Part shown: piece after piece, positions 1-34,959 of the stretch | Numbering within the stretch: position 1 is the stretch's first letter | How the letters are laid out: every line of letters begins with the position of its first letter | Assembly: GCA_024277855.1 (NCBI GenBank) | Contig: JAJRUJ010000070.1 | Location: 1-34,959, forward strand | DNA: 34,959 bases | Direction of reading: 5' to 3' | From: Candidatus Zixiibacteriota bacterium | GTDB taxonomy: Bacteria > Zixibacteria > MSB-5A5 > WJJR01 > JAJRUJ01 | Made by a program: the position numbers and the translations under genes | The notes under the pieces: model-generated | What the model saw: only the letters and a program-made list of their open reading frames with translations | Database searches by the model: none | Told to the model about the DNA's origin: nothing

Positions 1-314
1 CACATGACAAAGACAAAACCCAGGACCCAGCCCCATTTGCCCAGGTCCTTGAATTTAAACGAATAGAAAATCATCGCCGGGGCGATACCGAAGGTAACCA
101 GATCGGCCAGCGAATCAAGTTCGACGCCGAAAAGACTGTCGGCCCGAGAAACCCGCGCCACGAACCCGTCAAGACCATCGAGGAAAAAACCGAGGATGAT
201 AAACCAGCAGGCCTGAATCGCCAGCCCGTCAAACGAGGACAAAATCGAGATAAATCCGCAAAATAGGTTCCCCATGGTGAACATGCCGGGGAAAATTGGT
301 CGCAGATTTTTCAT
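1..314 (-). CDS. pssA: CDP-diacylglycerol--serine O-phosphatidyltransferase (partial, 3' end beyond window)
   Basis: Integral membrane enzyme that joins CDP-diacylglycerol and L-serine to give phosphatidylserine, the substrate of the decarboxylase encoded just upstream. I translated the reverse strand from the ATG at 314; the frame stays open to position 1, so about 104 N-terminal residues are present. The protein begins MKNLRPIFPGMFTMGNLFCG and carries the complete CDP-alcohol phosphatidyltransferase signature: DGFVAR, eight residues, G, three residues, D, three residues, D (ending GVELDSLAD). The flanking segments are hydrophobic, as expected for membrane helices. The ATG lies one base after the psd stop codon, so the two genes are surely co-transcribed and translationally coupled. 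psd-pssA order is common in many bacteria. The C-terminal half cannot be assessed. Confidence 0.93.
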   Translation of the reverse strand, partial: MKNLRPIFPGMFTMGNLFCGFISILSSFDGLAIQACWFIILGFFLDGLDGFVARVSRADSLFGVELDSLADLVTFGIAPAMIFYSFKFKDLGKWGWVLGFVFVM

Positions 315-315
315 C

Positions 316-1008
316 TCACATACCAGACGTAAACCGGGCCAGCGCAGTTGCCGCCCCTTTGACTTTATCGCCGGACTTGACCAAAATCGACGTACCGGCG
401 GGCAGGACAACCTCCGCCCGCGAGCCGAAACGAATCAGGCCGACGCGCTGACCGATGATCAGTTCCTCCCCGGAATGTACGCGACAGATGACGCGTCGCG
501 CAAGGATTCCGGCAATTAAGGAAAATTCTACCGGGCCATATTCCGAATCGATAACGATGACCGCTTGTTCGTTCTCTTTGGACGCCCGCGGATCGAAGGC
601 CTTGAAAAATTTTCCTGGACGATATTCGACCGATTTCACTGTACCGGAGATCGGCGCCCGGTTGATGTGAACATCGAACACCGAGAGAAAAATAGCAATG
701 CGGATGCGGCCGTCCGGGTCGTTGGCTACCGAAAGGATCTTGCCATCGGCCGGCGAAACCACCCAACCCTTGCCCTCAGGAACCGTCCGTTCAGGGTCAC
801 GGAAAAAATAAGCACAAAACAAAGCCAGCAGGGCCAGAACAACGCCGCCGGAGATTAATAGCTTACTGCCGGAACGCCAGCCCAAGCCGAGACAAATAAG
901 CGCCAGCCCGGCGGCCGGGCCGACGAACCGCCAACCGTCTAATTCCATCTGAACGTCTGTCCAATGTTCGATGTGCGGTTTAACATCAGGATAACCATTA
1001 CCTGCCAT
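316..1008 (-). CDS. psd: phosphatidylserine decarboxylase proenzyme (short, archaeal-type size class)
   Basis: Decarboxylates phosphatidylserine to phosphatidylethanolamine at the inner membrane. The family makes its pyruvoyl group by self-cleavage at a Gly-Ser bond; here the site is visible near the C-terminus in RFGSRAEVVLP. Other family segments are FRDPERTVPEG, VVSPADGKI and FDVHINRAP. Two N-terminal hydrophobic helices (GPAAGLALICLGLG and LLISGGVVLALLALFCAYFF) anchor it. At about 230 residues it belongs to the short PSD class rather than the ~320-residue E. coli class. The start is uncertain: the ATG at 1008 overlaps the purB stop by 11 bases, a GTG lies at 1023, and an ATG at 948 (MELDGWRFVG) fits the usual family N-terminus better. 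None has a strong Shine-Dalgarno sequence. It lies between purB and pssA in the same operon. Confidence 0.93.
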   Translation of the reverse strand: MAGNGYPDVKPHIEHWTDVQMELDGWRFVGPAAGLALICLGLGWRSGSKLLISGGVVLALLALFCAYFFRDPERTVPEGKGWVVSPADGKILSVANDPDGRIRIAIFLSVFDVHINRAPISGTVKSVEYRPGKFFKAFDPRASKENEQAVIVIDSEYGPVEFSLIAGILARRVICRVHSGEELIIGQRVGLIRFGSRAEVVLPAGTSILVKSGDKVKGAATALARFTSGM

Positions 1009-2302
1009 CCGCGACCAGGGCACGCTCGATGATCAAATCGACATTCTTGAAATAGACCGCATCATCGAAACAATCCGAGATTTCTTTGGTGCTAAGGTAT
1101 TCGGCAATCTGCCGGTCACTGATCGCTTCGGCCTGCAAATCGACGCCGGTTTCGGCGGCGCGCAACGCCAGGGGCTGAACCATCTCGTAGGCCCGGTCAC
1201 GTGAACCGATTTTTTCGGCCAGGGCGGTTAAGAGCCGCTGAGAATAGAGCGGTCCGCCGAAGCGACGCAGGTTGTCTTTCATCCGGGTCGGGTCGATCCG
1301 CAGGTTTTTGACGACATCGGTAAACATCGCCAAGAGATAATCCAACAGGATGGTGGAATCGGGCAGGATAACCCGCTCGGCCGACGAATGCGAAATGTCG
1401 CGTTCATGCCAGAGGGGAATATTCTCCATCGCCACCATACTGTATGCCCGCAGGAGCCGGGCGATCCCGGAGACCTGCTCACATTTGATCGGGTTTTTCT
1501 TATGCGGCATCGAGGACGATCCCCGCTGTCCCGGGGCGAAGCCCTCGCCGATTTCGCCGACTTCGGTGCGGTGCAAAAGTCGGATTTCCAGCGCCATTTT
1601 CTCGAGGCAGGAACCACAAAGCGCGATGGCGGCGGCCAGCTCGGCATGACGATCACGCTGGACGATCTGGGTGGAAATAGGCGCCGGCCGCAAGCCCAAT
1701 TTGTGACAGACGAATTTTTCAATGCGTGGGTCGATATTGGCAAAGTTGCCGACCGAGCCGGAAATTTTCCCGACGGCGACGTTCTCAAAGGCCGTCTGCA
1801 ACCGACGTTCGGAACGCATAAGATCGGTATACCAGAGGGCGAATTTAAGCCCTAACGCAGTCGGCTCGGCAAAGACACCATGCGACCGTCCGGCGATCGG
1901 CGTTCGACGATATTTCTTTGCCAGACGGCGCAGGAGTTGTTTGAGCGGTTTGAACTGTTCGAGAATGAGCTGTCCAGCCCGGGAAAGCTGGACGGCCAGA
2001 GCCGTGTCCAGGACATCAGATGAGGTCAGCCCAAAATGGAAATACCCGGCGTCCTTGCCGAGTGATTCACCGACATTGGCGACGAAGGCCACAACGTCAT
2101 GACGGGTTTTCTCTTCGATTTCAGCGATCCGACGCGGGTCGAAACGCGCATTCTTGCGCATTCGTTTGGCGGCGATTTTGGGAATCCGTCCGATCTGTGC
2201 CCAACCCTCCCCGGCACAGAGTTCAACCTCCAGCCAAATCGAATACTTTGTGGCATCGGTCCAGAGTCCGCCCATCCGTGGACGGGTATATCGTTTAATC
2301 AT
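998..2302 (-). CDS. purB: adenylosuccinate lyase
   Basis: Cleaves fumarate from SAICAR and from adenylosuccinate, two steps of purine synthesis; a cytosolic homotetramer. The 434-residue length is normal. The fumarase/aspartase superfamily signature is intact as GSSSMPHKKNP followed by IKCEQ, containing the mobile-loop serines. The N-terminus (MIKRYTRPRMGGLW) and the segments GRSHGVFAEPTALG and HFGLTSSDVLDTA are typical PurB sequence, TSSD being part of the active site. The ATG at 2302 is six bases after the transaldolase stop. Its 3' end overlaps the likely psd start. No key residue appears to be missing. Confidence 0.97.
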   Translation of the reverse strand: MIKRYTRPRMGGLWTDATKYSIWLEVELCAGEGWAQIGRIPKIAAKRMRKNARFDPRRIAEIEEKTRHDVVAFVANVGESLGKDAGYFHFGLTSSDVLDTALAVQLSRAGQLILEQFKPLKQLLRRLAKKYRRTPIAGRSHGVFAEPTALGLKFALWYTDLMRSERRLQTAFENVAVGKISGSVGNFANIDPRIEKFVCHKLGLRPAPISTQIVQRDRHAELAAAIALCGSCLEKMALEIRLLHRTEVGEIGEGFAPGQRGSSSMPHKKNPIKCEQVSGIARLLRAYSMVAMENIPLWHERDISHSSAERVILPDSTILLDYLLAMFTDVVKNLRIDPTRMKDNLRRFGGPLYSQRLLTALAEKIGSRDRAYEMVQPLALRAAETGVDLQAEAISDRQIAEYLSTKEISDCFDDAVYFKNVDLIIERALVADGR

Positions 2303-2308
2303 ATCGGC

Positions 2309-2953
2309 CTACTTGGGCACTTTTTCCCAATCAGCAAGGAATTTGTCCAGCCCGTTGTCGGTTAGCGGGTGTTTCATGATTTTTTTCAGGGTGCCGAACG
2401 GCACGGTCGAGACATCGGCCCCGGCCAGAGCGGCTTCGAGCACATGCTGCGGGTGCCGCAAGGAAGCGGCGAGCACCTCGGTGCCAAAAGCATAATTGTC
2501 GAAAATTGTGACGATCTGATCGATCAATTCCATCCCAATATGCCCGATATCGTCCAACCGCCCGATAAACGGGCTGACATAGGTTGCGCCGGCTTTGGCG
2601 GCCAATAGGGCCTGGGTGGCGTTGAACACGAGTGTACAATTGGTGGCGATTTCTTTTTGCGAGAGGCGGCGGATGGCCTTGAGCCCCTCCGGGATCATCG
2701 GAATTTTAATCACGACGTTCGGGCCATATTCGACCAGCTTGTCGGCTTCGGCTACCATCCCCTCGGCGTCAGTCGCGACCACCTCGAGCGAAACCGGCCC
2801 TTTGCATATTTGCATGATCTCCGGAACAAGCTCTTCAAATTTCCGGTTTTCTTTGGCCACAAGTGATGGATTAGTGGTCAGTCCGTCAAGAACCCCCCAG
2901 TCGGCGGCAGTTTTGATCTCGTCGATATTTGCTGTATCAAGAAAGATTTTCAC
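2309..2953 (-). CDS. transaldolase, fructose-6-phosphate aldolase (FSA/TalC) subfamily
   Basis: Small class I aldolase of the MipB/TalC group, either a transaldolase of the pentose phosphate pathway or a fructose-6-phosphate aldolase. The true start is the GTG at 2953 ([14 protein letters not shown]), preceded by GAGGGAG at five bases' distance; it gives 214 residues, the usual size for this subfamily. A longer in-frame start at 3004 adds an unlikely tail. The Schiff-base lysine is in [12 protein letters not shown]; other hallmarks are [32 protein letters not shown] and [11 protein letters not shown]. In-frame partners are truA upstream and purB six bases downstream. Which of the two activities applies cannot be decided from sequence by eye. 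Confidence 0.93.
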
Positions 2954-3020
2954 GGTAACTCCCTCAGGTAGTTTTATACGCTCCAGTACGGGAGGAATAA
3001 ACAACCTTGCCGGTGGCGAT

Positions 3021-3752
3021 TCAAGGGTATTCTACACGAACCAGGTAGAGGCCCTCGGGCGGCGCGGCCTGCCCGGCCAGACGGACGTCACCGGATTCCA
3101 GGATTTCGTCAATCTGAGCAGGCCGCCATCTCCCCCGGCCGATATCAACAAGCGTGCCGACGACCAGACGGACCATCCGATGGAGGAATCGGTTGGCGGT
3201 TATTTCAAAGACGGCCTCACGTTCGGCGCGGCGCCAATGGGCGATTTCGACCTGGCAATGATTGTCCTCTTTCTGGGAGCCGGCAAGACAGAAACCGGCA
3301 TAGTCATTGTTGCCGACAAGCTTAGCCGTCGCTGTCTCAACGTCACCCCAGTCAATCGGGCCGGGGAGTCGCCAGCTCCGACCTTTGGCAAAAGCGGATG
3401 GCCCGAGGGTCAGATGATAATGATAGATCTTGCGGATTGCAGAATATCGCGCATGGAAATCGCCGGGAGCTTCCTGTAACCCCAAGCCACAGACATCATC
3501 GGGCAGAGCAGCATTGAGGCGCTGGAGAAATTCGGCCCGGTCGGTTATTGCTGGGGCGTCAAAATGTACTACTTGCCCGAGCGCGTGTACCCCGGCGTCC
3601 GTTCGGCCCGCGCCGGTGATAGACGGTTCTTCGGCAAGCAGCCAGCCAAGACGTGTTGTGAGCACACCCTGTACCGTCCGCTGATTCGGCTGGATCTGCC
3701 AACCGGCGAAATTGGTTCCGTCGTATTCCAGGGTCAGTTTATAGCGCGACAT
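3021..3752 (-). CDS. truA: tRNA pseudouridine(38-40) synthase TruA
   Basis: Converts uridines 38, 39 and 40 of the tRNA anticodon stem-loop to pseudouridine. The 243 residues start [19 protein letters not shown] and contain the catalytic motif [11 protein letters not shown], with the nucleophilic aspartate at residue 52. The C-terminal [20 protein letters not shown] is the second conserved block of the family. The ATG directly follows the ecfT stop codon with no gap, and a purine-rich GGGGGAGAA stretch inside the end of ecfT can act as ribosome binding site. The ecfT-truA neighbourhood occurs in many bacteria, notably next to ribosomal-protein operons in Firmicutes; here no ecfA genes or ribosomal genes are nearby. 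Confidence 0.96.
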
Positions 3753-4529
3753 TTAGCCAATTCTCCCCCACCGCCAGATAATAAGCCCGATCCAGGCGAT
3801 CAGCAGACATATAAGTGACAGAATATCGAATGCTTTCAGACGATGCGGCAAATAGCGCCGGTGATACGTACTGGTGTTGAAACCGCGTGCTTCCAGAGCG
3901 AGGGCGAATCGGTCGGACCGTCGAGCAGCCGCCGCAAAGACCGGGATTATTAATGAGAGAAGGCCGGTGAGTCGAAGTTGGAGCGGACCGGTAAGGCGGG
4001 CGCCCCGCGCACGTTGCGCGAGACCGACATAACGCGCCTCATCGGTGAGGACCGGCACAAACCGGGCGGTAAACCAAGCGATATAATAAAGCAAATAAAT
4101 CGGTACTTTGAAAACACGCAGGGGCTGCAAAAACCAGACGAAGGCCCGCGCCGATTTCTCCGGTGAGGAAATCTCATAGAGAAACATCCCCCCCAGGATG
4201 AAGCCCAGTAAACGCGCCCCGATGAATAAACCCTGAGAAAACCCCTCGGGGCCAAAGCGGAGACCGAAAACAGTGAACCAAATACGTGGTTCAGCGGGAG
4301 CGAAAGCCCAATAGACCAGCAGAACAATGAGTCCTGCGGGAAATAACCGAAACCAACGACCGAGAAAGACCAACGGGGTCGGTGAGACGATCATCGCAAG
4401 GATCAGCAACGCACCGGAGATCAAGGCCAACATCGAGAATTCATTGACCAGCACCAGCCAGATAGTATAGCTGGCGAAGAGAGCCAGTTTGACCCGCTCG
4501 TCGATGTCCATTCGCTGCGACGTTTCCAT
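3753..4529 (-). CDS. ecfT: energy-coupling factor transporter transmembrane protein EcfT
   Basis: Membrane scaffold of ECF-type vitamin/metal importers; it links two EcfA ATPases to a substrate-binding S component. The protein has four or five hydrophobic helices, and between them the two coupling motifs that contact the ATPases, AQRARGARL and ALEARGFN, both with the Ala-Arg-Gly core. The start chosen is the ATG at 4529 (METSQRMDIDERVK), which has an AGGGGA ten bases upstream; an ATG at 4511 is possible, and a start at 4571 would run into the divergent promoter region. The length of about 258 residues is normal. No EcfA or S component is present in the window, so its partners must be encoded elsewhere. 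Confidence 0.92.
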   Translation of the reverse strand: METSQRMDIDERVKLALFASYTIWLVLVNEFSMLALISGALLILAMIVSPTPLVFLGRWFRLFPAGLIVLLVYWAFAPAEPRIWFTVFGLRFGPEGFSQGLFIGARLLGFILGGMFLYEISSPEKSARAFVWFLQPLRVFKVPIYLLYYIAWFTARFVPVLTDEARYVGLAQRARGARLTGPLQLRLTGLLSLIIPVFAAAARRSDRFALALEARGFNTSTYHRRYLPHRLKAFDILSLICLLIAWIGLIIWRWGRIG

Positions 4530-4630
4530 TGTCGTGTTGTCCCCTGTCACTATCCAATAAGCAGCCCCCATCGATTACAGACAAGACAAACCCTTGCCCG
4601 ACGGCGTCATGGACGCTTTATTCAGCAGAG

Positions 4631-6829
4631 ATGAATAGAAAAGATTCGACAGCACAGACCGGTTCGGTATCCGCCGGGCAAACTCTCTGGCGATATCTGC
4701 CCCTGGTGGTTTTTGTCGTCGCGCTGGCCGCTCGACTCTTGGTCCTCGGGCAGCTTTCGAATAATTACCCCGGGTTCGACAATCCGTCGGTGGACTCGCG
4801 CTGGCATCTGCTGTGGGCCAGACAATTGGCCGAGGGCGGCTGGATCGGGAACAGTATTTTCTACCGGGCACCGTTATATCCTTACCTGCTGGGGATTTTC
4901 TTCACGATTTTCGGTGAGAACCTCTGGTTAATCAGAATCGGCCAGGCGGTACTTGGGTCAGTAACCGCAGTCCTGGTTTTTCTGCTTGGTCGACGGCTGT
5001 TTGATCGACGGATCGGGGCCGCCGCCGGTTTGATCTGGGCGTTCTGGGCGACTACAATTTACTATGAGAGTGAACTCCTGATTCCGGTTTTGATCATCCC
5101 GCTAAATTTGTGGGCGATCTATCGTCTCGCGGGGGCGGTCCAACAAAAGCGTTGGAACATCCGGGATGCGCTGATTACCGGGGTGATTTTCGGCCTCTCG
5201 GCAATTGCCCGGCCGAACATCCTGATTGTTGCCGCGGCGTTGGTGCCGTGGGTGTTCTGGCGTTTTCCGGTATCCCGACGACGTCACAAATCACTTTGGC
5301 TGCCAATCTGCGCTTTCCTTGCCGGGCTTTCCCTGCCGATTGCCCCGGTTACGATATATAACGCCATGGCCGGTGGCGATTTTGTGCCTATCTCTTACCA
5401 GGGCGGGATCAATTTATATTTGGGCAACAACCCCGAGTCGGATGGGCTGACAATGATCCTGCCGGAAGTGCGGCTGGATGAAACGGTCGACTGGACGGAG
5501 TTTGTGCGGACGACCGATTCGATTGCGATGGTGATATCGGGAAAACGGCTGAAACCATCGGAGATTTCAAATTTCTGGATGGGGCGGACAATTGAATCGG
5601 TAATGGCCGACCCGGTAGCTGAAATTCTACTACTGGGGAAAAAACTGTTTTATTTCTGGAGTGGTTTTGAAAACGGGGACAATACGGATATCTATCGGCA
5701 TGCCGAATATTCCCGGCTGTTGAAAATCGGCCTCTGGCACTGGTATATTTGGTTTCCGTTTGGCATTATCTCGGCGCTGGGATTGTGGGGCATATGGTCG
5801 ACGCGGCGTGAGGGACGAGCGGTTGAACTGGGTTCCCTGTTTGTTTTGGTCTATATGCTGTCGGTGGTCGGGTTTTTGGTCACCGCTCGCCACCGCCTGC
5901 CGGTAGTGCCGGTGGTCATCATTTTTGCCGCCGCCGGAACAGCGAGATTGTTTACCCGGCTGAAAAAGCGCGGGACAGTCGGCCGGAAAATTCTCGCGGC
6001 CGGAAGCGTGGCGGGGCTCCTGGTGATCGTGAACCTGAATTTGTTCGATGTTGGCCTGACCAACCCCATTCAATACCATTACCAGCAAGGCATCATCTAT
6101 GACCGGCAGGGTGATTATTCACGGGCAATCGAGCAATACCAAAAAGCGCTGGCGATTTGGCCGAACCATTTCCCCTCCCGCCATAATCTGGCTTATGATT
6201 TTTATCGTCAGGGCGATTACCAATCGGCGATCGATAATTTTACCTGGGCAATCGGCGCGCGACCAGGGAACGCTGAGGCCTTCAACAATCTCGGGCTGGC
6301 CTATCGCGCGGCCGGAGATACCACGAATGCACTTGGTTCGTTCCGGCTGGCCCGAAAACATAATCCCCGCTTGATCGAGTCATTTTTAAATTCGGGAGAT
6401 ACGTACCGGGCAGGCGGCATGACCGGCGAGGCCGAAAAATATTATCTGCAGGGGTTGGCGGTGGATTCAACCTATGGCCCGATCCTCAACCATCTGGGTT
6501 TGTTGTATATCGAAAACGACAGACGAGATGAGGCGGAACGGGTCTTATTGCGCGGGACGATTTTGAATCCGAAATATCCGTTCTGCTGGTTAAATCTCGG
6601 TGCATTGTATTTGGAGACCGGACGACCGCTCGATGCATTGACGCCGCTGGAAACTTTCTTGCGGCTGCGCCCCCGGCAGATGGACGCCAAGTTTAATCTT
6701 GCTGTTGCTTACACCCGCACCGGACAGATTTTTCAGGCAAAGAAGACTCTCGAAGAGATCCTGGCCTTGCAGCCCCAGCATGCCGCCGCCAGGGCGTTAC
6801 TGGAGCAGATTAAACAACAAGAGAAATAG
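4631..6829 (+). CDS. GT-C family (PMT/ArnT-like, GT39/GT83) glycosyltransferase with C-terminal TPR repeats
   Basis: Likely a polytopic membrane transferase that moves a sugar from a polyprenyl-phosphate donor to a protein or lipid on the periplasmic side. Residues ~15-450 hold about ten hydrophobic helices. The first periplasmic loop after helix one carries an acidic/aromatic stretch, FDNPSVDSRWHLLWARQL, the place of the catalytic aspartate in ArnT/PMT enzymes. YRAPLYPYLLGIFF and RLFDRRIGAAAGLIWAF are also typical of the family. From about residue 480 the chain switches to about seven TPR units (first: YDRQGDYSRAIEQYQKALAI), giving 732 residues. The start at ATG 4631 is the first that begins close to the hydrophobic part; an upstream frame extension to 4529 overlaps ecfT and is unlikely. 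The donor and acceptor are unknown; O-glycosylation is a reasonable guess. Confidence 0.85.
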   Translation: MNRKDSTAQTGSVSAGQTLWRYLPLVVFVVALAARLLVLGQLSNNYPGFDNPSVDSRWHLLWARQLAEGGWIGNSIFYRAPLYPYLLGIFFTIFGENLWLIRIGQAVLGSVTAVLVFLLGRRLFDRRIGAAAGLIWAFWATTIYYESELLIPVLIIPLNLWAIYRLAGAVQQKRWNIRDALITGVIFGLSAIARPNILIVAAALVPWVFWRFPVSRRRHKSLWLPICAFLAGLSLPIAPVTIYNAMAGGDFVPISYQGGINLYLGNNPESDGLTMILPEVRLDETVDWTEFVRTTDSIAMVISGKRLKPSEISNFWMGRTIESVMADPVAEILLLGKKLFYFWSGFENGDNTDIYRHAEYSRLLKIGLWHWYIWFPFGIISALGLWGIWSTRREGRAVELGSLFVLVYMLSVVGFLVTARHRLPVVPVVIIFAAAGTARLFTRLKKRGTVGRKILAAGSVAGLLVIVNLNLFDVGLTNPIQYHYQQGIIYDRQGDYSRAIEQYQKALAIWPNHFPSRHNLAYDFYRQGDYQSAIDNFTWAIGARPGNAEAFNNLGLAYRAAGDTTNALGSFRLARKHNPRLIESFLNSGDTYRAGGMTGEAEKYYLQGLAVDSTYGPILNHLGLLYIENDRRDEAERVLLRGTILNPKYPFCWLNLGALYLETGRPLDALTPLETFLRLRPRQMDAKFNLAVAYTRTGQIFQAKKTLEEILALQPQHAAARALLEQIKQQEK

Positions 6830-6885
6830 CCCGAACGCATTTGTAAACGGAAACCGGCGCGGCTCGTTATTCTGATCAAGAGGTT

Positions 6886-7950
6886 ATGTTGAATCGTCGG
6901 ATGCAAATCTTAATCGTGGCGTTGCCCGTGGCGACGGTGATCTTGTTTGTTCTCCTGATGGCCCTCCTCTCCCCGGGCAACGATCTTACTCCGTCAAAGA
7001 TTGGTTCTGGTCGGATCACCGGCTTGGTGACTGATTACAAGGACAGGCCTCTGCCCTATACTGCTGTCGAGCTTGTGGGGACAAACCTCGGTGTGCTAAC
7101 TGATACGTTGGGCCATTTCTTTATCGAGAGTATCCCTGTCGGCACATACGAGCTATTGGTCGATGTTTCCTGGAATTCAGTTGAGCGTAAACAAGCGGTC
7201 ACCGTCGAAGCGGATAGTCTGATCCAGCTGGAAATCTCCTTGCCGTTCGAGGATGACATCTGGCCGGATTCTCTCGACTCGCTGACCGGAGACAAGCGAG
7301 ATGAGGCGATCCGGCAATTGCGCGATTCGGGATTCGACCGAGGGTTGGCCGAGGCCGAATGGGAAATCGCAAATAGGCGGGCAACAATCTATATCATGGG
7401 TAAGAATTCCGGCAACGACACCTTCGATGATGAAACCGGTTTACCGACGACGGCAATTGCCGGTTGTATCGTCGATCCATATATCGAGGGGCGGGCGAAA
7501 GGGCATAATGACCGGATCATGAGGGAAATTGAACAAAATGGATTGTTCAACTACTCCTGGAAATTATTTGAGGATGAACTTGCCGACGCAAAGGTGTATT
7601 TCGATAAACGGGCAGTCACTGAGATTCCGATCCCGCTTAGTGCCGATGACCAACCGATCTTTTCCGCCGACAGTACTGCCAGTATCCGTATTCGTAAGGT
7701 TAGTTTCCGGCCGGGACATGGCCCGATCAACTGTGTTATCGTAAGCGGTCCGCGCGGCGAACGGATTAGTCGACAATCTCATTTCGGAGACTGGCCGGAT
7801 AGCATGGTGGTGTTATGGGGACCACATAGCTCCGACCTGGCCTACCTTCGCTGGAAACATCCGACGGCCGATAATTCTGCTCGCAATCTAACAGCATACT
7901 CTGTGCTGGATTTGCGAACGGCATCCGTGTTGGGTGCAGATTTATACTGA
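6886..7950 (+). CDS. membrane-anchored protein with carboxypeptidase-regulatory-like domain
   Basis: 354 residues. An N-terminal hydrophobic segment (residues ~8-28, ILIVALPVATVILFVLLMAL) acts as signal anchor or uncleaved signal. Residues ~42-118 form a carboxypeptidase regulatory-like beta-sandwich: GRITGLVTDYKDRPLPYTAV, then GTNLGVLTDTLGHFFIESIP and VGTYELLVDV. The remaining ~230 residues have no motif I recognise. AAGAGGTT directly before the ATG at 6886 supports the start. It lies 56 bases after the TPR glycosyltransferase on the same strand and is probably co-transcribed. A cell-envelope role is likely; the precise function is unknown. Confidence 0.75.
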   Translation: MLNRRMQILIVALPVATVILFVLLMALLSPGNDLTPSKIGSGRITGLVTDYKDRPLPYTAVELVGTNLGVLTDTLGHFFIESIPVGTYELLVDVSWNSVERKQAVTVEADSLIQLEISLPFEDDIWPDSLDSLTGDKRDEAIRQLRDSGFDRGLAEAEWEIANRRATIYIMGKNSGNDTFDDETGLPTTAIAGCIVDPYIEGRAKGHNDRIMREIEQNGLFNYSWKLFEDELADAKVYFDKRAVTEIPIPLSADDQPIFSADSTASIRIRKVSFRPGHGPINCVIVSGPRGERISRQSHFGDWPDSMVVLWGPHSSDLAYLRWKHPTADNSARNLTAYSVLDLRTASVLGADLY

Positions 7951-7964
7951 CCTTACAAAAAGAT

Positions 7965-7990
7965 GGCCCGGCAGAAGTAACTGCCGGGCC
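7965..7990 (-). terminator. rho-independent terminator, mainly for the anti-sigma gene
   Basis: A perfect 10-bp stem GGCCCGGCAG / CTGCCGGGCC with a 6-base loop lies between two convergent genes. Read on the minus strand the stem is followed by ATCTTTTTG, a usable U tract, so it ends the sigma/anti-sigma transcript. On the plus strand no U tract follows, but the strong stem may still help to end the glycosyltransferase operon. Confidence 0.8.
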
Positions 7991-8025
7991 CCGGCGAAAA
8001 GTTTGTCCGGATTATCCGGACCGAT

Positions 8026-9213
8026 CTATCTACCCAGCAACGTTTCTAACGCCGCCTTCTTAGCAACGAGATCGGCGTGGTCTTTTTCCGGCAAGACGGT
8101 GTGCGCCGTCTCGGTGAAATCGACCGCCTTCTTGATATCATCTTTAATACGCCAGTTTATCGCCATCTGATAGTAGATGTCGACCAGTTTGCGGCAAATC
8201 TCGCGTTTTCGCTCACCCTCTTTTTTCTTGGCGAATTCGTCCTCAAGTTCCTTAGCGCGTTTCTCGAAAAACTTATAATCCACTTCGGTAAAGGTATCAC
8301 GATTTAATGTCGGCACGGTCCGGCTCAACTCGGCGAGTCCCTGGTCACCCGGTGAACCAAGTAACCGCCGGGCCTGCCCGTCGCCACCAGAGTCATAATC
8401 CGGGAAAGGTGCGTTGGGCCGTTCGGCGCGTTCCAATTCCCGCCCTTCGGGAAGCCCTGCGGTACTGATCGAGGCCTCAGTTGTATCACCGCGCAGGATA
8501 AATGTTTGGCGAGTCGGCAGACCATTGTCAAGATCTTCCCTGTCGGCAGCCGACCAGACCGATGTCGTATTTTCTGCAGGCGGAGCCGTTTCGACTGCCA
8601 CCGGCAATTCGGTTGTCTCGGGCGCCATGTCCCTGGTCACCATCTGATCGGCGGAGTCATCCTGCCCGGCCAATCGTTCGGCATTATTGTCGGCGGCCGG
8701 ATTGACCTCTGTCGCCTCACCGGTCTCTTCAATTGCTTCGGTCGGTATCGAGCGGGAATCAATCGAGGAAATTTCAACCGGAGCTTCCGGACCGACCGAT
8801 TCACCGTTTTGCCCAGAGACAATTTCTGTTTGGGCAATTGGTGCGGAAACCGGAATTTTACCCTCGGAGATCATTCCCCGGGTGATGAAAAAAGCCAGAG
8901 CGACCACCGCGGCCACTGCCGACCAACCAAGAATCGGACGGGCCGTAAACCATTCGACCACGCGGATTGGCCGCGCGGATTGGCCGGCGGCGAGACGTGT
9001 ATGCACGCTCAGTGGAAAATTGTCGAAGTATTTGTCACCCGGATCGGGCACAGTTATCTCAAGCGCGGCCCGGTCGACGGCCAGAAGATTTTCCTGAATC
9101 CGCCGACAAGCAGGACATTCGTCGAGATGCCGCATAATACTCCGGTATTCCTCTGCGGACACCGAATCAGAGGTCACCGGCAGCATTTTGAGGATTTTGC
9201 TGCAAGTAGACAT
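8026..9213 (-). CDS. zinc-binding (ZAS) anti-sigma factor, single-pass membrane protein
   Basis: Probable membrane-bound inhibitor of the ECF sigma factor encoded just upstream. The N-terminal cytoplasmic domain has the full ZAS zinc ligand set: Cys4, His29, Cys33 and Cys36 (HLDECPAC). One transmembrane helix follows at about residues 94-110 (ILGWSAVAAVVALAFFI). The outer part is unusual: ~190 residues of acidic, Pro/Thr/Ala/Glu-rich low-complexity sequence, then a helical, highly charged C-terminal domain of ~90 residues (EKRAKELEDEFAKKKEGERK onward) that looks coiled-coil or TPR-like. 395 residues is long for the class. It lies 134 bases after the sigma gene and ends at a good terminator. 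The signal sensed is unknown. Confidence 0.85.
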   Translation of the reverse strand: MSTCSKILKMLPVTSDSVSAEEYRSIMRHLDECPACRRIQENLLAVDRAALEITVPDPGDKYFDNFPLSVHTRLAAGQSARPIRVVEWFTARPILGWSAVAAVVALAFFITRGMISEGKIPVSAPIAQTEIVSGQNGESVGPEAPVEISSIDSRSIPTEAIEETGEATEVNPAADNNAERLAGQDDSADQMVTRDMAPETTELPVAVETAPPAENTTSVWSAADREDLDNGLPTRQTFILRGDTTEASISTAGLPEGRELERAERPNAPFPDYDSGGDGQARRLLGSPGDQGLAELSRTVPTLNRDTFTEVDYKFFEKRAKELEDEFAKKKEGERKREICRKLVDIYYQMAINWRIKDDIKKAVDFTETAHTVLPEKDHADLVAKKAALETLLGR

Positions 9214-9347
9214 TATTGATACCTATCAAAACCCGTAACGAAAGGTGAACCCCCACCCTCCTTCAACCTGGAACGGTTTTACCGTTTAACGATAACTCCC
9301 CCCAAGCCAGACCAGTTTTCATTTTACTCAGGCGATATTCGCTTGTT

Positions 9348-9953
9348 TTACATGCGCAATTTGTCCAGTTCGTCACCCAATTCCTTCCGTAATCTTGCCC
9401 GCGCCCGGGACAACCGCGACATTACCGTCCCCATTGTCAGACCAAGCGCTTCTGAAATTTCCTCGTACGACCGACTCTCCTGCACCCGCAGGATAAAGAC
9501 CGATTTAAATTTCGGCGGCAAATTGATTATCGCCTTTTCAAGTTTGGCGATGAATTGTTTGCGCCGGTGTTTTGCCATCGGATGATCCGGGTCATCCGGA
9601 GGCGTGATGATGGCCTCCATTCCGGGATTATCGTCCAGCGACACCCGGGTCTTTTGCTTGCGCAAGTAATTTGTGGACAGGTTAATCGCCACCCGGCAGA
9701 GCCAGGGACTCAACGGTCGTTCCGGATCGATCCGCTCGAGAACCCGATAGAGTCGGACAAATACCTCCTGAGCAACATCGTCGGCGGCATCATGAGTATG
9801 GACCATCCGGTAAGCCCAACGGTAAACGCCGCGTTGATGCAATCGTACCAATTTTTCAAACGCGACATTGTCGCCCTTCTGTGCGGCCAACACCCACTGT
9901 TTTTCTTCGGGGTGACGTCCCGAGGACGACGGTTTCCGCCGTTTGTCACTCAT
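9348..9953 (-). CDS. RNA polymerase ECF sigma factor (sigma-70 family, RpoE/SigW-like)
   Basis: Group 4 sigma factor of 201 residues. Region 2 runs from about FEKLVRLHQRGVYRWAYRMV through DAADDVAQEVFVRLYRVLER, containing the promoter-melting and -10 recognition helices. Region 4 carries the helix-turn-helix YEEISEALGLTMGTVMSRLS followed by RARARLRKEL. No region 3 is present, as expected for ECF factors. I placed the start at the ATG at 9953 (MSDKRRKPSSSGRH); an upstream start at 10037 would overlap holA and adds a basic tail unlike the family. No clear Shine-Dalgarno sequence precedes the ATG. The partner anti-sigma factor follows, so the pair is most likely released by an envelope signal. 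Confidence 0.93.
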   Translation of the reverse strand: MSDKRRKPSSSGRHPEEKQWVLAAQKGDNVAFEKLVRLHQRGVYRWAYRMVHTHDAADDVAQEVFVRLYRVLERIDPERPLSPWLCRVAINLSTNYLRKQKTRVSLDDNPGMEAIITPPDDPDHPMAKHRRKQFIAKLEKAIINLPPKFKSVFILRVQESRSYEEISEALGLTMGTVMSRLSRARARLRKELGDELDKLRM

Positions 9954-10006
9954 GAGCAATACACGCCTGTGTGCCTTGTATTCCCGTTTTTTTCGTCTCG
10001 GCAAAA

Positions 10007-11002
10007 TTAGTGCGCCCGATATTCCAACTTGTTGCACAACAATCGGATCAAAAATATTTCGGCAGCAGTGCGGGCAGACATTACCGAAGTCTTGATATCT
10101 TTTTCCACAGAGTAGAGAAGTTGCAGTCCCCCCAGCAATTGTTCCCGAGAGAATCGCGCGACCTGTGGCCGTAAGAGCTTTACCACATAAGGATTAAGGC
10201 CAAGGTCTGCCGCAATCCCCTGATCGGACGCTCCCTTATCCATCGCCTTGATACGCAGGAACCGGAAAAGCGTGCCGGCCAAAAGCGGCATCCAGCCGCT
10301 ACTTGACCCGGATCCGGAGTAGGTCTGTCGCATGACGCGCAAGGCCCGGGCCAGGTCTTTTTTGCCGACAGCATCCGCAATTGCAAAATCGCCAAACCGG
10401 CTATCGGCGAACAAGACCAGATCGATATCGGCTTTCTCGATCCGCCGTTTATTCCCAATATACAGCATGATCTTCTTCAATTCGGCCTCATAGGCCATCA
10501 GGTCTTCGCCCACCAATTCGGCAACGGCAACCGACGCCTCACCGGAGATTGTCCAACCCAGATCACCGGCAATGCGATGGACCCAGCCCGGACGCTTCTC
10601 CGGGTAGATTTTGGCGAAGGATTCGACCGAGCCAAGCTTAGCCAATCCCTTGTAGAACTTGCGGCGCTTGTCGATGGTCGCGGCCGTAAGGATAACCGAA
10701 ATATGGGGTCCGCGACGGGATAATAAGGAAATCAGACGTTCCTGCCGGGAGGCGTGCGTGCGTTCAACATCGTCGATAATGACCGCAATGGCATCACCGA
10801 ACATCGGCACCGTCATGAGGATATTTTCAAGTTCGGCGAGGTCCCAACGCGGCGGGCGAAAACGATGGACAGCGTGCGACTCCCGCTTGTTTAACGCCGC
10901 CAACCAGCGACGGACGGCATCAACACGGAGGTATTCCTCCTCGCTGGTTACCAGGTAAAATGAGCCGCATTTCCCTGTCGCGATATCTTCGGTAAGCCCC
11001 AT
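10007..11002 (-). CDS. holA: DNA polymerase III, delta subunit
   Basis: Clamp-loader subunit that opens the beta sliding clamp. The 331 residues have the family organisation: an N-terminal AAA+-like domain (FYLVTSEEEYLRVDAVRRW; PMFGDAIAVIIDDVE; SVILTAATIDKRRKFYKGLA), then the helical lid and collar domains (LVGEDLMAYEAELKKIMLYI; RFGDFAIADAVGKKDLARAL; LGLNPYVVKLLRPQVARFSR). Like other delta subunits it has no functional Walker A motif. GGGGAG five bases before the ATG supports the start. The gene sits 54 bases upstream of the sigma factor and 100 bases downstream of the RNase H-like gene, so it probably belongs to a mixed housekeeping/regulatory transcript. Confidence 0.93.
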   Translation of the reverse strand: MGLTEDIATGKCGSFYLVTSEEEYLRVDAVRRWLAALNKRESHAVHRFRPPRWDLAELENILMTVPMFGDAIAVIIDDVERTHASRQERLISLLSRRGPHISVILTAATIDKRRKFYKGLAKLGSVESFAKIYPEKRPGWVHRIAGDLGWTISGEASVAVAELVGEDLMAYEAELKKIMLYIGNKRRIEKADIDLVLFADSRFGDFAIADAVGKKDLARALRVMRQTYSGSGSSSGWMPLLAGTLFRFLRIKAMDKGASDQGIAADLGLNPYVVKLLRPQVARFSREQLLGGLQLLYSVEKDIKTSVMSARTAAEIFLIRLLCNKLEYRAH

Positions 11003-11102
11003 GTATTCTCCCCGGCCGGTTGGGTACCAAGATACTCCGGCAACGCCGCAAGATCAATGGTCGCGGTAGGGGTGAGGACAAATACCAGGTTCGTTTCGGG
11101 AA

Positions 11103-11480
11103 TTACTCAAAATCGAGGAAACCGGTGGCAGGGTTTTCGTTCGGGGCCACCCAACCGAGTGAGTAGGCGATTTTTTTCTTATACGTCAGGGCCATATGGA
11201 GCAGCGGCTCATGTTCTTTCCGACAGTTAATCTGACGATTAATCTGTCCGACTACGGCCAGGTTGTCCGAAAAAATCTGAAGGATTTTTTGCTTAAATAA
11301 TTTGGGATTGATATCGGCAAATTCCAACAGGGCCAGCAAGGCGGCGTAATGGCATTCAATTTCCGTTCCCATATAACGGGCACGGAAAGTGATATCAAGA
11401 TCGGGGATCATAAAAGTGACCACCCCCGGGCCCCGTTGGCCGGGGTCTTCCAAAGAGTAACTGTAGAAATAGCATCGCAT
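11103..11480 (-). CDS. degenerate RNase H-like fold protein, function unknown
   Basis: 125 residues. The start at ATG 11480 (MRCYFYSYS) has GAGGAG seven bases upstream; a GTG at 11498 is less likely. The order of segments recalls bacterial RNase HI-like proteins: a first beta hairpin (VVTFMIPDLDITFRARY), then TEIECHYAALLALLEFAD, which resembles the usual TN-x-x-AEY-x-ALL-x-ALE helix, then ILQIFSDNLAVVGQINR, which resembles the D-S/N-x-x-V-x-x-Q-I-N strand-helix. The first catalytic aspartate and the helix glutamate are not conserved (AEY is replaced by CHY), while the third acidic position (SDN) is kept. The protein is therefore probably not a nuclease. The fold assignment is my inference from this pattern. 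It is flanked by dgt and holA. Confidence 0.6.
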   Translation of the reverse strand: MRCYFYSYSLEDPGQRGPGVVTFMIPDLDITFRARYMGTEIECHYAALLALLEFADINPKLFKQKILQIFSDNLAVVGQINRQINCRKEHEPLLHMALTYKKKIAYSLGWVAPNENPATGFLDFE

Positions 11481-11717
11481 ATACTTTCTCCTCGACACAG
11501 ATTACCGCAAACCTTGTGCCATGATAATCTCAATTGACAGACAGGGTTTTGGGCGGCGGAAGACCTGCCCGGAAGACGAAAACGGATTGTGTCACATGGC
11601 CTTAGGCAGTAGACGTAATCTTGGGCCAATTCTCTGAGGTGCCGGATAATTCAGAGGCAACCCGACAAGAATTGAAAGAAATTGCAACTATGGTCCGGGG
11701 GCCTGCAGGGGCCGCAC

Positions 11718-12869
11718 TTACACCCGCTCAAATGGATCGAAGAGCTTTTTATATTCGAGCATGGCATAACGATCGGTCATCCCCGCAATATAGTCGGCCA
11801 CGATCAGCACGGTATCTTCACCTTCCAGCCGCCGCCGGAAAGCGGGGGCGATCTGGTCGGGGTTGTTCATATACGCCTCGAACAGGCGTGTGATAATCAT
11901 GTTTGCTTTTTCCTGCATTCGAATCAACCGATAATGCCGGTACATATTGTCAAAGAGGAACTGTTTTAGCGCCTGTAATTTACTCAAAAATACAGCGGAA
12001 AATGCCGCGATATTTTCGGGGCAAAGGCGGATGTCTTGTGTGCTGCCGACTTCTGTGCCGGCCAGTCGCGCAGCTGTCGTATCAACGACATCGGTGGCCT
12101 GACGGTCGATCATCCGCCGAATGAGATGGTGACGACGTTGACGGTCATCAAGATTTGGGTAGGTTTTTTTCGACTCGTCGTACAATTCCCGCCACAGATC
12201 CAAAGTATAGAGATCGTCCCAGTTAAGGATCTGCGAACGCAGGCCGTCGTCGATATCGTGCGAATTATATGCGATTTCGTCGGCTAGGTTAACGATTTGC
12301 CCCTCGAGTGAGCAGCGCCACTCCGGATGAAAATCTTCAGAAGCGGGAGTATCGTAAACAGTCTCATGTTTGACAATCCCCTCCCGGACTTCATACGTCA
12401 GATTCAATCCGCGAAAATCAGGATACCGCTGCTCGAGCAAATCGACAACTCGCAGACTCTGGTGATTGTGGGAAAAACCCTCTTTCACGCCCTCGCGGGT
12501 CAGGATTTCGTTGAGGATGGCTTCGCCTGAATGCCCAAAAGGGGTATGGCCCAAATCATGGGCCAGCGCCACGGCTTCGGCCAGGTCCTCGTTGAGTCGC
12601 AACGCCCGCGCCAATGAGCGGGAGATTTGGGCGACTTCAATCGTGTGGGTCAGACGAGTGCGGTAATTGTCGCCCTCATGATTGACGAATACCTGTGTTT
12701 TGTATTCAAGACGCCGAAACGCTGCCGAATGGATTACCCGTTCCCGATCGCGCTGGAATTCGCTGCGATATGGATGTGACGGTTCCGGGTACCGGCGACC
12801 CTGAGTATCGATTCCGTGAGCGGCATAGGCCGCCAGGGAAAATTGTTCGATTTCCTGCCAGGTACGCAT
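11718..12869 (-). CDS. dgt: deoxyguanosinetriphosphate triphosphohydrolase-like protein (HD superfamily)
   Basis: Hydrolyses dNTPs to deoxynucleoside plus triphosphate; cytosolic and metal-dependent. The HD metal site is visible as LTHTIEVAQI (His), AHDLGHTPFGHSGE (His-Asp) and the later LADEIAYNSHDIDDG (Asp). Other family segments are HPYRSEFQRDRERVIHSAAF, RRLEYKTQVF and HEGDNYRTR. The 383-residue length fits the shorter Dgt type 2 subgroup. AGGGA eight bases before the ATG at 12869 supports the start. The actual nucleotide preference of this subgroup varies and cannot be read from the sequence. Confidence 0.93.
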   Translation of the reverse strand: MRTWQEIEQFSLAAYAAHGIDTQGRRYPEPSHPYRSEFQRDRERVIHSAAFRRLEYKTQVFVNHEGDNYRTRLTHTIEVAQISRSLARALRLNEDLAEAVALAHDLGHTPFGHSGEAILNEILTREGVKEGFSHNHQSLRVVDLLEQRYPDFRGLNLTYEVREGIVKHETVYDTPASEDFHPEWRCSLEGQIVNLADEIAYNSHDIDDGLRSQILNWDDLYTLDLWRELYDESKKTYPNLDDRQRRHHLIRRMIDRQATDVVDTTAARLAGTEVGSTQDIRLCPENIAAFSAVFLSKLQALKQFLFDNMYRHYRLIRMQEKANMIITRLFEAYMNNPDQIAPAFRRRLEGEDTVLIVADYIAGMTDRYAMLEYKKLFDPFERV

Positions 12870-12902
12870 GTCTATTCCCTGCCGAAACGGTTGTCCTCCG
12901 AT

Positions 12903-12931
12903 TCAATAGTATACTGAACCACTGGATGCAA
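12903..12931 (-). promoter_or_regulatory. possible sigma-70 promoter for dgt
   Basis: On the minus strand TTGCAT (12931-12926) and TATTGA (12908-12903) are separated by 17 bases and lie about 35 bases upstream of the dgt start. Both boxes deviate from consensus at two positions, so this is a plausible but weak call. It sits downstream of the terminator of the preceding gene pair, where a new promoter is expected. Confidence 0.4.
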
Positions 12932-12996
12932 GAAAACTGTAATCTGGGCGGTTGTCATTACCGCAACTACCGTAGGAGACCATTCCCCAAAATAAA

Positions 12997-13018
12997 GGGG
13001 GCTTCTGCAGAAGCCCCC
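12997..13018 (-). terminator. rho-independent terminator of the porin/lipoprotein operon
   Basis: A perfect 22-base palindrome, GGGGGCTTCTG / CAGAAGCCCCC, followed on the minus strand by TTTATTTTGG. It begins 27 bases after the stop of the lipoprotein gene and ends that transcript before dgt. Confidence 0.88.
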
Positions 13019-13044
13019 CGGAATCGTCCAATTCAGCCAGGAAC

Positions 13045-14247
13045 TTATTCGTCGTACGGTTGGGCGAGGTGGGCCGAGTGGAATTTCAACATTTCGGTTA
13101 ACCGCGTGGCAACCATCTGCTCGTCATCGGCGTTAAGCGATACCGTACCACGGTAAGTATGATAGGTATAATCGACACCGAGATTATTCAGCAGTTCGGC
13201 GAATATCCGTGTTTGGTACTGGAAGCCATATTGGTTGTCGTCCCCGGCATCGAGATAGACCGGTATGTCATCCAGCGCATTCGGTTTCTCCGACAGCAAC
13301 GTGAAGACATCGTGCTCCATCCAACGATCCCAGACCGGTCCTTCGACATAAAGCTGATGATCAAACGGCAGGTCGAAATAGACAACGTCGGTATAGCCGG
13401 GAACGGTATCACGCACCGTCCAGGGCCGCAGGAAATCAAGGTCGATATTCGGTGAATAAGCCGAGGCCATCGAGTACAACATGTTTGTCACCAGAGCAGA
13501 CGGGACCGGGTTGTCGCGAACTTCCCGGTAACGATCATAATCGCCCGGGGCGACGTTATTTTCGATGAAGTAGTACTTAAACAGGTCTTGCAGTCCATTG
13601 GTTGTCACACCGTCGCCGGCGTAGGCCAGGGGCGCATTTATCGCCGAAACCGAAGAGAACATCTCCGGGTGTTCAATGGCAAATTTTATTGCCGCCTGCC
13701 CGCCAAAACCAATCCCGCCGATCGCACGTGCCGCCGCTCCGGCCCGCGTATGGACATTGTAAGTGCGCAACTCGGTGTTTTCAATCAGGTCGACAAGGAT
13801 GAGATCTTCGTGGTTTCCGCAAATCCTGGAATTGGTATACATCCCCAGTCCATAGAGCGTAGAGGCGTCGATCGTGACGATCAACATCGGCTCGATCTCA
13901 CCCCGGGCAATCAAATCATCGACCAGCGAGTACATATCGAAAATTTCGAATTGCTGATAGTCGAAGCCATAATCGTGCAACAAATACAACACGGGGAATC
14001 GCGGTCCGATATCGAAGGCCACATGACCGGGGGGTTCATAAACATAAGTCACGCGGGAAGAGCTCTCCTGCAGTTGGTTGCCGTTTAACGCCGGGGCATT
14101 AATCGGCTGCCGGGTCGGCACCCGATATTCACGGGCCTTGCTGTCGACGGGATTCTCACGATCCCCACATCCCACCAGGAATACTGCGGCGGTGAGCAGA
14201 ACCGCCATCAATAAAAAACAAACAGATTTTTGTGCGCCTTTTTTCAC
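13045..14247 (-). CDS. lipoprotein with esterase-type alpha/beta-hydrolase fold, nucleophile missing
   Basis: 400 residues with a lipoprotein signal peptide (hydrophobic stretch then LVGC, lipidated Cys27). The body resembles the esterase D / tributyltin-esterase family: VTYVYEPPGH, FPVLYLLHDYGFDYQQFE, IEPMLIVTIDAS and the nucleophile-elbow strand-turn-helix RAIGGIGFGGQAAIKFAIEH, then PEMFSSVSAINAPLA. Active members read G-x-S-x-G at the elbow; here it is Gly178-Ile-Gly180-Phe-Gly182, so the serine is replaced by glycine (codon GGT at 13710-13708). A histidine in the expected C-terminal place is also not evident (YHTYRGTVSLNADD). It is likely a non-catalytic binding or carbohydrate-contact protein, or a family relying on another residue. 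It lies 18 bases downstream of the FadL-like porin and ends at a strong terminator. Confidence 0.75.
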   Translation of the reverse strand: MKKGAQKSVCFLLMAVLLTAAVFLVGCGDRENPVDSKAREYRVPTRQPINAPALNGNQLQESSSRVTYVYEPPGHVAFDIGPRFPVLYLLHDYGFDYQQFEIFDMYSLVDDLIARGEIEPMLIVTIDASTLYGLGMYTNSRICGNHEDLILVDLIENTELRTYNVHTRAGAAARAIGGIGFGGQAAIKFAIEHPEMFSSVSAINAPLAYAGDGVTTNGLQDLFKYYFIENNVAPGDYDRYREVRDNPVPSALVTNMLYSMASAYSPNIDLDFLRPWTVRDTVPGYTDVVYFDLPFDHQLYVEGPVWDRWMEHDVFTLLSEKPNALDDIPVYLDAGDDNQYGFQYQTRIFAELLNNLGVDYTYHTYRGTVSLNADDEQMVATRLTEMLKFHSAHLAQPYDE

Positions 14248-14265
14248 CTCATATCCTCCCGCCGG

Positions 14266-15693
14266 TTAGAACCGGTAAATCGTCGACATCATGAATTCGA
14301 CCTGGTTGGATTTATATTCGCCGGGGAAGCTGTCAAACTGCCCGTCGTTATTGACTTCATACAATTTATCGATCGTTCGGGTGCCGGAAAACGATCCACT
14401 GATCTGCCCGGCAAACTCCAGCTTGTCCCAAAGTACCGACGCACCGAGGCTTAAGGTATGCCGGTCGCCGTAATCCTGGAAATAGGGCCGGAACGTCTCA
14501 TCAGGCGCGGCTGTGGCGTCATATGAGTAACCGCCGCGAACGACAACATTATCCTGCACGATGTATTCAGCGCCGAAAGAAAGAGTGAGCTGATCCTCAT
14601 AGTCGAGCGGCAAGACGAACGATTCGAGCGGGTTGATTTCTTTGATCCCCAAATCGAGGGGTTTATCGAAAACAAACTCCCATTCACGCATTTGCGACCA
14701 GAAGGTCATACCGAGATCAAAGGACATGGTCCACTGTTCGTTGGCCTGATAAGCAAACCCCAGCCCGATTTCACCCGGTAATTTGAGATCCATCGTAAAG
14801 GGAGAGCGATCACCGGCCGAGCCGCCCTGATAATAGGCGGAATAGGTGGTGTCATAATCACGCAGGCCGTCGTTACGCGGGAAGAAGACCGACAAATCGG
14901 TCATACCGTCAAGTTTGACCGTTACCGGAGTTTGACCGGTCAGGCCGATGGAGAGTTTATCATTCAGCGCATACAGCAAGCCGAAATTGGCCCCAACCCC
15001 GAGACCATTGGCGTCATATTGCATCTGCCCGAAGAAGTTATGGTATGGCTCGCCGTCGTAGGGCGGACCCCAGGGGTTGGCAAACAGATTGATACGCCGG
15101 AAGACCAGGTCGCCGCGTTGTAATGAAAGACCGGCGCCGACCTGCAATTTATCCTTGATGACATCGACGGCCAGCGACGGATGGAAATCCCAGACATCCA
15201 AATCCAACCGATAGTCATTTTTGGAAGGACCGACATCATTGTTGTACCCGGCGGGAATATCAATCAGATCCCAACTGGTGTTGACATCCTGCGTCCAATA
15301 TATCGCCGCGCCGAAAGTAATCCGTTCGGTCGAGGGCAGTTTGATGAACCCGGAAAACGAAGGAAAAGGCAGAACATGGTCGTCAGGGTAACGTTCGCCG
15401 GTTTTCATCCGGTACCCCGAACCCAGCAACTGGTCACCTGTTGCGGGAGTGAACGTGGGCTGCGGGTTGACCAGCAGTAAAGTAAAATCCAACTCTGAGG
15501 ACTCAAGGTTGGCCAATCCGGCGGGATTCCAGTAGGCCGCACTCCAGTCGTCGGCAATCGCGCGAAACGCGCCACCCAAACCCCGGGCTTTGACGCCGAT
15601 ACCGGTCGTGGACAAACCGGCGGCCGCAGTTACCGACGCGGTAAATATCAAGGCAACAACACCAATAATCAGAATCCGACACACTTGCTTCAT
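14266..15693 (-). CDS. OmpP1/FadL/TodX-family outer-membrane transport protein
   Basis: 475 residues. Start at ATG 15693 (MKQVCRILI), with GGAG eight bases upstream; the open frame extends to 15810 but that part is charged and sits before the signal peptide. A cleavable signal peptide (ILIIGVVALIFTASVTAAAG) precedes the mature N-terminus, which has the family signature GIGVKARGLGGAFRAIADDW followed by SAAYWNPAGLA. The rest alternates polar and hydrophobic residues as in a 14-strand beta barrel and ends in an aromatic residue (STIYRF), as expected for BAM-inserted proteins. The FadL family moves hydrophobic compounds across the outer membrane. A paired lipoprotein of esterase fold downstream suggests handling of a lipidic or ester compound, but that is inference. 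Confidence 0.87.
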   Translation of the reverse strand: MKQVCRILIIGVVALIFTASVTAAAGLSTTGIGVKARGLGGAFRAIADDWSAAYWNPAGLANLESSELDFTLLLVNPQPTFTPATGDQLLGSGYRMKTGERYPDDHVLPFPSFSGFIKLPSTERITFGAAIYWTQDVNTSWDLIDIPAGYNNDVGPSKNDYRLDLDVWDFHPSLAVDVIKDKLQVGAGLSLQRGDLVFRRINLFANPWGPPYDGEPYHNFFGQMQYDANGLGVGANFGLLYALNDKLSIGLTGQTPVTVKLDGMTDLSVFFPRNDGLRDYDTTYSAYYQGGSAGDRSPFTMDLKLPGEIGLGFAYQANEQWTMSFDLGMTFWSQMREWEFVFDKPLDLGIKEINPLESFVLPLDYEDQLTLSFGAEYIVQDNVVVRGGYSYDATAAPDETFRPYFQDYGDRHTLSLGASVLWDKLEFAGQISGSFSGTRTIDKLYEVNNDGQFDSFPGEYKSNQVEFMMSTIYRF

Positions 15694-16096
15694 GCCCTGG
15701 CTCCGTTTATAAAAAAGTTCCCTATTTCTACCCCGCGCGGAATTGGACGGTAAGTCCCTGCTGGTCTTGTCTCTTCCCCTGGCGCCCGTCACCTCACCAC
15801 GCTTTTGCAAAAAGTCTCACCACATTACAAAATTCGGCCGGTAAAAGTCAACCCGTTTTTGGCCGGCCTCCGGGCACGCCTTACACGAATCCAACCTTTT
15901 GACAGCCGAAATGTTACACTATCCAGACTTTCACCAGCGGACGGGCGGACACCCCCAAATCGAATGATTCTCAAATCCCCGTCCTCGAACTGTGACCGGA
16001 GGACGCACATAACACAACCAATAACCATCAATGCTCCGAAAATTACCGGAAAATTATGCTGCCTCGACAAATTTGGCAATCGATCGATCCAGGGCA
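15694..16096. other. intergenic region with one doubtful small frame
   Basis: About 400 bases between the M29 peptidase stop and the porin start. A 90-codon minus-strand frame starts at 16097 in a TAATG overlap with the peptidase stop and ends at 15825; it has one hydrophobic stretch (FPVIFGALMVIGCVMCVL) followed by a basic tail. The overlap is typical of coupled genes, but the sequence resembles nothing I know, so I do not call it as a gene. On the minus strand near 15715-15745, TTACCG and TAGAAA spaced by 17 bases could be a weak promoter for the porin gene. Confidence 0.3.
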
Positions 16097-17233
16097 TTAT
16101 CGGCCCGAGCGTAATGCGCGAGCTGAAAGCTTGTCCTTAAGCATCGGGTGGACAAATATGCCGTCCTTACGGATAAGCACATCGTCAAAATAGATTTCTC
16201 CGCCGCCGTATTCCTTGGTTTGAATCAGCACCAAGTCCCAGTGAATTGCGGACTTATTCCCATTCGGGGCCTCATCATAGCATTGACCGGGCGTCAAATG
16301 GAACGACCCGAAGATCTTCTCATCAAATAATGTATCACGCATTGGTTCCCGGATATTGGGATGGATTCCAAGCGCAAACTCCCCGATGTACCGCGCTCCC
16401 GGGTCGATATTCAGAATTTTGTTGAGTTTGGTGGTGTTGCCACCGGCACAGTCGGCCTTGACAATCCTGCCGTCTTTGAACTCAAAGCGAATGCCCTCAA
16501 ATAAGGTTGATTCGTACATCGACGGAGTGTTGTACTGAATTGTGCCGTTAATCGATGTTTTGCCTGGCGCCGTGTAGACTTCGCCGTCCGGGATGTTGCG
16601 ATGCCCGTCACATTTGACCGGCGGGATACCCTTGATCGAAAAGGTCAGATCGGTCCCGGGGCTTTTGATCCGCACCTTATCGGTCTTTTTCATGAGCTTG
16701 ACCAGCGGGTCCATGGCGCGGGACATTCTGGCATAATCGATGTTACAGACTGAAAAATAGAAATCCTCAAACGATTCGCGGGAGGTCTCGGCCAGTTGCG
16801 ACATCGCCTCATTGGGGTAGCGCATCACCACCCAGCGAGTTTTTTTGACCCGTTGTTTTAAGTGCACGGGGAAATAGAAGTGTTTGCGGTACCAGTCCAT
16901 CCGCTTTTGAGGAACATCGGCCAGGGTAAACGAGTTGTCGGCACCACGGACAGAAATGTAGCAATCCATTTCTTTCATCAACTTGAGGTGCATCTTGCCG
17001 AAATCTTTGATTTGCTGTTCGCTGGCATTTTGCACCCATCGACGCTCGACATGCTCATTATTGTAATACCAAAACGGCTGGCCGCCGGCCTTGGCAACCT
17101 CGGTGACGATTTCCTCTACCAGCGGAGAGGTTTCGTTACCCTTCGATTCGACCAGCACCTTCTCGCCCCGTTTAACCTGAGTGGAATAATTAACCAGGTT
17201 TTTGGCCAGAACGCTGAGGCGTTTGTCGTTCAT
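16097..17233 (-). CDS. aminopeptidase, M29 family (AmpS/PepS/aminopeptidase T-like)
   Basis: Cytosolic metallo-aminopeptidase with two divalent metals; releases N-terminal residues from peptides. The 378 residues show the family's metal and catalytic positions: a glutamate in STLFEGIRFEF, one in YIGEFALGIHPN, the histidine in GSFHLTPGQCYDEAPNG and His-x-Asp in AIHWDLVLIQT. NIPDGEVYTAP is another hallmark block. The start at ATG 17233 is preceded by GGCGGA and overlaps the stop of a 13-codon upstream frame (ATGA). Slightly shorter than the ~410 residues typical of characterised enzymes, but no motif is missing. It is divergent from the tmRNA gene. Confidence 0.9.
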   Translation of the reverse strand: MNDKRLSVLAKNLVNYSTQVKRGEKVLVESKGNETSPLVEEIVTEVAKAGGQPFWYYNNEHVERRWVQNASEQQIKDFGKMHLKLMKEMDCYISVRGADNSFTLADVPQKRMDWYRKHFYFPVHLKQRVKKTRWVVMRYPNEAMSQLAETSRESFEDFYFSVCNIDYARMSRAMDPLVKLMKKTDKVRIKSPGTDLTFSIKGIPPVKCDGHRNIPDGEVYTAPGKTSINGTIQYNTPSMYESTLFEGIRFEFKDGRIVKADCAGGNTTKLNKILNIDPGARYIGEFALGIHPNIREPMRDTLFDEKIFGSFHLTPGQCYDEAPNGNKSAIHWDLVLIQTKEYGGGEIYFDDVLIRKDGIFVHPMLKDKLSARALRSGR

Positions 17234-17271
17234 TGTGTTCCGCCTTTGTCGTGTATCAGAATATTTTCCAT
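17230..17271 (-). CDS. possible 13-codon leader frame upstream of the M29 aminopeptidase
   Basis: ATG at 17271 preceded by GGAG at eight bases; it encodes MENILIHDKGGTQ and its TGA overlaps the aminopeptidase ATG as ATGA. Placement, ribosome binding site and overlap are what a translated leader or coupling frame would show. The frame stays open a further ~160 bases upstream without an ATG, GTG or TTG start, so it could also be the remnant of an older gene end. Too short to judge by composition. Confidence 0.3.
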   Translation of the reverse strand: MENILIHDKGGTQ

Positions 17272-17468
17272 TATTTTCACTCCGATCAGACCTGCAATAA
17301 GACCCTCCGGACCCAGGATGTCAATATGCCTGCTGTCGATTTCCGCTTGGCGAGGCTGACCTGCGGACGGATAAATATCTGGAAGCTTGATAAAGTGTGA
17401 ACAAACGGCGATATTAAGCGTAGATATATTGGCTTTCAGCGGGTTTTATCCCGGCGCCGCGATTTTTT

Positions 17469-17828
17469 GGGGGCGACTGGCTTCGACGGAGTCACTGAGG
17501 GGAAGTTTGCCTGTCGAGGTGCCCACTTTGCCTCGTAAAACAAGTGGGAACAAATCTAAACGCAGACGATTATTCGTACGCGTTGGCTGCCTAAAGCAGG
17601 CAGTCCCGTGGCCATCGGGGCCGCCTCTCGTCCCGATGAACCGCGTCGCTAAGAGGGGCTAGCCGACAGCCACGTTCGGGGGCCGAAGCGAAACTTACAC
17701 CGAACTAGTCCGACTCGCAGCCTGTCGACCGGCGTCGTTTCGGGCGAAGATTAAAAGATCGACTATACAGGTAGACGGCTTTTCCGACGGACTTTCGGAC
17801 GGGGGTTCGATTCCCCCCGCCTCCACCA
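17469..17828 (+). ncRNA. ssrA: transfer-messenger RNA (tmRNA)
   Basis: Rescues ribosomes stalled on broken mRNAs, tagging the nascent chain for proteolysis. The 5' end GGGGGCGACTGGCTTCGACG is the classic tmRNA start; its first seven bases pair with CGCCTCC just before the encoded ACCA (one G-U pair). The T arm GGGGGTTCGATTCCCCC is perfect. The tag frame runs from GCA at 17562 and encodes ADDYSYALAA, ending at TAA 17592-17594; the C-terminal ALAA is the protease-recognition end. Regions 3' of the tag are rich in pairing segments, consistent with the usual pseudoknots. The one-piece order shows this is not a permuted tmRNA. About 360 nucleotides is a normal length. CCA is encoded. A terminator follows directly. 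Confidence 0.97.
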
Positions 17829-17841
17829 TTTGAGAAAAGAC

Positions 17842-17880
17842 AACCCGTCTCTCCGCAGGTCTTCTCCGGGACGACGGGTT
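17842..17880 (+). terminator. rho-independent terminator of tmRNA
   Basis: Stem AACCCGTC (17842-17849) pairs with GACGGGTT (17873-17880); the 23-base loop can fold further. It is followed by TTCTATTTTCC. It starts 13 bases after the tmRNA CCA end. Confidence 0.8.
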
Positions 17881-18237
17881 TTCTATTTTCCCTTCTTTTT
17901 AAAGGGCGTGGGTGCTTTTCACATTTTTTCGGACCCGCTTTCTCCTCGCCGGATTTCCCTTCTGATCGCGCTTGTTATTCTCTGTTTCCCCCAGACGAAA
18001 TCCAAAACTCGTCCGGCCGGGGATCGACTGTATTTTGCGAAGACAGCTCAGCCTGGAGATATTATTTGACTTGGAATCCAACCGGGAAAAACCATAAGTC
18101 CCGGCATCAAGCCATTCCGGGGATTGTCATTCATGACCTATATGCGATCGGATCATTTATTCCTGCCGGAAGGGAATGTATCGGATGCTTTAGAATGACA
18201 CTTGGAAAAGATCAAAAGCAGACCTAAATTCAACACT
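17881..18237. other. intergenic region, no gene seen
   Basis: About 360 bases between the tmRNA terminator and marC. A frame at 17830-18069 on the plus strand has no family features and starts inside the terminator. No convincing -35/-10 pair was found; TTGTCA near 18125 with the following AT-rich bases is a weak possibility for a marC promoter. Confidence 0.4.
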
Positions 18238-18882
18238 ATGGCCATCAATCAATACATTCAAATATTCACCGCTATACTGGTTATTGTAAATCCCATCGGG
18301 GCCATCCCGGTGTTTGTATCATTGACCGGTGACCAGTCACCGGCGAAGCGAAAACAGACGGTCCGAACAGCAGCAATCACTGTTGCGGTAGTATTGACCG
18401 TAACCGCTTTCGTTGGGGAAATGATTTTACATTTTTTCGGCATCAGCATGGGGGCCTTCAGCATCGCGGCGGGTATTCTCCTGTTACTTATGGCCCTGGC
18501 AATGCTGCACGCCAAACAAAGCGGAAGCAGGCACTCTCCGGAGGAAGCCGAGGAAGCGGCCAACCAGGACAACGTAGCCGTTGTCCCGCTGGCGATCCCG
18601 CTAATGACCGGACCGGGCGCGATGAGTACGGTGATTATTTATGTCGACAAGACGTCCAGCTGGTTTGATACCGGGTTCATTGTGGCCTGCGGCCTGGTCG
18701 TTGCCCTGATCGTCTGGGTAGCTCTTCGGCTGGCAACACCGATCGCCGTGGCGTTAGGGAAAACCGGGATGAATATTGTGACACGGGTTATGGGCCTGCT
18801 GTTGGCGGCCATTGCAGTGGAATTTATCACCAGCGGACTGGGAGGGCTGTTCCCCGGACTGATGGGAAGTTTAACTCCCTGA
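18238..18882 (+). CDS. MarC family integral membrane protein
   Basis: Polytopic inner-membrane protein (UPF0056; relatives YchE, YhgN). About six hydrophobic helices in 214 residues. Recognisable are INQYIQIFTAILVIVNPIGA, where NPIG is the conserved asparagine-proline turn of helix 1, then FFGISMGAFSIAAGILLLLM and PLAIPLMTGPGAMSTVI, the second repeat with its PLxxPLxxGPG motif. The pattern shows the family's internal duplication. The start is the ATG at 18238; a TTG at 18202 would add 12 charged residues. The molecular function of the family is unknown; an antibiotic-resistance role claimed earlier was later withdrawn for E. coli MarC. Its stop overlaps the next start (TGATG). Confidence 0.9.
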   Translation: MAINQYIQIFTAILVIVNPIGAIPVFVSLTGDQSPAKRKQTVRTAAITVAVVLTVTAFVGEMILHFFGISMGAFSIAAGILLLLMALAMLHAKQSGSRHSPEEAEEAANQDNVAVVPLAIPLMTGPGAMSTVIIYVDKTSSWFDTGFIVACGLVVALIVWVALRLATPIAVALGKTGMNIVTRVMGLLLAAIAVEFITSGLGGLFPGLMGSLTP

Positions 18883-19148
18883 TGGCTACCGCCAACGCAA
18901 AAGGTGCATTGAAACTCCCTAAGCTAATTGCCATGGGAGTCGGCGACGGCATTTTCTCCAGCGCGGGGCTCTTCAGCATCGGCATCCCCAAAGATAGCAT
19001 CCTGAAGTACGAAAAAGCGATCAAATCCGACAAGTTCGTGGTTGTCGCTCACGGCTCGCCTGATGATGTCCAAAAAGCCAGGGATATCCTATCCTCGACA
19101 GACACTCATGATATTGCCGTCCATTACGACGCAGAATCTGCTCAATAA
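18882..19148 (+). CDS. small protein resembling the C-terminus of general-stress (17M/YflT, DUF1269-like) proteins
   Basis: 88 residues, starting in a TGATG overlap with the marC stop, hence translated by coupling. GIPKDSILKYEKAIKSDKFV followed by VVAHGSPDDVQKARDIL resembles the conserved end of stress proteins that place a regulatory alpha/beta unit after a glycine-rich membrane segment. Here the preceding part is short (MATANAKGALKLPKLIAMGV then GDGIFSSAGLFSIG) and lacks the long Gly-zipper helix pair of full-length members. It is either a shortened free-standing form or a remnant. The similarity is my judgement from pattern only. Confidence 0.6.
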   Translation: MATANAKGALKLPKLIAMGVGDGIFSSAGLFSIGIPKDSILKYEKAIKSDKFVVVAHGSPDDVQKARDILSSTDTHDIAVHYDAESAQ

Positions 19149-19789
19149 GCAGGGGAAGTTCGGCATAAAACATTAGGGTGATATCGAGATAATAGCGCCA
19201 GTCGATGATTGCAAATAGGGGAACGGGTGGCCGAGACGTGTAAGTCCTTGTGCCACAACGCGAGTTTGATTCCGATCCTCACGTCTGCCAACCAACGGGC
19301 CACCGGACTGTAAGACAAGCGGATTATGAAACCTTGTCAAAACCAAGAAAACCAGCAGAGAACTCCCTTTCTTCAGCGGGATATCGGCAGGACATATCGG
19401 GCGGCGTAATATGCTTGGGGCCAGGATCTTATAGATAAATTATCATTCGCAGGGTATTGTGACACGGGCCGCCCCCGATCCCTTCTGTTTCAATTATGTT
19501 AAACAGAAATTTCCACGCTCATTTCAAACGGGAAGCTTAAGCGCGGGCTGGATCGACCAGACACTGTCACTATCCCAGAACCGCCGCTTGGCAAAGGCGG
19601 CCGTCCCTTGCCGTGGAGATGGCGAAAGTCATTCTTTGCCTGAGTTGTCAAAAGGCAACGAACCGGACCTCCACAGGGTCGGCGAATCAGCGATTCAGAC
19701 GTATGACAGTTTGGGTGCGGTGGGCGAAAAGGAATTTCTTTAAAAAGAAATCTGGACCGACTGCAGAATTGTCTAAGTCGGAGCTGTAA
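19149..19789. other. 641-base region without a convincing gene
   Basis: Two plus-strand frames (19250-19438 and 19459-19743) have no ribosome binding site, no family features and composition unlike neighbouring genes. The region holds an inverted repeat at 19483-19508 and a short GC hairpin, CCGCC/GGCGG, at 19581-19600. The sequence around 19220-19300 has tRNA-like words (GGTGGCCGAG, later a GTTTGATTCC loop and CCAACCA) but does not fold as a tRNA. It may be the leader of the gene at 19790 or a decayed gene. Confidence 0.35.
19483..19508. repeat. 8-bp inverted repeat, AT-rich
   Basis: TTCTGTTT and AAACAGAA flank a 10-base spacer. It could be a dyad operator or a weak hairpin in the leader of the gene starting at 19790. 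No U tract follows, so it is not an intrinsic terminator. Confidence 0.45.
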
Positions 19790-21646
19790 TTGTTTGACAT
19801 TGGTGTACCAGCGAAACATACTGACGGTATGGATATTTCAGCACAGAAAAGCCCCCACTTATTTCACATACCGGTTATGGGCACCGGGTTCAGTATTGAC
19901 ACGCCCTTGCGAGTGGCGAAATACGGTATCTCGTCGGCGATATCGCTTGTTGACGATGTTCTTATCGAGCAGATGAGGAAATACTATTGCAGAAGGCTCG
20001 GCCTGCAATACCTGGAAATAGCTATTGACGATGAAGACGCCCGGGCCAACCGGGTCACTGCTTATCTGGATCTTGTCGATGAGTTGGTCCGGGACCAGGT
20101 CAGGACATTACAGTCTTCGGCATTTGAACCGGGGAGCGAGATTACCCGCTACTTTGAAATGCTTCCTGACTCGCCGCTCAAGGAAACCTATACCGAGATG
20201 CTCACGATGCCGGACCCGGCAGAAAAAGCCCGGATGCAGGATGCTCTGCGTCGCCAGGTAACGCCCGGCAGCATCGATGTGAATATCATGACAAAAGTGG
20301 ACCGTGATATTTACCGGAATGGCAACAAGCTTCCACCGGAATTTTCTGATGCCATGGCGGCGCTGCGAGGTTACGCCAGGAGCTCGTTACGCTCATCCAT
20401 CATTTTCTCCGCGGGGATTAATCCGCGCCTTTATGGTTACCTGGCAAGCTTTGAAGATTTTTTCCCGGACGACAAAGGCCTTCTCCGTAAGAGAATCGTT
20501 TTGAAGGTGAGCGACTTCCGCTCAGCCATGGTCCAGGGTAAATATCTGGCAAAGAGGGGACTGTGGGTTTCAGAATACAGGATTGAATCCGGACTTAATT
20601 GTGGAGGTCACGCCTTCGCAACCGAAGGATGTCTGATGGGGCCCATCCTGGAAGAGTTTGGACGCAAAAAGACGGAATTGATCGATCGTCTCCACCAACT
20701 GTACAACAAAGCACTTGTCCGCATGGAACGTGCCCCGGTTCACTCGCCATACGAGGTTCGCGTCACAGTGCAGGGCGGAATAGGCACCGCCGATGAAAAC
20801 AGGTTCCTCCTGGAATACTACGGAGTCGACGGCACCGGCTGGGGAACACCCTTCCTGCTGGTGCCGGAAGTAACCAACGTTGATGATATTCATCTAAAGA
20901 AGCTGTCGGGGGCCGGTGACGGTGACGTATTCCTCAGCGACCGCTCTCCCCTTGGAGTCCCATTCTGGAGCCTGCGCAATTCGGCGAGCGAAGAAGCCCG
21001 CCGTCAGCGAATTGATGCGAACAAGCCCGGCAGTCCATGTCCGAAAGGCTTCCTGGCATCCGATACTGAATTTACCCGGATTCCGATCTGTCATGCGTCG
21101 AGATCCTACCAACGGCAGAAACTGGAGCAAATCGCCGAGCATGCTCCTCTCTCGCCGCAATTAGCCGAGACGAAGAACCATGTGCTCCACAAGACATGCC
21201 TTTGTAACGATCTCGCCGGTAGCGTGACTTTAAAGTACGGCATCGATAAAGATGCACGGCCGGCAATTTGCTGTGGCCCAAACATCGTGAACTTTACCAA
21301 AATTGCCTCTCTGGAGGAGATGGTCAGCCATATCTACGGACGACTGTCTCTCCTGACCGATTCCGACCGTCCGCATATGTTCATCCGGGAGTTGTCGCTT
21401 TATGTTGAGAACTTCCGCCAGGAACTCCAAACGGCCTCAGAAGGGCTGATGGATAAAACGGCGAATTGCCTCTCGGACTTCAAGGGTAATTTGATCGCCG
21501 GTATCGAATATTATCAAAATCTTGCCGAACAATTCAGCCGGGAACAAAGGGAACGGTTTCTGCGAGACCTTGACACACTGTTCGAGGAGTTGGAAAAGGT
21601 TTTTCCTGAACCGGCATCGGCAATATCTCTTGGAGTCACTCCGTAG
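19790..21646 (+). CDS. conserved cysteine-rich protein of unknown function, possibly TIM-barrel flavoenzyme-like
   Basis: 618 residues if the TTG at 19790 is used (GGAG six bases upstream); an ATG at 19829 gives MDISAQKSPHLFHIPVMGTG and resembles the start expected for the family. The opening FHIPVMGTGFSIDTPLRVAK followed by YGISSAISLVDDVLIEQMRK reads like the first strands of an FMN-dependent TIM barrel (nitronate monooxygenase or glutamate-synthase-like), and LNCGGHAFATEGC (Cys271 and Cys281) resembles the GGH turn near the flavin in that group. Further cysteines lie in GSPCPKG, RIPICHAS, KTCLCNDLAG and AICCGPNI, enough for one or more metal or Fe-S sites. I believe relatives occur as uncharacterised proteins in other anaerobic bacteria. 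No function is claimed. The gene stands alone, without operon partners. Confidence 0.7.
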   Translation: MFDIGVPAKHTDGMDISAQKSPHLFHIPVMGTGFSIDTPLRVAKYGISSAISLVDDVLIEQMRKYYCRRLGLQYLEIAIDDEDARANRVTAYLDLVDELVRDQVRTLQSSAFEPGSEITRYFEMLPDSPLKETYTEMLTMPDPAEKARMQDALRRQVTPGSIDVNIMTKVDRDIYRNGNKLPPEFSDAMAALRGYARSSLRSSIIFSAGINPRLYGYLASFEDFFPDDKGLLRKRIVLKVSDFRSAMVQGKYLAKRGLWVSEYRIESGLNCGGHAFATEGCLMGPILEEFGRKKTELIDRLHQLYNKALVRMERAPVHSPYEVRVTVQGGIGTADENRFLLEYYGVDGTGWGTPFLLVPEVTNVDDIHLKKLSGAGDGDVFLSDRSPLGVPFWSLRNSASEEARRQRIDANKPGSPCPKGFLASDTEFTRIPICHASRSYQRQKLEQIAEHAPLSPQLAETKNHVLHKTCLCNDLAGSVTLKYGIDKDARPAICCGPNIVNFTKIASLEEMVSHIYGRLSLLTDSDRPHMFIRELSLYVENFRQELQTASEGLMDKTANCLSDFKGNLIAGIEYYQNLAEQFSREQRERFLRDLDTLFEELEKVFPEPASAISLGVTP

Positions 21647-22068
21647 TAAGTCACCGGACGGAGACAAAACCGCGTCCAACGTGAGGCAGCATAAGAGACT
21701 TTTCCTGTTCGGCAGTCGGCGCCGCATTCAGTGCCTCGAATCCGACACAGTTGATGTCCCCTTGTGTTGAGTACATGTGTTCGTGGTTGTATCTCCGTCA
21801 ATCTGCAGTATCACCCTGCCAATCGTGAATGTTCGAGACGAAACCGGCCTCCGGTGCAAATAGGCGGTAGCATTGTGCGGCTCCCCACATCCTGGTATGA
21901 CCAAGACCCAACGCGGCCCCGTAACCCATTATCCCCATACTGGGTTACCGCCATTCCCGGTAAACAATTTGGTCCAAACGTCCGAAAAAAACAGCATAGG
22001 CCAATTTCGATCAGGACGGATCGGGATCGGCAATGACCATTAAGCAGTGCCGGTTTGAGGAATGGAGA
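21647..22068. other. intergenic region, no gene seen
   Basis: About 420 bases upstream of the TPR lipoprotein. No frame here has a ribosome binding site or a recognisable product. It contains an 8-bp inverted repeat (21921-21948). Confidence 0.4.
21921..21948. repeat. 8-bp inverted repeat upstream of the TPR lipoprotein
   Basis: GTAACCCA and TGGGTTAC separated by 12 bases, about 120 bases before the lipoprotein start. No U tract on either side; a dyad binding site for a regulator is possible, but nothing else supports it. Confidence 0.45.
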
Positions 22069-23571
22069 ATGATGAGGACTTGGAAGAAACAATCGCCTGG
22101 CCTGACCAGACTGATAATCTTAATATCTCTGGGAATTGGATTACTTGTCTCCGCTCTGGCTGGCTGCTCTAATTCCGGTGTTGAAAAGATTCCGATCACC
22201 ACAAGCTCCGATCAGGCCCGCCAATTTTTTGTTCCGGGGCGTGAACTGAATGAAAAACTGCGTCCGCTTGAGGCCGGTCATTATTATCGTGAAGCGATTA
22301 CTCTCGATTCGAATTTCGCGCTGGCCTACCTGTATCTGGCCGCCACCGACCTGCGCAGCGACGAGAAACTTCGTCATTTGGAAAAAGCAATGAGCCTGGC
22401 TGACCGGGTCAGCGAAGGTGAGCGATTGATGATTAAGGCCGAGTGGGCGCGGATTCGCGGCGAACGCGACTCTGAGGGTGATTGTTACCGCCGACTGGTA
22501 ACGTTGTACCCCCAGGATGAACGCGCGCGTGCTCTTTTGGGCAGGTATTACTGGTATATGAAGGAATACGCCAAGTCTGCGGTTGAGTATAAGAAAGTGG
22601 TTGAGATCAACCCGGATTATGCCCCCGCTTACAACATGATCGGCTATACCTCGAGCTACCTGGGCAATTACGAAGATGCCAAGAAGGCATTTATGAGATA
22701 CATCGAACTGATCCCCAGTGACCCAAATCCATATGACTCGTATGCCGAGTTAATGTTACGCATGGGTCGATTCAGCGAATCGTTGCTCTATTACGAAAAA
22801 GCACTCAAGAAAAATCCGTATTTTTTTGTGGCATACGGCGGCGTGGCCTCGGCCCTCAATTGTATGGGCCAGCACGCCGAGGCACGCATGCAACTCAGGA
22901 CACTGCTTGAACGAGCGCGGAATGTCGACCATCAACGGCTGGCATATTTTGGCATGGCCGTTTCCTTTGCCGATGAGGGGAACCTGGATTCGGCGTTGGC
23001 CTATCTGAACAAATCATTTAGGCTGGCCAGACAAGCCGACAATATCCCGGCAATGGCCGAGGACCTGAACCGGATGGGGCGTGTCTTGCTGGCCGACAAC
23101 CGGCCGGACGAGGCGATGAAGAAATACCGTCGGGCGGCCAAATTATATCGAGAGTCGTCCCTTTCGGATGTTCTCAAGTCCTCCGGTGAACAATATTTTC
23201 TCTATAATTCAGCCATGGTGGCCGTGCACGAAAACGACCCGGAAACTGCCCGTGAACGCGCTACACAGTATCTGGCGGCGACAGAATCGCGAAACGATCC
23301 TAAATTGGTAATGATGTATTATGAATTGGCCGTAATGATCGCGCTGGCTGAGGGCAATTTCACCGACGCCTTGACCGAATTTCGACAGACAGACCTGCAA
23401 AACCCTTTCAACATTCGCCGATTGGCGGAAGCACATGCCGGTCTGGGTGAGTCAGCCGAAGCGGAAAAATTAATTGACCGGGCATCGACGTTGTATATCG
23501 ATAACGATTTAAACCAAGCACTTTACCGCGGTACTATTACCACAATTCGCCTGGCCGACAATGACAAATAG
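22069..23571 (+). CDS. TPR-repeat lipoprotein
   Basis: 500 residues from the ATG at 22069, which has GAGG eight bases upstream; the open frame extends to 22033 but without support. The N-terminus is a lipoprotein signal: basic MMRTWKKQ, hydrophobic LIILISLGIGLLV, lipobox LAGC with lipidated Cys33. The remainder is a string of TPR units, for example EYAKSAVEYKKVVEINPDYA, NYEDAKKAFMRYIELIPSDP and RFSESLLYYEKALKKNPYFF. The insertion LADRVSEGERLMIKAEWARI is a segment often seen in TPR domains of sensor or kinase proteins. Likely a periplasmic scaffold; partners unknown. It is convergent with the phosphofructokinase gene. Confidence 0.83.
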   Translation: MMRTWKKQSPGLTRLIILISLGIGLLVSALAGCSNSGVEKIPITTSSDQARQFFVPGRELNEKLRPLEAGHYYREAITLDSNFALAYLYLAATDLRSDEKLRHLEKAMSLADRVSEGERLMIKAEWARIRGERDSEGDCYRRLVTLYPQDERARALLGRYYWYMKEYAKSAVEYKKVVEINPDYAPAYNMIGYTSSYLGNYEDAKKAFMRYIELIPSDPNPYDSYAELMLRMGRFSESLLYYEKALKKNPYFFVAYGGVASALNCMGQHAEARMQLRTLLERARNVDHQRLAYFGMAVSFADEGNLDSALAYLNKSFRLARQADNIPAMAEDLNRMGRVLLADNRPDEAMKKYRRAAKLYRESSLSDVLKSSGEQYFLYNSAMVAVHENDPETARERATQYLAATESRNDPKLVMMYYELAVMIALAEGNFTDALTEFRQTDLQNPFNIRRLAEAHAGLGESAEAEKLIDRASTLYIDNDLNQALYRGTITTIRLADNDK

Positions 23572-23729
23572 ACCAATTCGATTGGCCCGGTTTGTGCAAG
23601 AGAAGTATCTGCAACTGGTGGTTGCAGACCCGTCTACCTGCATTAAACTGATGACGTGTATCGGGCCGCCGGTCGGCAAAGTCGGACCTTCATGATCCCC
23701 GTGAAAACGTTGATAACCACAAAAAAGAA

Positions 23730-23750
23730 GGCTTCGCACAAGGCGAAGCC
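23730..23750 (-). terminator. rho-independent terminator of the phosphofructokinase gene
   Basis: GGCTTCGC and GCGAAGCC with a 5-base loop. On the minus strand the stem is followed by TTCTTTTTTGTGG. It lies 26 bases after the stop codon. Confidence 0.9.
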
Positions 23751-23775
23751 CGATTATTACGGCCCGGTCATTCAA

Positions 23776-24978
23776 TCAATCACCGGTCATGATGAACAAT
23801 GGCTGCATCTCGAAGCTCTTATAGTGGGGGCGCAGTCGTTCCTGATTGTAACGCTTCTCGATATTGACGAATTTCTTGATGCTGGTGACGACATCGAGCG
23901 GCACGTTGTCGTAACGGCCGTTTTTGAGCACGACGAGACGCCCGTGGATCTTGTCGAGGATGAGATCGAGCGCCAGATTCCCGTAGGCCATCGGGACGAT
24001 CGAGTCAATCGCATCGGGATCGCCGCCGCGCACGAGGTAGCCGAGTCTTTGCGTAATACAATCGATGCGCCGACCATTATTGAATTTTGGTGACAGCTCC
24101 TTCAGTTGCGCGGAGACAATATCGCCGATGCCGCCAAGTTTGGCATGACCGTAGGCGTCGCGGGCCATATCCTGGTAGACCATCTCAGAACCTTCAAACA
24201 TTGCACCCTCGGAGACCAACACAACACAGTAGTTGCTGGTGTTTTTCCTGCGGTCGGCGACCAGGAGTTCGGTAAGACGATTGATATCAAATTTGAATTC
24301 CGGAATGACACAGCGATTCGCGGCGCCGGCCATAGTCGGCAACATTGCGGTATACCCGGCATAGCGACCGAAAACCTCAAGCACCAGAAAACGCTCATGC
24401 GAACCGGCCGACGTGCGCAGACTGTTGGTCATCTGGATCGTACGGGTCACGCAGGTGCTGAAGCCGATACAATAATCGGTCCCCGGGACATCATTGTCCA
24501 TCGTCTTGGGGATCGCCACCACTTTAACACCTTGTTTATACAGATGGACGCCATAACTGAGGGTGTCATCACCGCCGATCGGGATCAGATAATCGATACC
24601 GAGAAAATCGAGATTCTTAATTACTTCGGCCGTAAGATCATTCATCGGCGCAGAATATGTCGCCTGCAGATGTTCGGGGATGTCGTTTTTGGCAATATGG
24701 CCCGGGTGGGTGCGGGAGGTATGGAGAAAAGTGCCGCCGGTCCGCCCGGTCTTGTTAACCAGGTCCTCAGTAAGGATTTGGTAATTATCGCTGTTGTCGA
24801 CCGACGAATCGCGGACAATTTCGGTCAACCCGGCCCAACCCCGTTTGAGGCCGATAACCTGATATCCTTCCCGCAACGCGCAGATAGTCACCGCCCGGAT
24901 GGCGGGATTGAGACCGGGAACATCCCCACCGCCGGTTAAGATCCCAATGACACCTTTTTTTTCTTTAATGTTGGCCAC
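23776..24978 (-). CDS. 6-phosphofructokinase, pyrophosphate-type signature
   Basis: Phosphorylates fructose 6-phosphate in glycolysis. 400 residues starting at GTG 24978 with GGAGG eight bases upstream. N-terminal GVIGILTGGGDVPGLNPAIR binds the phosphoryl donor. The donor-determining positions are Asp138 in GGDDT (glycine 104 in E. coli PfkA) and Lys158 in PKTMDND (glycine 124 in E. coli). The Asp/Lys pair is the established mark of PPi-dependent enzymes; ATP-using enzymes have Gly at the first position. TMDND includes the catalytic base aspartate; EVFGRYAGYTA is the substrate site. If PPi-dependent, the step is reversible and saves ATP. It has its own terminator and no operon partners. Confidence 0.93.
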   Translation of the reverse strand: MANIKEKKGVIGILTGGGDVPGLNPAIRAVTICALREGYQVIGLKRGWAGLTEIVRDSSVDNSDNYQILTEDLVNKTGRTGGTFLHTSRTHPGHIAKNDIPEHLQATYSAPMNDLTAEVIKNLDFLGIDYLIPIGGDDTLSYGVHLYKQGVKVVAIPKTMDNDVPGTDYCIGFSTCVTRTIQMTNSLRTSAGSHERFLVLEVFGRYAGYTAMLPTMAGAANRCVIPEFKFDINRLTELLVADRRKNTSNYCVVLVSEGAMFEGSEMVYQDMARDAYGHAKLGGIGDIVSAQLKELSPKFNNGRRIDCITQRLGYLVRGGDPDAIDSIVPMAYGNLALDLILDKIHGRLVVLKNGRYDNVPLDVVTSIKKFVNIEKRYNQERLRPHYKSFEMQPLFIMTGD

Positions 24979-25310
24979 TGCTATACCTCCAATTGCCCTT
25001 TGCTCAAAAAACCCGACACTACATCGTCGTGGAATCTCGGGATGGATTTTTTAAATCCGACCATCCACTCTTACATTATAATCGGCCTTTCGATACCCGA
25101 TCCTGAACCGGTCCACCCGACCATCCTATCGTTCGTTTTACGGGCGTCGACCGGGATTCTTTGCCGCAGACCAGATGAAGTAAAGATGGGTAATTTTCGC
25201 GCAAAGAAAAACAGTTTTTCACTCCGGACGGTAAAACCGCGATTTTGCTCGATGTATTCACGCTTGCTGTGTATGTTCCCCAAATGGAACAGGGGGCGGG
25301 GCGAACCAAG
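24979..25310. other. intergenic region between divergent genes
   Basis: About 330 bases separating the phosphofructokinase gene (minus) from the GIY-YIG cluster (plus). It must hold both promoters, but I see no strong -35/-10 pair. Frames on either strand here have no recognisable features. Near 25238, TTGCTC with TATGTT at a 21-base spacing is too wide to call. Confidence 0.35.
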
Positions 25311-25571
25311 ATGAAGACTCGATTTTATGTCTATCTGGTGCAATGCGCTGATGGGAGTTATTATACCGGCTATACGCAGGACCTCGACCGGCGGGTGACT
25401 GCGCATAACGCCGGTAAAGGCGCGCGGTATACCCGGTCACGGTTGCCGGTGGAGTTGGTCTATTTTGAGGAGTACAAATCATTGAGCGCAGCACTCAAAC
25501 GCGAATGCCGGATCAAATGTCTCAGCCATGCTGCAAAAGAGACATTGGTTAACCCTGAGGCCGAGAATTGA
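25311..25571 (+). CDS. GIY-YIG nuclease-fold protein (UPF0213/YhbQ-like)
   Basis: 86 residues from the ATG at 25311; an in-frame ATG at 25284 is possible. Small single-domain GIY-YIG protein: VYLVQCADGSYYTGYTQDLD contains the two strand motifs (YVYL in place of GIY, YYTGYT in place of YIG), then RRVTAHNAGKGARYT with the catalytic-site arginine and histidine, and ALKRECRIKCLSHAAKETLV ending with the lysine-rich helix usual in this family. Family members act as DNA or RNA structure-specific nucleases in a few tested cases; most are unassigned. First gene of a four-gene cluster. Confidence 0.92.
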   Translation: MKTRFYVYLVQCADGSYYTGYTQDLDRRVTAHNAGKGARYTRSRLPVELVYFEEYKSLSAALKRECRIKCLSHAAKETLVNPEAEN

Positions 25572-25606
25572 GTTGGTCCGGCTAATCATATACCTGGGAG
25601 CAGATT

Positions 25607-25906
25607 GTGGAACATAAGTTGATCCCGGCCACCTGGAAGTCCCGCGAAGGGCTGGAAAAAGTAATCCGAGACGGTGAGGCCGACGGCTGGAGCGTGGCCG
25701 CACTGGGCGAGGTAATGGGCGGAACACTGCTGGTGGTCATCCGTGACGGCAAACTCTATGAGCATCAAATTATGTCGGTGATGACCAAGACCGGGAACAA
25801 AGTCGGCGAAATCCTGGCCGAAAAAAACCCGGAGGCCTGGCAAGTGTGTGCACTCGGCGAGTGTTTCGGCGGGGTAATCATGATTATGAAACGAGAGTTG
25901 CCCTGA
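25607..25906 (+). CDS. small protein with internal duplication, function unknown
   Basis: 99 residues, GTG start at 25607 with GGGAG six bases upstream. Two halves share a pattern: residues 27-48 (GWSVAALGEVMGGTLLVVIR plus DG) and residues 77-98 (AWQVCALGECFGGVIMIMKR plus EL). Each has an aromatic/valine strand, an ALGE turn, a Gly-Gly and a hydrophobic strand. The pattern suggests two copies of a beta-turn-beta unit, perhaps a small barrel. I recognise no family. The stop is two bases before the flavoprotein start, so the two are coupled. Confidence 0.7.
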   Translation: MEHKLIPATWKSREGLEKVIRDGEADGWSVAALGEVMGGTLLVVIRDGKLYEHQIMSVMTKTGNKVGEILAEKNPEAWQVCALGECFGGVIMIMKRELP

Positions 25907-25908
25907 TC

Positions 25909-26802
25909 GTGCCCCGTCCTGAGGTTATCATCATCGGTGCCGGTCCGGCCGGGGTGGCTGCCGCAATCCAACTGCGACGTCAGGGGATTAAATTTGTCAT
26001 TTTTGAACGGGACGCCGTTGGCGGGCTGCTGCGCAACGCCAACCTGGTGGAAAACTACCCCGGATTTCCGACCGGTATTCGCGGATCGGAGTTAGTTACC
26101 CGCCTGGAAGAACATCTGCAAACACTACAGATTGAAATCACTCACGAAGGAGTGCAACAGGTTTCGTTTTACGAAGACGAATTTATCATAAGTACGGAAA
26201 GCAATCAGTATGCGGCCCGGTTTCTGGTCGTGGCAACCGGGACGATCGCTCACCGGTTCACCGATTTGCCGATCCCGCCGGAGGCGGCAACCCGCGTATT
26301 TCATGAGGCCTACCCGCTTGTCGATTTTCGCGGTAAACAGATTATAGTTGTTGGCGGCGGCGACGCGGCTTTTGACTATGCGTTAAATCTCGCCCGAGCC
26401 AACACGGTAACAATCATCCACCGAGGGGCACAAACACGCGGCCTTTCTCTTTTGAAGGAAAGGGCACAAAATCACCGGCAGATCGAGATTATTCCGGACG
26501 CGGAGCTAACCGGGATTTACCAAAAAGGCCGTCAGCTCCAGCTATCGATTCGTCTCGCCCAGGGAGCCCGGAGGAAAGAGTTGATTGCCGACTATCTGGT
26601 ATTTGCAATCGGCCGGACGCCAAACCTCGAAATAATAAAATCGCTGGGGGAAACCCGGCAAAACGAATTGACTCTGGCCGGTCGGCTGCATTTCGCCGGG
26701 GACGTGCACAATGGCCTGTTTCGACAAGCAACGATCAGTGTCGGGGATGGGATCAGAGCGGCGATGGCCGTCGCCGCGGCCATACGAGAAGGACACCAAT
26801 GA
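25909..26802 (+). CDS. thioredoxin-reductase-like FAD/NAD(P) oxidoreductase lacking the CxxC motif
   Basis: About 297 residues from the GTG at 25909. The FAD-binding GxGxxG is IIIGAGPAGVAAAIQL near the N-terminus, with NLVENYPGFP as in thioredoxin reductase; the second dinucleotide fold IIVVGGGDAAFDYALNLAR binds NAD(P)H, with the HRG segment after it. The C-terminal FAGDVHNGLFRQATISVGDG is the FAD-contact end. The redox-active CxxC, which lies just before the second GxGxxG in thioredoxin reductase, is replaced by FHEAYPLVDFRGK. The enzyme is therefore closer to ferredoxin/flavodoxin-NADP reductases or other electron-transfer branches. Its last four bases overlap the radical SAM start (ATGA), suggesting it may reduce the partner's cluster. 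Confidence 0.85.
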   Translation: MPRPEVIIIGAGPAGVAAAIQLRRQGIKFVIFERDAVGGLLRNANLVENYPGFPTGIRGSELVTRLEEHLQTLQIEITHEGVQQVSFYEDEFIISTESNQYAARFLVVATGTIAHRFTDLPIPPEAATRVFHEAYPLVDFRGKQIIVVGGGDAAFDYALNLARANTVTIIHRGAQTRGLSLLKERAQNHRQIEIIPDAELTGIYQKGRQLQLSIRLAQGARRKELIADYLVFAIGRTPNLEIIKSLGETRQNELTLAGRLHFAGDVHNGLFRQATISVGDGIRAAMAVAAAIREGHQ

Positions 26803-27734
26803 AAATCATCGCCCACACCGGCAATGACAACCTGGCGGCGGTCTATATCGCCGAGACCGAGGTCGGCCGTTGTATCGAATTTGTTGAGTCAGTCCAGCCA
26901 CCCCGTTCCCGCGATGAGAAATGGGTCAACATTGTCTCGACCCTCTACGGTTGTCCGGGGAAGTGCCGTTTTTGCGACGCGGGACATTTTTATTACGGGA
27001 AACTCAGCGCGGAGGATATTCTCGCCCAATTGGACTTTTTAGTCGATTTGCACTTTCCAGACAAAAAAGTTAATACGCGGCAATGGAAAATCCAGTTTGC
27101 CCGGATGGGCGACCCGGCTTACAACCCGGCAGTGATCGACGTCCTCCGGGCACTGCCGGAACGGTTCGACGCGCCGGGATTGTTCCCGTCGGTTTCGACA
27201 ATCGGTCCGCGTGGCGCGAGCCGGTTCTTTAATCAACTGACGGGGATCCGGGACAAACTCTACCGGGGACGCTTCCAATTGCAGTTTTCGATCCATACGA
27301 CCGATCGATCCACCCGCGATTGGCTGATTCCGGTGCCGAAGATGGGATTTGCCGAAATGGCCGAATATGGCCGGGCATTTCATCGGCCGGGCGAGCGCAA
27401 GGTCACGCTCAATTTCGCCCTGGCTGACAATTTGCCGGTTTCCGCGACAAAACTGCTTGAATATTTCGACCCGGAGGTGTTTCTGATTAAAATCACGCCG
27501 GTTAATCCCACCCACCGAGCCAAAGAAAACGACATTCTCACCAATATCCGGCCCGAGGACACCGACCATCCAACTATCAGAAAATTAGCGGACGCCGGGT
27601 ATCAGGTAGTGTTCTCCTTTGGTGAACGTGAGGAGAACAACATTGGCAGCAACTGCGGACAATTTTTGCGTGAACTGCAGGAATCCCGAAAATCGCTTGG
27701 CAATGCCTATAATTACCCGTTGCGGACAATTTAA
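26799..27734 (+). CDS. RlmN/Cfr-like radical SAM protein lacking one of the two reaction cysteines
   Basis: 311 residues with GAAGGA before the ATG. The [4Fe-4S]-binding motif is Cys52-x3-Cys56-x2-Cys59 (CPGKCRFC). Downstream it follows RlmN block by block: FARMGDPAYNPAV (RlmN GMGEPLLN), FQLQFSIHTTDRSTRDWLIP (RlmN SLHAP..RDxIVP), KITPVNPT (RlmN LIPWNP) and NNIGSNCGQF (RlmN ACGQL). Cys286 in the last block corresponds to the methyl-carrier Cys355 of E. coli RlmN. The second cysteine, Cys118, seven residues before the first cluster cysteine, corresponds to Ile45 (VNIVSTLYGC). The N-terminal RNA-recognition domain of RlmN is missing. Alternative cysteines: only Cys25 in VGRCIEF. It may methylate RNA or another substrate by changed chemistry. 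The family name is unknown to me. Confidence 0.85.
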   Translation: MKIIAHTGNDNLAAVYIAETEVGRCIEFVESVQPPRSRDEKWVNIVSTLYGCPGKCRFCDAGHFYYGKLSAEDILAQLDFLVDLHFPDKKVNTRQWKIQFARMGDPAYNPAVIDVLRALPERFDAPGLFPSVSTIGPRGASRFFNQLTGIRDKLYRGRFQLQFSIHTTDRSTRDWLIPVPKMGFAEMAEYGRAFHRPGERKVTLNFALADNLPVSATKLLEYFDPEVFLIKITPVNPTHRAKENDILTNIRPEDTDHPTIRKLADAGYQVVFSFGEREENNIGSNCGQFLRELQESRKSLGNAYNYPLRTI

Positions 27735-27754
27735 CCCCTCGCCCGCTTCGCCCC

Positions 27755-27783
27755 TTGACTCATCTGCACGCATGATGTAAGAT
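27755..27783 (+). promoter_or_regulatory. sigma-70-type promoter of the membrane protein/methyltransferase pair
   Basis: TTGACT (27755-27760) and TAAGAT (27778-27783) with exactly 17 bases between. The -35 box misses consensus at one position and the -10 box at two. Predicted transcript start near 27790, about 40 bases before the first start codon. Confidence 0.7.
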
Positions 27784-27830
27784 TATGGGCGTCATGTTGG
27801 AAATGGAACCCGATCACTGAAATTGTGCCC

Positions 27831-28073
27831 ATGCCAAAAGTCATCAGATATTCAATTGTGCGGGTCGTAGTCCTGGCGACCATTTTGGTCGGTATTCTGG
27901 CCATCCCGGCGTACGCCTATATTGACCCGGGTACCGGCAGCTATATCCTGCAAATGGCGCTGGCCTTTCTTTTGGGCGCACTCTTCGCCCTCAAGATGTT
28001 CTGGCAAAACGTGAAAGCGTTTTTTGTCAGGGTATTCTCACGCCGTAGTGATTCGAACGACGATGTCCAGTGA
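27831..28073 (+). CDS. small membrane protein with AYIDPGTGSY motif
   Basis: 80 residues. N-terminal signal or first helix (VVVLATILVGILAIPAYA), then the conserved YIDPGTGSYILQMALAFLLG, then a second helix followed by KMFWQNVKAFFVRVF and a polar tail. I know this YIDPGTGS pattern from small proteins beside glycan or polysaccharide-related genes and methyltransferases; the function is not known to me. I chose the ATG at 27831 over a GTG at 27825. Overlaps the next gene by 11 bases. Confidence 0.78.
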   Translation: MPKVIRYSIVRVVVLATILVGILAIPAYAYIDPGTGSYILQMALAFLLGALFALKMFWQNVKAFFVRVFSRRSDSNDDVQ

Positions 28074-29439
28074 TTGTCTGGTTCCCGGCTCGTTTCGGGA
28101 CCCTTGCGGGTTTCTTTTTTGGCGCGAGGGGACGTTATACCGCCAGGTCAATACCAGTTTCCGAGACAATTACGATGTGCTGATGCATTCCGGTCTGTAT
28201 GAGCGGTTGGTTGCTGCAGAGTTGCTCATCCCCCACCAGGAAGTCGAGATCCCGCCGGCGGAGGCCGCTGTCGCCTATAAAATCATCCGACCGGAAGTAG
28301 TCCCGTATATCTCCTATCCATACGAATGGTGTTTCGGCCAGTTTAAAGACGCCGCGCTGGCTACGCTCGAAATCCAGAAGATCGCTCTGGAATTGGGAAT
28401 GTCGTTGCGTGATGCATCGGCCTATAACATCCAGTTCATTGCCGGAAAACCGTGTCTGATCGACACTTTATCCTTGGAGAAATATATGGAAGGACTGCCG
28501 TGGGTGGGGTATCGGCAGTTTTGCCAGCATTTTCTCGCGCCGCTGGCCCTGATGAGCCAGGTCGATGTCCGGCTGCAATTGCTGATGCGTGAGTATATCG
28601 ACGGTATTCCGCTTGATCTGGCGGCATCACTATTGCCGCTAAAATCCAGGTTTTCATTCTCATTGCTCTCACACATTCATCTGCACGCCAAATCGCAGAA
28701 ACGCTATGCCAACCGGGAAGTAAAACCGACCCAACGAAAAGTCGGGCGGACGGCGATGTTAGGACTAATCGACAATCTCGCCGGTGCGATCCGCCGCCTG
28801 GACTGGACACCGTCCGGAACCGAATGGGGCAATTATTACAACGACACGAATTATTCGAATGCCGCCCGTGAACACAAAGCACAACTTGTCCAAGATTTTG
28901 TCCGCGAAGCCGCGCCCGCGACTGTCTGGGACCTGGGCGGTAATGTCGGCGTATTCAGTCGCATCGCCGCCGGTACGGGAGCCAACGTTGTGTGTTTCGA
29001 TATTGACCCGGCGGCGGTGGAAAAAAATTATCGCGAGGTCAAAAATGAGAAGCAGGCGAATCTCCTGCCACTTCTGGGCGATCTGACCAACCCTTCCCCG
29101 GGGATCGGCTGGCAACACAACGAGCGGATGTCGTTTGTCGAGCGCGGTCCCGCCGACCTGGTGCTGGCCCTGGCGTTAGTCCATCACCTGGCAATTTCCA
29201 ACAATGTCCCGCTGCCGAAAATCGCCGAGTTTTTTGCCCAAATTGCCGATTGGTTGATTATTGAATTCGTCCCCAAATGCGATTCGCAGGTACAGCGGTT
29301 GTTGCGTACCCGCGAGGATATTTTCGATCACTACACGAAAGAAGATTTTGCAGACGCGTTCTCGTCCGAATTCTCCCTCATTCATACCATGCCGATTGCG
29401 AAATCCCAGCGGACGATGTACCTGATGCGAAAACGTTAG
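28063..29439 (+). CDS. kinase-like N-domain fused to SAM-dependent methyltransferase
   Basis: 458 residues from the ATG at 28063, which overlaps the preceding small gene. The N-terminal part starts PGSFRDPCGFLFWREGTLYR and later LGMSLRDASAYNIQFIAGKP followed by CLIDTLSLEKY, which reads like the catalytic loop (D..N) and the metal-binding Asp of aminoglycoside/choline-kinase-like folds. The C-terminal part is a class I methyltransferase: TVWDLGGNVGVFSRIAAG is motif I, VVCFDIDPAAVEKNY motif II, LVLALALVHHLAIS motif IV region. Both domains are in one frame. Substrate unknown; small-molecule, glycan or peptide modification is possible. The kinase-like assignment is pattern-based inference. Confidence 0.8.
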   Translation: MSSDCLVPGSFRDPCGFLFWREGTLYRQVNTSFRDNYDVLMHSGLYERLVAAELLIPHQEVEIPPAEAAVAYKIIRPEVVPYISYPYEWCFGQFKDAALATLEIQKIALELGMSLRDASAYNIQFIAGKPCLIDTLSLEKYMEGLPWVGYRQFCQHFLAPLALMSQVDVRLQLLMREYIDGIPLDLAASLLPLKSRFSFSLLSHIHLHAKSQKRYANREVKPTQRKVGRTAMLGLIDNLAGAIRRLDWTPSGTEWGNYYNDTNYSNAAREHKAQLVQDFVREAAPATVWDLGGNVGVFSRIAAGTGANVVCFDIDPAAVEKNYREVKNEKQANLLPLLGDLTNPSPGIGWQHNERMSFVERGPADLVLALALVHHLAISNNVPLPKIAEFFAQIADWLIIEFVPKCDSQVQRLLRTREDIFDHYTKEDFADAFSSEFSLIHTMPIAKSQRTMYLMRKR

Positions 29440-29473
29440 TCCGTCGCAGGTCGGTTGCGACAAAAACAAAACA

Positions 29474-29497
29474 CCGGGAAGCGAAAACGCTCCCCGG
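29474..29497. terminator. bidirectional rho-independent terminator between convergent genes
   Basis: CCGGGAAGCG and CGCTCCCCGG pair with one A-C mismatch around an AAAA loop. ATTTTTT follows on the plus strand, ending the methyltransferase transcript; on the minus strand GTGTTTTGTTTTTG follows, ending the secreted-protein transcript. Confidence 0.85.
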
Positions 29498-29542
29498 CGT
29501 ATTTTTTACAAACAGTCAGCCGGACCATTTGCCCCGGCAACT

Positions 29543-31795
29543 TTATTTCATCAGAACCATCTTCTTCGTATCGTAGAGATTACCCGACCGCAAGCGATAG
29601 AAATACATCCCGCTGGCTACGCCGTCACCTTGAGCATTTGTGCCGTCCCACCACACCGAGTGTCGACCGGCCTCAGTGTAGGCATCAAGCAGCACATTCA
29701 CCCGCTGACCGGTCACGTTGTAAACCTCCAGCGTAGTGTGGGCCGGTTCGGACAGGTTGAATTCAATGGTGGTCGAGGCATTGAACGGGTTGGGGTGGTT
29801 GGGCAACAGTTCGAACCGATCCGGCACAGCGGTGACGCGGGCAATACCGCCATTAGAAAGGTTTTGGCAGGATACGACCGATATCGGCAACGCCTCGAGA
29901 TGCAGTCCCCCTGCCGATCCGGTCGATGTCGGCGTGACCTGGCTGGCGCAGGTTTCGGTAAAGGCGATGTCTTCGACCCAGATGTCACCCCAAACCTCAT
30001 TATATTCTGCATTGGTAAACTCGAGACAACCGTACCATTTCCAGTCCGCCGAAGCCGTGATGTCATAAATGGTAATCAGCGCCTCGGTCGAGTCGGCATT
30101 GACCTCGACGGCGACGCCCGGCTGCAAGTCAGTTCCACGAACACAATAATCGTCGTTCGACCAGGGAACGGCGAAGGTCAATATATCGAGATCGACGTTG
30201 GACTTGACGTTAAACGAGGTACTCTCACGGTATTCGCAGTTCTCGCCCCACTTATCGCACGTCCCATTGACCCCGGGCAGGTTGATCCAGATCAGCCCAT
30301 CCTCGGTTATGATTGATCCGGGGTCGAAAACTGTCTGGACATCGGCAAACTGGTAATCGGTATAGAGGCGGACTTCATCGTAGGTTCGCACCCAGGTATC
30401 GTAGTCACCGTCACAGCCGCTATTGATTGCCTCGAGCAGATAATCGGTGGTCACTCCGGGAGAGACGTTATCCAGGTGAAAAACCAGATCGCCGATTTTG
30501 CGCAGGTCCTCCGACGGGGGGATCGAGATCGTGCCGTAGGTTTCAAGTTCACCGTACCGATACCCGCCGATTGTGCATTCCTGATCGTCTCCGGTCATCG
30601 GCCAATACAGATCGTCCACGGAGATCAAATCGTCGAAGTACAAATCGGCGCCGAGATCATCGATATATTTCATCGCGATCCGGAAATTGGTTACCGTGAA
30701 ATTGTTCTGTAAATACAGAGGCACGGTGAATTCGCAGAGGTTTTCATTGCTCCAGACGGCCTCACCAATATCGAATGTCGCCAGGTACGGCGGCACAGTC
30801 ACCGAGCCGGTGCCATAGGTCACGTTGGCAAATTCTTCGAGCTTCTGCTCACAATCAAGCGCCCAGACGTCGTGGGTAGAATCCGGCGCTTCGAACCAGA
30901 CCGCACCCGTGATGTCGTCAACCGGGGAAATAATTTTGAAAGTGATATAGTAAAGCTCAGCTCCGACTTCATCGGAGAGACCGAAGCCATTGTCGTTTAC
31001 GCCATAGACCGTCAGACAACTTGCTTCACACCCGCCATACATGATGGCTCCATCGGCTCGTGGCGCCTGATCAAAGAACGGATTGGCAAGGGCCAAAACA
31101 GCTGGATCATACGCCAATCGATGAATAAACGCTTTAAGCTCATAATCGTTGTTGCAAGTGACCGTGACCGTGACGCTATCACCGATCAATCCAACTTCAG
31201 CGGATATATCAAAGGCGATGTTGACCGGTTCAATGTAGACACTGCCGTCGGTCAGCGACAGCGGATCGCGGTTGCAGTCGTCGTGGCCCAGATAGATCTC
31301 GGGGGCATCCGGATCGTCCGCCGGCCAGACCACATCGGCGGTGAAATCCTGCAGCTCCTTACAATGCGTGTTTACCCAAATATAGAGGAATACATCGTTA
31401 ATATCCGGAGTATAGCACGTGCCCCCGTTGGAATGTTCGACGGTAAGGGTCCTGGTCGAGTCCTCCCAGCGGGGCATGTCGCTGTCGAGACCGAGCGGAC
31501 AGGCGGCCAACACGACACTATCATAGTCGACTTCCGGGGGAATAATAAAGCTAAGTTTATAATTATAGATACAGTCGTCGCTGCCGATATAGACGGGGAT
31601 GGCGACCGCTTCCCCCAGTTTGGCCTGGACTTGGCCGATAATACCATCGTCATTGGGAGTTGCACAATTCCCCAGTGGGTTGAGTTCCGGGGGAGCGCCT
31701 TTGCCGATCGCAGCCGCACTGGACGCCATACCCACCAGAAGACAGACTGCCATGCAGACGATGATTCCAAGACGAACGCATTTATCAATTCCCAT
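29543..31795 (-). CDS. secreted multi-domain protein with cohesin-like repeats and C-terminal FlgD-like/T9SS-type sorting domain
   Basis: 750 residues; AAGGAGG four bases before the ATG at 31795. A signal peptide (LGIIVCMAVCLLVGMASSAA) is followed by four beta-rich segments of ~130-150 residues. Each has a calcium/cohesin-like pattern, e.g. SVTVTVTCNNDYELKAFIHR then LAYDPAVLALANP, and CEFTVPLYLQNNFTVTNFRI. Many cysteines suggest disulfides outside the cell. The last ~90 residues carry FELLPNHPNPFNASTTIEFN, then VYNVTGQRVNVLL and VASGMYFYRLRSG, ending KKMVLMK: the FlgD Ig-like/T9SS type A sorting pattern. Such domains guide export or surface attachment in FCB-group bacteria. Its own terminator is shared with the methyltransferase gene. 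Ligand unknown. Confidence 0.85.
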   Translation of the reverse strand: MGIDKCVRLGIIVCMAVCLLVGMASSAAAIGKGAPPELNPLGNCATPNDDGIIGQVQAKLGEAVAIPVYIGSDDCIYNYKLSFIIPPEVDYDSVVLAACPLGLDSDMPRWEDSTRTLTVEHSNGGTCYTPDINDVFLYIWVNTHCKELQDFTADVVWPADDPDAPEIYLGHDDCNRDPLSLTDGSVYIEPVNIAFDISAEVGLIGDSVTVTVTCNNDYELKAFIHRLAYDPAVLALANPFFDQAPRADGAIMYGGCEASCLTVYGVNDNGFGLSDEVGAELYYITFKIISPVDDITGAVWFEAPDSTHDVWALDCEQKLEEFANVTYGTGSVTVPPYLATFDIGEAVWSNENLCEFTVPLYLQNNFTVTNFRIAMKYIDDLGADLYFDDLISVDDLYWPMTGDDQECTIGGYRYGELETYGTISIPPSEDLRKIGDLVFHLDNVSPGVTTDYLLEAINSGCDGDYDTWVRTYDEVRLYTDYQFADVQTVFDPGSIITEDGLIWINLPGVNGTCDKWGENCEYRESTSFNVKSNVDLDILTFAVPWSNDDYCVRGTDLQPGVAVEVNADSTEALITIYDITASADWKWYGCLEFTNAEYNEVWGDIWVEDIAFTETCASQVTPTSTGSAGGLHLEALPISVVSCQNLSNGGIARVTAVPDRFELLPNHPNPFNASTTIEFNLSEPAHTTLEVYNVTGQRVNVLLDAYTEAGRHSVWWDGTNAQGDGVASGMYFYRLRSGNLYDTKKMVLMK

Positions 31796-32317
31796 AGTTC
31801 CTCCTTGAGATTACAACCATCATAGTTTCCAGTTTTTGTGTCGAGGTTCCCGGCTCCGGAGGCGGAGAACGGCCAGTACAATATAGTATTATATAAGAAA
31901 CAAATTTCTCACGCCACCAAATGGCCATTGAGATCACCTTTAGGATATCGATACAATTCCGGCGTTAACCGAACAAGTTATCGCTGGTTCAAACGAGTCA
32001 CACGTGAAATAAATCTATATGTGCCCTTTGACAATTTGAGCATTTCAAAATAATTGTCAATACAAGACGGGATGAAAAATGTGCCGGTTATTCGATTGAT
32101 CCAATACCCGCAAGAATACCGACTGGCGACACCATCAACCATTACTTCAAAGGATATTCATATTGCCATTAATGACAACTCAGTATGACGCGGGGGTGAA
32201 TCAAGATTGATTCGGGTTGGTCGAATTTCTGGTGTAGAATTTATTTTATGAACTGCAGGAATTTTAAGTCACCAACGGGAGATAAGAACCACGTGGGTTA
32301 CACTCGCCGATTGGAAT
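31796..32317. other. AT-rich intergenic region before gatD's end
   Basis: About 520 bases, visibly more AT-rich than its surroundings. It must contain the promoter of the secreted-protein gene on the minus strand; TATAAT is present at 31893-31888, but no good -35 box lies 16-18 bases away. A 38-codon plus-strand frame (32072-32188, MKNVPVIRLIQYPQEYRLAT onward) has GACGGG directly at its start; too weak to call. No terminator with a U tract was found for gatD. Confidence 0.4.
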
Positions 32318-33706
32318 TTACTTTTTGTAATGAGAGATAAAATCCTCGACTTCGGGGATGCCGCCCTGGTAGATCAGGTAACCGTTGTGCGGTTCGCGTT
32401 CGGTAATTTCACCGGCGATGGGCGTCAACATGATTTCACGCACGCGCTCAGGGTCGGTTGTCTGGCCAAGGACCCAGCCGAGTTTGACATAGGCAACCTC
32501 CGGGAGCATATTCGCCGCCGGGACGACACCTATTTCCATAATATCCCGTCCGGTGTCATAGACATACATCTGTACATACCCCCAGAGGGTCTGCACCGTC
32601 ATATAGATTACCACACCTTTGGCCACCGCCCGCTTGAGCGCAGGGTACAGCGGTTTGTTGACATGCCCCAGGCCGGTACCGGCGATGACGATCCCTTTAT
32701 AACCGTTATCGGTAAGGGAATCGATGATATCGGGCCGCATATTCGGGTAGTAATAGACGATGGAAACCATCTCGTCGAACGCGGTATTTATTTTTACCTC
32801 CCGGTCATCGCGTCGATGCCGATAGTCCTCGCGGAGGTAATTGAATTCTTCACGCGAGACCGTAGCCAACGGAATGTCGCCGATAGTGCGAAAGGTGGAG
32901 CGGTACGACGAATGCATCTTCCGCACCCGGGTACCCCGGTGCAGAAGACCGTATTGATCGGAAGTCGGGCCAAACATACAAACCATCACCTCGGCAATCT
33001 TCCCCTCGGCAGCGGTGCGGGTGGCGTTGATCAAATTGATTGCGGCATCGGAAGACGGCCGGTCGGACGAGCGTTGAGAGCCAACCATGACGATCGGCAC
33101 CGGCGTTCCCTGGACCATAAACGACAACGCGGCCGCGGTGTGATGCATCGTGTCGGTACCGTGGCCAACGACAATTCCGTCAATACCGTTAGCGATTTCC
33201 CGGCCGATGGCCTCAGCAGTGCCCGCCCATTGCTCCGGTCCCATGTTTTCGGAAAACACACCGTACAGCTTTTCGGTATCCAGGTTGCAGATATCGGCAA
33301 GTTCAGGTACTGAGCCGTACAGTTCGCCCGGTGAGAATGCGGGAATCACTGCACCGGTCCGATAATCAAGCCGGCTGGCGATGGTTCCTCCGGTGCCCAG
33401 GAGTTTGACATTCGGCTTGCGCGGGTCGGTCGGGAACTCTTTTTCGGGGATTTTATAGTGCGCTTCCTTGCGCCCATGCTCGACAATATCGGTAATAGTG
33501 CCGACGACAACGCCGACGTTATACCCGTTGTGCAGTTTCAGAACAATATGATCTTTATCGGCGGTCTCGGCACGGGGCAGGACGATGCCGGTAAACTCGC
33601 CACGGGAGGATTGCACGACAACCTCGCTCCAGACCTGAACATCAAAATTTTTCAATGTGTCCAGAGCCGCGCCGCGATACCCCTTGTATTTACTATCAGT
33701 CGACAT
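32318..33706 (-). CDS. gatD: Glu-tRNA(Gln) amidotransferase subunit D (archaeal-type)
   Basis: Asparaginase-like subunit that releases ammonia for amidation of Glu-tRNA(Gln) by GatE. 462 residues. An N-terminal ~90-residue beta domain (VWSEVVVQSSRGEFTGIVLP) precedes the L-asparaginase type I domain. Catalytic residues are visible: Thr108 in LLGTGGTIASRLDYRTGAV and Thr184-Asp185 in VGHGTDTMHHT; the lysine in GTRVRKMHSSYRSTF is in the expected place. YRTGAV and the extra N-terminal domain separate GatD from ordinary asparaginases. The start is two bases after the gatE stop, so they form one operon. GatD and GatE are described as archaeal; here they sit in a bacterial context. Confidence 0.95.
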   Translation of the reverse strand: MSTDSKYKGYRGAALDTLKNFDVQVWSEVVVQSSRGEFTGIVLPRAETADKDHIVLKLHNGYNVGVVVGTITDIVEHGRKEAHYKIPEKEFPTDPRKPNVKLLGTGGTIASRLDYRTGAVIPAFSPGELYGSVPELADICNLDTEKLYGVFSENMGPEQWAGTAEAIGREIANGIDGIVVGHGTDTMHHTAAALSFMVQGTPVPIVMVGSQRSSDRPSSDAAINLINATRTAAEGKIAEVMVCMFGPTSDQYGLLHRGTRVRKMHSSYRSTFRTIGDIPLATVSREEFNYLREDYRHRRDDREVKINTAFDEMVSIVYYYPNMRPDIIDSLTDNGYKGIVIAGTGLGHVNKPLYPALKRAVAKGVVIYMTVQTLWGYVQMYVYDTGRDIMEIGVVPAANMLPEVAYVKLGWVLGQTTDPERVREIMLTPIAGEITEREPHNGYLIYQGGIPEVEDFISHYKK

Positions 33707-33708
33707 GT

Positions 33709-34959
33709 TTATGATTCCGTCCGGTTTGCCGGGAGTTGTGTTTTCTGCTCGACTCCGATTTCACGAATCCGGGCCTGCAACATCTCGGCGACCCGTCCGG
33801 CGCTGATTCGTCCCCGAAGATTTTCCATAACCAACCCCATCAGGTGCCGTTCACGTTTTGCCTGGTCAAGCCCTTCAAGATCGACATCGGCCAACGCCCG
33901 TTCAATCACGTATTCCGCCTCGGTGTCACTAACCGGCATCAGGTGTCTGCTTTCCAGCGCGCAACGGGGATTGGTCCAGCGCCCGGCCAGCATACCCTCG
34001 GTAATTAACTCGACCATGGCAAAATCGAACTTACGATCGAGAACCTCTCGGACGATCGCGACAATTTCATCCTCATCCAGGGCAACCCCGTGTTCGTTTC
34101 GCCGGGTGAGCGCGGGAAGTGTACTTACCAGATAAACCGCCGCCTTCGCCGGTGGCGCGCCGGCCTCGTCACAGAGGCGGTCGAACAGTTTGGCCCGGGG
34201 TGATCGGGACAAATGCAGCGCCAGCGACGACGGTATACCCAGGTTGCGATACCGTTGTTCCCGTTCCCACGGAGGTTCGGGCAACCGGGCGCGCGCCGAC
34301 GCAATCAATTCTTCGGTTACCGCCAGTGGTGGGAGATCGGTATCCGGGTACATTCGCTCGGGACCGGGAAGGATTCGTTCGAAGCCATTAGTCCCGTCGG
34401 AAAGCGCCTGTCGCGTTTCGGCGGGCACGCCGATCGTCGCTTCGCGAGCGCGGATTTCGATCTCTTCGGCGGCACGCTCGGCATCAGTCGCCGGTCCCCA
34501 GGTGATGACCAGGGTATCGTCGTCCCGGGAACCGGTCGAACGGCGCAACCGTGCCCACTCGCCGGAGAGAAGATTATGACCCAATGCGTCCGAATGAATC
34601 AGGTTGGGGAATCTGTCCAGACAGGCAATCACCCGCACCCGGTCGATAATCTCCTTGGCGAATACCGTTTCCGGCTGGGTCGGCCGGCTGAGGATCCCTT
34701 TGAATCTCCGCAGGACAACTGCTTTTACCCGCCAACCGGCGTTCAATGCCTGACGAATCGGTTCGAATGAAGTATGCTTGATATCTTCGGTGACATCGCG
34801 CGAAACAGCGGCAAAAGTTTCTTCGGTAATACCGCGTTTATGCAATTCGTCTCGAATTGCCAGCAACGAACGCTGCCGGACGGCCTCGTTATGCACCAGC
34901 CGCGGAATCATCCGGATTTTGGGGACACCCTTGATCTCGATGCGGCAACCGCCGGTGAC
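33709..34959 (-). CDS. gatE: Glu-tRNA(Gln) amidotransferase subunit E (partial, 5' end beyond window)
   Basis: Kinase/transamidase subunit of the GatDE heterodimer: phosphorylates Glu on tRNA(Gln) and transfers ammonia to form Gln-tRNA(Gln). The frame is open to the window edge (VTGGCRIEIKGVPKIR before MIPRLVHNEAVRQ), so the ATG at 34911 is internal; about 416 of the usual ~620 residues are seen. Family blocks include GGCRIEIKGVPKI from the GatB/GatE catalytic core, the GatE-specific AspRS-like (GAD) insertion around KEIIDRVRVIACLDRFPNLI and ERAAEEIEIRAREATIGVPA, then GPERMYPDTDLPPLAVTEEL and the C-terminal helical/YqeY-like tail ending LMGLVMENLRGRISAGRVAE. The GAD insertion is the established difference from bacterial GatB. 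gatD follows immediately. Confidence 0.95.
   Translation of the reverse strand, partial: VTGGCRIEIKGVPKIRMIPRLVHNEAVRQRSLLAIRDELHKRGITEETFAAVSRDVTEDIKHTSFEPIRQALNAGWRVKAVVLRRFKGILSRPTQPETVFAKEIIDRVRVIACLDRFPNLIHSDALGHNLLSGEWARLRRSTGSRDDDTLVITWGPATDAERAAEEIEIRAREATIGVPAETRQALSDGTNGFERILPGPERMYPDTDLPPLAVTEELIASARARLPEPPWEREQRYRNLGIPSSLALHLSRSPRAKLFDRLCDEAGAPPAKAAVYLVSTLPALTRRNEHGVALDEDEIVAIVREVLDRKFDFAMVELITEGMLAGRWTNPRCALESRHLMPVSDTEAEYVIERALADVDLEGLDQAKRERHLMGLVMENLRGRISAGRVAEMLQARIREIGVEQKTQLPANRTES

Follow-up and report, generated by a model that had tools for sequence, protein, structure and literature searches.

A GatDE-type amidotransferase of a broad bacterial clade in a Candidatus Zixiibacteriota genome that also encodes glutaminyl-tRNA synthetase

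Genes for both subunits of a GatDE-type tRNA-dependent amidotransferase lie at one end of a contig from a Candidatus Zixiibacteriota genome and are genuinely bacterial: the pair belongs to a bacterial clade that is probably old, and the host of the pair also encodes glutaminyl-tRNA synthetase (GlnRS) and the two large subunits of GatCAB. The window analysed here is that whole contig (C58, 34959 bases), part of a 3.07 Mb assembly in 129 contigs with an estimated bin contamination of 2.9%. A 2022 review places GatDE now in archaea only, reports no archaeon with GlnRS, and ties the archaeal absence of GlnRS to a co-evolution of archaeal tRNAGln and GatDE (PMC9499178); a second source likewise limits GatDE to archaea (PMC8007984). 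An enzyme confined to archaea and to GlnRS-less hosts is a statement about distribution, not a property of the enzyme, and it does not describe the present case. No paper describing bacterial GatDE was found in the open-access literature searched; since automated annotation that uses TIGR02153 can be expected to have named genes of this kind, the gap is probably one of description and explanation, not of detection.

Within the window, gatE is directly upstream of gatD on the same strand (Table 1). The contig end cuts gatE, leaving 416 residues and removing the first ~230, and the missing part was not found anywhere else in the assembly. Most relatives with enough sequence have a full-length gatE directly upstream of gatD. 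The 'intact two-gene operon' originally proposed therefore stands for gatD and for the tight junction between the genes, but not for gatE, which runs off the contig here and is intact in relatives.

Table 1. Positions of the gatE-gatD pair, of catalytic codons in gatD and of two other genes in the window
Feature	Position	Strand	Description	Basis
gatD	32318..33706	minus	amidase subunit GatD, complete, 462 aa	TIGR02153, NF003217, GatD_N and asparaginase N and C domains
gatE/gatD junction	33707..33708	minus	2-nt gap: stop TAA, AC, ATG	read from sequence
gatE, 3' two thirds	33709..34959	minus	end of catalytic core, AspRS-like GAD insertion, tail domains of helical and YqeY type	
GatD Thr108 codon	33383..33385	minus	catalytic	invariant in alignment
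GatD Thr184 and Asp185 codons	33152..33157	minus	Thr184 33155-33157, Asp185 33152-33154	invariant in alignment
GatD Lys263 codon	32918..32920	minus		invariant in alignment
Next gene after gatD	29543..31795	minus	secreted protein (750 aa); C-terminal sorting tail of type IX style	PF18962, PF13860
tmRNA gene	17469..17828	plus	tag peptide ADDYSYALAA	

In profile searches the gatD product scores 526.4 bits against TIGR02153 (cut-off 324; E 4e-158) and 522 bits against NF003217; it contains the GatD_N domain (PF18195, 52.8 bits against a cut-off of 25.7) together with both asparaginase domains, and matches archaeal GatD 2d6f_A with an E-value of 2e-124. Alignment of bacterial with archaeal GatD shows Thr108, Thr184, Asp185 and Lys263 to be invariant. 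This confirms the three catalytic residues named in the original prediction; their codons and that of the lysine are in Table 1. A stand-alone type I asparaginase was ruled out by the GatD_N domain, by the adjoining gatE and by the higher score of the GatD model (526, against 399 for TIGR00519).

The gatE fragment aligns to positions 233-627 of 630 in NF003107 and to residues 235-630 of 1zq1_C (E 1e-46), which, like the E-value of gatD, leaves no room for a chance match; short of its N-terminal third, it reaches 242.9 bits against a full-length GatE cut-off of 456, and the full-length GatE (644 aa) of the sister locus L009 reaches 527.6 bits against the same cut-off. The GAD domain (PF02938) scores 22.0 in the window GatE, just below its cut-off of 23.4. 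For the predicted structure of the fragment (pLDDT 85.5, pTM 0.49), Foldseek ranks archaeal GatE (1zq1_C, 2d6f) ahead of GatB and then AspRS (~140 columns), the last as expected with a GAD insertion. Domain score and predicted fold together support the AspRS-type GAD insertion first noticed from the sequence, and the high overall rmsd of the model probably reflects an uncertain arrangement of domains. The catalytic motifs GLEIHQQL and LEEDA are present and invariant in bacterial relatives, and in the window the corresponding region lies beyond the contig end. A GatCAB identity, which calls for an amidase-signature GatA and a GatB lacking the GAD insertion, was rejected for the pair, given that gatA and gatB sit on another contig (C49). 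By the sequence tests applicable, the family is assigned to GatDE.

The pair, taken together with its bacterial relatives, is like archaeal GatDE (1zq1, Pyrococcus abyssi; 2d6f, Methanothermobacter thermautotrophicus) in its two subunits, full-length similarity, GatD_N domain and Thr/Thr/Asp/Lys amidase site, and in the GatB-like core motifs, GAD insertion and YqeY-type tail of GatE; it is unlike archaeal GatDE in its bacterial host, its separate clade, the GlnRS alongside it and the U1-A72 pair of the accompanying tRNAGln(CUG). With bacterial GatCAB (3ip4, 3al0) it shares the reaction class and the catalytic core common to GatE and GatB, and the host has GatA and GatB as well, but its GatD is asparaginase-like where GatA belongs to the amidase-signature family, its GatE carries the AspRS-type insertion, and there is no third subunit. 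Across 80 loci no conserved third gene was found beside gatED; neighbours were scattered, with glnA in three.

GatDE is common in the phylum and well beyond it. A GatD match occurs in 60 of 84 Candidatus Zixiibacteriota genomes at 90% completeness or more and in 57 of 79 high-quality genomes, five single-contig genomes (G015, G016, G054, G069, G070) among them. At least 580 confirmed stretches encode GatD relatives, with identities of 74-83% that lean high because the best 80 were used. They come from MAGs labelled KSB1, Zixiibacteriota, Krumholzibacteriota, Ignavibacteria, Bacteroidota, Caldithrix, Chlorobiaceae, Latescibacteria, Aminicenantes, Fermentibacteria, Kapabacteria, Neomarinimicrobiota, Cloacimonetes, Acidobacteria and Chloroflexia. 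No GatD was found on viral contigs, and on plasmids no match covered 80% of the query, the best being annotated as ordinary asparaginases. A tree of GatD and GatE combined places the window beside a Candidatus Zixiibacteriota genome with full support, and very long branches part the bacterial clade from the two sequences that served as archaeal references in the tree and the identity comparison. Closest to the pair is a genome from the host's own family within the Zixiibacteriota, at 82% GatD identity. Median identity between the sampled bacteria is 80% for GatD and 56% for GatE, against 47-49% and ~34%, respectively, to the archaeal proteins; the two archaeal enzymes are 57% (GatD) and 52% (GatE) identical, similar between subunits. 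GatD is thus unusually conserved across phyla relative to its operon partner, a gap that may come in part from sampling, the loci having been picked by GatD similarity. In these sequences, the bacterial clade spans FCB phyla, Acidobacteria and Aminicenantes and lies far from archaeal GatDE.

The prediction had left two explanations open, acquisition by this lineage or an under-described bacterial clade, and the distribution favours the clade: recent acquisition by one lineage finds no support in a pair that is common across the phylum and others and groups with relatives of its host. That an archaeal contig end was joined to a bacterial one by an assembly or binning error is hardly credible. 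gatE does lie right at the contig end, and the bin carries its 2.9% of estimated contamination, but GC and GC3 of both genes agree with the rest of the contig, the nearest relative is from the same family, single-contig genomes carry GatD, and the pair is sister only to bacterial sequences, with ~49% identity to archaeal GatD. A search of the same genome for gatA, gatB and glnS recovered all three. GlnRS (726 bits, cut-off 425.8) and a bacterial-type GluRS are on contig C31, GatA (592.7 bits) and GatB (552 bits) are neighbours on C49, with a gene resembling glutamine synthetase beside them, AsnRS (477.7 bits) is on C11, and both tRNAGln isoacceptors are present. The host thus combines GlnRS, the two large GatCAB subunits and GatDE; this contradicts the lack of GlnRS that was suggested as one of two consequences of GatDE, the other being a special role for the enzyme, and of the two suggested arrangements, instead of or beside GatCAB, it favours the second. 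Cells that combine direct synthetases with a tRNA-dependent amidotransferase have precedents in Deinococcus, Thermus and Bdellovibrio (PMC4206432), but their amidotransferase is GatCAB; the present one is GatDE, and in many genomes that have it GatB was not detected.

Across the 84 phylum genomes, GatD and GlnRS occur together in 57, GatD without a clear GlnRS in 3 (G080, G073 and G074, the last with a GlnRS fragment), GlnRS alone in 10 and neither in 14; G077 and G085 have identical GlnRS coordinates. The association gives a Fisher p of 3e-7 uncorrected for kinship, and a kinship-corrected test, with only 5 supported pairs, points in the same direction and is not significant; GatD and GlnRS may have been lost together in smaller genomes. 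GatB is not detectable in about half of the phylum genomes with GatDE. In a set drawn from many phyla, 40 of 50 genomes with GatDE have GlnRS, and 9 of the remaining 10 have GatB; the tenth also lacks a GluRS match and is therefore judged incomplete. Half of the 50 have GlnRS and no GatB, so that GatDE is the only amidotransferase detected in them. With absence calls for GlnRS, GatB and GatD resting on draft MAGs, GlnRS or GatB is present in nearly every assessable genome with GatDE, which is thus never clearly the sole route. Several lineages with GlnRS have neither GatD nor GatB.

In a comparison of the closely related G082 and G083, dN/dS is 0.023 for gatD, 0.099 for gatE, 0.033 for glnS and 0.052 for gltX; the low values for gatD and gatE, similar to those of glnS and gltX, speak against a relic. 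gltX, glnS, gatE and gatD lie within ~11 kb in both genomes. In the single-contig genome G070, gatE, a second gltX and a tRNAGln(CUG) gene are on the same strand within ~5 kb (L147:3382-8513), G071 has gatE, gltX and tRNAGln(CUG) within 7 kb, and gatED adjoins glnS at locus L039. No gatED neighbourhood is conserved across phyla in the 80 loci. As to the finer layout in G070, 107 bp separate the second gltX from the tRNAGln(CUG) gene downstream of it; gatE follows ~1.6 kb further on, and gatD is elsewhere. Both gltX and tRNAGln(CUG) are present twice in this genome, each gltX copy adjoining a tRNAGln(CUG) copy. A tRNAGln(CUG) gene is found within ~2.5 kb of gltX in G005-G007, G056-G059, G066-G068, G070 and G071 (loci L186-L188, L233-L236, L242-L246), in genomes with and without GlnRS, and beside glnS in G029, G047, G048, G061 and G062.

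In tRNA genes from ~30 phylum genomes, the first pair of tRNAGln(CUG) is U1-A72, not the archaeal A1-U72, and this one type occurs with and without GlnRS and with and without GatDE. Since it is the same type as in GlnRS-less sister genomes, which would have to charge it via GluRS, GluRS may still recognise it here; in Acidithiobacillus ferrooxidans, GluRS1 puts glutamate on tRNAGln(CUG) and not on tRNAGln(UUG) (PMC3927822). The equivalent of GluRS Arg358 was uninformative about discrimination, since all GluRS sequences that include the site have Arg there, those of GlnRS-less genomes among them. An isoacceptor split (UUG charged by GlnRS, CUG by GluRS and GatDE) was rejected as a trait of GatDE genomes, as the CUG tRNA type is the same regardless and the split explains no pattern of presence and absence, though the split itself may exist. 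A broad bacterial GatDE clade accompanied by GlnRS and a U1-A72 tRNAGln breaks the archaea-only rule and weakens the co-evolution argument, touches on whether GatDE is older than the divergence of bacteria and archaea, and poses the question of why a cell with GlnRS, and often GatCAB, retains a second amidotransferase under strong selection.

We consider it probable (roughly 60%) that GatDE is an active Glu-tRNAGln amidotransferase which, alongside GlnRS, works on tRNAGln that GluRS has mischarged. We infer its activity, tRNA substrate and clean-up role from neighbourhoods with Glu and Gln charging genes and from the retained catalytic residues, which point to amidation of Glu-tRNAGln. GatD would free ammonia from glutamine at the Thr/Thr/Asp/Lys site, and GatE, in an ATP-dependent step, would use it to amidate glutamate on tRNAGln. 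Because GlnRS is present and would make Gln-tRNAGln directly, GatDE would not replace it; what the cell would most simply need is an enzyme to convert the Glu-tRNAGln that GluRS would still make, most likely on tRNAGln(CUG), and so to keep glutamate out of glutamine codons. Against such a role, 26 genomes with GatDE and GlnRS also have GatB, which could do the same job, the GlnRS lineages without GatD and GatB indicate that clean-up is not needed universally, and neither the kinship-corrected association nor conservation of neighbourhood across phyla lends it weight. We tentatively put forward, as a possible narrower form, that bacterial GatDE is a dedicated repair enzyme of GlnRS users, correcting Glu-tRNAGln (mainly CUG) by amidation in place of hydrolytic editing, with both charging routes drawing on one tRNA pool.

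It is rather doubtful that the enzyme instead amidates another substrate (a different Glu- or Asp-tRNA, some special pool of tRNA, or an acceptor outside translation), with its co-occurrence with GlnRS incidental. Its retention despite GlnRS and often GatCAB would fit, as would the divergence of GatE relative to GatD and to archaeal GatE and the lack in bacterial tRNAGln(CUG) of the A1-U72 pair that archaeal GatDE reads (PMC9499178); yet relatives keep the catalytic motifs and tail domain of archaeal GatE, the recurrent proximity of gltX, glnS or tRNAGln(CUG) suggests a function in Glu/Gln charging, and AsnRS, found in almost all phylum genomes, leaves no obvious need for Asp-tRNAAsn as a substrate. 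Strong purifying selection on GatDE, and the presence of GatDE without GlnRS in G080 and G073, could also be read as making it a leading or equal source of Gln-tRNAGln, used in place of GlnRS, which would be minor or conditional. This is unlikely: GlnRS is intact, selection on its gene is just as strong (glnS dN/dS 0.033), no well-assembled genome examined depends on GatDE alone, the clear GlnRS-less ones having GatB, and 14 of the 17 phylum genomes without a clear GlnRS lack GatDE just where it would be most needed. Equally small is the chance that GatDE is a redundant leftover from an ancestral pathway of indirect charging, kept for now while one lineage after another loses it; GatD losses are patchy (at least 5-8 changes on the tree, many in smaller genomes), but the dN/dS values of gatD and gatE, near-constant catalytic residues and retention over many phyla run against redundancy.

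Elsewhere among the charging enzymes of the phylum, G080 and G081 (L253, L254), both without GlnRS, have a GluRS very distant from the rest, on a branch of 1.9 changes per column, which was possibly acquired. An AsnRS paralogue of 330-400 aa without the N-terminal anticodon-binding part accompanies the true AsnRS (G000:C79:5964-6935, and alike in other genomes); it is presumably similar to the AsnRS-related asparagine synthetase of archaea.
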